Assembly (NCBI GenBank): GCA_001298555.1
Contig: LJCW01000372.1
Coordinates: 124,001-188,000, forward strand
From: Actinobacteria bacterium OV450
GTDB taxonomy: Bacteria; Actinomycetota; Actinomycetes; Streptomycetales; Streptomycetaceae
Length of the DNA: 64,000 bases
Direction of reading: 5' to 3'
Of the stretch, positions 1 to 64,000 are shown piece by piece (within the stretch, counting starts at the first letter, position 1; each line of letters opens with the position of its first letter). The notes under the pieces were generated by a model that was given only the letters and a program-made list of their open reading frames with translations, was not told where the DNA came from and made no database searches. The position numbers were made by a program, and so were the translations under genes.

Positions 1-399
1 CCGTGCCACTCTTTCTACGACACGGCTCTGACATTTGGGGCACCCGAATCCGCAGTCGGCGAGTCGGGCAACGCACAACGGTAGGGCCGGGAGCGACGTC
101 AGCCAATCTTGTTATCCACAGGCTGTGTGGATGAGATGTGGATGACCGACCCAATGCTGTGGGTAAGTCGCCGGAAGCTGTGCACGGACCGGGGGACGGC
201 GCTGTGGACAAAATCACCTGCCCTACCCATCCACCCCATCTGACCTGGGAATTCTTCCTCCACCGGCTGTGGGGGAGAAATTTCTTGGCCCTGGTTCCGA
301 GATCGCCTCCAACGGGGTGCCCAGAACGCGCAAGTCAACTCGTCGGTAAGGCTCCAAAGGCGGTTGCATCTATTACCTGTGGAAGATTAGATTGAGCGC
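1..399. other. Gene-free region with DnaA-box cluster
   Basis: No reading frame here has a recognisable protein or ribosome site. The stretch is less GC-rich than its surroundings and carries DnaA-box sequences: perfect TTATCCACA at 112-120 and perfect TGTGGACAA (reverse orientation) at 203-211, plus near matches TGTGGATGA at 126-134 and 137-145 (11 bp apart, the same helix face), TGTGGGTAA at 158-166 and TGTGGAAGA at 378-386. By Streptomyces synteny dnaB is expected beyond the left edge; that gene is not in the window. The cluster could regulate a flanking promoter or titrate DnaA; either role is inference. Confidence 0.6.
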
Positions 400-1737
400 A
401 TGACACAGGCCCTCGCCCCGCTGAAGGGTGCCCCGAGACGGCACGACCGCGAGATACTCGCACTCGCCGTCCCGGCGTTCGGCGCGCTCGTCGCCGAGCC
501 CCTGTTCGTGATGGCCGACAGCGCCATCGTGGGACACCTCGGCACCCCCCAGCTGGCCGGACTCGGCATCGCCGCCGCCCTGCTGACGACCGCCGTCAGC
601 GTCTTCGTCTTCCTCGCCTACGCCACCACCGCGGCCGTCTCCCGCCGGGTCGGCGCGGGAGACCTTCCTGCCGCCATCCGCCAGGGCATGGACGGCATCT
701 GGCTCGCCCTCCTGATCGGCGCCGTCGTCATCGCCGTCGTGCTGCCGGCAGCGCCCTGGCTGATCTCCCTCTTCGGAGCGTCCGACACCGTCGCCCCGTA
801 CGCGGTCACCTATCTGCGGATATCCGCCCTGGGCATCCCGGCCATGCTGATGGTGCTCGCCGCCACCGGGGTCCTCCGGGGCCTCCAGGACACCCGTACC
901 CCGCTCTACGTCGCCATCGGAGGCTTCGCCCTCAACGCCGGCCTGAACGGCGCCCTCGTGTACGGCGCCGACTTCGGCATCGCCGGTTCCGCCTGGGGAA
1001 CGGTGATCGCCCAGTGCGCCATGGCCGGCGTCTACCTCGTCGTGGTCGTCCGCGGAGCCCGTCGGCACGGCGCCTCGCTGCGGCCCGACGCCGCCGGAAT
1101 CCGGGCCTGCGCCCAGGCCGGCGCACCGCTGCTGGTGCGCACCCTCTGCCTGCGCGCCGTCCTGATCATCGCGACCGCCGTGGCGGCGCGACTCGGCGAC
1201 GCGGACATCGCCGCCCACCAGATCCTGCTCTCCTTGTGGAGCCTGCTCGCCTTCGCGCTCGACGCGATCGCCATCGCCGGACAGGCCATCATCGGCCGCT
1301 ACCTCGGCGCCGACGACACCGAGGGCGCCAAGGCCCTCTGCCGACGCATGGTCCAGTGGGGGATCGCCTCGGGAATCGTCCTCGGCGCGCTGGTGATCGT
1401 GGCCCGCCCGCTGTTCATCCCGCTCTTCACCGGCGATCCCGCAGTCAAGGCCGCTCTGCTGCCCGCCCTGCTGGTCGTGGCTCTTTCCCAGCCGGTGTCC
1501 GGCATCGTCTTCGTGCTCGACGGGGTCCTGATGGGCGCCGGGGACGGTCGCTACCTGGCCTGGGCGATGCTCGTGACGCTCGCCGTGTTCACCCCGGCCG
1601 CCCTGCTCGTCCCGACCCTCGGCGGCGGCCTGACCACGCTCTGGTGGGCCATGACGCTGATGATGCTGGTCCGGATGGCAACCCTCCAGCTGCGCGCCCG
1701 CTCCGGCCGATGGCTGGTCGCCGGGGCGACCCGCTGA
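400..1737 (+). CDS. MATE family efflux transporter (DinF-like)
   Basis: A 445-residue integral membrane protein built almost wholly of hydrophobic helices in two similar halves, as in MATE (multidrug and toxin extrusion) cation antiporters. The first helix region contains the MATE-like segment FVMADSAIVGHLGT near residues 45-58, with an equivalent 'LDGVLMGAGDG' segment in the second half near residue 375. Length matches the family (about 440-460). Substrate cannot be inferred. The ATG at 400 follows only a weak purine stretch (GGAAGATT). It converges on rplI, with two parS sites and a strong hairpin between them. Confidence 0.9.
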   Translation: MTQALAPLKGAPRRHDREILALAVPAFGALVAEPLFVMADSAIVGHLGTPQLAGLGIAAALLTTAVSVFVFLAYATTAAVSRRVGAGDLPAAIRQGMDGIWLALLIGAVVIAVVLPAAPWLISLFGASDTVAPYAVTYLRISALGIPAMLMVLAATGVLRGLQDTRTPLYVAIGGFALNAGLNGALVYGADFGIAGSAWGTVIAQCAMAGVYLVVVVRGARRHGASLRPDAAGIRACAQAGAPLLVRTLCLRAVLIIATAVAARLGDADIAAHQILLSLWSLLAFALDAIAIAGQAIIGRYLGADDTEGAKALCRRMVQWGIASGIVLGALVIVARPLFIPLFTGDPAVKAALLPALLVVALSQPVSGIVFVLDGVLMGAGDGRYLAWAMLVTLAVFTPAALLVPTLGGGLTTLWWAMTLMMLVRMATLQLRARSGRWLVAGATR

Positions 1738-1755
1738 TCCGCCGATCCCGGCGGT

Positions 1756-1769
1756 GTTTCACGTGAAAC
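1756..1769. other. parS: parS site
   Basis: Perfect 14-bp palindrome GTTTCACGTGAAAC, the ParB-binding site of Streptomyces. It is intergenic, between the convergent MATE gene and rplI, and 21 bp from the next parS. Flanking T and A extend it to a 16-bp palindrome. Confidence 0.95.
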
Positions 1770-1789
1770 ACAGAGAACGGTCCCGGGGT

Positions 1790-1803
1790 GTTTCACGTGA
1801 AAC
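1790..1803. other. parS: parS site
   Basis: Second perfect GTTTCACGTGAAAC, paired with the one at 1756 (34 bp centre to centre, about three helical turns). This is the only closely spaced parS doublet in the window. Confidence 0.95.
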
Positions 1804-1827
1804 ATCGTCCGGCGATACCCGGAGACG

Positions 1828-1864
1828 ACGAAGGGCCGCACCCCTGAGGGGTGCGGCCCTTCGT
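1828..1864. terminator. Bidirectional terminator between MATE gene and rplI
   Basis: A perfect hairpin with a 17-bp stem (1828-1844 with 1848-1864) and a 3-nt TGA loop. It lies between two convergent stop codons, so it can end transcription from both sides. No U-tract follows, as is usual in streptomycetes. Confidence 0.85.
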
Positions 1865-1873
1865 GTGCAGCAC

Positions 1874-2320
1874 TTAGGCGGCGACAACCTCGACGCCCAC
1901 GTTCGCGGCGACCTCGGCGTGCAGACGCACGGAGACCTGGTACGAACCGAGGGTCTTGATCGGGGCAGCCAGCTCGACGCGGCGCTTGTCGACCTTCGGA
2001 CCACCGGAAGCCTCGATCGCCGTGGCGATGTCGGCCGGGGTCACGGAGCCGAAGAGACGACCGGCGTCACCCGAGCGGGTGGCCAGACGGACCTTCGTGC
2101 CCTCGAGCTTGGCCTTGACCTCGTTGGCCTGCTCGATGGTCGCGATCTCGTGGATCTTGCGGGCGCGGCGGATCTGCGCCACGTCCTTCTCGCCACCCTT
2201 GGTCCAGCGGATCGCGAAACCACGCGGGACCAGGTAGTTGCGAGCGTAACCGTCCTTGACGTCGACGACATCGCCGGCGGCACCGAGGCCAGAAACCTCG
2301 TGGGTCAGGATGATCTTCAT
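1874..2320 (-). CDS. rplI: 50S ribosomal protein L9
   Basis: 148 residues, the normal length for L9. The N-terminal 23S rRNA-binding domain is clear: [19 protein letters not shown], then [14 protein letters not shown] at residues 24-37. A central helix leads to the C-terminal domain. It is the last gene of the rpsF-ssb-rpsR-rplI operon, 18 nt after rpsR, and ends at the hairpin 1828-1864. Confidence 0.98.
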
Positions 2321-2338
2321 TAGTCGGTCACCCTTTCC

Positions 2339-2575
2339 TTATCGCGCGGTGGACGTGTAGGGCAGCAGCGCCATCTCACGGCTGTTCTTCACGGCCGTGG
2401 CGACGTCACGCTGGTGCTGCGTGCAGTTGCCGGTAACGCGGCGGGCACGGATCTTGCCGCGGTCGGAAATGAACTTCCGCAGCATGTTCGTGTCCTTGTA
2501 GTCCACGTACGCGGTCTTGTCCTTGCAGAACGCGCAGACCTTCTTCTTAGGCTTGCGCACAGGCGGCTTCGCCAT
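2339..2575 (-). CDS. rpsR: 30S ribosomal protein S18
   Basis: 78 residues. It has the S18 core with [17 protein letters not shown] at about residues 26-42 and [20 protein letters not shown] near residues 49-68. Two cysteines in [10 protein letters not shown] (residues 12-21) plus the later cysteine could form the zinc-binding (C+) type of S18. It sits 43 nt after ssb; S18 partners S6 (rpsF) on the 30S platform. Confidence 0.98.
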
Positions 2576-2618
2576 GGTGTCTCTCCTGTGTGATCAAGAA
2601 GTGGGGATGCGAGCTTCC

Positions 2619-3206
2619 CTAGAAGGGAGGCTCGTCCGAGTAGCCGCCGTTGGAGCCGCCGGAGCTTCCGCCCCAGCCGCCCCCGCCGCCCTGCTGCTGG
2701 CCGCCGGCCGGCGCGCTGGACGCCCACGGGTCGTCGGAGGGAGCTCCGCCGCCCTGCGGGGCGCCGCCGCCGGGGGCTCCGCCCCAGCCGCCGCCGCCAC
2801 CCTGCTGCTGGCCGCCGCCGTACCCGCCCTGGCCACCGCGACCGGTGGTCTTGGCAACCTTGGCCGTGGCGTTCTTCAGGCTGGGGCCGACTTCCTCGAC
2901 GTCCAGCTCGTAGACCGTGCGCTTGACACCCTCACGGTCCTCGTACGACCGCTGCCTCAGCCGGCCCTGCACGATGACGCGCATGCCCCGCTGAAGGGAC
3001 TCGGCGACGTTCTCGGCCGCCTGCCGCCACACCGAGCAGGTCAGGAACAGGCTCTCGCCGTCCTTCCACTCGTTGGTCTGACGGTCGAAGGTGCGGGGGG
3101 TGGACGCGACACGGAACTTCGCGACCGCCGCACCCGAGGGGGTGAAGCGCAGCTCGGGGTCGTCGACGAGATTGCCGACGACCGTGATGACGGTCTCGCC
3201 TGCCAT
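2619..3206 (-). CDS. ssb: Single-stranded DNA-binding protein
   Basis: 195 residues. The N-terminal OB-fold (about 1-110) has the SSB motifs [20 protein letters not shown] and [21 protein letters not shown] Gly/Gln-rich disordered tail of about 75 residues with GGGGWGG repeats follows, ending in the acidic tip DEPPF that recruits partner proteins. It binds ssDNA at replication forks and lies between rpsF and rpsR, an arrangement conserved in many bacteria. In Streptomyces this is the essential SSB; a second paralogue is usually elsewhere. Confidence 0.98.
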
Positions 3207-3278
3207 GGATGAACCTCTCGGCGGGGATTGCTGCTGGGCTGCTGTGCTACTCGGTCCCGATTACCGCTGAACCGGAGT

Positions 3279-3569
3279 TCAGTGGGTCTCGGGGCGAAGG
3301 ACCTTGGTCCGGAGAACCGACTCGTTCAGGTTCATCTGTCGGTCAAGCTCCTTGACGACCGCAGGCTCGGCCTGGAGGTCGATGACCGAGTAGATGCCCT
3401 CGGGCTTCTTCTTGATCTCGTAAGCGAGACGACGACGGCCCCAGGTGTCGACCTTCTCGACCTTTCCGTTGCCCTCACGGACGACGGAGAGGAAGTTCTC
3501 GATCAGCGGGGAGACAGCGCGCTCCTCGAGATCGGGGTCGAGGATGACCATCACTTCGTAGTGACGCAT
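3279..3569 (-). CDS. rpsF: 30S ribosomal protein S6
   Basis: 96 residues, starting [39 protein letters not shown] is the typical S6 core. The ATG at 3569 is preceded by a strong GGAGGTGG ribosome site, which decides this start over an in-frame upstream extension of about 50 residues that does not resemble S6. It is the first gene of the rpsF-ssb-rpsR-rplI operon; S6 binds S18 and 16S rRNA. Confidence 0.97.
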
Positions 3570-3597
3570 GTGGAACCCACCTCCTTTGGACTCAGCG

Positions 3598-3616
3598 GCC
3601 ACGGTCGTTCCGTGGC
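3598..3616 (-). promoter_or_regulatory. Hairpin in rpsF leader
   Basis: A 7-bp inverted repeat GCCACGG/CCGTGGC with a 5-nt loop lies about 30 nt upstream of the rpsF start codon. In other bacteria the S6:S18 complex represses its own operon through a leader hairpin; whether this hairpin does so is untested. It could be incidental. Confidence 0.35.
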
Positions 3617-3672
3617 AGGAGGGTCGTGATGCGTGCGCACGGCGTCCGAGAGCAGACACCGCGCAGCTGTAC

Positions 3673-3702
3673 AGACTACCTGCTCGGCCCCTTCCGGTTG
3701 AA
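3673..3702 (-). promoter_or_regulatory. Candidate rpsF operon promoter
   Basis: Read on the minus strand, TTCAAC (3702-3697), 18 bp, then TAGTCT (3678-3673) fits a vegetative -35/-10 pair about 105 nt upstream of rpsF. It overlaps a 10-bp inverted repeat, GGCCCCTTCC at 3686-3695 with GGAAGGGGCC at 3711-3720, which might be an operator. Confidence 0.4.
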
Positions 3703-3818
3703 ATCCGGCAGGAAGGGGCCACACTCTGTACTCATCGGGTGTGCTCGGTGCCACGCCCCCGGCCCAGTCGGCGGCGGCCCCGCAGCACCGCTCTGCGTCA
3801 GCCAGGAGGTGCCTTCCG

Positions 3819-4133
3819 ATGGCACAGGCAATGCGACCCCAGTCCTCCATCTCGCTCTTCGCGACCGACGGCAAATCCCACCCGCTGCAGGACACCCTCG
3901 TGGTGGCCACGGTGGTCCTCGGCCTCGTGGCGTTCGTCACGGGGTTCTTCGACAATCTGCACCTGCTCAGCTCGTGGACCGGGCTCGTCGGCATCCTGAC
4001 CGGCGCGTACGGACAGTTCATCTCGGAGACGACACGCGAGCGCTTCGCACTGATCATCGGGCTTGGGGCCGCAGGCGTGGGCTTCTACCTCGGCATGGCG
4101 CACGGCGGTCTGTTCGGCGGCTGGGCGGGCTGA
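3819..4133 (+). CDS. Small hypothetical membrane protein
   Basis: 104 residues, starting MAQAMRPQSSISLFATDGKS. The ATG at 3819 has a perfect AGGAGGT site 8 nt upstream, so the longer in-frame extension to 3741 is not needed. Two or three hydrophobic segments are visible: about 30-47 (VVATVVLGLVAFVTGFF), 54-68, and 83-97 (IGLGAAGVGFYLGMA). The C-terminus is glycine-rich (GGLFGGWAG). It lies between the divergent rpsF operon and femX. I do not recognise a function. Confidence 0.75.
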   Translation: MAQAMRPQSSISLFATDGKSHPLQDTLVVATVVLGLVAFVTGFFDNLHLLSSWTGLVGILTGAYGQFISETTRERFALIIGLGAAGVGFYLGMAHGGLFGGWAG

Positions 4134-4166
4134 CGGGGCCCCTCCGCGAGAGGGCGCCGGCTTCTC

Positions 4167-4188
4167 GACGGGCCCGGCCGGGCCCGTC
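4167..4188. terminator. Candidate terminator after small membrane protein
   Basis: A perfect 22-bp GC-only-core palindrome, flanked by CTTCT on the left and AGAAG on the right, 34 nt after the stop codon. It would end the small membrane-protein transcript before femX. No U-tract. Confidence 0.45.
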
Positions 4189-4262
4189 CCCCAGAAGGGT
4201 GGCGCCCTTGTCGCAGTAGGCTTCGCGCCATAGCCAGCGAAGCCGCCGAGGAGACGCCCCGC

Positions 4263-5381
4263 ATGAGCCTGTCCCTGAGGACCATCAGCCGAGAGCAGCA
4301 TCTGGGATATCTCCAGACCCTGCCCTCGGCTAGCCACTGCCAGGTCCCGGCGTGGGCCGACGTGAAGAACGAGTGGCGCTCCGAGAACCTCGGTTGGTTC
4401 GACCAGAACGACGAACTGGTCGGCGCCGCCCTCGTGTTGTACCGGCAGCTGCCCAAGGTGAAGCGGTACCTCGCGTACCTTCCCGAGGGGCCGGTCATCA
4501 ACTGGTACGCCCCGAACCTGGAGGAGTGGCTCCAGCCGATGCTGGCCCACCTCAAGCGCCAGGGTGCGTTCACCGTGAAGATGGGTCCGCCCGTCGTCAT
4601 CCGCCGCTGGAACGCCGCCGCCATCAAGGCGGGCATCCAGGACCCGGAGGTCAAGCGGCTGCGCGACGTGGAGGCCTCGCACATCGAGCCCCGCGCCTTC
4701 GAAGTGTCCGACAAGCTGCGCCGCATGGGCTGGCAGCAGGGCGAGGACGGCGGCGCCGGCTTCGGCGACGTACAGCCCCGGTACGTCTTCCAGGTACCGC
4801 TCGCCAACCGCTCGCTGGACGACGTCCTCAAGGGCTTCAACCAGCTGTGGCGGCGCAACATCAAGAAGGCCGAGAAGGCCGGCGTCGAGGTCGTCCAGGG
4901 CGGCTACGAGGACCTGCCGGTCTGGCAGGAGCTGTACGAGATCACGGCCGAGCGCGACAAGTTCCGCCCGCGCCCGCTCAGCTACTTCCAGCGCCAGTGG
5001 ACGGCCCTCAACTCCGAGGACCCGAACCGGATGCGGCTGTACATCGCGAAGCACGAGGGGGAGCCGCTGGCCGCCGCCACGATGCTCACCGTCGGCCAGC
5101 ACGTCTGGTACTCGTACGGCGCCTCCGCGAACCACAAGCGCGAGGTCCGGCCGTCGAACGCGATGCAGTGGCGCATGCTGCGCGACTCGTACGCGCTCGG
5201 CGCCAGCGTCTACGACCTGCGCGGCATCAGTGACACGCTGGACGAGAACGACCACCTGTTCGGCCTCATCCAGTTCAAGGTCGGTACGGGCGGCGAGGCC
5301 GTCGAGTACGTCGGCGAGTGGGACTTCCCGCTGAACAAGATGCTGCACAAGGCGCTCGACATCTACATGTCGCGCCGCTGA
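4263..5381 (+). CDS. femX: FemABX peptidyltransferase (FemX)
   Basis: 372 residues, matching FemABX acyltransferases that use glycyl-tRNA to build the interpeptide bridge on lipid II at the inner membrane face. Two GNAT-like halves are seen. The second contains the coiled-coil-like LWRRNIKKAEKAGVEV (about 196-211) and LYIAKHEGEPLAAATML, ending with YDLRGISDTLDENDHLFGLI near 318-337, a typical Fem C-terminal motif. In S. coelicolor the orthologous FemX adds the single glycine of the LL-DAP peptidoglycan bridge and is essential unless VanK is expressed. The start has a GAGGAG site 11 nt upstream. The racemase-like gene follows 69 nt later. Confidence 0.93.
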   Translation: MSLSLRTISREQHLGYLQTLPSASHCQVPAWADVKNEWRSENLGWFDQNDELVGAALVLYRQLPKVKRYLAYLPEGPVINWYAPNLEEWLQPMLAHLKRQGAFTVKMGPPVVIRRWNAAAIKAGIQDPEVKRLRDVEASHIEPRAFEVSDKLRRMGWQQGEDGGAGFGDVQPRYVFQVPLANRSLDDVLKGFNQLWRRNIKKAEKAGVEVVQGGYEDLPVWQELYEITAERDKFRPRPLSYFQRQWTALNSEDPNRMRLYIAKHEGEPLAAATMLTVGQHVWYSYGASANHKREVRPSNAMQWRMLRDSYALGASVYDLRGISDTLDENDHLFGLIQFKVGTGGEAVEYVGEWDFPLNKMLHKALDIYMSRR

Positions 5382-5450
5382 CCTGCTGCCGCACCCCCAC
5401 ACACCGCATCGCTGCACAGGCAGCTTTTTCGAGAGAGGCTCCGGACGGGC

Positions 5451-6482
5451 ATGGCGCTCACGCTCTACGTCGACACCGCGCGCTGGCGTGCGCACCAGAA
5501 GCAGATCCAGGACCGGTTCCCGGGGATGATCCCGGTCTGCAAGGGCAACGGATACGGCTTCGGCCACGAGCGGCTGTGCGAGGAGGCGACCCGGCTGGGC
5601 GCCGACGTGCTGGCCGTCGGGACCACGTACGAGGCCGCCAGCATCAAGGACCTCTTCGGTGGCGACCTGCTCGTCCTCACCCCGTTCCGGCGGGGCGAGG
5701 AGCCGGTGCCGCTGCCGGACCGGGTGATCCGCTCGGTTTCCTCCCTGGACGGCGTCCGCGGCCTGGTCGGCGCCCGCGTGGTCATCGAGTGCATGAGCTC
5801 GATGCGCCGCCACGGCATCTCCGAGCAGGACCTGGGCCAGCTGCACGCGGCGATCGAGGACGTGCGGCTGGAGGGCTTCGCCCTGCACCTCCCGCTGGAC
5901 CGCCCGGACGGCTCGGACGCCGTCGAGGAGGTCATCGGCTGGATGGACCGGCTGCGCGCGGCCCGGCTGCCGCTGCACACCATGTTCGTCAGCCACCTGC
6001 GGGCCGAGGAGCTGGCCCGGCTCCAGCAGCAGTTCCCGCAGACCCGGTTCCGGGCGCGGATCGGCACCCGGCTGTGGCTGGGCGACCACGAGGCCACCGA
6101 GTACCGCGGTGCCGTCCTGGACGTCACGCGCGTCGCGAAGGGCGACCGGTTCGGCTACCGACAGCAGAAGGCGGCCTCCGACGGCTGGCTCGTCGTGGTC
6201 GCGGGCGGCACCTCGCACGGGGTGGGCCTGGAGGCCCCCAAGGCCCTGCACGGCGTGATGCCGCGCGCCAAGGGCGTGGCGCGGGCCGGTCTGGCCACCG
6301 TGAACCGGAACCTTTCGCCGTTCGTGTGGGCGGGCAAGCAGCGCTGGTTCGCGGAGCCCCCGCACATGCAGGTGTCGATCCTGTTCGTGCCGTCGGACGC
6401 CCCCGAGCCGAAGGTCGGCGACGAGCTGGTGGCGCACCTGCGCCACACCACGACGCAGTTCGACCGGGTGCTCGACGCCTGA
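5451..6482 (+). CDS. Alanine racemase-like PLP enzyme
   Basis: 343 residues. The N-terminal domain resembles the alanine-racemase TIM barrel: the segment IPVCKGNGYGFGH (about residues 25-37) aligns with the family motif that holds the PLP-binding lysine, here in CKGNGYG. Further barrel features are VIECMSSMRRHGIS near 104-117 and TMFVSHLRAEEL near 178-189. It is shorter than canonical Alr (about 370-390) and its C-terminal beta domain is divergent, so the substrate may not be alanine. Placement directly after femX suggests a role in cell-wall precursor metabolism; that is inference. Confidence 0.75.
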   Translation: MALTLYVDTARWRAHQKQIQDRFPGMIPVCKGNGYGFGHERLCEEATRLGADVLAVGTTYEAASIKDLFGGDLLVLTPFRRGEEPVPLPDRVIRSVSSLDGVRGLVGARVVIECMSSMRRHGISEQDLGQLHAAIEDVRLEGFALHLPLDRPDGSDAVEEVIGWMDRLRAARLPLHTMFVSHLRAEELARLQQQFPQTRFRARIGTRLWLGDHEATEYRGAVLDVTRVAKGDRFGYRQQKAASDGWLVVVAGGTSHGVGLEAPKALHGVMPRAKGVARAGLATVNRNLSPFVWAGKQRWFAEPPHMQVSILFVPSDAPEPKVGDELVAHLRHTTTQFDRVLDA

Positions 6483-6509
6483 AGCGCATCCGGCCGGTGA
6501 CGGGGACGG

Positions 6510-7970
6510 TCAGTTCCCGGGGGCCGTGCCCCACTCGACCCGCTGTCCCTGCGAGGGCGCCGCATCCTGCGGCGCCCTCGCCGCGTCCGACAGGACGAAC
6601 ACGTCCTCGGCTCCGTCGAGGACACCGCCGGACGGGTCGTCCGATCCGTCGCGGCGCACGACGTCCCGCTCGGGCATCAGGATGTCGCGGACGACGACCG
6701 CGCACAGGTAGAGGGTCGTCAGCAGGTGGGCGGTGATCGCCAGCTGGTAGCCCTCCACGGGCAGGCCCTGGTGCTTGTCCCCGCTGGTCGTGTAGGCGAG
6801 GTACAGCCAGATCCCGAGGAAGTACACCACCTCGCCGGCCTGCCAGATCAGGAAGTCCCGCCAGCGCGGCCGGGCCAGCGCGGCCAGCGGGATGAGCCAC
6901 AGCACGTACTGCGGCGAGTAGACCTTGTTGGCCAGGATGAAGGCGGCCACGACCAGGAACGCCAGCTGGGCGAAGCGGGGGCGGCGCGGGGCGGTCAGCG
7001 TGAGCGCTCCGATGCCGGCGCACAGCAGCAGCGTCAGGCCCGTCGCATACGTGTTCGCGTCGTGCAGGGGGTTCCCGGAGCGCTGGGAGATGAGCAGCCA
7101 CACGGAGCCGAAGTCGATCGGGCGTTCCTGGCTGAAGGTGTAGAACTTCTTCCAGCCGTCCCAGGCGAAGATCATGACGGGCAGGTTCACCACGAGCCAG
7201 GAGACGGCCGCGCCCAGGGCCGCGGAACCGAACGCCCGCCACTTCCCGGCGCGCCAGCACAGCACGAACAGCACGCCGAGCAACAGGACGGGATAGAGCT
7301 TGGCGGCGGTGGCCAGGCCGATGAAGACGCCGAAGAGCAGGGTGCGGCCCCGGGACCACATGAGCATCCCCGCGGCGGTCAGGGCGATGGCCAGCAGGTC
7401 CCAGTTGATCGTCGCGGTGAGCGCGAAGGCGGGCGCCAGGGCGAAGAGCAGCGCGTCCCAGGGCCGGCGGTGGTGGGTGCGCGCGACGCACACGGCGATG
7501 ACCGCGGCGCAGACCATCAGCATCCCCGCGTTGACCATCCAGTACATCTGCTCGCGGTGCTGGAGGGAGCCGCCGCCCGGGGTGAACCAGGACGCCACCT
7601 CCATGAAGAGCCCGGTGAGCACCGGGTACTCCAGGTACTCCATGTCGCCGGTCAGCCGGTCGAAGTAGGGCGTGAGCCCGTCGGCGAAGCCGCGTACGGA
7701 GAACAGGTGCGGGATGTCGGAGTAGCAGGCGTGCGTGTACTGGGAGCCGGCTCCGCGGAACCACGCCCAGTCGTAGCAGGGCAGCTTCTGCACCATGCCG
7801 AGCGCGAACATCCCCAGGGCGACCAGGACCACGACACGGACCGGGGTCAGCCAGTGGCCGCCCAGCCGGGCGTAGCGGCCCATGGGGCCGCCGAGGAACT
7901 CGCTGCCGGCCGCGGCGACCTCGTCCTGCTGGGTGGGCAGTACGGGCCGGTCCTCGTGCACCTTCGTCAT
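6510..7970 (-). CDS. GT87-like polyprenyl-phosphate mannosyltransferase
   Basis: 486 residues with about 10-12 hydrophobic helices, typical of glycosyltransferase family 87 / DUF2029 membrane enzymes. These use polyprenyl-phosphate sugars on the outer membrane face. The start ATG at 7970 has AGGA 7 nt upstream; a longer 502-residue version begins in a poor context. The C-terminus is a charged cytoplasmic tail with ERDVVRRDGSDDPSGG. It is convergent with the racemase-like gene, 87 nt after the PBP gene. Family assignment rests on topology and length; substrate unknown. Confidence 0.72.
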   Translation of the reverse strand: MTKVHEDRPVLPTQQDEVAAAGSEFLGGPMGRYARLGGHWLTPVRVVVLVALGMFALGMVQKLPCYDWAWFRGAGSQYTHACYSDIPHLFSVRGFADGLTPYFDRLTGDMEYLEYPVLTGLFMEVASWFTPGGGSLQHREQMYWMVNAGMLMVCAAVIAVCVARTHHRRPWDALLFALAPAFALTATINWDLLAIALTAAGMLMWSRGRTLLFGVFIGLATAAKLYPVLLLGVLFVLCWRAGKWRAFGSAALGAAVSWLVVNLPVMIFAWDGWKKFYTFSQERPIDFGSVWLLISQRSGNPLHDANTYATGLTLLLCAGIGALTLTAPRRPRFAQLAFLVVAAFILANKVYSPQYVLWLIPLAALARPRWRDFLIWQAGEVVYFLGIWLYLAYTTSGDKHQGLPVEGYQLAITAHLLTTLYLCAVVVRDILMPERDVVRRDGSDDPSGGVLDGAEDVFVLSDAARAPQDAAPSQGQRVEWGTAPGN

Positions 7971-8057
7971 GCGCTCATCCTGCCGTACCGGGCCGGGCGT
8001 GCGGGAGGGCCGCCGCACGGTGTGCGACGGCCCTCGTCGGAGCAGGGAGGAGGCGGA

Positions 8058-10649
8058 TCAGCCCGAGGTCCCCATGCTGGTCCCCCAGCTGGTACCGCCG
8101 GGCCGGCCCGGTTTGCCCGACGGCGTGGCCGACGGTGATCCGGTGGATCCGCCGCCGGGACCGCCGTTGGTGTTGCCGCCGTTGGTGTTGCCCCCGCTGG
8201 GGTCCGGGATGCAGTACAGCTCCCACGGCTTGCAGGTCGGCTTGCCGCCCTTGGACGGGGACGGGGAGACCGGCGGCGAGGAGCTCGCCGAGGGCGAGGG
8301 CATCGACGGGGACGGCGACGGGGAGAAGGACGGGGACGGCGAGGGGGCGCCGGAGGCGTCCGCGGTGACGCCGATCTTGTCGGCCTCCGGGAAGTCCTTG
8401 ACCGGGGTGCCCTTGAGCGCTTCCTTCATGTACTCGGTCCAGATGGCGGCCGGGATGTCGCCACCGTGGATGGAGTCGACGCCGCCCACACCGTTCATGG
8501 AGATCAGCTTCTTGTCCGCCGAGTTCGGGTCGGTGCGGAACAGGGCGACCGAGGTGGACAGCTCCGGGGTGTAGCCGACGAACCAGGCCGACTTGTTCTG
8601 GTCGGTGGTTCCGGTCTTGCCGGCGGCGGGCCGCGTGAAGCCGAGCTTCCTGACCTTGGTGCCGGTGCCGTTGTCGATGACGTTCTCCAGCACCTTGGTG
8701 ACGTTGTCCGCGATGGAGTTGTCCATCGCCCTCTGCTCCTTGGGGGCCCCGAAGCCGGGCAGCTCCTTGCCGTCCTTCTCGACGCTCGTCACGGAGAACG
8801 GCTCGTGGTGGGTGCCGGAGGCCGCGAACGTGGCGTACGAGTCGGCCATGCGGATGGCGCTCGGGGTCGAGGTGCCGAGGGCGAACGAAGCGTCGTTGTT
8901 CGGGTTCATCGAGTCCTTGAGGATGCCCGTGGACGCGGCGACCTCCCGGACCTTGTTGTGGCCGACGTCGAAGACGAGCTGCGCGAACGGCACGTTGATG
9001 GACTTCTCCATCGCCTCGTTGAGGGTCACGTATCCGTACGGGTAGGTGCTCTCGTTCTTCTGCTTGAACGGCTTGCCGGACGCGTCCCGCAGCGGCTTGC
9101 CGTCGCGGTTGTTGATCACGGTCAGGTCGTTCGCGTTGTACTTGCTGTCGGCCGAGATGCCCTGGCCGTTCGAGTTCTGGGTGCCGTACTCCATCGCGGC
9201 CGCCAGGACGTACGGCTTCCAGGTCGATCCGACCGGGACGCCGACGGTGTTGGCGTTGTTGCTGAAGTACTTCTTGTCCATGCCCGGACCGCCGTACAGG
9301 GCCACGATCGCCCCGGTCTTCACGTCCACGGAGGCCGCGCCGAACTGGACGAACGTGTCGTACTCGGGGCGGGCCTTCTCGTCCAGGAAGTCGTTGCGGG
9401 TCTCCTCGACGGCCTTGACCAGGGCGTCCACCTTCGGCTTCTGGAAGGTGGTCTTGATCTGGTAGCCGCCGCGGGCCATCTCGTCGGCCGTGCTGTTCGT
9501 GACCTTCATCACGTACTGCTTGGCCGTCTCGACCAGGTAGCCGGTCTGTCCGGACAGGCTGCGGGCCTGCTCGGAGTCGATGATCTTGGGGAACTCGGTG
9601 AACTGGGCCCGCTCGGACTTCTGCATCCGGCCCACCGCGACCTCGCGGTCCAGGACCCAGGCCCAGCGCTCCTTGGCCCGCTGGGTGTTCTTCTCGGGGG
9701 TGGCGGCGGAACCGATGCCGCCGTCGGGGTTGTAGAGGTTGGGGCCCTTGAGCACGGATGCCAGGAAGGCGCTCTCGGACGGCGTGAGGTCCTTGCAGTC
9801 CTTGCCGAAGTAGGCACGCGCGGCCGCCTGGATGCCGTAGGCGTCCCGGCCGTAGTACGCGGTGTTGAGGTAGCCCGCGAGGATCGTGTCCTTCTCCTCG
9901 GACACACCGAGCTTTATCGAGATGAAGAGCTCGGTGACCTTGCGCTTCAGCGTCTGGTTGGAGTCCAGGTACGTGTTCTTCACGTACTGCTGGGTGATCG
10001 TCGAGCCGCCCTGGGTGGATCCGCCCTTGGCCATGTTCCACACGGCGCGGGCGATGCCCATCGGGTCGACGCCCTTGTCCGTCTCGAAGGACTCGTTCTC
10101 CGCGGAGATCACGGCGTTCTGCATGGACTTGGGGATCTTGTCGATGGGCACGATCTGGCGGTTCATCGAACCGCCGGTGGCCACCATCTGGGTGCCGTCC
10201 GCCCAGTAGAAGACGTTGTTCTGCGCCTGGGCCGCCTTGTTCGGGTCGGGCTTGTTCACCGAGGCGATGCCGATGCCGGCGCCCGCCGTGATGAGGGCGA
10301 AGAAGCCGAGGGCCGTGCCGCAGACCAGCTTCCAGGACGGAAGGAACCGCTTCCAGCCGTCCCTGTCGGAGCGCGGGTAGTTGATCAGCCGCTTGTCCGG
10401 GCGGCCCGCGCCGCGGCCGGCGCCGCCGGCGCCCCGTCCACGGCCTCCGGATCCCCGGGGAGCGGACCGGCGCGCCCCCGCGCGGCCCCCGGGGCCCGGC
10501 GGCTCTGCGTACGGCCCGCTGTGGGACGCGGTGGGAACGTCACGTGCGGGACCGGCGCCCCGGCCGGGGCGCTGCTGGGCGGCCCGGCGGGCCGCGGCAC
10601 GTCCACCGCCGCCCTCGGGCTGCGACGGTTTGCGGCGGTGCTCGCTCAT
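8058..10649 (-). CDS. Class A (bifunctional) penicillin-binding protein
   Basis: 863 residues. Order: basic Gly/Arg-rich cytoplasmic N-terminus (1-95); one membrane helix (about 110-132, VCGTALGFFALITAGAGIGI); GT51 transglycosylase domain with AVISAENESFETDKGVDPMG (catalytic Glu) and GGSTITQQYVKNTYL; then the transpeptidase domain with all three motifs, SxxK in GSTWKPYVL, SxN in KSINVPFAQ and KTG in AGKTGTTDQNKSAWF. The C-terminus is a Pro/Ser repeat tail (SPSPSFSPSPSPSMPSP) then Gly/Asn-rich sequence. It polymerises and cross-links peptidoglycan outside the membrane. The ATG at 10649 has GAGGAG upstream. Confidence 0.95.
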   Translation of the reverse strand: MSEHRRKPSQPEGGGGRAAARRAAQQRPGRGAGPARDVPTASHSGPYAEPPGPGGRAGARRSAPRGSGGRGRGAGGAGRGAGRPDKRLINYPRSDRDGWKRFLPSWKLVCGTALGFFALITAGAGIGIASVNKPDPNKAAQAQNNVFYWADGTQMVATGGSMNRQIVPIDKIPKSMQNAVISAENESFETDKGVDPMGIARAVWNMAKGGSTQGGSTITQQYVKNTYLDSNQTLKRKVTELFISIKLGVSEEKDTILAGYLNTAYYGRDAYGIQAAARAYFGKDCKDLTPSESAFLASVLKGPNLYNPDGGIGSAATPEKNTQRAKERWAWVLDREVAVGRMQKSERAQFTEFPKIIDSEQARSLSGQTGYLVETAKQYVMKVTNSTADEMARGGYQIKTTFQKPKVDALVKAVEETRNDFLDEKARPEYDTFVQFGAASVDVKTGAIVALYGGPGMDKKYFSNNANTVGVPVGSTWKPYVLAAAMEYGTQNSNGQGISADSKYNANDLTVINNRDGKPLRDASGKPFKQKNESTYPYGYVTLNEAMEKSINVPFAQLVFDVGHNKVREVAASTGILKDSMNPNNDASFALGTSTPSAIRMADSYATFAASGTHHEPFSVTSVEKDGKELPGFGAPKEQRAMDNSIADNVTKVLENVIDNGTGTKVRKLGFTRPAAGKTGTTDQNKSAWFVGYTPELSTSVALFRTDPNSADKKLISMNGVGGVDSIHGGDIPAAIWTEYMKEALKGTPVKDFPEADKIGVTADASGAPSPSPSFSPSPSPSMPSPSASSSPPVSPSPSKGGKPTCKPWELYCIPDPSGGNTNGGNTNGGPGGGSTGSPSATPSGKPGRPGGTSWGTSMGTSG

Positions 10650-10805
10650 CGAACGACTACTCCTCGGGCAGGCGAGTGGCCTGGAAGCGGCAGGCGAATT
10701 CCGGTTCCCCCCGTTGTCATGGCCCACAGACTACGCACGCTCAAAACCCGAACAGTGCCGAAGTTCACCCCAAATCAGGCAACTCGCCTGGTACGAATTG
10801 GTGAT

Positions 10806-10819
10806 GTGACGCCGGTCAC
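10806..10819. promoter_or_regulatory. Candidate Crp-type site
   Basis: The sequence GTGACGCCGGTCAC fits the Streptomyces Crp pattern GTG-N6-GNCAC and is itself a 5-bp inverted repeat around four bases. It lies in the divergent region between the PBP gene (start 10649) and padR (start 10924). The pattern is short and will also occur by chance in GC-rich DNA. Confidence 0.3.
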
Positions 10820-10830
10820 TACGTCACCCC

Positions 10831-10859
10831 TTGTCGCCGAAGACGGCCCGTTCTATCGT
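10831..10859 (+). promoter_or_regulatory. Candidate padR promoter
   Basis: TTGTCG (10831-10836), 17-bp spacer, TATCGT (10854-10859). The predicted start would fall at the edge of the palindrome 10864-10882, the position expected of an autorepressor operator. Confidence 0.45.
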
Positions 10860-10863
10860 CTGG

Positions 10864-10882
10864 ATGTATCGAGCCGATACAT
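10864..10882. promoter_or_regulatory. PadR-type operator palindrome
   Basis: A perfect inverted repeat, ATGTATCG then AGC then CGATACAT, 42 bp upstream of the padR start. ATGT/ACAT ends are typical of PadR-family operators, here spaced 11 nt apart. Self-binding by the adjacent PadR regulator is the simplest reading. Confidence 0.7.
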
Positions 10883-10923
10883 CAGCTCGGTATAAAACTC
10901 AGGGGCGAAGGAGAGGCAGGCGG

Positions 10924-11526
10924 ATGAGCAGGCGCTCAGGCATCCTCGAGTTCGCCGTCCTCGGCCTGCTTCGCGAATCCCCCATGCACGGGTACGAGCT
11001 ACGCAAGCGGCTCAACACCTCGCTGGGGGTGTTCCGGGCGTTCAGCTACGGAACGCTCTATCCCTGCCTCAAGACGTTGGTCGCCAACGGCTGGTTGATC
11101 GAAGAACCGGGCAACGCCCCGGAAGACGCTCTCGCCACTTCACTCGCAGGGCGCCGCGCCAAGATCGTCTACCGGTTGACGGCAGCGGGGAAGGAGCACT
11201 TCGAAGAGCTCCTGTCCCACACGGGCCCGGACGCCTGGGAGGACGAGTCCTTCGCCGCGCGCTTCGCGTTCTTCGGCCAGACCGAGCGGGACGTGCGCAT
11301 GCGGGTCCTGGAGGGCCGCCGCAGCAGGCTGGAGGAGCGCTTGGAGAAGATGCGCGCCTCCCTCGCCCGGACGCGGGAGCGCCTCGACGACTACACGCTT
11401 GAGCTGCAGCGGCACGGAATGGAATCCGTGGAGCGTGAAGTGCGCTGGCTGAACGAGCTCATCGAGAGCGAGCGGGCGGGACGGGATCAGAGACGATCCG
11501 GTCCGCCCGACGAAACTGCAAAGTGA
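10924..11526 (+). CDS. PadR family transcriptional regulator
   Basis: 200 residues. The N-terminal winged helix begins [21 protein letters not shown] (about 10-30), then [18 protein letters not shown], the classic PadR core, and [11 protein letters not shown]. The C-terminal half is a long, charged, coiled-coil-like dimerisation region ([21 protein letters not shown]). The start at 10924 is preceded by GGAGAGG; earlier in-frame starts lie inside the promoter. The palindrome at 10864-10882 suggests autoregulation. Only 49 nt separate it from inositol-phosphate synthase, so it may also affect ino1, but a hairpin intervenes. Confidence 0.92.
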
Positions 11527-11547
11527 GGCCTGCATCTCGCAGGCCTC
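11525..11547 (+). terminator. Hairpin between padR and ino1
   Basis: 9-bp stem GAGGCCTGC/GCAGGCCTC with a 5-nt loop, beginning at the padR stop codon. It may terminate the padR transcript partially or act as an RNA-stability element before ino1. No U-tract follows. Confidence 0.5.
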
Positions 11548-11575
11548 GTCCGAGAACAAACAGGGAGCAACCGGA

Positions 11576-12658
11576 ATGGGTTCGGTTCGCGTAGCCATCG
11601 TCGGCGTGGGCAACTGCGCCGCCTCGCTGGTGCAGGGCGTCGAGTACTACAAGGACGCCGACCCGGCGGCCAAGGTCCCCGGTCTGATGCACGTCCAGTT
11701 CGGCGACTACCACGTGCGTGACGTCGAGTTCGTCGCCGCGTTCGACGTCGACGCGAAGAAGGTCGGCCTCGACCTTTCGGACGCCATCGGCGCCAGCGAG
11801 AACAACACGATCAAGATCTGCGACGTCCCCAACAAGGGCGTGACCGTGCAGCGCGGCCACACCCTGGACGGCCTGGGCAAGTACTACCGCATGACGATCG
11901 AGGAGTCCGCCGAGGCCCCGGTCGACGTGGTCCAGGTCCTCAAGGACCGCGAAGTCGACGTTCTGGTCTGCTACCTGCCCGTCGGCTCCGAGGACGCGGC
12001 GAAGTTCTACGCGCAGTGCGCCATCGACGCCAAGGTCGCCTTCGTCAACGCCCTCCCGGTCTTCATCGCCGGCACCAAGGAGTGGGCCGACAAGTTCACC
12101 GAGGCCGGTGTCCCGATCGTCGGCGACGACATCAAGTCGCAGGTCGGCGCCACCATCACGCACCGCGTGATGGCGAAGCTGTTCGAAGACCGCGGTGTCC
12201 GTCTCGAGCGCACCATGCAGCTCAACGTCGGCGGCAACATGGACTTCAAGAACATGCTGGAGCGCGACCGCCTGGAGTCGAAGAAGATCTCCAAGACGCA
12301 GGCCGTCACCTCGCAGATCCCGGACCGCGAGCTCGGCGAGAAGAACGTCCACATCGGCCCGTCCGACTACGTCGCGTGGCTCGACGACCGCAAGTGGGCT
12401 TACGTCCGCCTCGAGGGCCGCGCCTTCGGCGACGTCCCGCTGAACCTCGAGTACAAGCTCGAGGTGTGGGACTCCCCGAACTCCGCCGGTGTCATCATCG
12501 ACGCCCTGCGCGCCGCGAAGATCGCCAAGGACCGCGGCATCGGTGGCCCGATCCTCTCGGCTTCGAGCTACTTCATGAAGTCCCCGCCGGTGCAGTACTT
12601 CGACGACGAGGCCCTGGCCAACGTCGAGAAGTTCATCAAGGGCGAGGTCGAGCGCTAA
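11576..12658 (+). CDS. ino1: Inositol-3-phosphate synthase (MIPS)
   Basis: 360 residues, the actinobacterial short form of 1L-myo-inositol-1-phosphate synthase, which makes inositol phosphate from glucose-6-phosphate using NAD. The NAD-binding motif [16 protein letters not shown] is at residues 5-20, and the conserved [18 protein letters not shown] stretch near 213-230 is characteristic, as is [10 protein letters not shown]. The product feeds phosphatidylinositol and mycothiol synthesis in actinomycetes. It has a GGGAGC ribosome site and a strong terminator 48 nt downstream. PadR upstream is a candidate regulator. Confidence 0.97.
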
Positions 12659-12705
12659 GTCGGAACCCCACGGGTCTTCGGACACCTGGTCTTCGGCTGT
12701 TCTTC

Positions 12706-12746
12706 CGCGGAGGGTCCCCGGGCAATGTGCCCGGGGACCCTCCGCG
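12706..12746. terminator. Terminator after ino1
   Basis: A perfect 19-bp GC-rich stem (12706-12724 with 12728-12746) with ATG as its 3-nt loop. Its right arm ends 3 nt before a possible GTG start and 18 nt before the ATG of the MFS gene, so it fills the translation-initiation region of the next gene. Confidence 0.85.
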
Positions 12747-12764
12747 TATGTGACCCTTGCCCTC

Positions 12765-14030
12765 ATGCCTGTCGTACGTGATCTGCGCGTACTCCTGCGC
12801 CTGAGGGACTTCCGCAACCTGCTCGCCGTACGGCTGCTCTCCCAGGCCGCCGACGGCGTGTACCAGGTGGCACTCGCCACCTACGTGGTGTTCTCCCCCG
12901 AGAAGCAGGCCTCGCCCGCGGCCATCGCCTCGGCCATGGCCGTGCTGCTGCTGCCCTACTCGGTGATCGGCCCCTTCGCCGGGGTGCTGCTCGACCGCTG
13001 GCGCCGCCGCCAGGTCTTCCTCTACGGCAACCTGCTGCGCGCCCTCCTGGCCTGCGGCACCGGCGTACTGATCGTCGCGCACGTCCCCGACTGGCTCTTC
13101 TACGCCTCGGCCCTGTCGGTGACCGCGGTCAACCGCTTCGTCCTGGCCGGGCTGGCCGCGTCACTGCCCCATGTCGTCGGCCCCGGCGAGCTGGTCACCG
13201 CCAATTCGCTCTCACCCACGGCCGGGACGCTCGCCGCTGTCGCCGGCGGGGGACTCGCCTTCCTCGTGCAACTGCTGGCTTCCGACTCCAACGCCCTGGT
13301 GGTGCTGCTGGGAGCCGGGCTCTACCTCTGCGCGGCCCTGGTCTCGCTGCGTCTGGCCGTGGGCCTGCTCGGCCCGGACCATCCGGTGGGCCGGCTCCAC
13401 CCGTCGGTCGCCGAGGGGGCCGTCCTGACCGTCCGGGGCATGGCCGAAGGGCTGCGGCACCTGGCCTCCCGGCGCGAGGCGGCCCAAGCGCTCACCGCCA
13501 TGACCGTGATGCGCTTCTGCTACGGCGCCCTGTTCGTGACGCTCCTGATGCTCTGCCGCTACTCGTGGTCGGACGACGAGTCCGCCGGCCTCGCCCTGCT
13601 GGGCATCGCGGTCGGCGTCTCCGGGGCCGGGTTCTTCGCGGCTGCCGTCGTCACGCCCTGGCTGGTGGGCCGGCTGGGCACCCGCGGCTGGATCACGGCC
13701 TGCTCCGCCGGGGCCGCGGTCCTCGTGCCCCCGCTCGGCCTGTTCTTCGAGCCCGGACCGATGCTGGTCGCGGCTTTCGTGCTCGGCTTCGCCACCCAGG
13801 GCGCCAAGATCTCCACCGACACGGCCATCCAGTCCCATGTGGACGACGACTTCCGCGGCCGGGTGTTCTCCGTCTACGACGTGCTGTTCAACATCGCGTT
13901 CGTCGGCGCGGCCGCGGTGGCCGCCCTCATGCTCCCGCCGGACGGACAATCGGTCCTGCTGATCGTGAGCGTGGCCGTGCTCTACGCGGTGAACGCGGCC
14001 TGCCTGAGACGGCAGAGCGCGTACGTGTGA
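12765..14030 (+). CDS. MFS transporter
   Basis: 421 residues from the ATG (426 from an in-frame GTG at 12750). About 12 membrane helices are seen. The loop after helix 2 reads GVLLDRWRRRQVFLYGN, the MFS signature-A type motif, and a similar GFATQGAKISTDTAIQ-DDFRGRVFSVYD region occurs in the second half, as in MFS/DHA3-like exporters. Neither start has a clear Shine-Dalgarno sequence, and the ino1 terminator occupies the leader. It converges on cca across a parS palindrome. Substrate unknown. Confidence 0.88.
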   Translation: MPVVRDLRVLLRLRDFRNLLAVRLLSQAADGVYQVALATYVVFSPEKQASPAAIASAMAVLLLPYSVIGPFAGVLLDRWRRRQVFLYGNLLRALLACGTGVLIVAHVPDWLFYASALSVTAVNRFVLAGLAASLPHVVGPGELVTANSLSPTAGTLAAVAGGGLAFLVQLLASDSNALVVLLGAGLYLCAALVSLRLAVGLLGPDHPVGRLHPSVAEGAVLTVRGMAEGLRHLASRREAAQALTAMTVMRFCYGALFVTLLMLCRYSWSDDESAGLALLGIAVGVSGAGFFAAAVVTPWLVGRLGTRGWITACSAGAAVLVPPLGLFFEPGPMLVAAFVLGFATQGAKISTDTAIQSHVDDDFRGRVFSVYDVLFNIAFVGAAAVAALMLPPDGQSVLLIVSVAVLYAVNAACLRRQSAYV

Positions 14031-14036
14031 TGCGTC

Positions 14037-14074
14037 ACCCGGGGCGATGTTTCACGTGAAACATCGCCCCGGGT
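14037..14074. terminator. parS: Long palindrome with parS at its centre, MFS/cca junction
   Basis: A perfect 38-bp palindrome between convergent MFS and cca stop codons. Its central 14 bp (14049-14062) is a perfect GTTTCACGTGAAAC parS site, so the DNA can bind ParB and the RNA from either side could form a hairpin. Whether it terminates transcription is inference, as the stem has essentially no loop. Confidence 0.75.
14049..14062. other. parS: parS site
   Basis: Perfect GTTTCACGTGAAAC in the centre of a 38-bp palindrome between two convergent genes. Confidence 0.95.
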
Positions 14075-14083
14075 TCACCCGTC

Positions 14084-15526
14084 TCAGGCCTGCGAGGCCC
14101 ACCACTCCTTGAGCGCGGCGACTGCGGCGTCGTGCTCCATCGGACCGTTCTCCAGCCGCAGCTCCAGCAGGAAGGCGTAAGCCCTGCCGATCACCGGACC
14201 GGGGCCGGTGCCCAGGATCTCCATGATCTCGTTGCCGTCCAGGTCGGGCCGGATGGCGTCGAGCTCCTCCTGCTCCTGGAGCTGCGCGATGCGCTCCTCC
14301 AGCGCGTCATAGGTCCGGGAGAGGGCATTGGCCTTGCGCTTGTTGCGCGTGGTGCAGTCGGACCGGGTCAGCTTGTGGAGACGGTCCAGGAGCGGGCCTG
14401 CGTCGCGGACGTAGCGCCGTACCGCGGAGTCGGTCCACTCGCCGTCCCCGTAGCCGTGGAAGCGCAGGTGCAGCTCCACCAGCCGGGACACGTCCTTGAC
14501 CATGTCGTTGGAGTACTTCAGCGCGGTCATGCGCTTCTTGGTCATCTTCGCGCCCACCACCTCGTGGTGGTGGAAGGAGACCCGCCCGTCGGTCTCGAAG
14601 CGACGGGTGCGCGGCTTGCCGATGTCGTGGAGCAGGGCCGCCAGCCGCAGCACCAGGTCCGGGCCGTCCTGCTCCAGCGCGATGGCCTGCTCCAGCACGA
14701 TCAGCGAGTGGTCGTAGACGTCCTTGTGCCGGTGGTGCTCGTCACTCTCCAGGCGCAGGGCGGGCAGCTCGGGCAGCACGTGGTCGGCGAGCCCGGTGTC
14801 CACGAGCAGGCCCAGGCCCTTGCGGGGGTGCGCGGACAGCAGCAGCTTGTTCAGCTCGCCCTGCACCCGCTCCGCCGAGACGATCTCGATCCGCTCCGAC
14901 ATCGCCTCCATGGCCGCCACGACCTCGGGGGCGACCTCGAAGTCGAGCTGGGCGGCGAAACGCGCCGCACGCAGCATCCGCAGCGGGTCGTCGGAGAAGG
15001 AGTCCTCCGGGGTACCGGGAGTGCGCAGAACGCCCGCCTGGAGGTCTTCCAGGCCGCCGTGCGGGTCTACGAACTCCTTCTCCGGCAGCGCGACCGCCAT
15101 GGCGTTCACGGTGAAGTCGCGGCGGACCAGATCCTCCTCGATCGAGTCGCCGTAGGAGACCTCCGGCTTGCGGGAGGTGCGGTCGTACGACTCCGAACGG
15201 TAGGTGGTCACCTCGATCTGGAAGCCGTTCTTCTGGGCGCCGACGGTGCCGAAGGCGATGCCGACGTCCCAGACCGAGTCGGCCCACGGCCGGACGATCT
15301 TCAGAACGTCCTCGGGGCGGGCGTCGGTGGTGAAGTCGAGGTCGTTGCCGAGACGCCCGAGCAGCGCATCGCGTACGGACCCGCCGACCAGGGCAAGGCG
15401 GAAGCCGGCCTCCTGGAACCGGCGGCCGAGCTCGTCGGCGACAGGGGCGACCCGCAGCAGTTCACTGACCGCGCGGTGCTGCACCTGACTCAGGGCACTG
15501 GGATTGTCTTCGTTGGCGTTCGGCAC
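14084..15526 (-). CDS. cca: CCA tRNA nucleotidyltransferase
   Basis: 480 residues, class II nucleotidyltransferase of the PcnA/CCA family. The head domain has RLALVGGSVRDALLGRLGND (GGxVRD) and the catalytic DLDFTTDA. Then follow RRDFTVNAMAVAL and RMLRAARFAAQLDFEVAP, and an HD domain with AALLHDIGKPRTR. It adds CCA to tRNA 3' ends, needed here since neither tRNA gene in the window encodes CCA. The GTG start has no recognisable Shine-Dalgarno sequence, only a pyrimidine-rich leader, so translation may be leaderless. The gene sits opposite DUF6049/murJ as in mycobacteria. Confidence 0.95.
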   Translation of the reverse strand: MPNANEDNPSALSQVQHRAVSELLRVAPVADELGRRFQEAGFRLALVGGSVRDALLGRLGNDLDFTTDARPEDVLKIVRPWADSVWDVGIAFGTVGAQKNGFQIEVTTYRSESYDRTSRKPEVSYGDSIEEDLVRRDFTVNAMAVALPEKEFVDPHGGLEDLQAGVLRTPGTPEDSFSDDPLRMLRAARFAAQLDFEVAPEVVAAMEAMSERIEIVSAERVQGELNKLLLSAHPRKGLGLLVDTGLADHVLPELPALRLESDEHHRHKDVYDHSLIVLEQAIALEQDGPDLVLRLAALLHDIGKPRTRRFETDGRVSFHHHEVVGAKMTKKRMTALKYSNDMVKDVSRLVELHLRFHGYGDGEWTDSAVRRYVRDAGPLLDRLHKLTRSDCTTRNKRKANALSRTYDALEERIAQLQEQEELDAIRPDLDGNEIMEILGTGPGPVIGRAYAFLLELRLENGPMEHDAAVAALKEWWASQA

Positions 15527-15710
15527 AACAGAAAAGGGTACGTGCCCGGCCCGGCGCGGGCTTCCCCGTTTCCGGCACCCCGCCCCCCGGCGGCCGGGAA
15601 GCGGAGCCGATCATGTGGAGCAAGGCGCGGCACTCACGCACAGCGGGTCTCGTTACCATCTGTGGACGCACGAACGACGACCACTGACACTTCGAGGGAC
15701 GGGCTAGCGC

Positions 15711-17978
15711 GTGGCCGAGGCGGCAGACATCCAGGGGGCATACCCCGCTCCTGCCCGGCGCCGGTGGCTGCGGCGCGCCGTCGTACTGCTGGCCGGGACC
15801 CCCGTGCTCGCCGCTCTGGTCTACTCGCCCGCCCCCCAGACCGCCCAGGCGGCCGAGGCGGGGACGGTCGACGTGCAGCTCAACGAGATGGCCCCCACGG
15901 CCCCGGTCAAGGGCGACACGCTCACGATCTCCGGCACCGTGGTCAACAACGGCCGCGAGACGATCACCGGCGCGCACGTGGGCCTGCGGGTGGGGCCCGC
16001 CCTCGGCGACCGGGCGTCCATCGACGAGGCGGCGGAGCGCGCGGGCTTCCGGGCCGGCACGGATCCCGGTGAGATCGACCAGGCCTTCGCCGCGAAGATC
16101 CCCTCGCTGCCGTCGAAGGCGAAGCAGGACTTCACCCTCACCGTCCCGGTGAACAAGCTGGAGCTGGACAAGGACGGCGTCTACCAGCTCGGCGTCTCGC
16201 TCTCCGGCGAGACCGAGAGCCGCCAGTACGAGCAGGTCCTCGGCATCAGGCGGACCTTCCTGCCCTGGCAGCCCGAGGCCGCCGCCAAGCGCTCCCAGAT
16301 CACGTACCTGTGGCCGCTGATCTCCACCACGCACCTGACCGCCGAGACCGGCTCGGACGAGCTGCAGACCCCCGTCTTCCTCGACGACTCCCTCGCCGAG
16401 GAGCTCAAGTCCGGCGGCCGCCTCCAGCAGATGGTCGCCCTCGGCAAGGACCTGCCCGTCACCTGGGTCATCGACCCCGACCTGCTCTACACGGTCGACG
16501 CGATGACCAAGGGTTACCGCTACCGCACGCCGGACGGCCGGATCGTCCAGGGCAAGAACAAGGCCGTCGCCGAGCAGTGGCTGAGCGCCCTGGAGACCGC
16601 GGTCCAGGGCAAGAAGATCGTCGCGCTGCCGTTCGCCGACCCGGACATCGCCTCCCTCGCCCACCAGGGCAAGGACGTCTCGGGCACCCTGGGCCAGCTG
16701 CGGCCGGCCACCGACAAGGCGAAGCAGGCCGTGGAGACCGTCCTGCACGTCACCCCGTCCACCGACTTCTCCTGGCCCGTCAACGGCGCCATCGACCCGT
16801 CGATCGTCAACGTGGCGACCTCGGCGGGCGCCCACAACGTCCTCGCGCGCAGCGACAGCCTCCAGGAGACCGGCTCCCTCGGCTACACGCCCTCGGCGGC
16901 CCGTCCCATCGGCGCGGGCGCCACCGCCGTCGTCGCGGACGCCGACCTCTCCACCGCCTTCGACGGCGACATGCTGAACGCCGGCAACGCCACGCTGGCC
17001 GTGCAGCGCTTCCTCGCCCAGAGCCTCGCCCTGAACCTGCAGAAGACCGACGAACAGCGCAGCTTCGTCGTCACCCCGCAGCGGATGCCGTCGACCAGCC
17101 AGGCGCAGTCGATGGCGGCCGCCATACGCGGCCTGCAGGCGGGCCGCTGGACGCAGCCGGCCGACCTGGAGGCCGCGGCCGCCGCCAAGCCCGACCCGGG
17201 AGTCAACACCCAGGTCCCGGGTGCCGGCCAGTACCCCGAGGCGCTGCGCAAGACGGAGCTCCCGGTGGCCGCCTTCGAGAAGATCCGCACCACCCAGAAC
17301 ACCCTCGACCACTTCAAGGTCATCCTCAGCGCCCCCGACCGTGTGGAGATCCCCTTCGGGAACACCACCAACCGCGAGATGTCCACCTCCTGGCGCGGCC
17401 GCCCCGAGGAGGCTCGGCTCTACCGGGAACAGGTGCAGGAGTACCTGATCGGCCTGACCGAGAAGGTCAAGGTCGTCCCCAAGTCCGACGCCACCCTGTC
17501 CGGCCACAGCGCCACCATCCCGGTCAGCGTCCAGAACAGCCTCGTCCAGGACGTCCACAACCTGGTCCTGCGGGTGAGGTCCGCCAACCCGACCCGCCTG
17601 ATGTTCGGCGACAACGGTCAGGCCGAGCAGGAGGTGACCGTCGCGGGCGGACACAGCCAGACGGTCAAGTTCACCGCCAACGCCACCGCGAGCGGTCCCG
17701 TCGAGGTCACCGCCCAGCTCTTCACCACCGACGGCGTGCCCTACGGCAAGGCCCGCAAGTTCACCGTCGAGGCCACCGAGATCACCCCGACCGTGATGCT
17801 CGTCATCGCAGGCGGCGTGCTCCTGCTCGTCCTGGCGGGCATCAAGATGTACGCCAGCCGCAAGCGCGTCGCGGCCCGGGCGGCCGCCGAGGAGAGCACG
17901 CAGCCGAGTGACGGGACCCCGGACACCGGAGCGCAAAGCACCGGGCCGTCCGGCACGGGTGAGACAGTGGACCGTTAA
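15711..17978 (+). CDS. DUF6049 family secreted/anchored protein
   Basis: 755 residues. An N-terminal hydrophobic segment (about 22-40, RRAVVLLAGTPVLAALVY) followed by AQAAEAG suggests a signal peptide or anchor. A large extracytoplasmic region with beta-rich N- and C-terminal parts follows. One C-terminal helix at about 692-710 (TVMLVIAGGVLLLVLAGIK) and a basic cytoplasmic tail complete it. The same family sits between cca and murJ in mycobacteria, so a role with the MurJ lipid II flippase in envelope assembly is likely but untested. It is 46 nt before murJ and probably co-transcribed. Confidence 0.85.
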   Translation: MAEAADIQGAYPAPARRRWLRRAVVLLAGTPVLAALVYSPAPQTAQAAEAGTVDVQLNEMAPTAPVKGDTLTISGTVVNNGRETITGAHVGLRVGPALGDRASIDEAAERAGFRAGTDPGEIDQAFAAKIPSLPSKAKQDFTLTVPVNKLELDKDGVYQLGVSLSGETESRQYEQVLGIRRTFLPWQPEAAAKRSQITYLWPLISTTHLTAETGSDELQTPVFLDDSLAEELKSGGRLQQMVALGKDLPVTWVIDPDLLYTVDAMTKGYRYRTPDGRIVQGKNKAVAEQWLSALETAVQGKKIVALPFADPDIASLAHQGKDVSGTLGQLRPATDKAKQAVETVLHVTPSTDFSWPVNGAIDPSIVNVATSAGAHNVLARSDSLQETGSLGYTPSAARPIGAGATAVVADADLSTAFDGDMLNAGNATLAVQRFLAQSLALNLQKTDEQRSFVVTPQRMPSTSQAQSMAAAIRGLQAGRWTQPADLEAAAAAKPDPGVNTQVPGAGQYPEALRKTELPVAAFEKIRTTQNTLDHFKVILSAPDRVEIPFGNTTNREMSTSWRGRPEEARLYREQVQEYLIGLTEKVKVVPKSDATLSGHSATIPVSVQNSLVQDVHNLVLRVRSANPTRLMFGDNGQAEQEVTVAGGHSQTVKFTANATASGPVEVTAQLFTTDGVPYGKARKFTVEATEITPTVMLVIAGGVLLLVLAGIKMYASRKRVAARAAAEESTQPSDGTPDTGAQSTGPSGTGETVDR

Positions 17979-18024
17979 GCGATGCCGTGGCCGGTCGGCC
18001 TGGGGACGATGAGGTGGGGTTTCG

Positions 18025-20199
18025 ATGAACGCGCCGTACGACGGTGACCGCGCGCAGGGCACTGGTGGGCCCGCGCCCGCACAGGGCACTGCCCCGGGCA
18101 CTCCGGTGCCCGGGCAGGTCGCCGTGCCTGCGCCCGCGCCGGACCGCGACCCGTATGTCCAGGACGCCTACGACTACGACCCCTACCGGTCGCAGGACCT
18201 GTCGGCCCAGGACCCCGTCGCCGAGGTCCTCTACGACAGGGCCTCGCACCCCCCGCCGCCGCCCGGCACCTATCAGGAGCCCGGCCCGCTGTACGCGGCG
18301 CCGCAGGCGCCCGTGCACGCCCCCGACCCGCAGGTCTGGGCGCAGACCCCGCCGCCCGAGCCGGACGGTCCCTCCCGGCACCTGCCGTACGGCGACCGCG
18401 CGACGACCACCCAGTTCGTCGGGGTGGACTCCCTCGTCACCAACGCGGCGGACGAGACGTCCGAGCCCGACGCCTTCGCGCACCTCTACCGGGACCAGCA
18501 GGGGAATCCCGGTACCCCCGCGGAGGACGCCCCCGTCGCCGCTCCGGCGCCGAGCAAGCCCGCCGGCCGGGCCTCCAGCCTCCTCAAGTCCAGTGCCCTC
18601 ATGGCCGCCGGCACGATCGTCTCCCGCATCACCGGCTTCATGCGGACCCTGGTCATCGCCGGTGCCATCGGCGTCGGCACGTTCAACGACACGTACCAGA
18701 TCGCGAACACCCTGCCGACGATGATCTACGTGCTGGTCGGCGGCGGCGCGCTCAACGCCGTCTTCATCCCGCAGCTGGTCCGGGCCATGAAGCAGGACGA
18801 CGACGGCGGCGAGGCCTACGCCAACCGCCTCCTGACTCTGGTCGTCGTGCTGCTGGCCGCCATCACCACGATCTGCGTGCTCGCCGCGCCGGTGTTCATC
18901 ACGATGATGTCGCCGAAGCTCGCGTCCGACCCGCAGCAGATGGAGGTGGCGGTCGCCTTCGCCCGCTACTGCCTGCCGACCATGTTCTTCATGGGCGTGC
19001 ACGTGGTCCTCGGTCAGATCCTCAACGCACGCGGCCGGTTCGGCGCGATGATGTGGACCCCCGTCCTCAACAACATCGTCGTCATCGCCACCTTCGGGGC
19101 CTTCATCTGGGCCTTCGGCGGCTTCACCACCTCCGGTGTCAGCGCGACCACCGTGACCGCCGACGGTGTCCGCCTGCTGGGCCTCGGCACCCTCCTGGGC
19201 CTCACGGTCCAGGCCCTCGCGATGCTGCCCTACCTGCGCGACGCCGGCTTCAGGCCGCGCCTGCGCTTCGACTGGAGGGGCCACGGCCTCGGCAAGGCGG
19301 CCCGTCTGGCCAAGTGGACGTTCTTCTTCGTCCTCGCCAACCAGATCGGCCTCGTCGTCGTCACCCAGCTCGCGACCTGGTCCGGATCGGTCGCCGAGAA
19401 GCAGGGCCACCCCGGCACCGGCATCACCGCCTACAACTACGCGCTCCTGCTGTGGCAGATGCCGCAGGCCATCATCACCGTCTCCGTCATGACGGCCGTA
19501 CTGCCCCGCATCTCCCGCTCCGCCCACGACGGGGACGCGGCCGCCGTCCGCGACGACATCTCCTACGGGCTGCGCACCTCGGCCGTCGCGATCGTGCCGT
19601 GCGCCTTCGCATTCCTGGCCCTGGGCGTCCCCATGGCCACGCTGCTGTACGCCGGTTCGGGTTCCGGCGCCCAGAACATCGGCTACGTGCTGATGGCCTT
19701 CGGCCTCGGGCTGATCCCCTACTCCGTCCAGTACGTCGTCCTGCGCGGGTTCTACGCGTACGAGGACACCCGGACGCCCTTCTACAACACCGTCATCGTC
19801 GCCGCCGTCAACGCGGCCGTCTCCACCGCCGCATTCTTCGTGCTCCCCGCACGCTGGGCGGTCGTCGGCATGGCCGCCGCCTACGGCCTCGGTTACACCG
19901 TCGGCGTCGGGGTCGCCTGGCGGCGCCTGCGCACCCGGCTGGGCGGCGACCTCGACGGCGCCCACGTGATGCGCACCTACGCCCGTCTCACCGGCGCCTG
20001 CGTACCCGCCGCCGCCGTGGCGGGCGCAGCCGCCTACGCGGTCACCCAGTGGCTCGGCAGCGGAGTCGCAGGGTCCGCTGTCGCGTTGGTCGCCGGCGGC
20101 GTCGCGCTGGCCGCCGTGTTCCTCGTGGCGGCCAGGCGGATGCGGATCGAAGAGCTCAACGCCATGGTCGGAATGGTCCGCGGACGACTGGGGCGCTGA
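18025..20199 (+). CDS. murJ: Lipid II flippase MurJ/MviN
   Basis: 724 residues. The first 180 residues are a Pro/Asp/Tyr-rich, probably cytoplasmic and disordered extension. The MurJ core starts SSALMAAGTIVSRITGFMRT (about 192-211) and has about 14 helices, including YQIANTLPTMIYVLVGGGAL and VLRGFYAYEDTRTPFYNT. It moves lipid II across the membrane for peptidoglycan synthesis. Unlike the mycobacterial protein there is no fused C-terminal kinase-like domain; that part is encoded separately by the next gene. The ATG at 18025 has GAGGTGGGG upstream. Confidence 0.96.
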   Translation: MNAPYDGDRAQGTGGPAPAQGTAPGTPVPGQVAVPAPAPDRDPYVQDAYDYDPYRSQDLSAQDPVAEVLYDRASHPPPPPGTYQEPGPLYAAPQAPVHAPDPQVWAQTPPPEPDGPSRHLPYGDRATTTQFVGVDSLVTNAADETSEPDAFAHLYRDQQGNPGTPAEDAPVAAPAPSKPAGRASSLLKSSALMAAGTIVSRITGFMRTLVIAGAIGVGTFNDTYQIANTLPTMIYVLVGGGALNAVFIPQLVRAMKQDDDGGEAYANRLLTLVVVLLAAITTICVLAAPVFITMMSPKLASDPQQMEVAVAFARYCLPTMFFMGVHVVLGQILNARGRFGAMMWTPVLNNIVVIATFGAFIWAFGGFTTSGVSATTVTADGVRLLGLGTLLGLTVQALAMLPYLRDAGFRPRLRFDWRGHGLGKAARLAKWTFFFVLANQIGLVVVTQLATWSGSVAEKQGHPGTGITAYNYALLLWQMPQAIITVSVMTAVLPRISRSAHDGDAAAVRDDISYGLRTSAVAIVPCAFAFLALGVPMATLLYAGSGSGAQNIGYVLMAFGLGLIPYSVQYVVLRGFYAYEDTRTPFYNTVIVAAVNAAVSTAAFFVLPARWAVVGMAAAYGLGYTVGVGVAWRRLRTRLGGDLDGAHVMRTYARLTGACVPAAAVAGAAAYAVTQWLGSGVAGSAVALVAGGVALAAVFLVAARRMRIEELNAMVGMVRGRLGR

Positions 20200-20316
20200 T
20201 GCGCACAACCGTCGGACCCCTTCGCGTGTCGTGCATAGCGTCAGACTGTGGGCACAATTGGCATGGCTTCGCAGACTGGCCGACAGCGCGTAACGGATGG
20301 GGAGGCAGGAACGACG

Positions 20317-22056
20317 GTGGCGGAACGTAGCACGGCTGCCGTCGACGTGGCCGACAACGGCGGCAATGAGCCGCCGGCCGCAGATGCGGCAAGGGCCACG
20401 GCCGACGGGGTGGACACCCAGAACGGACGAGCCGCGGACGGACCCATGCCAGAAAAGGACGGCGAACGCAGAAAGGCGGCCCCTGCTGCCGCTCCCGAAC
20501 TCCACAGCGGCCACAAGCTCGCCCGGCGCTACCGCCTCGAAGAGTGCGTCACCCGTCTGGACGGATTCAGCAGCTGGCGCGCGATGGACGAGAAGCTGCG
20601 CCGTGCCGTGGGCGTCCACCTGCTGCCCGCCGACCACCCGCGGGCCCGTGCCGTGCTGGCCGCGGCCCGCTCCTCCGCGCTGCTCGGCGATCCCCGGTTC
20701 GTCCACGTCCTCGACGCGGTGGAGGAGAACGACCTCGTCTACGTCGTCCACGAGTGGCTGCCCGACGCCACCGAGCTGACCGCGATCCTCGCCTCGGGCC
20801 CCCTGGAGCCCCACGAGGCCTATCAGCTCGTCACCCAGGTCTCCCAGGCCATGGCCGCCGCGCACCGGGAGGGCCTGGCGCACCTGCGCCTGACCCCCAG
20901 CGCGATACTGCGCACCTCCACGGGCCAGTACCGCATCCGCGGGCTCGCCGTGAACGCCGCCCTGCGCGGCATCACCAGCGACACCCCGCAGCGCGCGGAC
21001 ACCGAGGCCATCGGCGCACTCCTGTACGCCGCACTGACCCAGCGCTGGCCCTACGAGAACGACGCGTACGGCCTCACCGGCCTGCCCAAGGGCGTGGGCC
21101 TGCTCGCGCCCGACCAGGTCCGGGCCGGGGTTCACCGGGGGCTGGGGGAACTCGCCATGCGCGCCCTCGCCAACGACGGGGCCACCGCGTCCCGGCAGGA
21201 GCCCGCCTGCACCACCCCGGAGGAACTGGCCAAGGCGGTTGCCGCGATGCCCCGCATCCGGCCGCCGGAGCCCGCGTTCACCGCTCCGCCCGAGTACCAG
21301 CAGACCACCTACCAGCAGGGGAGCTACGGACGGCCCCCGACGCACCCCGGCGCGCCGGTCACCCGTCCCATCGCCGTCCCGCCGCCCCCGCTGCAGAGCC
21401 GCACCGGTCGTGTCCTGAAGTGGAGCGTGGCCGCCCTGCTCATCGCCGCCCTGGGTCTGGGCAGCTGGCAGCTCGCCGACACCCTCCTGGACCGCGTCAA
21501 GGGCGACGGCGGCGGCACCAGCAACTCGCAGTCCACCAAGACGAAGGAAGACGAGAAGAAGCCCAAGGAGACCAAGCCGCTGCACCTCGCCGGTGCATCC
21601 GTCTTCGGCAAGGAACCGATCAAGCCCGCAGACGCCGGGAAGGCCATCGACGGCAATCCCGACACCGGGTGGGTCACCTTGAACTTCTACGGCTACGAGG
21701 GCAAGTTCGGCAACCTGGACAGCTACGACGACGGCAGCGGCATCATCGTCGACCTCGGCAGCCTCCAGGAGGTGACGGGCATCGACGTGGACATGCGGGC
21801 CGCCGGGCACAGGGTCGAGGTCCGCGCCGCCGCCCCGGGGGCGTCCTCCCCGCGCACCATCTCCGACTTCCCCCAGGAGCTGGTGAAGCCGGGTACCGCG
21901 GGGAAGAAGCTGGAGGCCACCCGGGACACCCCGATCAACACCCGCTTCGTACTGGTGCACATCACCGCGCTGCCCTCCGACGGCGGTGGGGACGGCTTCC
22001 GCGGCGGCATCAACGAGATCAAGGTCCTCGGTACCGGCGACCAGCCGGCTTCCTGA
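20317..22056 (+). CDS. Pseudokinase with extracellular discoidin-like domain
   Basis: 579 residues from the GTG at 20317, chosen since GGAGG lies 11 nt upstream; in-frame starts at 20248 and 20263 would add 23 or 18 residues. A kinase fold is recognisable (about 65-300) but catalytic residues are missing: the HRD loop reads AHLRLTPSAI with no aspartate, DFG is replaced by RIRGLAV, and the ATP-binding lysine position reads VGVHLLPAD. Then come a membrane helix (about 366-388) and an outer domain resembling a discoidin/F5-8C fold (SVFGKEPIKP to the end). It corresponds to the pseudokinase part of mycobacterial MviN, a PknB/FhaA target, here as its own protein. Confidence 0.85.
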   Translation: MAERSTAAVDVADNGGNEPPAADAARATADGVDTQNGRAADGPMPEKDGERRKAAPAAAPELHSGHKLARRYRLEECVTRLDGFSSWRAMDEKLRRAVGVHLLPADHPRARAVLAAARSSALLGDPRFVHVLDAVEENDLVYVVHEWLPDATELTAILASGPLEPHEAYQLVTQVSQAMAAAHREGLAHLRLTPSAILRTSTGQYRIRGLAVNAALRGITSDTPQRADTEAIGALLYAALTQRWPYENDAYGLTGLPKGVGLLAPDQVRAGVHRGLGELAMRALANDGATASRQEPACTTPEELAKAVAAMPRIRPPEPAFTAPPEYQQTTYQQGSYGRPPTHPGAPVTRPIAVPPPPLQSRTGRVLKWSVAALLIAALGLGSWQLADTLLDRVKGDGGGTSNSQSTKTKEDEKKPKETKPLHLAGASVFGKEPIKPADAGKAIDGNPDTGWVTLNFYGYEGKFGNLDSYDDGSGIIVDLGSLQEVTGIDVDMRAAGHRVEVRAAAPGASSPRTISDFPQELVKPGTAGKKLEATRDTPINTRFVLVHITALPSDGGGDGFRGGINEIKVLGTGDQPAS

Positions 22057-22068
22057 TCGGTACGTCCC

Positions 22069-22099
22069 GGGTCCGCTGAGCCGACGGCTCAGCGGACCC
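22069..22099 (+). terminator. Terminator after pseudokinase gene
   Basis: A perfect 14-bp stem (22069-22082 with 22086-22099) with a 3-nt GAC loop, 12 nt after the pseudokinase stop. It separates the DUF6049-murJ-pseudokinase transcript from sigM. Confidence 0.85.
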
Positions 22100-22148
22100 T
22101 CGTATTCGTCCTGCCCGCCCCGTACGCTCCCTCCGGGAGGGAGGTCTG

Positions 22149-22850
22149 ATGCACGACGCAACCACCGGCGGGGACAGTGACCGGGACCTGCTCGCCCTGC
22201 ACGTCGCAGGGGATCCCGATGCCTTCGGGGAGCTCGTACGGCGCCACCGCGACCGCCTGTGGGCCGTGGCGCTGCGGACCCTCGGCGACCGCGAGGAGGC
22301 CGCCGACGCGGTCCAGGACGCCCTCGTGTCCGCGTACCGGGCCGCCCACACCTTCCGCGGGGACTCCGCCGTCACCACGTGGCTGCACCGCATCACCGTC
22401 AACGCCTGCCTCGACCGGGCCCGCAAAGCCGCCTCCCGCAAGACCTCGCCGATCGAGGACACGGAGCGCCTGGAGCGGCTCCTGGAGCCCCACGAGTCCG
22501 CCGAGGCCCCTGCCGAGCGCCGGGACCTCCACCGCCAGCTCCTGGCCGCCCTCAGCACCCTCCCGGCCGACCAGCGGGCCGCCCTCGTCCTCGTCGACAT
22601 GCAGGGCTACCCCGTCGCCGAGGCCGCCCGTATCCTCGACGTCCCCACCGGAACGGTGAAGAGCCGGTGCGCGCGCGGCCGGGCGAAACTCCTCCCGATG
22701 CTCACTCATCTGCGCTCGAATGCCGTGGATAACACCGCTACCGAGCGGGGAAGGAACCGGACGCCGGGGACTCCCGTCCCACCAGCGGCAGACCCCAGTC
22801 AGCCAGCCCCAGACGCAGACACGGTGAAGGGCGGAGGTGGACGAACGTGA
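22149..22850 (+). CDS. sigM: ECF RNA polymerase sigma factor SigM
   Basis: 233 residues. Region 2 includes DAFGELVRRHRDRLWAVALR (about 25-44) and DREEAADAVQDALVSAYR; region 4 includes LPADQRAALVLVDMQGYPV and the helix-turn-helix AARILDVPTGTVKSRCARGR. A Pro-rich extension of about 35 residues follows. The start has GGAGGGAGG. Its stop overlaps the anti-sigma start. The name rests on synteny: mycobacterial SigM lies in the same place before its anti-sigma gene and trxBA. Target promoters cannot be read from this window. Confidence 0.92.
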   Translation: MHDATTGGDSDRDLLALHVAGDPDAFGELVRRHRDRLWAVALRTLGDREEAADAVQDALVSAYRAAHTFRGDSAVTTWLHRITVNACLDRARKAASRKTSPIEDTERLERLLEPHESAEAPAERRDLHRQLLAALSTLPADQRAALVLVDMQGYPVAEAARILDVPTGTVKSRCARGRAKLLPMLTHLRSNAVDNTATERGRNRTPGTPVPPAADPSQPAPDADTVKGGGGRT

Positions 22851-23791
22851 CTCCCACAACCGGCACGATCCGGCACCCGGACGTCTCGGAGATCTCCGAC
22901 CTGACCGAAGGCCTCCTCTCCCCGGCCAGGAGCGCCGAGGTACGCCGCCATCTGGGCGACTGCCCGCTGTGCGCCGACGTCCACGCCTCCCTGGTGGAGA
23001 TCCGGTCCCTCCTCGGCACCCTGCCGGGGCCGCCCCGGATGCCCGCGGACATCGCCGGGCGCATCGACGCGGCCCTCGCCGCCGAGGCACTCCTCGACTC
23101 CACCGCACCCAGGACCGAGGCCGCCCCTGCCTCCGGGCCCACCCTCCAGCGCGATGTTTCACGTGAAACATCGCCTGCCGCACCTGCGGGCCCAGGCCCC
23201 CGGCGACCCTCCGGTCACCCGACCGGCGCAACCGGACCGGGCCGCCGCCGCGCCCGCCGCCGGATCACCGTCATCGCCGGTCTGGCCGGGGCGGCTGCCT
23301 GCGCCCTCGGCATCTTCCTCGCGGGCAACCTGCTCGGGACGGGCTCGCCGGACACCGCCGCCCGCAAGTCCGGGACGAGCGCGGCAGCCGAAGCACCCAA
23401 GGACGGCACCTACACGGCACAGGGCCTCCAGGACAACGTGCAGCGGCTCCTCGCCGCCGGGCAAGGGGCCAGAACGGCCCCGCAGGACGAACAGCAGAAC
23501 AACACGTACGGGTTGGAGGACACCACGCCCTCCCCGAAACGCGCCCCCGGGGACGAGCACGCGAACACCTCTTCGGTCCCGTCCTGTATCCGGGACGCCA
23601 CCGGACACCCCGATGCCCCGCTCGCCGCCGAGCGCGGCAGCTACCAGGGCACCGACGTCTATCTCCTCGTCCTGCCGCATCCGGGCGACTCGGCCCGGGT
23701 GGACGCCTACATCGTCGGGGCCGGCTGCGCGGACACCTCGCCGGCGGGCGCCGGACGCCCCCTGCTGACCCGGACATACCCGCGGAGCTGA
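22847..23791 (+). CDS. Zinc-type membrane anti-sigma factor
   Basis: 314 residues, GTG start overlapping the sigM stop by 4 nt (translational coupling). The N-terminal anti-sigma domain has RRHLGDCPLCADVH (about 34-47), the HxxxCxxC motif of zinc-binding anti-sigma (ZAS) proteins. One membrane helix lies at about 141-163 (VIAGLAGAAACALGIFLAGN), followed by an outer region with a possible disulphide pair (SCIRDATG and GAGCADTSPA). It would hold SigM inactive at the membrane. The linker contains a complete parS site that is read in frame as D103-V-S-R-E-T108. Confidence 0.9.
   Translation: MTPTTGTIRHPDVSEISDLTEGLLSPARSAEVRRHLGDCPLCADVHASLVEIRSLLGTLPGPPRMPADIAGRIDAALAAEALLDSTAPRTEAAPASGPTLQRDVSRETSPAAPAGPGPRRPSGHPTGATGPGRRRARRRITVIAGLAGAAACALGIFLAGNLLGTGSPDTAARKSGTSAAAEAPKDGTYTAQGLQDNVQRLLAAGQGARTAPQDEQQNNTYGLEDTTPSPKRAPGDEHANTSSVPSCIRDATGHPDAPLAAERGSYQGTDVYLLVLPHPGDSARVDAYIVGAGCADTSPAGAGRPLLTRTYPRS
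23156..23169. other. parS: parS site inside anti-sigma gene
   Basis: Perfect GTTTCACGTGAAAC within a 24-bp palindrome (23151-23174), in the coding sequence of the anti-sigma gene. Translated in frame with its flanks it gives DVSRET. Confidence 0.95.
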
Positions 23792-23819
23792 CACCTTCGG
23801 GTCGGCGCGGGACCGGGCC

Positions 23820-23847
23820 GGGAATGCATGCGCCGTAGGATCCGTTG
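23820..23847 (+). promoter_or_regulatory. SigR-type promoter of trxBA
   Basis: GGGAAT (23820-23825), an 18-bp spacer, then GTTG (23844-23847). This exactly matches the GGGAAT-N18-GTT consensus of the thiol-stress sigma factor SigR, whose classical target in S. coelicolor is trxBp1. The predicted start is about 80 nt upstream of trxB, giving disulphide-stress induction of thioredoxin. Confidence 0.88.
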
Positions 23848-23929
23848 GGTGGGGTGAGAGTCCGCACCGGCCCCCGGCAAGCAGGCCCCGGCAAGAAGCG
23901 CGTAGTCCACAGAGACGAGGAAGAAACCC

Positions 23930-24889
23930 GTGAGCGACGTACGAAACGTGATCATCATCGGTTCCGGGCCGGCCGGCTACACCGCCGCCCTGTACACCGC
24001 ACGCGCTTCGCTCAAGCCGCTGGTCTTCGAAGGTGCCGTGACCGCGGGTGGCGCGCTGATGAACACCACCGAAGTCGAGAACTTCCCCGGCTTCCAGGAC
24101 GGCATCATGGGTCCGGATCTCATGGACAACATGCGCGGCCAGGCCGAGCGCTTCGGTGCCGAGCTCGTTCCCGACGACGTCGTGTCCGTGGACCTCACCG
24201 GCGACATCAAGACGGTCACCGACACCGCGGGGACCGTGCACCGCGCCAAGGCCGTGATCGTCACCACCGGCTCGCAGCACCGCAAGCTCGGCCTGCCGAA
24301 CGAGGACGCCCTCTCGGGCCGCGGTGTCTCCTGGTGCGCCACGTGCGACGGGTTCTTCTTCAAGGACCAGGACATCGCCGTGGTCGGCGGCGGCGACACC
24401 GCGATCGAGGAGGCCACCTTCCTCTCGCGCTTCGCCAAGTCCGTCACCATCGTGCACCGCCGTGACGCCCTGCGCGCCTCCAAGGCCATGCAGGACCGCG
24501 CCTTCGCCGACCCGAAGATCAAGTTCGCCTGGGACAGCGAGGTCGCCGAGATCCACGGCGAGCAGAAGCTCTCCGGCCTCACCCTGCGCAACACCAAGAC
24601 CGGTGAGACCTCCCAGCTCCCCGTCACGGGCCTGTTCATCGCCGTCGGCCACGACCCGCGCACCGAGCTGTTCAAGGACCAGCTGGAGCTCGACGAGGAG
24701 GGCTACCTGAAGGTCGAGGCCCCCTCGACGCGCACGAACCTCACCGGCGTGTTCGGCGCCGGCGACGTCGTGGACCACACGTACCGTCAGGCCATCACCG
24801 CCGCGGGCACCGGCTGCTCCGCGGCCCTGGACGCCGAGCGCTTCCTCTCCGCCCTCGCGGACGCCGAGAAGGCCCACGCCGCGGTCTGA
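23930..24889 (+). CDS. trxB: Thioredoxin reductase
   Basis: 319 residues. The FAD-binding [16 protein letters not shown] is at about 9-24, the redox-active CATC in [12 protein letters not shown] near 135-140, the NADPH-binding [16 protein letters not shown] near 152-167, and [20 protein letters not shown] near the C-terminus. It reduces TrxA with NADPH in the cytoplasm. The GTG start has GAGGAAG upstream, and trxA follows after 55 nt. The SigR-type promoter upstream predicts induction by thiol oxidation. Confidence 0.98.
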
Positions 24890-24944
24890 CCCCCACGCAC
24901 CCCCCCCACACCCCACACCCCGCAGGAAGAATTAGGAGGCCGCT

Positions 24945-25286
24945 GTGGCCGGCACCCTCAAGAACGTGACCGACGCCGACTTCGACGCCGAGGTCCTGAA
25001 GAGCGACAAGCCCGTCCTGGTGGACTTCTGGGCGGCCTGGTGCGGTCCGTGCCGCCAGATCGCCCCGTCTCTGGAGGCCATCGCCGCCGAGTACGGCGAC
25101 CAGATCGAGATCGTCAAGCTGAACATCGACGAGAACCCGAACACGGCCGCCAAGTACGGCGTCATGTCCATCCCGACCCTGAACGTCTACCAGGGTGGCG
25201 AGGTGGCCAAGACCATCGTCGGTGCCAAGCCCAAGGCCGCCATCCTGCGGGACCTCAACGAGTTCATCGAGGTCAAGGCCGTCTGA
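24945..25286 (+). CDS. trxA: Thioredoxin
   Basis: 113 residues, a complete thioredoxin fold with the active-site WCGPC at residues 32-36 and the cis-proline segment SIPTLNVYQGG. The GTG at 24945 follows a strong AGGAGG. It is the partner of TrxB and is probably co-transcribed from the SigR-type promoter at 23820. In mycobacteria the cell-wall regulator cwlM follows at this point; here a parS/terminator and a GNAT gene follow instead. Confidence 0.98.
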   Translation: MAGTLKNVTDADFDAEVLKSDKPVLVDFWAAWCGPCRQIAPSLEAIAAEYGDQIEIVKLNIDENPNTAAKYGVMSIPTLNVYQGGEVAKTIVGAKPKAAILRDLNEFIEVKAV

Positions 25287-25331
25287 CGGTTGCACGACGG
25301 TCGGAAACGCCGCCTGGCGGCAGCCGGGAGT

Positions 25332-25345
25332 GTTTCACGTGAAAC
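25332..25345. other. parS: parS site
   Basis: Perfect GTTTCACGTGAAAC between the convergent trxA and GNAT genes. Its last three bases overlap the first arm of the terminator hairpin 25343-25375. Confidence 0.95.
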
Positions 25346-25375
25346 GGGGCCGCCCCTCCAAGGGGCGGCCCCGTT
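25343..25375. terminator. Bidirectional terminator, trxA/GNAT
   Basis: Perfect 15-bp stem (25343-25357 with 25361-25375), 3-nt CCA loop, between two convergent stop codons. It shares bases with the parS site at 25332. Confidence 0.88.
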
Positions 25376-25381
25376 CGCACA

Positions 25382-25999
25382 TCACAGCGGGCGCAGCGCG
25401 GGCTCCTTGCGAGCCGCACCGAGCAACCGGTCCAGCGCGAGCTCCACGTCTTCCTTCCACGAGAGCGTCGAGCGCAGCTCCAGCCGTAGCCGCGGATGCA
25501 CGGCATGTGGCCGCACCGTCTTGAAGCCCACGGCCAGCAGGTGCTCCGCCGGGAGCAGGCATGCCGGACCTTTCCATCGCGCGTCCCCGAAAGCCTCGAT
25601 CGCCCGGAACCCGCGCCGCAGCAGATCCTTCGCCACCGTCTGGACCATCACCCGCCCCAGACCCTGCCCCTGATAGCCCGGCATGATCCAGGCCGTGATC
25701 AGCTGCACCGCATCCGGAGAGACCGGACTCGTGGGAAAGGCCGTGGCCCGCGGAACATAGGCGGGCGGCGCGTACAGCACGAACCCCACGGGGACTTCAT
25801 CCACATAGACCACGCGGCCGCACGAACCCCACTCCAGCAGGACGGCGGAGATCCAGGCCTCCTTCTCCAGCGCCGAAGTCCCCGCCTTCACGGCGGCCTC
25901 ACCAGTGACCGGATCCAACTCCCAGAACACACAGGACCGGCAACGCCGAGGCAGATCCTGGAGGTTGTCCAGCGTGAGTGGTACCAACCGACGCCCCAT
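25382..25999 (-). CDS. GNAT family N-acetyltransferase
   Basis: 205 residues. The acetyl-CoA-binding loop is visible as YQGQGLGRVMVQTVAKDLL (Q/RxxGxG/A) near 113-131. An N-terminal portion with two cysteines (DLPRRCRSCVFWELDP, about 12-27) is unusual for a GNAT and may be a metal or redox site. It is downstream of parB on the same strand but separated by a hairpin. The family sits beside parB in many actinomycetes; substrate unknown. Confidence 0.85.
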   Translation of the reverse strand: MGRRLVPLTLDNLQDLPRRCRSCVFWELDPVTGEAAVKAGTSALEKEAWISAVLLEWGSCGRVVYVDEVPVGFVLYAPPAYVPRATAFPTSPVSPDAVQLITAWIMPGYQGQGLGRVMVQTVAKDLLRRGFRAIEAFGDARWKGPACLLPAEHLLAVGFKTVRPHAVHPRLRLELRSTLSWKEDVELALDRLLGAARKEPALRPL

Positions 26000-26048
26000 G
26001 AGCGCATCGTATCCACAGCCCGAAACAGGCGAAACCGCAACAAGGCAA

Positions 26049-26090
26049 AGGGGCGGACCGCGCCGGTTCGCACCGGCACGACCCGCCCCT
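26049..26090 (-). terminator. Candidate terminator of parAB operon
   Basis: An imperfect hairpin just after the parB stop: outer arms AGGGGCGG/CCGCCCCT and inner arms GCCGGT/ACCGGC around a TCGC loop, with a few mismatches between. It separates parB from the GNAT gene. Confidence 0.6.
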
Positions 26091-26104
26091 CGGCGGCCGG
26101 GGAC

Positions 26105-27196
26105 TCACTCCCCGGACAGTCCCTGCTCCAGCACCCGGCCCTCGCCCGGTGCCAGCGTGCCCAGAATCCGCTCCAGATCCTCCATCGAGGCGAACTCGAC
26201 GGTGATCTTGCCCTTCTTCTGGCCCAGATCCACCTTCACACGGGTCTCGAACCGGTCCGACAGCCGCGTCGCCAGCTCACTCAGAGCCGGAGCCACCCGG
26301 GCGCCGGCTCGCGGACCCTTTGGCTTGACGGCCGCCGAAGGCTCCGAGCCCATCAGTGACACGATCTCCTCGACGGCGCGCACCGACAGGCCCTCGGCCA
26401 CGATCCGGTGCGCCAGCCGGTCCTGTACCTCGGACTCCTCCACCGACAGCAGCGCGCGCGCATGGCCGGCGGACAGGACACCCGCGGCCACCCGGCGCTG
26501 CACCGGCGGCGACAGCTTCAGCAGGCGGAGCGTGTTCGACACCTGCGGACGCGAACGCCCGATCCGGTCGGCCAGCTGGTCGTGCGTGCAGTTGAAGTCC
26601 TGGAGCAGCTGGTCGTACGCGGCCGCCTCCTCCAGAGGGTTCAGCTGCGCCCGGTGCAGGTTCTCCAGGAGGGCGTCCAGCAGCAGCTTCTCGTCGTCCG
26701 TCGCGCGGATGATCGCAGGAATGCGCTCCAGCCCCGCCTCGCGGCACGCCCGCCAACGACGCTCGCCCATGATGAGCTCGTAGCGGTCCGGAGCGGACTG
26801 CCGCACCACCACCGGCTGGAGCAGACCCACCTCCTGGATCGAGGTCACCAGCTCCGCCAGCGCATCCTCGTCGAACACCTCCCGGGGCTGGCGCGGGTTC
26901 GGCGTGATCGCGTCCATCGGGAGCTCCGCGAACGTTGCCCCGGCGACCACCTGGGCCTGGGGCTCCGCCGTCTGCGGTTCCTCCGCCACGGCCACCGCGA
27001 CCGGTGCCTCACGTGCGACATCCGGCTGCGCCAGGGCAGCAAGCTTCGCCGCGGCGACCCCGCGCTCCGAAGGCAACAGCGGTACGGCCGACGGAGACGT
27101 CGAACCCGCACCGATCACCGGCGGCGTCTTCTCCTGAGGAGCGGCGGGGATCAGCGCACCGAGCCCCCGCCCCAGACCCCTACGTCGCTCACTCAC
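26105..27196 (-). CDS. parB: Chromosome partitioning protein ParB
   Basis: 363 residues. After a basic leader ([17 protein letters not shown]) and a variable 75-residue linker comes the CTP-binding ParB/Srx domain with [20 protein letters not shown] (about 97-116) and [13 protein letters not shown] at 144-156. The helix-turn-helix [19 protein letters not shown] (about 198-216) recognises parS, and the C-terminal dimerisation domain follows. It loads at the seven parS sites seen here and spreads to form the segregation complex, crucial during sporulation septation. Its start overlaps the parA stop by 4 nt, so the two are coupled. Confidence 0.98.
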
Positions 27197-28278
27197 TGGA
27201 TCCCCTCCGCCACACTCTGCGTGCTGTTCATGCCCGCGCCCGAGTGGGCGTGCTGGGCGTCGTACGACATTCCGGCCCCCCGCAGCGCGATCTCACGCGC
27301 CGCCTCCAAGTAGGACAAGGAGCCGCTGGAACCCGGATCGTACGTGAGCACCGTCTGACCGTAGCTCGGGGCCTCGGAAATACGCACCGATCGCGGGATG
27401 CTCGTGCGCAGCACCTCCTTGCCGAAGTGGGTGCGCACCTCCTCCGCCACCTGTGAAGCCAGCCGGGTCCTGCCGTCGTACATCGTCAGCAGGATCGTCG
27501 ACACGTGCAGCGTCGGGTTCAGGTGCGCGCGCACCAGGTCGACGTTGCGCAGCAGCTGGCCCAGTCCCTCCAGCGCGTAGTACTCGCACTGGATCGGGAT
27601 CAGCACTTCGGCGCCGGCCACCAGGGCGTTCACCGTGAGCAGCCCCAGGGAAGGCGGGCAGTCGATCAGGATGTAGTCCAGCGGCTGCTCGTATGCCTGG
27701 ATGGCCCTCTGGAGCCGGCTTTCGCGCGCCACGAGCGACACCAGCTCGATCTCGGCGCCCGCCAGGTCGATCGTGGCCGGCGCACAGAACAGCCCCTCGA
27801 CGTCCACCACCGGCTGGACGACCTCCAGCAGCGGCCGGCTGTCCACGAGCACGTCGTAGATCGAGGGCACATCCGCGTGATGGTCGATGCCCAGCGCCGT
27901 GGAGGCGTTGCCCTGGGGGTCGAGGTCGACCACCAGGACCCGCGCCCCGTGCAGGGCGAGTGAGGCCGCCAGGTTCACGGTCGTCGTGGTCTTGCCCACG
28001 CCGCCCTTCTGGTTGGCGACCACGATGACCCGGGTCTGCTCCGGGCGCGGCAGCTTCTCACCGCTACGCCCCAGCGCCTCGACGGCCAGCTGGGCGGCAC
28101 GGCCGATGGGCGTGTCGTTGTCTACAAGGGGCGACGATGTTTCACGTGAAACATCGTCGCCCGCCGATTCAGAGCGGGGACCGGGGACCGGGTCGGCCAT
28201 CGGCCCCGCGAGGTTGGCGTCGGACCGCACGGTGTCACTCTCCTCGACATCAGGCTCGCGATGAACAGAGCCTGCCAT
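27193..28278 (-). CDS. parA: Chromosome partitioning ATPase ParA
   Basis: 361 residues from the ATG at 28278 ([15 protein letters not shown]), a start and length like S. coelicolor ParA. The deviant Walker A is [16 protein letters not shown] at about 89-104, Walker A' [11 protein letters not shown], and Walker [14 protein letters not shown]. The N-terminal 85 residues are disordered-like and include residues 42-47 DVSRET, encoded by a parS site. ParA ATPase moves ParB-parS complexes. The open frame continues upstream through another parS to 28440, but that sequence is not ParA-like. Two DnaA-box-like sites lie just upstream of the start. Confidence 0.96.
28139..28152. other. parS: parS site inside parA
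   Basis: Perfect GTTTCACGTGAAAC at the centre of a 34-bp perfect palindrome (28129-28162) inside the parA coding sequence. It is translated in frame as DVSRET (residues 42-47), the same peptide as the parS in the anti-sigma gene. Confidence 0.95.
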
Positions 28279-28314
28279 GCCACCGGGGTCGCGAACCAGC
28301 GGGGCCCGTACTCC

Positions 28315-28341
28315 TGTGGATGAATCCACTGTTGTGGACAA
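28315..28341. promoter_or_regulatory. DnaA-box pair upstream of parA
   Basis: TGTGGATGA at 28315-28323 and perfect TGTGGACAA at 28333-28341, 18 bp apart in the same orientation, 37-63 bp upstream of the parA start codon. This is a plausible site for DnaA to affect parAB transcription; no binding evidence is available. Confidence 0.5.
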
Positions 28342-28424
28342 CTCCGTCCCCCCTTTCTCCGTACGGTGACGGGGGGACGCAGCCGCACGGCCGCGGCTGA
28401 TGATTCCGTGCAGCAGAGAGCGAC

Positions 28425-28438
28425 GTTTCACGTGAAAC
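28425..28438. other. parS: parS site upstream of parA
   Basis: Perfect GTTTCACGTGAAAC in the parA-rsmG intergenic region, about 147 bp upstream of the parA start. ParB binding here could autoregulate parAB. Confidence 0.95.
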
Positions 28439-28524
28439 ACGATGCCCGGACAGCGCCCGGACAGGGTCTTCGGGCCGCTACGACACTCCGAAATCCATAC
28501 CTATAGGGCGCAACGCACCCGTCA

Positions 28525-29241
28525 TCAGCGACGGCGGCGGGTCCGGCTGGTGCGAGCGGCCTTAGCCCGCTTGGCCGCGAACCTCACCCCACCGGGGCTT
28601 TCTCCGACCTCGACCCGGACGACCGTGGACAGGGGATCGACGACCCCTTCGCCCACCTGGAGCACCGAGGTCTTCACCACACCCAGTTTCGCCAGCGCGA
28701 CCTTCGCCGCCACCAGCTCTTCCTCCGCGGTGTCGCCCTTCAGGGCGAGCATCTCCCCGTACGGACGCAGCAGGGGGACGCCCCAGCCCGCCAGCCGGTC
28801 CAGCGGGGCCACGGCCCGCGCCGTCACCACGTGCACCGGCTGCACCTTGCCGAGAACCTCCTCGGCCCTGCCGCGCACCACCGTGACGTGGTCCAGGCCC
28901 AGCAGCTCCACGGCCTCCTGCAGGAAAGTCGTCCGTCGCAGCAGCGGCTCCAGCAGCGTGATCTTCAGATCCCGCCGCACCAGGGCCAGCGGAATGCCGG
29001 GCAGGCCGGCCCCCGAGCCCACGTCGCACACGGTGACGCCCTCGGGCACCACTTCCGAGAGCACCGCGCAGTTCAGCAGGTGCCGCTCCCACAGCCGGGG
29101 CACTTCGCGCGGGCCGATCAGCCCCCGCTTGACCCCGGCGTCCGCCAGCAGCTCCGCATACCGCACAGCTTCCGGGAAAAACTCACCGAACACCGCGCGC
29201 GCCTCTTCAGGCGCCGGGGGAAGCTCCGCTGCCTCCGTCAC
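28525..29241 (-). CDS. rsmG: 16S rRNA m7G methyltransferase RsmG (GidB)
   Basis: 238 residues from the GTG at 29241 (VTEAAELPPAPEEARAVFG), preceded by GGAAGGAC. The SAM-binding motif is VCDVGSGAGLPGIPLAL (about 72-88), after PREVPRLWERHLLNCAVL. It methylates G527 of 16S rRNA; loss gives low-level streptomycin resistance. The basic C-terminal tail (KRAKAARTSRTRRRR) is typical of the Streptomyces protein. A longer version starting near 29367 would run through the upstream terminator and is rejected. Confidence 0.95.
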   Translation of the reverse strand: MTEAAELPPAPEEARAVFGEFFPEAVRYAELLADAGVKRGLIGPREVPRLWERHLLNCAVLSEVVPEGVTVCDVGSGAGLPGIPLALVRRDLKITLLEPLLRRTTFLQEAVELLGLDHVTVVRGRAEEVLGKVQPVHVVTARAVAPLDRLAGWGVPLLRPYGEMLALKGDTAEEELVAAKVALAKLGVVKTSVLQVGEGVVDPLSTVVRVEVGESPGGVRFAAKRAKAARTSRTRRRR

Positions 29242-29331
29242 GGGGACCGTCCTTCCGTACCGCATGGATCGTTGAAAACGCACTGCACGAACTGGCACCG
29301 CCCAGACAGGCACTGCCAGGCTGACAAACAT

Positions 29332-29360
29332 CGGCCCCGTCTGCGACACAGACGGGGCCG
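29332..29360 (-). terminator. Terminator of rpmH-rnpA-yidDC-khpB operon
   Basis: Perfect 12-bp stem (29332-29343 with 29349-29360), 5-nt loop, 20 nt after the khpB stop on the minus strand. It separates that operon from rsmG. Confidence 0.8.
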
Positions 29361-29379
29361 AACACACTCGGGCTTGGGG

Positions 29380-29892
29380 TCAGGCCGGGAGCACGACGAC
29401 GAAGCGCTGCGGCTCCTCGCCCTCCGACTCGCTCTTCAGACCCGCAGCCGCCACGGCGTCGTGGACGACCTTCCGCTCGAAGGGCGTCATCGGCGCCAGC
29501 TTCAGGGGCTCGCCGGACGCCTTCACGTCCGCGGCCGCCTTGGCGCCCAGCGCCGCCAGCTCCTCGCGCTTCTTCGCGCGGAAGCCCGCGATGTCGAGCA
29601 TCAGCCGGCTGCGGTCACCGGTCTCGCGGTGCACGGCGAGGCGGGTCAGCTCCTGGAGCGCCTCCAGGACCTCACCGTCGCGCCCCACGAGCTTCTGGAG
29701 GTCGCGGCTGGCCGAGTCGCTGACGATGGACACCGCGGCCCGGTCGGCCTCGACGTCCATGTCGATGTCCCCGTCAAGGTCGGCGATGTCCAGCAGACCC
29801 TCGAGGTAGTCGGCCGCGATCTCGCCCTCCTGCTCGAGGCGGGTGAGGGTGTCGCCACTCTCAGCGGCGGCCGTGGTGGTGCCTTCCGTCAC
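29380..29892 (-). CDS. khpB: KhpB/Jag RNA-binding protein (KH and R3H domains)
   Basis: 170 residues. A KH-like domain (ALQELTRLAVHRETGDRSRL in its second half) is followed by a C-terminal R3H domain (LAPMTPFERKVVHDAVA, ending RFVVVLPA). The N-terminal Jag_N domain found in Firmicutes homologues is missing, as usual in actinobacteria. Location directly after yidC is conserved across bacteria. It probably binds RNA as part of a KhpA/KhpB-type regulator. The GTG start follows AGGAG. Confidence 0.93.
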   Translation of the reverse strand: MTEGTTTAAAESGDTLTRLEQEGEIAADYLEGLLDIADLDGDIDMDVEADRAAVSIVSDSASRDLQKLVGRDGEVLEALQELTRLAVHRETGDRSRLMLDIAGFRAKKREELAALGAKAAADVKASGEPLKLAPMTPFERKVVHDAVAAAGLKSESEGEEPQRFVVVLPA

Positions 29893-29907
29893 GGGAGGGA
29901 CTCCTTC

Positions 29908-31011
29908 TTACTTCTTGGAAGAGGGCTTGGGGGGCGTCTGACGCTGCGATTTCGTCTGCCGCTTCGGCTGCTGCCGCTTGGCGGCACCACCGCTCGCCGC
30001 GTCCGAATCCGCCGTGGCCTCGGCGCTCTTGGTCACAGACCCGTCCGCCTGCGCAGCCAGACCCTGCTTTGTGAGAGCCGTGATGAACTTGCGCTCGTTG
30101 TCGTTGCGGTCCGGGCCCTTGGCCACGATCGCCGCGACGATCTTCTTCTTGCCCCGACCCTTGACCTCGCCGTGCGTGGTCACGTGCTTCAGCAGACGGG
30201 TCAGGTACTGGTCCTGCGCCTTGCTGCCCGGCGTCGGGTTCTGGTTGATCACGTACATCTGCTGGCCCATGGTCCACACGTTCGTGGTCAGCCAGTAGAC
30301 GAGAACACCCACGGGGAAGTTGATGCCCATGAACGCGAAGATCAGCGGGAAGATGTACATCAGCATCTTCTGCTGCTGCATGAACGGCGTCTTCACCGAG
30401 AGGTCGACGTTCTTCTGCATCAGCTGACGCTGGGTGTAGAACTGCGACAGCGACATCAGGACGATCATGACCGCGGTCACGATCCGGACGTCGGTCAGGG
30501 AGGCGCCGAGCGCGGCGACCTTCTCCTCGCTGTCCGTGAACTTCGCCGCCAGCGGGGCACCGAAGATGTGCGCCTGGCGGGCACTCTCCAGCAGCGACTC
30601 GTTGATCACGCCGATGGTCTTGCCGTTGGCGATGGCCGAGAGCACGTGGTACAGCGCGAAGAAGAACGGCGACTGCGCGATGATCGGAAGGCACGAGGAG
30701 AGCGGGTTGGTACCCGTCTCCTTGTACAGCTTCATCATCTCTTCGGACTGGCGCTGCTTGTCGTTCTTGTAGCGCTCCTGGATCGCCTTCATCTTCGGCT
30801 GGAGCGCCTGCATGCCACGCGTCGCCTTGATCTGCTTCACGAAGAGCGGGATCAGGCAGATACGGATCAAGACCACCAGGGACACGATCGACAGGCCCCA
30901 GGCCCAGCCGCTGTCCGGTCCGAAGATCGCACCGTACAAGCTGTGGAACTGGACGATGACCCACGAGACGGGCGTGGTGATAAAGCTGAACAGACTGGCA
31001 ATCGTGTCCAC
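29908..31011 (-). CDS. yidC: Membrane protein insertase YidC
   Basis: 367 residues, the short actinobacterial YidC/Oxa1 type. Helices are visible at about 5-20, 30-55, 120-140, 190-210 and 225-245. The conserved cytoplasmic hairpin region [20 protein letters not shown] is at about 65-84. The C-terminal tail is very basic ([14 protein letters not shown]), for ribosome contact. It inserts proteins into the membrane alone or with SecYEG. It starts 3 nt after yidD. Confidence 0.97.
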
Positions 31012-31014
31012 TAA

Positions 31015-31296
31015 TCAGGCTCCTTGAGCATTGCGAGATCTACGCAACGCACTGCGCAGCTGCTCGTGCCAACGCGGGCGTTTACGGGGTGGGACATGGT
31101 CGACACCACCGGCGGACCACGGATTGCACCGCAGGATCCGCCAGCCGGTCAGAACCGTCCCCTTCACCGCACCATGCCGGTCGATGGCCGTGAACCCGTA
31201 GTGCGAGCACGAGGGGTAATAACGGCACACCGGCCCGAGCAGCGGACTGATGGTCCACTGGTACAGCTTGATCAATGCGAGCAGCGGGTACTTCAT
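31015..31296 (-). CDS. yidD: Membrane protein insertion efficiency factor YidD
   Basis: 93 residues with the complete YidD core: [20 protein letters not shown] (12-31) including the conserved CRYYPSCS, and [16 protein letters not shown] near 51-66. It is a small amphipathic helper of YidC-dependent insertion. It overlaps rnpA by 4 nt and precedes yidC. Confidence 0.97.
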
Positions 31297-31667
31297 CGAG
31301 CCACGCCTCCCAGGAGCCGCGTCAGAGCGGCATCCAGGTCCCGGGCCAGTTCGTCGACGCCGGCATCACCCGCTCCGGGCAACGCCCGCACCACCACCAG
31401 GCTACCGGCGGGCAGGCGGCAGAGCCGCTCGCGGACAAGGTGACGCAAACGGCGCTTGACCCGGTTACGGACGACGGCGCCACCCACGGCCTTGCTGACG
31501 ACGAAACCCGCACGCGTCGAGGGATCGATCTCCCCCGGCTCGTGCGGGTCCGTTGCACCGCTGGTACGTAGGTGGACGACGAGGAGCGGGCGACCTGCCC
31601 GACGACCTCGACGCACCGCGCTCGCGAAGTCCTCGCGCCGCCTCAGCCGATTTTCGGGAGACAGCAC
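31293..31667 (-). CDS. rnpA: Ribonuclease P protein component
   Basis: 124 residues: N-terminal [20 protein letters not shown], then the RNR motif region [16 protein letters not shown] (about 63-78), the RNase P RNA-binding signature. It is the protein cofactor for tRNA 5' maturation. It lies 21 nt after rpmH and overlaps yidD by 4 nt. Confidence 0.97.
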
Positions 31668-31688
31668 GACGTCACGACCTGCGCGTTG

Positions 31689-31826
31689 TTACGCGGAGAG
31701 GGCGGCGCGGCCCTTGCTGCGGCGGTTCGCCAGGATCGCGCGACCGGCACGGGTACGCATCCGCAGGCGGAAGCCGTGGGTCTTGGCACGACGGCGGTTG
31801 TTCGGCTGGAAGGTGCGCTTGCTCAC
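31689..31826 (-). CDS. rpmH: 50S ribosomal protein L34
   Basis: 45 residues, start GTG at 31826, beginning [20 protein letters not shown] and ending GRAALSA, a complete L34. It is the first gene of the minus-strand rpmH-rnpA-yidD-yidC-khpB operon and is divergent from dnaA, the universal bacterial oriC-proximal arrangement. Confidence 0.97.
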
Positions 31827-32181
31827 TCGGGGGCTCCAGAGAATGAATCGTTGTGGCGGGACATCGCCTGGCTGTCACCGTGCGCCCACGAGGAAACTCG
31901 CGTGTTCGCCCGAGTGGCACCGCTAAACGATCACAAAAGGTGATCTTCGCCCATCGGTAGGCAGGCGGCAGCAGCCATCGACAACTCGACCTCGTTACGG
32001 TACGCGCGGCTACGCCATCCGGTCAAACCGAGGCGACGTGCCCCCACACTGTGCACAGGCTGTGGACAACGACTTGAACCGTACCCGTCGGGCTGACTAC
32101 CGTTGTCTGATCCCGGATTTTTTGTCCCGACCGTCCCAAAGAACCACACATTCGTGGGACCCCTGTGAGAGAGCGTGCTCT
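31827..32181. promoter_or_regulatory. rpmH-dnaA divergent promoter region with DnaA box
   Basis: A 355-bp gene-free stretch. It holds a perfect DnaA box TGTGGACAA at 32061-32069 and a near match at 32050-32058, then a candidate dnaA promoter TTGAAC (32074-32079), 18 bp, TACCGT (32098-32103). The box abuts the -35, so DnaA autorepression is likely. A small inverted repeat GATCAC/GTGATC with an AAAAG spacer lies at 31929-31945 on the rpmH side. The dnaA leader would be about 75 nt. Confidence 0.65.
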
Positions 32182-33960
32182 GTGGCTGACGTACCTGCCG
32201 ATCTTGCCGCAGTGTGGCCAAGGGTGCTCGAAAAGCTCCTCGGGGAGGGACAGCAGGCGATCGAGCCCAAGGACAAGCAGTGGGTGGAGCGCTGCCAGCC
32301 CCTGGCCCTCGTCGCCGACACCGCACTGCTCGCCGTACCCAACGAGTACGGCAAGCGCGTCCTGGAGGGCCGGCTCGCCCCGCTGATCAGCGATGCGCTC
32401 AGCCGTGAGTGCGGCCGCCCCATCCGCATCGCCATCACCGTGGACGACTCGGCCGGCGAGCCCGCGCCCCTGGCCGCGCCCGCTCAGCAGCGCTCCGAGT
32501 CCTACGAGCCGTACGGCGGCCAGCGCAACGGCGGCCACACCGGTCACACCGGCCCCGGCGGCCCGTCCGACGACCAGCTCCCGACCGCCCGCCCCGCCTA
32601 CCCGGACTACCAGCAGTCGCGCCCCGAGCCCGGCTCCTGGCCGCGCGGCGGCCAGCAGGACGACTACGGCTGGCAGCAGCCGCGCCTCGGCGGCTTCCCC
32701 GAGCGCGATCCGTACGCCTCCCCGCAGCCGGGCTACCTCCAGCAGCCCGAGTCGGGCGGCTACGAGCAGGGCTCCTACGAACAGCAGCAGTACGAGCCCC
32801 GCCCCCCGCAGCAGTCCCACCCGTACGAGCAGCAGCAGTACGAGCAGCCGGCCGCGCGCCCCGCGGCCGGCCGGCCCGCACCGCCGCCGGCCCCGTCGGG
32901 CGGCTCGACCTCGGGCCCGCTGGAGCCGACCGCCCGGCTGAACCCCAAGTACCTGTTCGACACCTTCGTCATCGGCGCCTCCAACCGCTTCGCGCACGCC
33001 GCCGCGGTGGCCGTCGCCGAGGCGCCCGCCAAGGCCTACAACCCCCTCTTCATCTACGGGGAGTCGGGTCTGGGCAAAACGCATCTGCTGCACGCCATCG
33101 GGCACTACGCGCGCAGCCTCTACCCCGGCACCCGTGTGCGGTACGTGAGCTCGGAGGAGTTCACCAACGAGTTCATCAACTCGATCCGCGACGGCAAGGG
33201 CGACGCTTTCCGCAAGCGCTACCGCGAGATGGACATCCTGCTCGTCGACGACATCCAGTTCCTCGCGAGCAAGGAGTCGACGCAGGAGGAGTTCTTCCAC
33301 ACCTTCAACACGCTCCACAACGCCAACAAGCAGATCGTGCTGTCCTCCGACCGGCCGCCCAAGCAGCTCGTCACCCTCGAGGACCGGCTGCGCAACCGCT
33401 TCGAGTGGGGCCTGATCACCGACGTCCAGCCGCCCGAGCTGGAGACCCGTATCGCGATCCTTCGCAAGAAGGCCGTACAGGAGCAGCTCAACGCCCCGCC
33501 GGAGGTACTGGAGTTCATCGCCTCCCGCATCTCGCGCAACATCCGCGAGCTGGAGGGGGCGCTGATCCGGGTCACTGCCTTCGCGAGCCTGAACCGGCAG
33601 CCGGTGGACCTGGGCCTGACCGAGGACGTCCTCAAGAACCTGATCCCCGGCGGGGAGGACTCGGCCCCCGAGATCACGGCCTCGGACATCATGGCCGCCA
33701 CCGCCGACTACTTCGGCCTCACCGTGGACGACCTGTGCGGCTCCTCACGCAGCCGCGTCCTGGTCACGGCCCGGCAGATCGCCATGTACCTGTGCCGTGA
33801 GCTCACGGACCTCTCCCTGCCCAAGATCGGGGCCCAGTTCGGGGGCCGCGACCACACGACCGTCATGCACGCGGACCGCAAGATCCGCGCCCTGATGGCG
33901 GAGCGGCGCTCCATCTACAACCAGGTCACCGAGCTCACCAACCGCATCAAGAACGGCTGA
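32182..33960 (+). CDS. dnaA: Chromosomal replication initiator DnaA
   Basis: 592 residues from the GTG at 32182 ([20 protein letters not shown]). Domain I spans 1-90. Domain II (about 95-250) is a long Gln/Pro/Tyr/Gly-rich linker, a Streptomyces trait. Domain III, AAA+, has Walker [15 protein letters not shown] near 291-304 and Walker [13 protein letters not shown] near 352-363. Domain IV ends with [17 protein letters not shown] near 553-569 for DnaA-box recognition. It opens oriC, which follows directly. The in-frame extension to 32038 would cross the promoter and is rejected. Confidence 0.98.
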
Positions 33961-34847
33961 ACCGGCGGCAGCAGACGGGCCGGCAGAGGCTGCGGAGCCT
34001 CCGTGGAGGCCTCTCCAAACGCATCCATAGGGCGCTCCCGGGGTACTCCGGGGGCGCCCTTCTTCGTGCGTGCGCCCCTGACCTGTTCGAATACGCCCCC
34101 TGTGGAGCAACTCATCCACAGATTCCGCGACTTTCTTCCGTCCACAGGGTGGGGACGGCCGCCGTCACCCACAATCTGTCCACAGGGCCCCGGTGTGAGG
34201 CACCATCAGAGCTGGTCAGCCCCCTGTGGAATTGTGCGCAAGCGTCATCCACAGCCTGTGGACAGAACTTTCGTCCACAGGCTCGTCCACGCCTCTGTCC
34301 ACCGCCGACCCACAGGTTCCCGCATCCTGTGCACAGGATGCGGCCGGTTACCCACATCGCTGTCCACTGTTCGGCAACATCGCACCCCCGGTCACCGCCC
34401 GGAGTGAAAGCCGTCACACGGAAGTCGACGTTTGGGTTGTGGAGTACCTGGGGAAAGCTGGGGACACACCTGTGGAGTAGTCGGGGTCACCTGGGGATGG
34501 CCTGTGCAGAAGTTTTCGTTCTCCACAGACGCACCGTGTTGTCCACCGGTGCCGCCCACAGGGTGTGGGGATAAAAAACGGCGGGTGACCTGCGAGAACC
34601 GGGTTATCCACCGTTTCCACAGGCCCTACTACTACCCCCATAGAGAGTTAGGCCGGTTTCGGTTTTCAAGCAGGTCCTGTGCACAACTCGGTGGGCGGCC
34701 CTCCCCGACACCTCGCTCCCGATTTGACCGGCGGCAGCAACGACTGTCGGCGCCGTACGTCAGACTGGTCCCCGGCATCGGTCGAGGCATCGACGAGCCG
34801 ACGACGAAGGCCGGCAGACGAGCGAGCAACAGCAGGAGGCGGTTCCG
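33961..34847. other. oriC: oriC: replication origin with DnaA-box array
   Basis: A gene-free 887 bp between dnaA and dnaN. About 20 DnaA-box-like nonamers in both orientations lie between 34101 and 34686, including 34112 TCATCCACA, 34176 CTGTCCACA, 34245 TCATCCACA, 34257 TGTGGACAG, 34271 TCGTCCACA, 34283, 34295, 34348 TTACCCACA, 34360, 34438, 34471 TGTGGAGTA, 34519 TTCTCCACA, 34539 TTGTCCACC, 34604 TTATCCACC, 34613 and 34678. Most deviate by one or two bases from TTRTCCACA, as in known Streptomyces origins. The short AT tract near 34569-34578 is the only visible candidate for unwinding. Confidence 0.96.
34029..34060 (+). terminator. Terminator after dnaA
   Basis: Hairpin with a 13-bp stem (one G-T pair) and 6-nt loop, about 70 nt after the dnaA stop, followed by TTCTT. 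It protects oriC from dnaA read-through. Confidence 0.75.
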
Positions 34848-35978
34848 GTGAAGATCCGGGTGGAGCGCGACGTACTCGCGGAGGCGGTGGCCTGGGCTGC
34901 ACGCAGCCTCCCGGCCCGGCCGCCGGTGCCCGTTCTCGCGGGCCTGCTGCTGAAGGCCGAGGACGGCACCCTGTCCCTCTCCGGCTTCGACTACGAGGTC
35001 TCCGCCCGCGTCTCCGTCGAGGCGGACGTCGAGGAGGACGGCACCGTCCTCGTCTCCGGCCGGCTGCTCGCCGACATCTGCCGCGCCCTGCCCAACCGCC
35101 CGGTGGAGATTTCCACAGACGGTGTACGGGCGACCGTGGTCTGCGGCTCCTCGCGATTCACACTCCACACCCTTCCTGCGGAGGAGTACCCGGCCCTGCC
35201 GCAGATGCCGACCGCGACCGGCACCGTGCCCGGTGAGGTCTTCGCCTCGGCCGCCGCCCAGGTCGCCATCGCCGCCGGCCGCGACGACACGCTGCCCGTG
35301 CTCACCGGTGTCCGCATCGAGATCGAGGGCGACCGCGTCACCCTCGCCTCCACCGACCGCTACCGCTTCGCGGTCCGCGAGTTCCTGTGGAAGCCGGAGA
35401 ACCCGGACGCCTCCGCCGTGGCCCTGGTGCCCGCGAAGACGCTCCTGGACACCGCCAAGTCCCTGACCAGCGGTGACACCGTCACCCTGGCGCTGTCCGG
35501 CTCCGGCGCGGGCGAGGGCCTCATCGGCTTCGAGGGTGCCGGCCGCCGCACGACGACCCGCCTCCTCGAAGGCGACCTGCCGAAGTACCGCACGCTGTTC
35601 CCGACCGAGTTCAACTCCGTCGCCGTGATCGAGACCGCCCCGTTCGTCGAGGCCGTCAAGCGCGTGGCCCTGGTGGCCGAGCGCAACACCCCGGTCCGCC
35701 TCAGCTTCGAGCAGGGCGTGCTGATCCTGGAGGCAGGCTCCTCCGACGATGCACAGGCTGTGGAACGTGTGGACGCCAAGCTCGAGGGCGACGACATCTC
35801 GATCGCCTTCAACCCGACCTTCCTGCTGGACGGTCTGAGCGCGATCGACTCGCCGGCCGCGCAGCTGAGCTTCACCACGTCCACCAAGCCGGCGCTGCTC
35901 AGCGGCCGTCCCGCGGTCGACGCCGAAGCCGACGAGGCGTACAAGTACCTGATCATGCCGGTGCGCCTGTCCGGCTGA
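34848..35978 (+). CDS. dnaN: DNA polymerase III beta sliding clamp
   Basis: 376 residues, normal clamp length with three repeated domains. It begins VKIRVERDVLAEAVAWAARS, contains RDDTLPVLTGVRIEIEG near the start of domain 2, and ends EAYKYLIMPVRLSG, the typical C-terminus. GTG start 8 nt after a perfect AGGAGG (34834-34839). The clamp encircles DNA and tethers polymerase III. DnaA-box-like sequences continue into the gene (for example 35110 and 35759). Confidence 0.98.
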   Translation: MKIRVERDVLAEAVAWAARSLPARPPVPVLAGLLLKAEDGTLSLSGFDYEVSARVSVEADVEEDGTVLVSGRLLADICRALPNRPVEISTDGVRATVVCGSSRFTLHTLPAEEYPALPQMPTATGTVPGEVFASAAAQVAIAAGRDDTLPVLTGVRIEIEGDRVTLASTDRYRFAVREFLWKPENPDASAVALVPAKTLLDTAKSLTSGDTVTLALSGSGAGEGLIGFEGAGRRTTTRLLEGDLPKYRTLFPTEFNSVAVIETAPFVEAVKRVALVAERNTPVRLSFEQGVLILEAGSSDDAQAVERVDAKLEGDDISIAFNPTFLLDGLSAIDSPAAQLSFTTSTKPALLSGRPAVDAEADEAYKYLIMPVRLSG

Positions 35979-35988
35979 CGCACGCGGA

Positions 35989-36030
35989 CGTCGGGCCCGG
36001 TCTCGCAAGGCTGCGGGGCCGGGCCCGACG
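35989..36030 (+). terminator. Terminator after dnaN
   Basis: A long hairpin: outer perfect 12-bp arms 35989-36000 and 36019-36030, with the inner 7 bases of each side also pairing (with G-T pairs) around a 4-nt loop. It begins 10 nt after the dnaN stop. Confidence 0.85.
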
Positions 36031-36203
36031 GCGTTCGCACCCCCGGCCCGTACCGCCCTCGGCCGCACCGCCCCGGCCCGTAGGCCCTCCGTGGAGCGCC
36101 CGTGGGGCCCGGCGGCACCGCCCGGCGTAGGCTCGGAGCCGGGGTGCCCCCGGGGAATCCGGGAACCCGGCACAGACGGCCACAACGCTTAAGGAACCAC
36201 CTG

Positions 36204-37079
36204 ATGGAGCTTGGTCTCGTCGGTCTCGGCAAGATGGGCGGCAACATGCGCGAGCGCATCCGCCGCGCAGGCCACACCGTCATCGGATACGACCGCAACC
36301 CGGACCTCGCCGATGTCCACAGCCTGCGGGAACTTGTGGACAGCCTGCAGGCCCCCCGCGTCGTGTGGGTGATGGTCCCGGCAGGTGCGGCGACGCAGTC
36401 GACCATCGACGAGCTCGGGGAGCTGCTCTCGATCGGCGACGTCGTCGTGGACGGCGGCAACTCGCGCTGGACCGACGACGAGAAGCACGCGGAGGAGCTC
36501 GCGGCCAAGGGCATCGGCTTCGTCGACTGCGGGGTCTCGGGCGGCGTCTGGGGCCTGGAGAACGGCTACGCGCTGATGTACGGCGGCGCGAAGGACCACG
36601 TCGCGCGGGTCCAGCCGGTCTTCGACGCGCTCAAGCCCGAGGGCGAGTTCGGGGCCGTGCACGCCGGCAAGGTGGGTGCGGGCCACTTCGCGAAGATGGT
36701 CCACAACGGCATCGAGTACGCCATGATGCAGGCCTACGCCGAGGGCTGGGAGCTGCTGGAGAAGGTGGACTCGGTCACCGACGTCCGCGAGGTGTTCCGG
36801 TCCTGGCAGGAGGGCACGGTCATCCGCTCGTGGCTGCTGGACCTCGCGGTGAACGCGCTGGACCAGGACGAGCACCTGGAGCAGCTGCGCGGCTTCGCGC
36901 AGGACTCGGGCGAGGGCCGGTGGACGGTGGAGGCGGCGATCGACAACGCCGTGCCGCTGCCCGCGATCACCGCCTCGCTCTTCGCGCGGTTCGCGTCCCG
37001 CCAGGACGACTCCCCGCAGATGAAGATGATCGCCGCCCTGCGCAACCAGTTCGGCGGCCACGCGGTCGAGAAGGCGTGA
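36204..37079 (+). CDS. gnd: 6-phosphogluconate dehydrogenase, decarboxylating (short form)
   Basis: 291 residues, starting MELGLVGLGKMGGNMRERIR with the Rossmann GxGxxG. Later motifs are VVDGGNSRW (about 84-92), FVDCGVSGGVWGLENGYALM (about 113-132, substrate-binding SGG) and the catalytic-lysine segment KVGAGHFAKMVHNGIEYAMM. It belongs to the short YqeC/GntZ-like group (about 300 residues), often NAD-preferring. It oxidises 6-phosphogluconate to ribulose-5-phosphate. Location between dnaN and recF is typical of Streptomyces. The ATG at 36204 matches the domain start; an upstream 34-residue extension is rejected. Confidence 0.95.
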   Translation: MELGLVGLGKMGGNMRERIRRAGHTVIGYDRNPDLADVHSLRELVDSLQAPRVVWVMVPAGAATQSTIDELGELLSIGDVVVDGGNSRWTDDEKHAEELAAKGIGFVDCGVSGGVWGLENGYALMYGGAKDHVARVQPVFDALKPEGEFGAVHAGKVGAGHFAKMVHNGIEYAMMQAYAEGWELLEKVDSVTDVREVFRSWQEGTVIRSWLLDLAVNALDQDEHLEQLRGFAQDSGEGRWTVEAAIDNAVPLPAITASLFARFASRQDDSPQMKMIAALRNQFGGHAVEKA

Positions 37080-37109
37080 TCCACAGCACGACGCACGTGA
37101 TCCACAGCA
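37076..37109. repeat. Direct repeat with DnaA-box-like core before recF
   Basis: GTGATCCACAGCA occurs at 37076-37088 (overlapping the gnd stop) and again at 37097-37109, 21 bp apart, two helical turns. CACAGCA recurs twice more before recF. The TGATCCACA core is two bases from a DnaA box. Confidence 0.5.
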
Positions 37110-37193
37110 GGACCCAGTAGTACACAGCAGTGCACCACCGCTCCACAGCAGCACGGAGCAGAGCAGCAGGAAGCCGGGGGAGGTCGGCGCCGT

Positions 37194-38330
37194 ATGCACG
37201 TCTCGCATCTCTCACTGGCCGACTTCCGCTCGTACGCCCGGGCCGAGGTCGAGCTCGGCCCGGGCATCACCGCCTTCGTGGGCCCCAACGGCCAGGGCAA
37301 GACGAACCTCGTCGAGGCCATCGGCTACCTGGCCACGCTGGGCAGCCACCGGGTCTCCTCGGACGCGCCGCTGGTGCGCATGGGCGCCGACCGGGCGGTC
37401 ATCCGCGCCGCCGTCACCCACGGGGAGCGCCGGCAGCTCGTGGAGCTGGAGCTGAACCCGGGGCGGGCCAACCGTGCCCGGATCAACAGGTCCTCGCAGG
37501 TCAGGCCGCGGGACGTGCTGGGGATCGTACGGACGGTGCTGTTCGCGCCGGAGGACCTGGCCCTGGTGAAGGGGGACCCCGGGGAACGCCGGCGGTTCCT
37601 CGACGAGCTGGTCACGGCCCGCTCCCCGCGGATGGCGGGAGTCCGGTCGGACTACGAGCGGGTGCTCAAGCAGCGCAACACGCTCCTGAAGTCGGCGGCG
37701 ATGGCCCGCCGCCACGGCGGCCGCTCCATGGACCTGTCCACCCTCGACGTCTGGGACCAGCACCTCGCGCGCGCGGGCGCGGAGCTGCTGGCGCAGCGCC
37801 TCGACCTGATCGCGACGCTGCTGCCGCTGGCGGACAAGGCGTACGAGCAGCTCGCGCCCGGCGGCGGCCCGCTGGGGCTGGCGTACAGGGCCTCGGCGGG
37901 CGAGCCGGTGGACAGCGGTGAGGCGCGGACCCGCGAGGCGCTGTACGAGGTGGTGCTGGCGGCCCTGGCCGAGGTGCGCAAGCAGGAGATCGAGCGCGGC
38001 GTGACCCTCGTGGGCCCGCACCGGGACGACGTGCTGCTGCGGCTGGGCGACCTCCCGGCGAAGGGGTACGCGAGCCATGGAGAGTCCTGGTCGTACGCGC
38101 TGGCGCTGCGGCTGGCCTCGTACGAGCTGCTGCGCTCGGAGGGCGCCGAGCCGGTGCTGATCCTGGACGACGTGTTCGCGGAGCTGGACGCGCGCCGCCG
38201 GGAGCGGCTGGCGGAGCTGGTGGCTCCGGGCGAGCAGGTACTGGTGACGGCGGCGGTGGACGACGATGTTCCGGGCGTGCTGGCGGGGACGCGGTTCGGG
38301 GTGTCCGGCGGTGAGGTGACCCGGTTGTGA
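37194..38330 (+). CDS. recF: DNA replication and repair protein RecF
   Basis: 378 residues. Walker [20 protein letters not shown] is near 27-45, [12 protein letters not shown] near 278-289, the ABC-type signature [20 protein letters not shown] near 297-316, and Walker [22 protein letters not shown] near 320-340. It loads RecA at ssDNA gaps with RecO and RecR. Its stop overlaps the start of dciA by 4 nt. Confidence 0.98.
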
Positions 38331-38854
38331 GCGATGACACGCAAGGACCCCGCAAGGTCCCGGAGCCCTCGGGCGTGGACCTCGCGCGGCAGGCGCTGGC
38401 GGCGGCCCGGGAGCAGGCACGGGCCCGGGGCAACGCGGCGGCGGGGAAGAAGGGGGGCCGTCAGCCGGGGCTGCGCTCGGGCGCGCGTGCGGACGGCCGG
38501 GATCCGATGCCGCTGATGGCGGCGCTGGACCGGCTGCGCACGGAGCGCGGCTGGGAGATGCCGATGGCGGTGGCGGGCGTGATGGAGCGCTGGCCGGAGA
38601 TCGTCGGCCCGGAGATCGCGGCGCACTGTGAACCGGACCGGTACGAGGACCGTGAACTGGTCGTGCGGTGCGATTCCTCGGCGTGGGCGGCGCAGCTGAA
38701 GCTGCTGGCTCCGCAGCTGGTGGCGCGGCTGAACGCCGACCTGGGGCAGGGCACGGTCCGGATGATCAAGGTCCAGGGCCCGGGTGGGCGGCCGAAGCGG
38801 TACGGGCCCTTGCGGGCGCCGGGCAGCAGCGGTCCCGGGGACACCTGGGGCTGA
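38327..38854 (+). CDS. dciA: DUF721 protein, DciA-like helicase loader
   Basis: 175 residues, GTG start overlapping recF by 4 nt. After a disordered basic N-terminus (about 1-60) comes the DUF721 domain: [20 protein letters not shown] near 77-96, [20 protein letters not shown] near 109-128, and [12 protein letters not shown]. DciA proteins interact with and help load the replicative helicase DnaB in bacteria without DnaC/DnaI, and the equivalent gene lies between recF and gyrB in mycobacteria. Function assigned by family; not tested here. Confidence 0.88.
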
Positions 38855-41288
<2,434 letters not shown>

Positions 41289-41329
41289 GTCGGTCTCCGC
41301 TGACCGCCTGAAAGGACTTCTGACCAGCA

Positions 41330-43933
<2,604 letters not shown>

Positions 43934-43936
43934 GTC

Positions 43937-44632
43937 GTGAGTGGAGCCACGGGCGCCGGACCGGCCAAGACTGGGGAGGACGGTGCCCGTGGCCCCGCCG
44001 CGGAATCCCAGGGCGGGGGCGCCGAAGCCGGGGACAGGGGGAGGACCGTGACGGACACCCGCAAGCCCAAGAAGGAGAAGGCCGCCCCGGCGGCCGCCGC
44101 CGCAGCCGCGACCGCGGCGCCGGCCGCCGGCCGCCAGCCGGAGCAGCCGTACCACCCGCCGCAGGCCTACACGGCGCCCTCGGGCGCTCCGGGTGTGCCG
44201 CGGGCGGCCGGGGACACCGGTGCGCAGCGCAAGCCGCGTACGGGTGCCCGTACGACGCCCAGGACGCGCAAGGCGCGGCTGCGGGTGGCCAAGGCCGATC
44301 CGTGGTCGGTGATGAAGGTCAGCTTCCTGCTGTCGATCGCGCTGGGCGTGTGCACCGTCGTGGCGGCGGCCGTGCTGTGGATGGTCATGGACGCCATGGG
44401 CGTTTTCTCGACCGTCGGCGGCACCATCAGCGAGGCGACCGGGTCGAACGAGAGCAACGGCTTCGACCTCCAGTCGTTCCTGTCGCTGCCGCGCGTTCTG
44501 ATCTTCACGTCGGTCATCGCGGTGATCGACGTGGTGCTGGCGACGGCACTGGCGACGCTGGGCGCGTTCATCTACAACCTGTCGGCGGGCTTCGTCGGCG
44601 GTGTGGAGCTCACGCTCGCCGAGGACGAATGA
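43937..44632 (+). CDS. DUF3566 membrane protein
   Basis: 231 residues, GTG start 4 nt after gyrA. The N-terminal 120 residues are Ala/Pro/Lys-rich and disordered-like. The C-terminal half is the DUF3566 domain with two membrane helices: about 131-153 (VSFLLSIALGVCTVVAAAVLWMV, here described by position) and 195-217 (FTSVIAVIDVVLATALATLG). DUF3566 follows gyrA in most actinobacteria. Function unknown; the coupling to gyrA suggests co-expression. Confidence 0.9.
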   Translation: MSGATGAGPAKTGEDGARGPAAESQGGGAEAGDRGRTVTDTRKPKKEKAAPAAAAAAATAAPAAGRQPEQPYHPPQAYTAPSGAPGVPRAAGDTGAQRKPRTGARTTPRTRKARLRVAKADPWSVMKVSFLLSIALGVCTVVAAAVLWMVMDAMGVFSTVGGTISEATGSNESNGFDLQSFLSLPRVLIFTSVIAVIDVVLATALATLGAFIYNLSAGFVGGVELTLAEDE

Positions 44633-44672
44633 CCGCTGACTGACCTGCGGGGACTGCCCGGCGGAACGGATT

Positions 44673-44701
44673 TTGGCGGGACCGTGTCTGTGCGCTAATC
44701 T
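44673..44701 (+). promoter_or_regulatory. tRNA-Ile promoter
   Basis: TTGGCG (44673-44678), 17-bp spacer, TAATCT (44696-44701), 25 bp before the mature tRNA-Ile 5' end. A good match to a vegetative promoter. Confidence 0.75.
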
Positions 44702-44726
44702 TCAGGAGTCAGCGCGCAGCGCGGAT

Positions 44727-44800
44727 GGGGCTATAGCTCAGTTGGTTAGAGCGCATCCCTGATAAGGATGAGGCCACAGGTTCAAATCCTGTTAGCCCCA
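44727..44800 (+). tRNA. tRNA-Ile (GAU)
   Basis: 74-nt tRNA with 7-bp acceptor stem GGGGCTA/TAGCCCC, D-loop AGCTCAGTTGGTTAGAGC, anticodon GAT at 44761-44763 within CTGATAA, and T-loop GGTTCAAATCC. Discriminator A; CCA is not encoded. It is a solitary tRNA, not part of an rRNA operon. Confidence 0.97.
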
Positions 44801-44804
44801 CAGT

Positions 44805-44843
44805 GAAGAAGACCCCCAGGCCATCGGCCTGGGGGTCTTCTTC
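44805..44843 (+). terminator. Terminator after tRNA-Ile
   Basis: A perfect 18-bp stem with a 3-nt ATC loop, 4 nt after the tRNA. The right arm ends CTTCTTC. Confidence 0.92.
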
Positions 44844-44945
44844 GTAGGGCCAGTTGCGGGGTTCCCAGGTCACCGAACGGTATCGGTGCGTGTGTATTGT
44901 TGGCCGTCAGAAGTCCCCAACGTCAATGAAAGACGAGGTCGCGCG

Positions 44946-45080
44946 GTGAAGAAGCTGCTCCTGGTCGCACTGGCCGCCATCGGCGGGCTCCTCGTGTACC
45001 GCCAGATCCAGGCGGACCGCGCCGAGCAGGACCTGTGGACGGAGGCAACCGACTCCGTGCCTTCTGGTTCCGGTGTGTGA
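44946..45080 (+). CDS. DLW-39 family microprotein
   Basis: 44 residues from the GTG at 44946, with GAGG 8 nt upstream. A short N-terminal membrane helix (KKLLLVALAAIGGLLVYR) is followed by QIQADRAEQDLWTEATDSVP, which contains the DLW motif naming the family. It is found downstream of gyrA in most Streptomyces and many actinobacteria. Function unknown. It has its own terminator 20 nt downstream. Confidence 0.85.
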   Translation: MKKLLLVALAAIGGLLVYRQIQADRAEQDLWTEATDSVPSGSGV

Positions 45081-45100
45081 GGCCGAAAGCCGATCTCACG

Positions 45101-45130
45101 AAGCCCCGGTTGCCGCTGCGGCCGGGGCTT
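45101..45130 (+). terminator. Terminator after DLW-39 gene
   Basis: 9-bp stem AAGCCCCGG/CCGGGGCTT with a 12-nt loop, followed by TGTG. It lies 20 nt after the microprotein stop. Confidence 0.75.
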
Positions 45131-45140
45131 TGTGCTGTTC

Positions 45141-45190
45141 TGTGACAAAAAGTTACGTTATGCAAAGATTTGGCTTGCGTTAGCAAAATC
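45141..45190. promoter_or_regulatory. AT-rich island with repeated CGTTA motif
   Basis: An unusually AT-rich stretch for this genome, immediately before the gene at 45202. It holds two similar elements, CGTTATGCAAAG (45156-45167) and GCGTTAGCAAAAT (45177-45189). The spacing of 22 bp suggests a tandem operator or an upstream promoter element. No known regulator motif is recognised. Confidence 0.35.
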
Positions 45191-45201
45191 GGGGTGGCGT
45201 G

Positions 45202-46506
45202 ATGGGTCGGGTGCGGACGACGGCTCTGGCGGGGGCGGCGGCCCTGGGGCTGGCCCTGTGCCCGCCGGGGGCGGCGCAGGCCGCCACGGTGCCGCCGCAG
45301 CCCGCGCCGGGGTACCGCGCAGCCGAGGGCGCACAGCGGATCGAGGGCAGGCCCACCAGCGCGGACGCCCCGCTCGTGGCCCCCGGCCAGGTCTACGCGG
45401 ACACGATGGGCCCGGGCGAGCGCGTCTACCGGCTGAACCTCGACGACGCCTCCAGCGTGTACTTCTCCGCCGTGGTCCAGCCCCCGCGCGGTGCGAAGGT
45501 CGGGTACTCCGACGGCCTCGAAGTCGAGATCATGAGCCGGGAAGGCGCGCGCTGCCCGAACAACCCCGGCCGGGCCGGCTTCGGCCGCGACCCGGTCCCG
45601 CTCGGTGCGGTCGCCGTCCGGCGGCTTGAGGAGGACGCCGACTGCCAGGGAGCCGGCGTGTACTTCGCGAAGGTCACCCGCACCGCCGGCAAGGACTCCG
45701 ACCAGAGCGCGTGGCCGGTGGAACTCCTGCTCCTGCGCGAACCCGCCCTCACCGCCGGCAGCGCCCCGACCACCGCGCCCGGGGTCTGGCCCTCCGCCTC
45801 GCCGACCCTGCCCGGCACCGAGCCCGTGGACCGCACCGGCGGCACCGGGTTCAACGACGCCCGCGCGCTGGGCACCGGGGTCTGGCGGGACGGCCTGCGG
45901 CCCGGACAGACCCGCTTCTACCGGGTGCCGCTCGACTGGGGACAGCAGCTGGGGCTGAGCGCGGAGCTCTCCGACGCCAGGATGACAAAGCCGTACGGGT
46001 CCGCCTCCGACGGGCTCACCGTCGCGCTGTACAGCCCGTACCGGGGCCTGGTCGAGGACAAGGACGTCGCGTACGGGGGCAAGCAGGCGGGCCTGACCCT
46101 GCCGAAGACGGCGCCGGTGGCGTACGAGAACCGCTTCGCGGACACCGACGCGGTGCGCGGGGTCCGGCTGGCCGGCTGGTACTACGTCGCCGTCACCCTG
46201 GGCGGCAGGGTGGCCGAGTTCACCGAGGACGCGACGCCGGTCCCGCTGACCCTGCGCATGGAGGTCACCGGCGGCCCGGCCGGGGCGCCCCGGTACGAGG
46301 AGAGCCTGGCCGCCGCCGGATTCGGGGTCGGGGCCGACGACAGGGCCGCCGCCCGGGACGGGCTCACCGCCCCCGAGGCGGCGGAGGCCGCCGGCAGCCG
46401 CTCGGTGATGCGGGTCGTGGCGGGCGCGGGCCTCTCCGCCGGGACGGTGCTGCTGCTCGTACTCGGCGGGTGGCTGCTGCTGGCGCGCCGCGGGCGCACG
46501 GCGTAG
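45202..46506 (+). CDS. Secreted, C-terminally anchored protein of unknown function
   Basis: 434 residues from the ATG (a GTG one codon earlier is also possible). A signal peptide is clear (TTALAGAAALGLALCPPGAA, cleavage after AQA). Two similar beta-rich halves follow, each with GxRVYRL or GQTRFYRVPL-type strands reminiscent of pre-peptidase/jelly-roll domains: GPGERVYRLNLDDASSVYF near 73-91 and LRPGQTRFYRVPLDWGQQLG near 233-252. A C-terminal helix at about 409-428 and a basic RRGRTA end anchor it. No catalytic motif is seen. It is convergent with the kinase gene. Confidence 0.8.
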   Translation: MGRVRTTALAGAAALGLALCPPGAAQAATVPPQPAPGYRAAEGAQRIEGRPTSADAPLVAPGQVYADTMGPGERVYRLNLDDASSVYFSAVVQPPRGAKVGYSDGLEVEIMSREGARCPNNPGRAGFGRDPVPLGAVAVRRLEEDADCQGAGVYFAKVTRTAGKDSDQSAWPVELLLLREPALTAGSAPTTAPGVWPSASPTLPGTEPVDRTGGTGFNDARALGTGVWRDGLRPGQTRFYRVPLDWGQQLGLSAELSDARMTKPYGSASDGLTVALYSPYRGLVEDKDVAYGGKQAGLTLPKTAPVAYENRFADTDAVRGVRLAGWYYVAVTLGGRVAEFTEDATPVPLTLRMEVTGGPAGAPRYEESLAAAGFGVGADDRAAARDGLTAPEAAEAAGSRSVMRVVAGAGLSAGTVLLLVLGGWLLLARRGRTA

Positions 46507-46568
46507 CTCCACGGCGTAGCTCCGCTGCGGGCGGGCGGGCGGCGGACGGATCAGATCCGGCGGGCGGA

Positions 46569-47897
46569 TCAGATGCGGGTCAGCGCCCAGACGCCGACCG
46601 CGAAGCACAGCAGCGCGGCGGTGAGGATCGCGGCCGTGACCTTCGCCGGAGGCGGGGCGATCCCGCCGGTCCGTACGGGCCGCGCGGACGCCGGTGCCGG
46701 TGTGACGGCGGGGGCGGCGGCGGTGGCGGTGCCGGGGGTCCCGGGGCGCTCCGGCGGCCGGAGGTGGAAGCTCCCGGTCTCCGGGGGACCGAACTCCCCG
46801 GCCGGGGGCGGCCCGAACCCCGCCGGGGCCGGCTGCGCGGGGGCCGCGGACACGCCGGGCGCGATGCCGGGCGCGACGGTGGTGGGCGTGACGGGGGTGG
46901 GCGTGACGGGGGCCGCGGACACGGCGGGCGCGACGCCGGGCGGCTCGGCCGGTGCGGCGGACGGCCGGAGCGGGACCCCCGCCGCGGTGGACGCCCCGGG
47001 GGTCACCGCGGCCGTGCTCAGCGGCCCCTGGGGCCCGAAACCGGCGGGGAGCGGCCCCAGTTGGTCGAACACCTCCACCGGATCCTCGTCCGCAGGGGGC
47101 GGCCCGAGCAGCTGCACGGCCTCGGCAAGGGCCTTGCGGGCCCCTGTGGCGGTCCGGAACCGGCTCCCGGGGTCCGGTTGGAGGAGGTTGGCGATGACGT
47201 CCCACAGGGGCACCGGGACGCCTTCGGGGGCGCCGGGGGTGCCATGGGCGAGGAAGTGCTCCACCAGGGCCCGGGAATCGGGCTTGCCGCCCTTGAGGAG
47301 GCAGAGGGCGACCAGCCCGACGGCGAAGAGGTCCGCGGGGAAGTCGGGTTCGGAGCCGAGCAGTTGTTCCGGGGCGAGGTAGCCGGGAGTGCCCACGACG
47401 TAGTCGGTCTCGGTCAGGCGCGGCTCGCCCTTGCGCATCGAGATGCCGAAGTCGGACAGCCGCAGGTGCGGCCGTCCGCTTCCGGTGGCCTCCATCAGGA
47501 TGTTGGCCGGTTTGACGTCGCGGTGGACGACGCCCTCCGCGTGGACGGCGGCCAGCCCCGACAGGAGCTGGTCGAGCAGCGTGCACACGAAAGCGGGCGG
47601 CAGCGGGCCGTAGTCCCCGATCACGTGGGCGAGCGAACCGCCGGCGACGAGGTCCATCGTGAACAGGACCTTGTCGTCGTCCGCCGCCCAGCTGGCCGGG
47701 GCCAGCACGTGCGGGTGGTCGATGCGCAGGGCCTGCTCGCGGACGAACCGGAGCAGGGTGTGGGCGTCGCTCTGCCGCAGGACCTTGGCGGCGACGTACC
47801 GGCGGCGCCGGTGGTCCCAGGCCCGCCACACGGCACCCGCGCCCCCGCGCCCGATCGGATCGATCAGCTCGTACCGGCCGGCGAAGACCTCACCCAT
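46569..47897 (-). CDS. Serine/threonine protein kinase
   Basis: 442 residues. An intact Hanks-type kinase domain (about 1-270): glycine loop IGRGGAGAVW, ATP lysine K38 in VAAKVL, catalytic loop VVHRDVKPANIL with D127, SDFGIS with D149, and GTPGYLAPEQLLG. A 140-residue Pro/Ala/Thr-rich linker follows, then a C-terminal membrane helix (about 421-439, VTAAILTAALLCFAVGVWA) with almost nothing outside, so it has no sensor domain. It lies 47 nt after an HTH gene on the same strand, suggesting a functional pair. Confidence 0.93.
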   Translation of the reverse strand: MGEVFAGRYELIDPIGRGGAGAVWRAWDHRRRRYVAAKVLRQSDAHTLLRFVREQALRIDHPHVLAPASWAADDDKVLFTMDLVAGGSLAHVIGDYGPLPPAFVCTLLDQLLSGLAAVHAEGVVHRDVKPANILMEATGSGRPHLRLSDFGISMRKGEPRLTETDYVVGTPGYLAPEQLLGSEPDFPADLFAVGLVALCLLKGGKPDSRALVEHFLAHGTPGAPEGVPVPLWDVIANLLQPDPGSRFRTATGARKALAEAVQLLGPPPADEDPVEVFDQLGPLPAGFGPQGPLSTAAVTPGASTAAGVPLRPSAAPAEPPGVAPAVSAAPVTPTPVTPTTVAPGIAPGVSAAPAQPAPAGFGPPPAGEFGPPETGSFHLRPPERPGTPGTATAAAPAVTPAPASARPVRTGGIAPPPAKVTAAILTAALLCFAVGVWALTRI

Positions 47898-47944
47898 CGC
47901 TGCGCCCGTCCCCCGTCCCCCGCCGTGTGCGTGCGTCCGTGGTG

Positions 47945-48493
47945 TCAGTTCTGGTGGGACTCGTAGTGGGCGACCGCTTCGGCGGTCCGGCCCGCGCCGT
48001 AGACCCGGAGGAACTCCGCGAGTTCGGGATGGCTGGGGGCGAGGGAGTCGGCCGCGTCGATGATGTCGCCGGCCGCCGAGACCGAGCGCAGCAGCGACTG
48101 GATCTCGCGGACGACGCGCTTGACGGTGGGCGCGCCCGAACTGGGCGTGCTCTGGCCGCTGTTGCTGAGGACGGAGCCTCCCTGGGTCTTCTTGATCTCG
48201 TCCATCCGGTCAGTGGCCTCGGCCGCGCTGACGCTGCCGTCCGCCACCTGGCCCGCGAGGTCCTGGAGGGCCTGCACGCGCTGCACCACGGCCGGGTTCC
48301 CGATCTTGGCCCGCTGGCCGCTCATCAGCTGGGAGAGCATGGGCGCCGACAGCCCGAGGACCGCAGCGAGGCGGGCCTGGTTCAAGCCGAGGTCATCTAT
48401 GAGCCGGCGGAAGAGAGCGCCGAGCGGCTCCCCGTACCAACTGCGCTGAAGCTCTCTGGCTCTGGCCGTGGCCTCTTGCTGAACAGCGTCCAC
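47945..48493 (-). CDS. Helix-turn-helix DNA-binding protein
   Basis: 182 residues from the GTG at 48493 (VDAVQQEATARARELQRSW), with AGGGGAG upstream. An XRE-like helix-turn-helix is at about 28-60: LIDDLGLNQARLAAVLGLSA then PMLSQLMSGQRAKIGNP. The C-terminal half is helical with SVSAAEATDRMDEIKK and no recognised ligand domain. It directly precedes the kinase and may be its substrate or control its expression; this is inference. Confidence 0.85.
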   Translation of the reverse strand: MDAVQQEATARARELQRSWYGEPLGALFRRLIDDLGLNQARLAAVLGLSAPMLSQLMSGQRAKIGNPAVVQRVQALQDLAGQVADGSVSAAEATDRMDEIKKTQGGSVLSNSGQSTPSSGAPTVKRVVREIQSLLRSVSAAGDIIDAADSLAPSHPELAEFLRVYGAGRTAEAVAHYESHQN

Positions 48494-48654
48494 TCTTACT
48501 ACTCCCCTTCGCTGGTGCGAACCTCGCGAGCATCTTACGGAGAGTGGTCGCACGGCGGGAGTCCCCATCATTTTGCGAGATGCGGGGGAACACCCGGTAC
48601 TCTGTTCTGCGGAACGGCCTCACCTTCACGGGAGTCGGTCGCGTCCGTCTTTTC

Positions 48655-48727
48655 GGGGCTTTAGCTCAGTTGGTAGAGCGCTGCCTTTGCAAGGCAGATG
48701 TCAGGAGTTCGAATCTCCTAAGCTCCA
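48655..48727 (+). tRNA. tRNA-Ala (UGC)
   Basis: 73-nt tRNA: acceptor GGGGCTT/AAGCTCC (one G-T pair), D-loop AGCTCAGTTGGTAGAGC, anticodon TGC at 48688-48690 within CTTTGCAAG, T-loop GAGTTCGAATCTC. Discriminator A; CCA not encoded. Solitary gene, 3.9 kb from tRNA-Ile. Confidence 0.97.
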
Positions 48728-48733
48728 CAGCAC

Positions 48734-48787
48734 AAGAGGCCCTCTGACCAGCGAAAACGCAGGTCGGGGGGCCTCTTCTCGTTGCTG
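48734..48787. terminator. Terminator after tRNA-Ala
   Basis: 16-bp stem with two or three G-T pairs (48734-48749 with 48772-48787) around a 22-nt loop. It also lies just after the convergent GNAT gene stop, so it may serve both. Confidence 0.75.
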
Positions 48788-48798
48788 CCGGGGCGGGG

Positions 48799-49323
48799 CT
48801 AGAGGTCGATCCAGTAGCGGCGCTTGGGTCCTACGAGGGTGTCGCGGACGTCTTCGAGGACGCCGCCGCCGCGCTCGATCGTGCGCACCGAGGCCGTGTT
48901 GCCCGGGTCGCACGTCAGGAGGACCCGGTCCATCCCCAGCAGCCGGGCCTCGTGCAGGACCTGTCCGAGGGCCCAGCCGGCCAGGCCGCGCCGGCGGGCC
49001 GAGGGGCGGACGCCGTAGCCGATGTGGCCGCCGGCGTCGAGGAGGAACCCGTTGAGGTAGTGGCGCAGGTCGATGGCGCCCAGATAGGTGTCGCCCTCGG
49101 CGATCCACCAGTACGTTGCGTGGACGCGGCCCTGCTCGACCGGCCGCGTGCGGTCGCCGTACCCGCGCAGCCGCTCCGTCCAGGCGGCGAACCCGGCGGG
49201 GCTGTCCACGTCGTCGTCCGAGCCGAGGCCGGCCCCGTCCATGTGGGCGTCGGGGCCCCATTCCGCGCGTGCGGCGAGCCAGGAGGCGTGCAGGCGGGGG
49301 GAGGGGAACACGAGCTCGGGCAT
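48799..49323 (-). CDS. GNAT family N-acetyltransferase
   Basis: 174 residues from the ATG at 49323 (MPELVFPSPRLHASWLAARA). GNAT features: GHIGYGVRPSARRRGLAGWA (about 104-123), where RRRGLA is the acetyl-CoA loop, followed by ALGQVLHEARLLGMDRVLLT and NTASVRTIERGGGVLEDV. It resembles the RimJ/RimL-type predicted acetyltransferases with a DFAEWTERLR-like N-terminal region. Substrate unknown. A longer frame beginning at 49920 crosses the neighbouring LysM gene and is rejected. Confidence 0.88.
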   Translation of the reverse strand: MPELVFPSPRLHASWLAARAEWGPDAHMDGAGLGSDDDVDSPAGFAAWTERLRGYGDRTRPVEQGRVHATYWWIAEGDTYLGAIDLRHYLNGFLLDAGGHIGYGVRPSARRRGLAGWALGQVLHEARLLGMDRVLLTCDPGNTASVRTIERGGGVLEDVRDTLVGPKRRYWIDL

Positions 49324-49449
49324 CCGAGGACAGTAACAGCAGGACGTCCCCCGGTTGGCCCCGTCACGGGGGCCGGGCGGCCCGGGCTGTCCGACAGTGG
49401 GGGAAGGCACCGAGCCGGGGGGCGAGACCACGCCGGAGGCGTACAGACC

Positions 49450-49923
49450 ATGGGACTCTTCGACTTCCTCAAGTCCGACAAGAAGAAGCACGAGGCCGAG
49501 CAGAAGGCGGCGGCTACCGCGTCCGCCGACTATGCGGCCAAGTACACCGACGCCGTCGCGGCCACCCGGGCCGCCGCCGAGCGGATGGCCGCCGCGGCTC
49601 CGCCGAAGCCCACGACCCCCCCGAGGGCGGCCGCCGCGCCCCCGGCCCCGTCGAGGCCCGGCGCGGCCGCCCATCCGCAGCACACGCCCACCCCCATGTC
49701 CGCCGCACACAAGGCGGTTCCCGCGGCTCCGGCGCCCCCGTCGGCGCCGGCCGCCCCGAAGCGCACGTACACCGTGCGGTCGGGGGACTCGCTCTCCGCC
49801 ATCGCCCGCCGGGAGCTGGGCAACGAGGCGCGCTGGCGTGAGCTCTACGCCATGAACAGGGGGGTCATCGGCTCCAATCCCGACCTCATCCACCCCGGCC
49901 AGGTGCTCACGCTCCCGCACTAG
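49450..49923 (+). CDS. LysM domain protein
   Basis: 157 residues from the ATG at 49450 (MGLFDFLKSDKKKHEAEQKA). The N-terminus is charged with no signal peptide, the middle is Ala/Pro-rich (about 45-105), and the C-terminus is one complete LysM domain (YTVRSGDSLSAIARRELGNE to HPGQVLTLPH). LysM binds peptidoglycan glycan strands, yet export is unexplained since no signal is visible; cytoplasmic LysM proteins of this layout are common in Streptomyces. Confidence 0.88.
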   Translation: MGLFDFLKSDKKKHEAEQKAAATASADYAAKYTDAVAATRAAAERMAAAAPPKPTTPPRAAAAPPAPSRPGAAAHPQHTPTPMSAAHKAVPAAPAPPSAPAAPKRTYTVRSGDSLSAIARRELGNEARWRELYAMNRGVIGSNPDLIHPGQVLTLPH

Positions 49924-49940
49924 GGTGCCGGGTGGCCGGA

Positions 49941-49983
49941 CGGGCGGAGGGCCCGGATCCAGTGGATCCGGGCCCTCCGCCCG
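49941..49983. terminator. Strong bidirectional terminator, LysM/DUF5324
   Basis: A perfect 20-bp GC-rich stem with a 3-nt AGT loop, between convergent stop codons at 49923 and 50000. The longest perfect terminator stem in the window. Confidence 0.92.
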
Positions 49984-49999
49984 CGTCGTGCCCGGCAGG

Positions 50000-50692
50000 T
50001 CAGGGCTGCTCCTCGTCCGACGGACCGGAGGAGGACTCGCGCTCCTTCGCCGCCAGCTCGTCGTCGAAGCTGGCGGGCTGGCCTTCCCGCGACAGCTCCG
50101 TGGCGGCCGGCGGCTCGACGAGCCAGTCCGGGTTGGACTGCTGGTCCCACCACCGCCATGCCGCGTACGCGCCGACGGCCAGTACGCCGATCACGGCGAC
50201 GACCTTGAACGCCCGCCCGCAGCGCGCCTGCCGCTCGTGGCGCCTCACCAGACGCTGCACTTCCTTGGCCGTCACCTGGCCGCGCAGCGCCGCCAGGGCC
50301 GCCGTCGACCGGGACGCGGCCTCCTCGGCCACCGGCTGGGCCACCGCCAGCGCGCTCTCCAGCCTCGGCTGCGTGTAGTCGGCCGCCTGCCGCGCCGCCC
50401 GGCGGGTGTGCTCCACCGCCATCGTCGCCGCCCGGTCCACGTTCGGGGGCACGTGCGCGCGCGCCGCCCTCATCCGCGGGTGCACGTGGCAGTCGTACGC
50501 CGTGCGGGCATGTCGTGCCGCCTCCGCGGTCGCGTACGACACCTTCGGCGCCAGCCGCTCGTTCGCCTCGGTCGCATAGTGCACAGCGGCTTCCCTGGCG
50601 GTTGCTGCGTACGGCGCCACCGCTTCCGCTGCGTGCTTCACCGTGTCCCTGGCGCTCTCGGCGGCCAGGTGCACGCTGTCCTTGCGGGTCAC
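50000..50692 (-). CDS. DUF5324 family membrane-associated protein
   Basis: 230 residues from the GTG at 50692, preceded by AGGAGGAGG, which decides this start over a start 9 codons earlier. A long helical, Ala/Glu/Arg/His-rich region with repeating heptad-like pattern (DTVKHAAEAVAPYAATAREA) occupies about 10-160, one membrane helix lies at about 163-182 (FKVVAVIGVLAVGAYAAWRW), and an acidic C-terminus follows (ERESSSGPSDEEQP). The family is Streptomyces-type and uncharacterised. Divergent from the cyclophilin gene. Confidence 0.82.
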   Translation of the reverse strand: MTRKDSVHLAAESARDTVKHAAEAVAPYAATAREAAVHYATEANERLAPKVSYATAEAARHARTAYDCHVHPRMRAARAHVPPNVDRAATMAVEHTRRAARQAADYTQPRLESALAVAQPVAEEAASRSTAALAALRGQVTAKEVQRLVRRHERQARCGRAFKVVAVIGVLAVGAYAAWRWWDQQSNPDWLVEPPAATELSREGQPASFDDELAAKERESSSGPSDEEQP

Positions 50693-50867
50693 AGGATCCT
50701 CCTCCTCGGTGGCGGACACAGTTCACCTTTCCACCCTTTGTCGGATCATGCCTGCCATACCGTCGAGCGGCATGCGCGACAGGGCATACGGGTGGAGGAT
50801 TTCCGTCCCGTGCGGCCCTCCGTGGGAGGATCTGGAACCGACAGTGATGACTATGGAAGGCAGATCC

Positions 50868-51395
50868 GTGGCCGAGAAGCTCTACGCCACCCTGAAGACC
50901 AATCACGGCGACATCGAGATCGAGCTGCTGGAGAACTTCGCGCCGAAGACGGTCCGCAATTTCGTGGAGCTGGCCACCGGCGCCCGCGAGTGGACCCGTC
51001 CCACGGACGGCCAGAAGACCACCGATCCGCTGTACGACGGCACCGTCTTCCACCGCGTCATCAGCGGCTTCATGATCCAGGGCGGCGACCCGCTCGGCAA
51101 CGGCACCGGCGGCCCGGGCTACCAGTTCGCCGACGAGTTCCACCCCGACCTGGCCTTCACCAAGCCGTACCTGCTCGCCATGGCCAACGCCGGCCCGGGC
51201 ACCAACGGATCGCAGTTCTTCATCACCGTGGCCCCCACCGCGTGGCTGACCCGCAAGCACACCATCTTCGGCGAGGTCACCGGCAAGGCCAGCCAGAAGG
51301 TCGTGGACGACATCGCCGGCATGCCCACGAACCCGCGCACCGAGCGCCCCCTCGACGACGTGATCATCCGGTCCGTCGTCATCGAGAGGCGCTGA
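50868..51395 (+). CDS. ppiA: Peptidyl-prolyl cis-trans isomerase (cyclophilin)
   Basis: 175 residues from the GTG at 50868 (VAEKLYATLKTNHGDIEIEL), with GGAAGG upstream. The cyclophilin core is complete: TVFHRVISGFMIQGGDPLGN near 63-82, LAMANAGPGTNGSQFFITVA near 104-123, and LTRKHTIFGEV. It has no signal peptide, so it is cytoplasmic. It catalyses proline isomerisation in protein folding. Same place as mycobacterial ppiA. Confidence 0.96.
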   Translation: MAEKLYATLKTNHGDIEIELLENFAPKTVRNFVELATGAREWTRPTDGQKTTDPLYDGTVFHRVISGFMIQGGDPLGNGTGGPGYQFADEFHPDLAFTKPYLLAMANAGPGTNGSQFFITVAPTAWLTRKHTIFGEVTGKASQKVVDDIAGMPTNPRTERPLDDVIIRSVVIERR

Positions 51396-51504
51396 CCCCG
51401 GGAACCTTTCCTCCCCGCCCGTCCGTCCTGCATGCGTACGAACCGACGGGGCACACCGGACCGGCGGGGCGCAGGCCGTGCCCCGCCGCTGATCGAGGGG
51501 ACCG

Positions 51505-52380
51505 ATGGACACCGACCGTCTGCCGGGCTGCTACCGCCACCCGGACCGCGACACGGGCATCCGCTGCACGCGCTGCGAGCGCCCCATCTGCCCCGAGTGC
51601 ATGATCAGCGCCTCCGTCGGCTTCCAGTGCCCCGACTGCGTCCGTGACGGCTCCGGTACGGGACACCGCCCGGCGGCGAACGTACCGCGCACCGTCGCGG
51701 GCGGCGCGGTCGCCGCCGATCCCCACCTCGTCACCAAGATCCTCATCGGGGTCAACGCGGCGGTGTTCCTGGTGGGACTGCTCGCACCGGCGGTCGTCGT
51801 GCAGCTGGAGCTGCTCGGGCGGTACGTCGAATACTTCGGCGGCCCCGTCGAGGGGGTCTCCACCGGCCAGTTCTACCGGCTCCTGAGCTCGGTGTTCCTG
51901 CACGTGGAGTGGTGGCACATCGGGGGAAACATGCTGGCCCTGTGGGTGATCGGCGGCCCGCTGGAGGCGGCTCTGGGCCGGGTCCGCTACCTCGCCGTGT
52001 TCCTGCTGGCGGGTCTGGGCGGAAGCGCCCTCGTCTATCTGCTGACCGCGCCGAACACACCGACCCTCGGCGCCTCCGGCGCGATCTTCGGCCTGCTCGG
52101 CGCCACCGTCGTCCTGGTGCGCCGCCTGCGCTACGAGATGCGGCCGGTGATCACCATGGTCGTGCTCATGCTGGTGCTGACCTTCGTGCCCTTCGGCGGC
52201 AGCCTGTCCGTGTCCTGGCAGGCCCACATCGGCGGCCTGGTGACCGGTCTGCTGGTCGGTCTGGGCATGGTGGGACCGGCCGCCGGCAGGAAGCGCGCGC
52301 TGGTCCAGTGGGGGACCTGCGCGGCGGTGTTCCTGCTGGCAGCGGCGGTGGTCATGGTCCGGACGGCCGAACTCACCTGA
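51505..52380 (+). CDS. Rhomboid intramembrane serine protease with zinc-binding N-terminus
   Basis: 291 residues. The N-terminus has a cysteine/histidine cluster, CYRHPDRDTGIRCTRCERPI then CPECMISASVGFQCPDC, a B-box-like zinc site. The rhomboid core follows with six or seven helices: WWHIGGNMLALWVIGGP, the catalytic serine in TLGASGAIFGLLGA near 190, and the catalytic histidine in SWQAHIGGLVTGLLVG near 244. It cleaves membrane proteins within the bilayer. It is convergent with crgA. Confidence 0.94.
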   Translation: MDTDRLPGCYRHPDRDTGIRCTRCERPICPECMISASVGFQCPDCVRDGSGTGHRPAANVPRTVAGGAVAADPHLVTKILIGVNAAVFLVGLLAPAVVVQLELLGRYVEYFGGPVEGVSTGQFYRLLSSVFLHVEWWHIGGNMLALWVIGGPLEAALGRVRYLAVFLLAGLGGSALVYLLTAPNTPTLGASGAIFGLLGATVVLVRRLRYEMRPVITMVVLMLVLTFVPFGGSLSVSWQAHIGGLVTGLLVGLGMVGPAAGRKRALVQWGTCAAVFLLAAAVVMVRTAELT

Positions 52381-52404
52381 TCACACCGGCGTCAACACTC
52401 CACA

Positions 52405-52462
52405 GAGTTATCCACAGATCTTCTGTCTTTTCCTCAGGTGTGGATGACGCTGTGGATAACTC
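52405..52462. other. Inverted pair of perfect DnaA boxes
   Basis: GAGTTATCCACAG (52405-52417) and its exact complement CTGTGGATAACTC (52450-52462) face each other across 32 bp, with a third match TGTGGATGA at 52439-52447. The outer two contain perfect TTATCCACA. The rest of the 154-bp gap between the convergent rhomboid and crgA genes has no gene. The inverted arms could also form an RNA hairpin. Confidence 0.7.
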
Positions 52463-52534
52463 ATGGGGAGAGCTTGTCGGACCCGGTTCGGCTGTGCTCT
52501 CAGGCGCTCGATCCGGGCCCGGCTCCGGGCCCGG

Positions 52535-52789
52535 CTACTTCCACTGCGTGGACACGCCGAAGCCCGCCGCGATGAAGCCGAATCCGACCACGATGTTCCA
52601 GTTGCCCAGCGCCTCGATCGGCAGCTGGGTCTCGGTCACGTAGAAGACGACGATCCACGCGAGACCGATCAGGAAGAACGCCAGCATGACCGGGGCGACC
52701 CAGCCGCGGCTCCCCAGCCTGATCTGCTGCGCCTGCTTCGCCGGCGGCGGCGTGTAGTCGTCCTTCTTGCGGATACGTGACTTCGGCAC
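52535..52789 (-). CDS. crgA: Cell division protein CrgA
   Basis: 84 residues: basic N-terminus [16 protein letters not shown], then two membrane helices (about 32-50, [19 protein letters not shown], and 61-78, [17 protein letters not shown]) and the short end STQWK. CrgA coordinates growth and septum formation and inhibits FtsZ-ring assembly in Streptomyces aerial hyphae. It is divergent from the DUF881 gene, as in mycobacteria. Confidence 0.96.
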
Positions 52790-52856
52790 GAGGGGCTCTC
52801 CTGTCGATGCGCTGGGGACCTTGCCTGCCCCGGGCGTCCGTTAGCGTAGTGGACCT

Positions 52857-53669
52857 GTGGCGTTGAAGGAGAAGGGTACGTTGAGCAATTCCGACGACTC
52901 CTCCGCGGGTCCCCGTCGCCGGGCCAGAGCGGTCCGGCTCCTGACGGCCGCCGTTTTCGCCCTGGCCGGCCTCATCTTCGTCACCAGTTTCAACACCTCC
53001 AAGGGTACGAACATCCGGACGGACGCCTCGCTCCTCAAGCTGTCCGACCTGATCCACGAGCGCAGCCAGAACAACGCGCTGCTCGAACAGAGCACCGCCG
53101 CCGTCCGCGGCCGGGTGGACGCCCTCGCCGAGCGCGACGACGGCAGCACCAAGGCCGAGGACGCCAAGCTGGCCGCCCTGCGGGTCGCCTCCGGCACCGA
53201 GCCGCTGTCCGGCAAGGGTCTCACCGTCACGCTGAACGACGCCCCGCCGAACGCCACCGCCCGCATCCCCAACGTGCCCGAGCCGCAGCCCAACGACCTG
53301 GTGATCCACCAGCAGGACCTCCAGGCCGTGGTGAACGCCCTGTGGCGGGGCGGCGCCCAGGGCATCCAGGTCATGGACCAGCGGCTGATCTCCACCAGCG
53401 CCGTGCGCTGCGTCGGCAACACGCTGATCCTCCAGGGGCGCGTCTACTCGCCCCCGTACAAGGTGTCGGCGGTCGGCGACCCCGCCGCGCTGCGCAAGGC
53501 GCTCGCCGCCTCCCCGGCCCTGCAGAACTACCAGCTGTACGTGACGGCGTACGGGCTCGGCTGGAAAGTGGACGAGCACAGGGAGCTGACACTCCCCGGC
53601 TACTCCGGCACAGTGGACCTCCACTATGCGAAGCCGCTGGATGCCACCTCCGCGACCAGTACGCCGTGA
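52857..53669 (+). CDS. DUF881 family protein
   Basis: 270 residues from the GTG; a TTG at 52881 with AGGAGAAGGG upstream is an alternative start (262 residues). One N-terminal membrane helix (about 27-45, VRLLTAAVFALAGLIFVTS), a coiled-coil-like stretch (LIHERSQNNALLEQSTAAV), and the DUF881 fold containing GKGLTVTLNDAPP and NALWRGGAQGIQVMDQRLIS. DUF881 proteins occur next to crgA and division genes in actinobacteria; function unknown. The sortase gene overlaps its 3' end by 44 nt. Confidence 0.9.
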   Translation: MALKEKGTLSNSDDSSAGPRRRARAVRLLTAAVFALAGLIFVTSFNTSKGTNIRTDASLLKLSDLIHERSQNNALLEQSTAAVRGRVDALAERDDGSTKAEDAKLAALRVASGTEPLSGKGLTVTLNDAPPNATARIPNVPEPQPNDLVIHQQDLQAVVNALWRGGAQGIQVMDQRLISTSAVRCVGNTLILQGRVYSPPYKVSAVGDPAALRKALAASPALQNYQLYVTAYGLGWKVDEHRELTLPGYSGTVDLHYAKPLDATSATSTP

Positions 53670-54396
53670 CGTCGTACTGCGCCTGGTGGTGCGGACGTTC
53701 AGCGAGGTCTGCCTGACGGCGGGCACGCTGATCGTCCTGTTCGTCGCGTACGTGCTGCTGTGGACCGGGGTCGAGGCCGACCGGGCCATGGGCGGGGAGA
53801 TGGCCCGCATGCGCGACCGCTGGGCCGCGGCACCGGCCGCCGCGCCCTCCACCGCACCCCCGGGCGGGCCGGCCGCCGCGCCGCAGCCGGGCCCCGCACC
53901 GACGGAGCGGGGGGAGGCCGCGTACCCGCCGGGCCGGGCCTTCGCCGAGATGTACGTCCCGCGCTTCGGCCCGGACTGGAACAAGCCGGTCCTGGAGGGC
54001 ACCGGCACGGAGCTGCTCAAGAGGGGCCTCGGCCACTACCCCGGCACGGCCCGCCCCGGCGCCACCGGGAACTTCTCGGTGGCCGGCCACCGGCGGACGT
54101 ACGGCGACCCCTTCAAGGACTTCCCCGAGCTGCGCCCCGGCGACGCCGTGATCCTCAAGGACGCGACCACCTGGTACACGTACACGGTCCGGGGCGGGCC
54201 GCTGCGGACCGTTCCCACCGACGTGGGGGTGGTCGACCCCGTGCCGCACGGGTCGCCGTTCACCGCACCCGGCCGGTACCTGACGCTGACGACCTGCGAT
54301 CCGGAGTGGGGCCACAGCCACCGGCTGGTCGTGTGGGCGGAGCTGACCGGGACCCGGACGGTCGCGCAGGGCCGGCCGGAGGGTTTGCCGAGCTGA
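53626..54396 (+). CDS. Class E sortase (first of three)
   Basis: 256 residues, starting within the end of the DUF881 gene. One N-terminal membrane helix (about 27-46), a Pro/Ala-rich spacer, then the sortase barrel: catalytic histidine in FSVAGHRRTYGDPFKD near 153, cysteine in LTLTTCDPEWGHSHR near 224 and the arginine of HRLVVW. Sortases attach surface proteins to the cell wall. It diverges from the other two in the cluster (TYGDPF instead of THGEPF; CDPEW instead of CTPEF), so its sorting signal may differ. Confidence 0.9.
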   Translation: MRSRWMPPPRPVRRDVVLRLVVRTFSEVCLTAGTLIVLFVAYVLLWTGVEADRAMGGEMARMRDRWAAAPAAAPSTAPPGGPAAAPQPGPAPTERGEAAYPPGRAFAEMYVPRFGPDWNKPVLEGTGTELLKRGLGHYPGTARPGATGNFSVAGHRRTYGDPFKDFPELRPGDAVILKDATTWYTYTVRGGPLRTVPTDVGVVDPVPHGSPFTAPGRYLTLTTCDPEWGHSHRLVVWAELTGTRTVAQGRPEGLPS

Positions 54397-54487
54397 CCCA
54401 CCCGTCACGGCCGGTGGCTTTAGTCTGTTCGCGTACCGCCCCCGCGGTGCGTGGGTCGATCGTGGACGGACAAAGGAAGCAGACGGC

Positions 54488-54664
54488 ATGTACGGCTGGA
54501 TCTGGCGGCATCTGCCGGGCAACGCGTGGGTGCGCGCGCTGATCTCTCTCGTACTGGTCCTCGCAGTGGTCTTCGTGCTGTTCCAGTACGTCTTCCCGTG
54601 GGCCGAGCCGCTCCTCCCGTTCAACGACGTGACGGTGGACGAGGGATCGGGAGCCACTCCGTGA
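54488..54664 (+). CDS. Small membrane protein in sortase cluster
   Basis: 58 residues, MYGWIWRHLPGNAWVRALIS at the start, then one helix (about 17-36, rich in Leu and Val) and an acidic end (FNDVTVDEGSGATP). ATG at 54488 follows AAAGGAAG. Its stop TGA overlaps the GTG start of the next gene, so the two are translationally coupled, which supports it being a real gene despite its size. Function unknown. Confidence 0.8.
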   Translation: MYGWIWRHLPGNAWVRALISLVLVLAVVFVLFQYVFPWAEPLLPFNDVTVDEGSGATP

Positions 54665-55299
54665 GCGCGCGCATTCTGGTTGTCGACAACTACGACAGCT
54701 TTGTCTTCAACCTGGTCCAGTACCTGTACCAGCTCGGCGCCGAGTGCGAGGTGCTGCGCAACGACGAGGTCGAACTCGCCCACGCGCAGGACGGGTTCGA
54801 CGGCGTACTGCTGTCACCGGGACCCGGTACCCCGGAGCAGGCCGGCGTCTGCATCGACATGGTCCGCCACTGCGCCGACACCGGGGTCCCGGTCTTCGGC
54901 GTGTGCCTGGGCATGCAGTCCATGGCCGTGGCGTACGGCGGCGTCGTCGACCGGGCGCCCGAGCTGCTGCACGGGAAGACCTCGCCGGTCGTGCACGAGG
55001 GCCTCGGGGTCTTCGCGGGCCTGCCGTCGCCGTTCACCGCGACCCGCTACCACTCGCTCGCGGCCGAGCCGCAGAACCTGCCGGACGTGCTGGAGGTCAC
55101 CGCGCGCACCGAGGACGGGATCATCATGGGGCTGCGGCACCGGGAGCACGACGTCGAGGGTGTGCAGTTCCACCCCGAGTCGGTGCTGACCGAACACGGC
55201 CACCGGATGCTCGCGAACTGGCTGGTGCGCTGCGGGGACGCGGGGGCCGTCGGGCGCTCGGTGGGGCTGGCCCCGGTGGTGGGCAAGGCCGTCGCGTGA
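54661..55299 (+). CDS. pabA: Aminodeoxychorismate/anthranilate synthase component II
   Basis: 212 residues from the GTG at 54661 (VSARILVVDNYDSFVFNLVQ). A class I glutamine amidotransferase: oxyanion-hole SPGPGTPEQAG, nucleophile cysteine in FGVCLGMQSMA near 82, and catalytic His-Glu in GVQFHPESVLTEHG near 170. It supplies ammonia for p-aminobenzoate (folate) or anthranilate (tryptophan). No component I is nearby. The location before pknB is the same as mycobacterial trpG/pabA. It overlaps both neighbours by 4 nt. Confidence 0.92.
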   Translation: MSARILVVDNYDSFVFNLVQYLYQLGAECEVLRNDEVELAHAQDGFDGVLLSPGPGTPEQAGVCIDMVRHCADTGVPVFGVCLGMQSMAVAYGGVVDRAPELLHGKTSPVVHEGLGVFAGLPSPFTATRYHSLAAEPQNLPDVLEVTARTEDGIIMGLRHREHDVEGVQFHPESVLTEHGHRMLANWLVRCGDAGAVGRSVGLAPVVGKAVA

Positions 55300-56108
55300 C
55301 CGCGGTCGCGCCGTCCGCGCCCACGGAGGGCCGGGCCGCGCGCCGCAGGGCAGCGCAGGAGGCCGCGAAGCGCCCGCGGAGGCGGGGCGGCCGCCGCCGT
55401 CGCCGGCGGCGGCCCGCGTCGGGAGGTCCGGTGGTCGTCGCGAGCCGGCTCGCCGGGGAGCTGTTCATCACGCTGGGCGTGGTGATGCTGCTGTTCGTCG
55501 CCTACCAGCTCTGGTACACGAACGTACTGGCGGAGCGGACGGCGAACGGGGCCGCGGGATCGCTGCGGCAGGGCTGGGAGCGCGGCGGCGGCGCCGCCGC
55601 CCCGCCCGTCTCGGCGTTCGAGCCGGGGCAGGGCTTCGCGATCCTCCACATCCCGAAGCTGGACGTGAAGGTCCCGGTGGCGGAGGGGATCAGCAAGCCG
55701 AAGGTGCTCGACAAGGGGATGGTCGGGCACTACGGGGACGGCGCCCTGAAGACGGCGATGCCGGCCGACAAGCAGGGCAACTTCGCGCTGGCGGGCCACC
55801 GCAACACCCATGGCGAACCGTTCCGCTACATCAACCGGCTGGCGCCCGGGGATCCCGTCGTGGTCGAGACGCAGGACGCGTACTACACGTACGAGATCAC
55901 CTCGTCGCTGGCGCAGACGCCGCCCACGAACGTGTCGGTGATCAAGCCGGTGCCGGAGGGCTCGGGCTTCACCGCCCCCGGCCGGTACATCACGCTGACG
56001 ACCTGCACCCCGGAGTTCACGAGCACCTACCGGATGATCGTATGGGGCAGGATGACCGACGAACGCCCCCGCAGCCAGGGTGCTCCGCCCGCGCTGACCA
56101 GCCCGTAA
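55296..56108 (+). CDS. srtE: Class E sortase (second of three)
   Basis: 270 residues, GTG start overlapping the pabA stop. A very basic N-terminus ([16 protein letters not shown]), a membrane helix (about 51-69, LFITLGVVMLLFVAYQLWY), then AILHIPKLDVKVPVAEG and the catalytic residues: histidine in ALAGHRNTHGEPFRYIN near 167, cysteine in ITLTTCTPEFTSTYRMIVWG near 236 with the arginine in YRM. In S. coelicolor two adjacent class E sortases at this place attach the long chaplins through LAXTG signals; this and the next gene look like that pair. Confidence 0.93.
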   Translation: MTAVAPSAPTEGRAARRRAAQEAAKRPRRRGGRRRRRRRPASGGPVVVASRLAGELFITLGVVMLLFVAYQLWYTNVLAERTANGAAGSLRQGWERGGGAAAPPVSAFEPGQGFAILHIPKLDVKVPVAEGISKPKVLDKGMVGHYGDGALKTAMPADKQGNFALAGHRNTHGEPFRYINRLAPGDPVVVETQDAYYTYEITSSLAQTPPTNVSVIKPVPEGSGFTAPGRYITLTTCTPEFTSTYRMIVWGRMTDERPRSQGAPPALTSP

Positions 56109-56121
56109 GGACGAACAAGCA

Positions 56122-56841
56122 GTGTCACGTGCCGCGCCGTCGCCCCAGAGCCGCAGTGTGCTCGCCGGGTTCCTGAGCCTGCTGGGCGAGTTCCTGATCA
56201 CCGTGGGCCTGGTCATGGGCCTGTTCGTCGCGTATTCGCTGTGGTGGACGAACGTGCTCGCGGACCGGCAGGCGTCGGCGCGCGGCGACGAGGTCCGCCG
56301 GCAGTGGCAGACCGCCGCCCCGGGCACGAGTGCGCCCGAGGCGCCGGGGGCGCTGGACACCCAGGACGGAATCGGGTTCCTGCACGTGCCGGCGATGAGG
56401 AACGGCGAGGTCCTCGTCAAGAGGGGCACGGCGCCGGACGTCCTCAACGACGGTGTCGCCGGGTACTACACGGACCCGGTGAAGGCGGCCCTGCCGTGGG
56501 AGGCCTCGGGGAACTTCTCCCTGGCGGCGCACCGGGACGGGCACGGCGCGAAGTTCCACGACATCGACAAGGTGAAGAACGGCGACGCGGTCGTCTTCGA
56601 GACCCGCGACACCTGGTACGTCTACAAGGTGTTCGCGGAGCTGCGCCAGACGTCGAAGTACAACGTGGACGTGATCTCCGCGGTCCCGAAGGAGTCCGGA
56701 CGGACCGCGCCGGGCCGCTTCATCACGCTCACGACCTGCACGCCGGTGTACACCTCGAAGTTCCGGTACGTCGTGTGGGGCGAGCTGGTGCGCACGGAGA
56801 AGGTGGACGCGAAGCGCACGCCGCCGGTCGAGCTGCGCTGA
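56122..56841 (+). CDS. srtE: Class E sortase (third of three)
   Basis: 239 residues, GTG at 56122, 13 nt after the previous sortase. Membrane helix at about 17-37 (FLITVGLVMGLFVAYSLWW), then IGFLHVPAMRNGEVLVKRG. Catalytic residues: histidine in SLAAHRDGHGAKFHDID near 136, cysteine in ITLTTCTPVYTSKFRYVVWG near 205, arginine in FRY. It probably acts with the preceding enzyme. It converges on pknB across a strong terminator. Confidence 0.93.
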   Translation: MSRAAPSPQSRSVLAGFLSLLGEFLITVGLVMGLFVAYSLWWTNVLADRQASARGDEVRRQWQTAAPGTSAPEAPGALDTQDGIGFLHVPAMRNGEVLVKRGTAPDVLNDGVAGYYTDPVKAALPWEASGNFSLAAHRDGHGAKFHDIDKVKNGDAVVFETRDTWYVYKVFAELRQTSKYNVDVISAVPKESGRTAPGRFITLTTCTPVYTSKFRYVVWGELVRTEKVDAKRTPPVELR

Positions 56842-56849
56842 GCCGCAGA

Positions 56850-56889
56850 AAGCCCCTGTGGGCGGCCTCAGAGCCGCCCACAGGGGCTT
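56850..56889. terminator. Bidirectional terminator, sortase/pknB
   Basis: A perfect 17-bp stem (56850-56866 with 56873-56889) with a 6-nt loop between the convergent sortase and pknB stop codons. Confidence 0.9.
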
Positions 56890-56921
56890 GTGCGTGCCTC
56901 CGGGGACCCGGAGGCCGCCGG

Positions 56922-58946
56922 CTAGCGGCGGCCGCCTGTCAGGCCGTCGAAGATCCCTCCGCCGTTGTTGCCGCCGTCCTGCTGGCCGGCGACCGTCGTG
57001 ACGTTGATGACCCGGCCCGCTTCCACGGGGGTGCCCGCCGGCGGGTCGGTGACCATGACGATCGCCCTGTCGTCGGTCGGCCCCGCGATGACCTGGAGGT
57101 TCAGGCCCCGGCTCGCGAGGTCGGCCCTGGCCTGGGCGACGGTCTTGGTGATCAGCTGCGGGACCTGGGTCTGCGCTCCGGCCTTGGCGATCTGGATGTT
57201 GACCGTCGTGCCCACGGCGAGCTGCTCGCCCGGCTGGTACTGCTGCTGGACGACAGTCTTCGGCGGGGCGCCGGGGGAGTCGACCTCCGTGGTGCTGCCG
57301 AGCTTGAGCTTGGCGTCGGTGAGCGCCTTGACGGCCGCTTCCCGGGTTTTGCCGAGGAGGTCCGGCATATCGGACTTCGCCTGCTCCTTGGCGACCGTCA
57401 GCGTCACGGTCGAGCCCTTCTGGGCGGTGCCGCTCTTCGGGTCCTGGTCCAGGACGGTGCCGACGGCCCGGTCGGACTCCTGGGGCTTCCTCTCAACGGC
57501 GAAGCCCTTGTCCTTGAGCAGCTTCTCCGCGTCCTCGAACTTGAGGTTGAGGACGTTGGGCACCGGCAGGTTCGGGGCGCCCGAGGAGACCTTGACCGTG
57601 ACCGTCGAGCCCTTGTCGACCTTGGTGTCCGGTGCCGGGTTCTGCGAGCAGATGCTGCCCTTGGGCTGGTTGTCGCAGGGCTCGTCGGCTTCCTTCGCGA
57701 CCTTGAGGCCGACGTTGTCGCCGGTCTTCTGGGCCTGCTCGAAGGTCTGGCCGATGAGCTTGGGCACGTTGGGCCGGTTGTCGGCGCCGCCGCTGAACAG
57801 GGAGCGGCCGATGAGGATGGCCCCGACCAGGACGAGGACGCCCGCGGTCACCAGCAGGATCGTCGAGGCCCGGCTCTTCTTCTGCGGCCGGCGGCCGTGG
57901 CCGCCCTGGTCGTAGCCGCCCTGGCCCTGGTCCCCGTAGCCGTACCCGCCGTCGCCGGGGGGCATCGGCGGCATCATCGACGTCTGCCCGGCGTCGGTGG
58001 CGCGCAGGGCGGTGGTGGGCTGGTCGTAGCCCTGCGGGCCGTAGCCGCCCGCCTGGTCGGGGTAGCCGTAGCCGGGGGCGCCCATGGCGACCGCGGCGGC
58101 GACGGGCTGGCCGTCGAGGCAGGCCTCGATGTCGGCGCGCATCTCGTCGGCGGACTGGTAGCGGTAGTCGGGGTCCTTGACCAGTGCCTTCAGGACGATG
58201 GCGTCCATCTCGGGCGTGATCTCGGGGTCGAAGTTCGACGGAGGCTGCGGTTCCTCCCGTACGTGCTGGTACGCGACCGCGACCGGGGAGTCGCCGATGA
58301 ACGGCGGCCGGACGCTGAGCAGCTCGTACAGCAGGCAGCCCGCGGAGTAGAGGTCGGAACGCGCATCGACCTGCTCGCCCTTGGCCTGCTCCGGGGAGAG
58401 GTACTGGGCGGTGCCGATGACGGCCGCGGTCTGCGTCATGGTCATGCCGGAGTCGCCCATGGCGCGGGCGATGCCGAAGTCCATGACCTTGACCTGGCCC
58501 GTGCGGGTGAGCATGACGTTGGCGGGCTTGATGTCACGGTGCACGATGCCGGCGCGGTGCGAGTATTCGAGGGCCTGGAGGATACCGATGGTCATTTCCA
58601 GGGTGCGCTCGGGCAGCAGCTTGCGGCCGGAGTGCAGGAGCTCGCGCAGGGTGGAGCCGTCGACGTACTCCATCACGATGTACGGGATGGAGATGTTGTC
58701 GACGTAGTCCTCGCCGGTGTCGTAGACCGCGACGATCGCCGGGTGGTTGAGCGACGCGGCCGACTGGGCCTCGCGCCGGAACCGGGCCTGGAAGGACGGG
58801 TCGCGGGCGAGGTCGGCGCGCAGGGTCTTGACGGCGACGGTACGGCCGAGCCGGGTGTCGTGGGCGAGGTAGACCTCGGCCATGCCACCGCGGCCGAGCA
58901 CGTGGCTCAGCTCGTACCGGCCGCCGAGGCGACGCGGCTCTTCCAT
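56922..58946 (-). CDS. pknB: PASTA-domain serine/threonine kinase PknB
   Basis: 674 residues from the ATG at 58946 (MEEPRRLGGRYELSHVLGRG). Intact kinase domain: K40 in VAVKTL, H136-R-D138 in IVHRDIKPANVML, D156 in MDFGIARAM, and activation loop TMTQTAAVIGTAQYLSPEQ. A Gly/Tyr/Gln-rich linker precedes a membrane helix (about 344-364) and four extracellular PASTA repeats (for example NVPKLIGQTFEQAQKTG and VPNVLNLKFEDAEKLLKDKG), which sense muropeptides or lipid II. It controls cell-wall growth and division. It is the last gene of the fhaB-pstP-SEDS-pbpA-pknB run. Confidence 0.97.
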   Translation of the reverse strand: MEEPRRLGGRYELSHVLGRGGMAEVYLAHDTRLGRTVAVKTLRADLARDPSFQARFRREAQSAASLNHPAIVAVYDTGEDYVDNISIPYIVMEYVDGSTLRELLHSGRKLLPERTLEMTIGILQALEYSHRAGIVHRDIKPANVMLTRTGQVKVMDFGIARAMGDSGMTMTQTAAVIGTAQYLSPEQAKGEQVDARSDLYSAGCLLYELLSVRPPFIGDSPVAVAYQHVREEPQPPSNFDPEITPEMDAIVLKALVKDPDYRYQSADEMRADIEACLDGQPVAAAVAMGAPGYGYPDQAGGYGPQGYDQPTTALRATDAGQTSMMPPMPPGDGGYGYGDQGQGGYDQGGHGRRPQKKSRASTILLVTAGVLVLVGAILIGRSLFSGGADNRPNVPKLIGQTFEQAQKTGDNVGLKVAKEADEPCDNQPKGSICSQNPAPDTKVDKGSTVTVKVSSGAPNLPVPNVLNLKFEDAEKLLKDKGFAVERKPQESDRAVGTVLDQDPKSGTAQKGSTVTLTVAKEQAKSDMPDLLGKTREAAVKALTDAKLKLGSTTEVDSPGAPPKTVVQQQYQPGEQLAVGTTVNIQIAKAGAQTQVPQLITKTVAQARADLASRGLNLQVIAGPTDDRAIVMVTDPPAGTPVEAGRVINVTTVAGQQDGGNNGGGIFDGLTGGRR

Positions 58947-59161
58947 AACGTTGCAGCCCTCTCCGTCAGTCCCGACCGCACCCGTGTGTGGTCCGGCGGT
59001 GTGCTGTTCGCGCAAAGGCTACCGGCCGATCGTCGGTGATCGGTTCGTGACCACAGGCTGATACCGGACCGGTACCGTACGCTCGGATCCGGGCGAGAAC
59101 AGTGATGTGGATCACGCCAGTTCGGCTCCTGCGCCCCTGTGGGCCCCTGCGTGTTGTCCCG

Positions 59162-60631
59162 TCAGCTCTGGTTCTTCAGGACGGCTTCCATGACGGCCTT
59201 CGCGACGGGGCCCGCGAGACCGCCACCGGTGATGTCCTCGCGGTCGGCGTCGCTGTCCTCGATGACGACGGCGACGGCGACCGGGGAGCCCTTGTCGGTC
59301 TTGGCGTAGGAGATGAACCAGGCGTAGGGGCGCTTGGCGTTCTTCTCGCCGTGCTGGGCGGTACCTGTCTTGCCGCCGACCGTGACGCCCTTGATCCTCG
59401 CCTTGCCGCCGGTGCCGTTGTCGTTCTGGACGACGTTCTCCATCATCTGCTGGAGCTTCTGCGCGTTGGCCGGCGAGAGCGGGCGGCTCATCTCCTGCGG
59501 TTCGTGCTTCTCGATGGTGTCGAGGTTGGGGGCGGTGAGCTGGTCGACCATGTACGGCTTCATCAGCTTGCCGTCGTTGGCGACCGCCGCGGCGACCATC
59601 GCCATCTGGAGCGGGGTGGCGGCGGTGTTGTACTGGCCGATCGCGGAGAGCGAGTTGCTCGGCCGGTTCATGTTCTTGTCGTAGACGCTGGCGAACGCCC
59701 GGACCGGGGTGTCGATCTTGTCGTTGTTGAAGCCGAACTTCTGCGCCGTCTCCAGCATCTTCTCCTTGGTCACCTTGTCGGCGACGTTGGCGAAGACGGA
59801 GTTGCAGGAGACCTGGAGCGCGAAGTTCAGGCTCGCCTTCTCGCAGCCCTTGGCGTGGTTGACCATCGGGGTCTGCGTCGTCGGCAGCAGGAACGGCTCG
59901 GGGGTGTCCGTCGGCGCGTTGATGTCGGTGACGACGCCGTGCTCCAGCGCGGCGGCGGCGGTGACGACCTTGAACGTCGAACCGGGCGGGTACGTCTCGC
60001 GCAGGGCGCGGTTGACGAGCTTCTTCTCCGGGCTGTCCTTCAGCTCGACCCAGGCCTTCTCGTCCGTCTTGGAGTTGCCGGCGAAGCTGGTCGGGTCGTA
60101 CGAGGGGGTGCTGACCAGGGCCAGGATGGCGCCGGTGCGCGGGTCGATCGCGGCCACGGCGCCGGTCTTGCCGCCGAGACTGTCGAAGGCGGCCTTCTGG
60201 ACGTCGGGCATCAGCGTCGTGACGACGTTGCCGCCGGCCTTCTTCTCGCCGGTGAACATGCCGATGGTGCGGTCGAAGAACAGCCGGTCGTCGTTGCCGG
60301 TGAGGATCTTGTCTTCGAGGGATTCGAGCTGGGTGGAGCCGAAGGCCTGGGAGGCGTAGCCCGTCACCGGCGCCCACAGCGGACCGTCGATGTAGGTCCG
60401 CTTGTACTTGTAGTCGCTGCCGTCCGTGGTGTCGGAGCCGGTGATGGCCTGGCCGCCCGCGACGATGATGTTGCCGCGCTGGGTGGCGTACTGGGCGATC
60501 TGGACCCGGCGGTTCTCCTTGCGGGTGCTGAGCTCGTCGGCCTGGACGTACTGGAGCCAGTTGGTGCGGATCAGCAGGGCGAGGACGAGCAGCCCGCAGA
60601 AGATCGAGATGCGACGCAGGGGCTTGTTCAT
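59162..60631 (-). CDS. pbpA: Class B penicillin-binding protein PbpA
   Basis: 489 residues, starting MNKPLRRISIFCGLLVLALL with one membrane helix (about 7-24). The transpeptidase domain has SxxK in GSTFKVVTAAAALEHG near 218, SxN in QVSCNSVFANVAD near 274, and KTG in VGGKTGTAQHGEKNAKRPYA near 423. It is a monofunctional cross-linking enzyme that partners the SEDS glycosyltransferase, whose gene ends 4 nt inside its start. Compared with elongation PBP2s it is short, like mycobacterial PbpA. Confidence 0.96.
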   Translation of the reverse strand: MNKPLRRISIFCGLLVLALLIRTNWLQYVQADELSTRKENRRVQIAQYATQRGNIIVAGGQAITGSDTTDGSDYKYKRTYIDGPLWAPVTGYASQAFGSTQLESLEDKILTGNDDRLFFDRTIGMFTGEKKAGGNVVTTLMPDVQKAAFDSLGGKTGAVAAIDPRTGAILALVSTPSYDPTSFAGNSKTDEKAWVELKDSPEKKLVNRALRETYPPGSTFKVVTAAAALEHGVVTDINAPTDTPEPFLLPTTQTPMVNHAKGCEKASLNFALQVSCNSVFANVADKVTKEKMLETAQKFGFNNDKIDTPVRAFASVYDKNMNRPSNSLSAIGQYNTAATPLQMAMVAAAVANDGKLMKPYMVDQLTAPNLDTIEKHEPQEMSRPLSPANAQKLQQMMENVVQNDNGTGGKARIKGVTVGGKTGTAQHGEKNAKRPYAWFISYAKTDKGSPVAVAVVIEDSDADREDITGGGLAGPVAKAVMEAVLKNQS

Positions 60632-62052
60632 GACGGACGGACCACCTGGGTCATCTCGGAGTCGGGGGACGGTGCCGGGGCCGGCGCGGGACGGCGCGCG
60701 GTGTCGCTGATCCGGATGAGGATCCCGATGAGGGCCCAGTTGGCGAGGACGGACGAGCCGCCGGACGCGAGGAACGGCATGGTCATACCGGTCAGGGGGA
60801 TGAGGCCCATGACTCCGCCGGCGACCACGAAGATCTGGAGCGCGAAGGCGCCGGAGAGGCCGATGGCGAAGAGCTTGCCGAAGGGGTCGCGGGCGGCGAG
60901 GGCGGTGCGCACACCGCGCTCGATGATCAGGCCGTAGAGCAGCAGGAAGGCCATGACGCCCGCCAGGCCGAGCTCCTCGCCGACCGTGGCGAAGATGAAG
61001 TCGGAGTTGGCGGCGAACCCGATCAGGTCGGAGTTGCCCTGTCCCCAGCCGGTGCCGAGGACCCCGCCGGAGCCGAAGCTCATGATCGACTGGCCGACCT
61101 GCTCACAGGCGCCCGACTTGGAGTAGCAGGCGAAGGGGTCGAGCCAGGCGGTGACGCGGGCCTTGACGTGGCTGGCGGTCGCGCCGACGACGGCGGCACC
61201 GGCCACGCTCATGACCAGGCCGATCACGATCCAGCTGGTGCGCTCGGTGGCCACGTACAGCATGATCACGAACATGCCGAAGAAGAGCAGGGAGGTGCCG
61301 AGGTCGTTCTCGAAGACGAGGACGAGCAGGCTCATCGCCCAGATCATCAGGATCGGGCCGAGGTCGCGGCCGCGCGGCAGGTAGAGGCCCATGAAGCGGC
61401 GGCTGGCCAGCGCGAGGGCGTCGCGCTTCACCATCAGGTAGCCGGCGAAGAAGATCGCGATGACGATCTTCGCGAACTCACCGGGCTGGATGGAGAAACC
61501 GGCGACGCTGATCCAGATCTTCGCGCCGAAGACGTCCGCGCCGAGGCCCGGGACGACGGGCAGGATCAGCAGCACCAGCGACGCGGCCATGGAGATGTAC
61601 GTGAACCGCTGGAGGGTCCGGTGGTCCTTGAGCAGCAGCAGCACACCGGCGAACAGGGCGATGGCCACCGCGGTGTACATCATCTGGCGGGGGGCCGACT
61701 CGGAGAACTGGCCGAAGCTCCGCTTGGCCAGGTTCTGCAGCCGCTCGGACTGGTCGAGGCGCCAGATCAGCACGCAGCCCAGTCCGTTGAGCAGCGTGGC
61801 GATCGGCAGCAGCAGCGGGTCGGCGTACTTCGCGTAGCGGCGCACCACGACGTGGGCGATGCCGGCGAGCACGGCGAGGCCGCCTCCGTACGCGACCATG
61901 CCGGGCGGCAGCTTGCCGTGGATCGACAGGCCCACGTTGGCGTAGGCGAAGATCGGGATGACCACGGCGAAGACGAGCAGCAGGAGCTCGGTGTTCCGCC
62001 GGCTCGGCAGCTCGATGGCGCCGATGGTGGTCGTGTTGGTGACAACGCTCAT
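60628..62052 (-). CDS. SEDS glycosyltransferase (RodA/FtsW/SpoVE family)
   Basis: 474 residues with about 10-12 membrane helices. SEDS motifs are present: ISVAGFSIQPGEFAKIVIAI near 182-201, the conserved loop LIGFAANSDFIFATVGEELG near 345-364 and LTGMTMPFLASGGSSVLANW near 418-437. It polymerises lipid II into glycan strands with PbpA. The position between pstP and pbpA matches mycobacterial rodA, so RodA-like is preferred over FtsW, whose gene is expected in the dcw cluster elsewhere. Confidence 0.94.
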   Translation of the reverse strand: MSVVTNTTTIGAIELPSRRNTELLLLVFAVVIPIFAYANVGLSIHGKLPPGMVAYGGGLAVLAGIAHVVVRRYAKYADPLLLPIATLLNGLGCVLIWRLDQSERLQNLAKRSFGQFSESAPRQMMYTAVAIALFAGVLLLLKDHRTLQRFTYISMAASLVLLILPVVPGLGADVFGAKIWISVAGFSIQPGEFAKIVIAIFFAGYLMVKRDALALASRRFMGLYLPRGRDLGPILMIWAMSLLVLVFENDLGTSLLFFGMFVIMLYVATERTSWIVIGLVMSVAGAAVVGATASHVKARVTAWLDPFACYSKSGACEQVGQSIMSFGSGGVLGTGWGQGNSDLIGFAANSDFIFATVGEELGLAGVMAFLLLYGLIIERGVRTALAARDPFGKLFAIGLSGAFALQIFVVAGGVMGLIPLTGMTMPFLASGGSSVLANWALIGILIRISDTARRPAPAPAPSPDSEMTQVVRPS

Positions 62053-62086
62053 GGTGTGGCAGGCCCCCTGTGCCCGCGGGTGTCTA

Positions 62087-63550
62087 CTACTGCTTGCCGC
62101 AGAGGCCGACCAGCGACTGCTCCGAGGGAGTCAGGCTGGGGCCGGGTGCTGGTGGGTTCTGCGCTTCCGCGGCGCGGCGTTCCCCGTCCTTCTTGCAGGC
62201 GGTGACCTGGACGCCGAGTTCGTCGATCTTCTGACGGGCGCCGTCGAGGCTGGTTTCGGTGATGGTGGCCTCGACCAGCTTGCGCTTGAAGGGCGGCAGG
62301 TACTTCAGTTCGATGTCGGGCCGGTCGGTCTCCACCTTGGAGAGCTCCAGGGGCCCGAGGTTCTGGCTGATACCGCGGAACAGCGCGACGTGCTCGCCCT
62401 TGACGCCGATGTAGAACTGCGTCTGGGTCCAGCGGTGCGCGGCGTACAGGCCGCCGCCGACGACACCGGCGACGATCAGCAGGATCAGGGTGCGGGTGGT
62501 CCACTTGCGCCCTTTGCCGCGGCGCCGGCGGGGCTTGTCGTACGTGTCCTCGTAACGGGAGTCGTCGTCGTACGGGTCGGGTTCGCCGAAGGTGCCGTAC
62601 GCGCCGCCGCCCTGGCCCTGGTCGGGGTAGCCGTAGCCGGGGGCGTCACCGCTGCCGGGGGGCCCGAACGCGCCCGCCGGAGGGGGGACCTGGCGGCCCA
62701 GGCCGGAGGCGCGGCCCGCCGGGGTCTGCATGGCGTTGCCGCCGTCGAAGAGCTGGTGCTGGTTCTCGGCGACCGCGCCGACGACGACCGGGGTGTCGTT
62801 CAGCTGGGCGGCCAGGGTGTCGCCGCTGTCGGTGTCGAGGACGTCCGCGACGATGCAGGTGATGTTGTCCGGTCCGCCGCCGCGCAGGGCGAGCTGGATC
62901 AGGGCCTGCACGGTCTCGTGGGGGCCGTGGTAGTCGGCGAGGGTCTCCTCCAGGGTCTGGTGGGAGACGACGCCGGACAGCCCGTCGGAGCAGATGAGGT
63001 AGCGGTCGCCGGTGCGGACCTCGCGGATCGAGAGGTCGGGCTCGACGGTGTCACCGCTGCCGAGCGCCCGCATGAGGAGCGAGCGCTGCGGGTGGGTGGT
63101 GGCTTCCTCCTCGGTGATGCGGCCCTCGTCGACGAGGCGCTGCACCCAGGTGTGGTCCTGGGTGATCTGCGTGAGGACGCCGTCGCGCAGCAGGTAGGCG
63201 CGGGAGTCGCCGACGTGGACGAGTCCCAGGCGCTGGCCTGTCCACAGGAGCGCGGTCAGGGTGGTGCCCATGCCCTCGAGCTGGGCGTCCTCCTCGACCA
63301 TGACGCGCAGCTGGTCGTTCGCCCGCTGTACCGCCGTGGCCAGCGACGTGAGGATGTCGGAGCCCGGGACGTCGTCGTCGAGCTGCACGAGGGAGGAGAT
63401 CACCTCGGAGCTGGCGACCTCGCCGGCGGCCTGGCCGCCCATGCCGTCGGCCACGGCGAGGAGACGGGGACCGGCGTAGCCGGAGTCCTCGTTGCCCTCG
63501 CGGATCATGCCCTTGTGGGATCCGGCGGCGAACCGCAGGGACAGACTCAT
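62087..63550 (-). CDS. pstP: PP2C-type Ser/Thr protein phosphatase PstP
   Basis: 487 residues from the ATG at 63550 (MSLSLRFAAGSHKGMIREGN). Metal-binding PP2C motifs: REGNEDSGYAG near 17-27, LLAVADGMGGQAAGEVASS, LGLVHVGDSRAYLLRDG, LICSDGLSGVV and GGGPDNITCIVADVL. A Gly/Pro linker, one membrane helix (about 385-404) and an extracellular tail follow. It reverses PknB phosphorylation. A GTG at 63598 with GGAGG 7 nt upstream is a credible alternative start adding 16 residues; the ATG (AGGTG upstream) is chosen since the domain begins there. Confidence 0.93.
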   Translation of the reverse strand: MSLSLRFAAGSHKGMIREGNEDSGYAGPRLLAVADGMGGQAAGEVASSEVISSLVQLDDDVPGSDILTSLATAVQRANDQLRVMVEEDAQLEGMGTTLTALLWTGQRLGLVHVGDSRAYLLRDGVLTQITQDHTWVQRLVDEGRITEEEATTHPQRSLLMRALGSGDTVEPDLSIREVRTGDRYLICSDGLSGVVSHQTLEETLADYHGPHETVQALIQLALRGGGPDNITCIVADVLDTDSGDTLAAQLNDTPVVVGAVAENQHQLFDGGNAMQTPAGRASGLGRQVPPPAGAFGPPGSGDAPGYGYPDQGQGGGAYGTFGEPDPYDDDSRYEDTYDKPRRRRGKGRKWTTRTLILLIVAGVVGGGLYAAHRWTQTQFYIGVKGEHVALFRGISQNLGPLELSKVETDRPDIELKYLPPFKRKLVEATITETSLDGARQKIDELGVQVTACKKDGERRAAEAQNPPAPGPSLTPSEQSLVGLCGKQ

Positions 63551-63691
63551 GCGCACCTGCCCAGTCGATTCCTCCGGGTACAACCGGTCTCGAGCCACAC
63601 TGCCCACCCTCCGGTCGGGAGCGCGCTCGGATCCGTGTCCCGGATGGGCCGGACTGCCGCGGCTCGCTCGCTCCGCTCGCTCATTCTCGTA

Positions 63692-64000
63692 CTACTTCCG
63701 CAGCTCGATGACGGTCTTGCCGATGCGGATCGGGGCGCCCGGCGGAATGGGCGTCGGGGTGGTCAGCCGGGTCCGGTCGAGATACGTGCCGTTGGTGGAC
63801 CCGAGATCCTCGACGATCCACTGGCCGTCACGGTCGGGGTAGATCCTGGCATGGCGGCTGGAGGCGTAGTCGTCGTCCAGCACGATGGTGGAGTCATGCG
63901 CGCGGCCCAGCGTGATCGTCTGCCCGGCGAGGGCGACCGTGGTGCCCGTGAGGGTGCCCTCGGAGACGACGAGTTTGGTCGGCGCTCCGCGGCGCTGGCG
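63692..64000 (-). CDS. fhaB: FHA-domain protein FhaB (partial, 5' end beyond window)
   Basis: The last 102 residues of a forkhead-associated domain protein; the frame is open to the window edge, so its start is missing. Motifs that bind phosphothreonine are visible: TITLGRAHDSTIVLDDDYAS (GR and the later S), SSRHARIYPD (SxxH) and VEDLGSTNGTYLD (NG). The tail is short after the domain. It heads the phosphatase-kinase gene run, as mycobacterial fhaB does, and would bind phosphorylated partners of PknB. Confidence 0.95.
   Translation of the reverse strand, partial: RQRRGAPTKLVVSEGTLTGTTVALAGQTITLGRAHDSTIVLDDDYASSRHARIYPDRDGQWIVEDLGSTNGTYLDRTRLTTPTPIPPGAPIRIGKTVIELRK

Follow-up and report, generated by a model that had tools for sequence, protein, structure and literature searches.

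A probable housekeeping class E sortase locus of Streptomycetaceae with a candidate SafA-like microprotein

The run of six genes at positions 52857 to 56841 of the window, the 64,000-nucleotide stretch of Actinobacteria bacterium OV450 DNA that we analysed, is probably (roughly three chances in four) an ordinary Streptomycetaceae housekeeping locus for surface anchoring, which has an accessory microprotein of the SafA kind and an old sortase that has been lost repeatedly. We refer to this sortase, which precedes the microprotein, by our own label SrtE3, and to the two sortases that follow pabA as SrtE1 and SrtE2. Each of the three class E sortases would be held in the membrane by its N-terminal helix and would cleave the C-terminal LAXTG (and LPXTG) signals of secreted proteins, attaching these proteins to the cell wall. 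The microprotein would be an accessory subunit of the sortases, with an FPW motif at the outer end of its helix that helps to shield them from signal peptidase. This reading draws on gene families, gene order, co-occurrence, trees, gene remnants and a conserved motif. With it, a membrane microprotein (SCO3852 type) that is near-universal in Streptomyces yet unannotated, and is encoded beside the enzymes that anchor chaplins on the aerial surface, acquires a role that can be tested.

All six genes are on the forward strand, within a conserved block flanked by crgA (52535..52789, reverse strand; PF06781 and NF002595 over cut-off) and closed by a pknB-type Ser/Thr kinase gene (56922..59015, reverse strand), whose sequence, with PASTA-like repeats, was read by eye. 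The first gene, for a DUF881 protein (52857..53669, 270 aa; PF05949, E 5.5e-46), overlaps SrtE3 (53626..54396, 256 aa) by 44 nt, assuming that the first ATG is the start of SrtE3. A gap of 91 nt (54397-54487) separates SrtE3 from the microprotein gene (54488..54664, 58 aa with one helix, FPW at residues 36-38), which is joined by a GTGA overlap to pabA/trpG, a glutamine amidotransferase gene with a GTG start (54661..55299, 212 aa; NF005849, 367 bits against a cut-off of 308). A second GTGA overlap joins pabA to SrtE1 (55296..56108, 270 aa, GTG start at 55296, the SCO3850 position), and 13 nt lie between SrtE1 and SrtE2 (56122..56841, 239 aa, the SCO3849 position). SrtE3, SrtE1 and SrtE2 score 244.0, 253.6 and 236.7 bits, respectively, with NF033747, all above the class E cut-off of 160 bits. 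PabA/TrpG and the three sortases were named by both Pfam and NCBIfam and DUF881 by Pfam only; the microprotein had no family match in the Pfam or NCBIfam scans. The original prediction of a six-gene run with three class E sortases, in which four of the five junctions are overlaps or gaps of no more than 13 nt, is thus borne out, except that the GTGA overlap of the microprotein, thought to tie it to a sortase, couples it to PabA and not to any sortase.

The order DUF881, sortase 1, microprotein, pabA is found in all 80 loci among the best 80 of 450 relatives in a scan with sortase 1, which shows that these genes have not come together by chance. The sole loose junction, at 54397-54487, contains a conserved promoter-like element, TAGTCTG (54421..54427, forward strand), 67 nt 5′ of the microprotein start. 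The pattern TA[GC][TCG]CTG, which was picked after inspecting the sequences, matches 93 of the 95 upstream regions taken from loci with SrtE3 and 23 of the 25 from loci without it. A sigma-70 scan for a promoter gave no match, and a structured-RNA scan of positions 52000-57500 gave no Rfam match at the gathering score. The tight coupling of the microprotein to pabA in Streptomyces could, for its part, point to another role for the microprotein.

SrtE3 is not an unusual sortase. Its best match among solved structures is 5go5, at 247.6 bits, compared to 120.5 bits for S. coelicolor SrtE1 (5cuw); A. oris SrtA (5utt) matches at 101.9 bits. A Foldseek search with a model of middling quality (mean pLDDT 73.6), used solely for finding solved relatives, gave 63-65% identity to 5go6/5go5 over the solved domain. 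Judged by sequence, SrtE3 clearly belongs to the same subfamily as S. avermitilis sortase E (5GO5), of which it is the orthologue. The genome's four own sortases line up at the catalytic His, Cys and Arg and at the Tyr of the beta3/beta4 loop, residues whose roles in a class E sortase are described in the available part of PMC5148588, and the corresponding H155, C224, R233 and Y138 of SrtE3 are invariant among 26 orthologues.

The original prediction had read a distinct sorting signal from the TYGDPF and CDPEW residues around the active site of SrtE3. TYGDPF is found in 78 and C[DE]PEWG in 80 of 80 SrtE3 loci (best 80 of 450 relatives), counts that are biased in that two of the six peptide patterns used in the scan contain these motifs. 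Both motifs are present in solved S. avermitilis sortase E (5go5/5go6), and they form a fixed signature of the SrtE3 subfamily. According to the accessible portions of PMC9773336 and PMC9126251, the S. avermitilis enzyme prefers LAXTG and accepts LPXTG; the Tyr tied to LAXTG recognition is retained in SrtE3 as Y138. A distinct signal is therefore not supported, because the nearest structure is that of a LAXTG/LPXTG enzyme and the class E Tyr is retained, and a new SrtE3 sorting signal was discarded as a candidate on the grounds of this solved orthologue.

In trees, SrtE3, SrtE1 and SrtE2 form one clade each, all inside one Streptomycetaceae group. Support is 100/98 for the SrtE1 clade and 100/100 for the SrtE2 clade, and the SrtE3 clade is sister to SrtE1 + SrtE2, grouping tightly with neither. 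SrtE3 is thus in its own clade and the microprotein is conserved (see below), and therefore neither a tight grouping of SrtE3 with the other sortases nor a lack of the microprotein among relatives can be held against the original prediction.

Gene order across the class, with a common unit of DUF881-srtE-microprotein-pabA-pknB in which sortase and microprotein are translationally coupled, bears on how the locus arose. Because this order has the sortase and microprotein between DUF881 and pabA, SrtE3 and the microprotein hold a place that is common across the class, and loss elsewhere is likelier than insertion here. SrtE1 and SrtE2, which lie between pabA and pknB, would seem to be Streptomycetaceae additions; all 20 loci sampled from 16 further genera of the family have two sortases after pabA, and 8 of these 20 loci also have SrtE3. 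An insertion of all the sortases around pabA, as first proposed for this folate gene, was rejected since the DUF881-srtE-microprotein-pabA order is common to many families of the class, and the proposal survives for SrtE1 and SrtE2 but not for SrtE3 and the microprotein. None of the 24 fetched Streptomyces genomes with two class E sortases has an intact SrtE3, and three of the 24 have clear eroded pieces of it in place; presence across the genus was derived from class E counts and from 40 loci chosen by those counts, which are a non-random sample. Duplication would have placed SrtE1 and SrtE2 between pabA and pknB before the Streptomycetaceae radiated, and SrtE3 would have kept the old place and then been lost repeatedly, for instance in S. 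coelicolor.

We consider it quite improbable that SrtE3 is instead an inserted, specialised sortase with a variant sorting signal and the microprotein its dedicated partner. Such an origin would account for the subfamily-specific residues that follow the catalytic His and Cys, for the separate clade, and for the fact that SrtE3 immediately precedes the microprotein in all 80 loci (best 80 of 450 relatives), but the LAXTG preference of the S. avermitilis orthologue, the old place of SrtE3 in the class-wide gene order, and the persistence of the microprotein in 30 of the 31 genomes with two class E sortases (among G001-G120) all argue against it. An exclusive partnership of the microprotein with SrtE3 was rejected because the microprotein is retained where SrtE3 is absent.

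The microprotein is present in 119 of 121 genomes of the genus and in 183 of 296 genomes of the class. Among 60 loci sampled from 34 families other than Streptomycetaceae, 58 have a class E sortase as the next gene upstream, with a gap of 13 nt or less in 52 of these 58 pairs. Outside the genus, 87 genomes have neither a microprotein nor a class E match, and in 25 a class E match was found but no microprotein (17 genomes from family f26, G352, and seven with weak class E matches), and therefore some class E sortases manage without this partner. In G216 and G233, the sole class E match is weak and the microprotein does not adjoin it. We give very little credence to the idea that the job of the microprotein is independent of sortases and belongs instead with pabA or the crgA/pknB division block, the proximity of the sortase being inherited gene order. 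The near-universal presence in the genus sample, the retention without SrtE3 and the fact that 74 of 80 loci (best 80 of 450 relatives) have the gene overlapping pabA by 4 nt would all be expected from such a job. However, even where crgA, DUF881 and pabA are all out of view, 15 of 16 loci keep the pairing with a sortase, and every one of the 155 genomes outside the genus that have the microprotein has a class E match as well. The microprotein accompanies class E sortases across actinobacteria and probably protects the enzyme.

SafA, reportedly described by Ramirez et al. in PNAS in 2022, is said to be a small partner of the Actinomyces oris housekeeping sortase SrtA, a one-helix membrane protein whose gene directly follows that of the housekeeping class E sortase. 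It reportedly has an FPW motif at the outer helix end, which may contribute to keeping signal peptidase away from the sortase. The window microprotein likewise has a small size, FPW, and a single transmembrane helix, modelled as one long helix at residues 11-35 of 58 (mean pLDDT 70.4); its length across 60 class members is 51-92 aa. Its gene lies after SrtE3 in the SafA-type position, which is not seen in Streptomycetaceae members that lost SrtE3. All 80 Streptomycetaceae microproteins (best 80 of 450 relatives) have FPW; among the 60 class members, 49 have FPW and 59 have FP. Position and FPW fit SafA, a likeness of position, size and motif from which we infer, by analogy, signal-peptidase shielding; a search of the PDB with the microprotein profile gave no match. 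The sortase partner proposed originally, conserved and linked to class E sortases, would thus be correct yet known in kind. The literature that we searched showed no report of a Streptomyces microprotein associated with class E sortases, which is weak evidence given that subscription literature was thinly covered.

The outer juxtamembrane tail, LPFNDVTV, is nearly invariant in Streptomyces, with LPFN in 75 and VTV in 80 of 80 Streptomycetaceae microproteins (best 80 of 450 relatives). A microprotein that regulated the sortases through this tail, as a substrate mimic or gate and not as a signal-peptidase shield, would be in keeping with such conservation and with the tripeptide found in the active site of the SrtE1 crystal (available part of PMC5148588), but we regard it as unlikely. 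Among class members, LPFN is found in just 20 of 60 and VTV in 40 of 60; FPW and FP are kept more widely, and therefore a helix-end motif fits better than a substrate mimic.

As a SafA-like accessory subunit, the microprotein would have been retained behind the promoter-like element, and its likely clients in Streptomyces would be SrtE1 and SrtE2, plus SrtE3 where present. Because it was kept, coupled to pabA, after repeated loss of SrtE3, the pattern suggests that it now serves SrtE1 and SrtE2, a change of clients that we infer. It is possible, at somewhat less than even odds, that the microprotein outlived its original sortase many times and was re-targeted to the duplicates across pabA, such that one SafA-type protein now protects several class E sortases and, through them, governs chaplin anchoring and aerial growth. 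Lineages that have lost SrtE3 time and again, yet kept the microprotein, provide a natural experiment on partner function.

Known systems differ from the window in informative ways. The mycobacterial block, which we take to be crgA-DUF881-trpG-pknB, presumably has the same backbone genes as the window; to our knowledge it has no sortase and no microprotein. Since the class-wide pattern includes both, their absence there seems to reflect loss and not the original condition. SrtE3 shares its motifs and much of its solved-domain sequence with S. avermitilis sortase E (SavSrtE, 5GO5/5GO6), but SavSrtE was characterised as an isolated enzyme in the accessible portions of PMC9773336 and PMC9126251, whereas we considered SrtE3 in its gene context. 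The srtE1-srtE2 locus of S. coelicolor, SCO3848-SCO3852 (a Ser/Thr protein kinase, STPK, then srtE2, srtE1, a glutamine amidotransferase and a 69-aa hypothetical protein, from the available part of PMC6273383), has the same gene order as the window. S. coelicolor SrtE1 and SrtE2 cleave LAXTG and anchor chaplins, according to the available part of PMC5148588, and the window sortases may anchor wall proteins through LAXTG in the same way. S. coelicolor has two class E sortases and the window adds a third, SrtE3, before the microprotein; SrtE1 is 270 aa in the window compared to 352 aa in S. coelicolor. The polarity is thus reversed, as the ‘extra’ sortase occupies the old position and the additions would be the pair studied in S. 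coelicolor. Compared to SafA, the microprotein is likewise small, with one helix and FPW, and comes right after a class E sortase in most sampled families, but in Streptomycetaceae it is parted from SrtE1 and SrtE2 by pabA, to which it is coupled, and often has no sortase before it.

The run of six genes that the original prediction described is confirmed in the window. DUF881 (52857-53669) is followed by sortase 1, which we term SrtE3 (53626-54396), a 58-residue membrane microprotein of the SCO3852 type (54488-54664), pabA (54661-55299), sortase 2, or SrtE1 (55296-56108), and sortase 3, or SrtE2 (56122-56841), and the run is flanked on the minus strand by crgA (52535-52789) and a pknB-type kinase gene (56922-59015). 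All three sortases score above the curated NCBIfam class E cut-off, and the microprotein has no match to any Pfam or NCBIfam model. The 9.2-Mb genome (window, C373:124001-188000) has Streptomyces as its nearest named relatives in the named-genome scan.

The microprotein is tied more closely to the sortase than to PabA, based on 60 microprotein-centred loci from 57 genomes in 34 other families, picked among listed matches for genus spread. In 58 of these loci, the nearest tested gene upstream encodes a class E sortase, and the pair is retained in 15 of the 16 loci with no crgA, DUF881 or pabA in view, while pabA lies closely downstream in 36 of the 60. Sortase and microprotein are ≤13 nt apart in 52 of the 58 loci (median 3, largest 154; script-assigned start codons). 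The exceptions are L250, whose genome holds another microprotein copy that does have a sortase upstream, and L262, for which the class E match is on a different contig. Four genomes (G305, G167, G341 and G373) have two copies each in the profile listing (L230, L231, L250, L251, L257, L258, L267), with a sortase immediately upstream of six of the seven copies fetched.

The two genes also occur together. A class-wide profile built from 17 sequences (E up to 0.01) found the microprotein in 183 of 296 genomes, or 76 of 114 genera, and 209 of the same genomes have a class E match (196 above cut-off). With the 28 members of the window's genus left out, the microprotein and a class E match coincide in 155 genomes and are both absent from 87, while 26 genomes have class E alone and no genome has only the microprotein (Fisher p = 2e-47, which ignores relatedness). 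One of the 26, G282, has the microprotein next to its sortase on inspection; the other 25 comprise 17 genomes of a single family (f26), G352, and seven with weak class E matches. The microprotein was not found adjoining the best class E matches fetched from these 25, some second matches being outside the fetched set. The class E sortase of f26 (for example G174, G192 and G378) and G352 (L270-L287), above cut-off in 14 of the 18 genomes, either needs no partner or has one that diverged beyond detection; another f26 genome, G236, carries the microprotein. G216 and G233 are microprotein-positive, with only weak class E matches and no microprotein adjoining them. Within the genus, 119 of 121 genomes have the microprotein (E up to 1e-6), the other two (G001 and G102) being assemblies of 630 and 1420 contigs. 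One Streptomyces-genus genome (L177, G113:C243) has the microprotein and no class E match anywhere, likely an assembly gap since the contig ends right after pabA.

The first sortase had been expected to recognize a distinct sorting signal, based on its divergent motifs, but these are a signature of the SrtE3 subfamily. Among the best 80 of 450 relatives from the named-genome scan, sortase 1 sits between DUF881 and the microprotein in all 80 loci, GHRRTYGDP is found in 78 (TH instead in two) and TLTTC[DE]PEWG in 80, although two of the six peptide patterns used contain these motifs, which biases the scan in their favour. Of eight sortases at the upstream position in the family's other genera, seven have TYG[DN]P and one THGDP; TC[DE]P is present in seven, with no pattern match in one. 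The closest solved chains, 5go5 and 5go6, are S. avermitilis sortase E, reported in PMC9773336 and PMC9126251 to prefer LAXTG and accept LPXTG. Moreover, all 26 aligned orthologues share an unchanged catalytic triad and the tyrosine linked to LAXTG in PMC5148588. Thus, a new SrtE3 signal is not indicated.

Nor is the proposed insertion of the sortases around a folate gene supported; the polarity is reversed, and only the pair after pabA would be new to the family. In a tree of 88 sortases, whose deep root is without resolution, the 31 Streptomycetaceae rows form a single group (99/98), SrtE3, SrtE1 and SrtE2 each form a single clade (100/100, 100/98 and 100/100), and SrtE1, SrtE2 and the genome's fourth class E enzyme (100/95) are sister to SrtE3. 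Across 16 further genera of the family, all 20 loci sampled have two sortases after pabA, compared to none in the 37 loci from other families in which both pabA and pknB can be seen. A sortase lies upstream in 8 of the 20, and these fall in the SrtE3 clade (14 rows, 100/99); in G437, G440 and G455, the second sortase after pabA is outside the SrtE2 group. These distributions and clades indicate that two sortases after pabA were established before the family radiated and that SrtE3 occupies the inherited place.

SrtE3 has been lost repeatedly, as judged from eroded pieces and its distribution within the family. Class E matches number four in 82 of 150 genus genomes, two in 41, three in 17, five in 7, one in 2 and none in 1. 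Intact SrtE3 is found in 0 of 24 two-match genomes fetched, and near full-length SrtE3 is in place in all 15 fetched with three to five. Eroded pieces remain in place in G003 (81 bits), G117 (67 bits) and G111 (57 bits), with a marginal piece in G088 (29 bits). A quick 52-row tree from five neighbouring proteins, in which 27 rows have SrtE3 and 25 lack it, shows 12 changes in its presence, 9 of them required by starred branches; the tree does not give direction, and it is the pieces and distribution that point to losses. The microprotein is retained in 30 of 31 two-match genomes (within G001-G120), and since it stays with no SrtE3 left, its simplest clients there would be SrtE1 and SrtE2. In one locus (L162, G002:C197), a local rearrangement places the rhomboid and peptidyl-prolyl isomerase genes, inverted, at the opposite side of the cluster.

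S. coelicolor most likely has the microprotein without sortase 1, judging from locus numbering. The PMC6273383 table lists SCO3848 (kinase), SCO3849 (253 aa), SCO3850 (352 aa), SCO3851 (glutamine amidotransferase, 212 aa) and SCO3852 (69 aa). In this table, S. clavuligerus and S. griseus have similar genes in unchanged order, but the listing ends at SCO3852, short of the sortase 1 position. As CrgA is SCO3854 (PMC4416010) and the rhomboid SCO3855 (PMC4467639), only SCO3853 remains, for DUF881. PMC5148588 describes SrtE1 and SrtE2 as the two class E sortases of S. coelicolor, both anchoring chaplins, and acidic and basic N-terminal parts required for function of the 352-aa SrtE1, whereas SrtE1 of the window has a short, basic extension (55296-55430).

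Gene order and places in the 'unbroken run' stand, but a transcription joint probably precedes the microprotein, because the SrtE3-microprotein gap is wider (31-105 nt in the best 80 of 450 relatives) and contains a conserved TA[GC][TCG]CTG element. In 74 of those 80 loci, microprotein and pabA overlap by 4 nt. The element, a pattern chosen after viewing the sequences, occurs in 93 of 95 regions that have SrtE3 and in 23 of 25 that lack it, at a median distance of ∼55 nt from the microprotein start side, compared to means of 2.9 and 0.6 for base-shuffled versions of these regions, with relatedness uncontrolled. In the window it is at 54421-54427, and we tentatively consider it a promoter; a sigma-70 consensus scan of this region found none, and weak terminator-like matches overlap at 54402-54418.

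The genome encodes a fourth class E sortase above cut-off (222 bits; C387:10071-10790; L004 1498-2304 minus; L128), which adjoins a YidC-like membrane protein (read by eye); ∼2.4 kb away is a secreted protein whose end consists of LASTG, then a hydrophobic segment and RRRR. Candidate sortase substrates in the genome, in which a sorting motif precedes a hydrophobic segment and basic tail, are C89 (LAETG), C158 (LAHTG), C99 (LADTG) and C339 (LATTG; L129, L131, L133, L134). The first two are above the NF041528 cut-off and the last two below; two further matches above it (C367 and C338) lack an L[AP]xTG tail by pattern.

What is modestly new here is that an SCO3852-type protein is tied to class E sortases, that the polarity of the locus is reversed, and that SrtE3 has been lost repeatedly while its partner is retained. 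The suggestion that the microprotein is a sortase partner was right, although accessory proteins of this kind have already been described for sortases. Compared by features rather than sequence, it fits SafA of Actinomyces oris in position, size, a single helix (predicted by a structure model) and FPW at the outer end of that helix (present in all 80 Streptomycetaceae and in 49 of 60 class members). SafA carries FPW and reportedly works by a LepB2 mechanism; the A. oris sortase SrtA (5utt) matches SrtE3.
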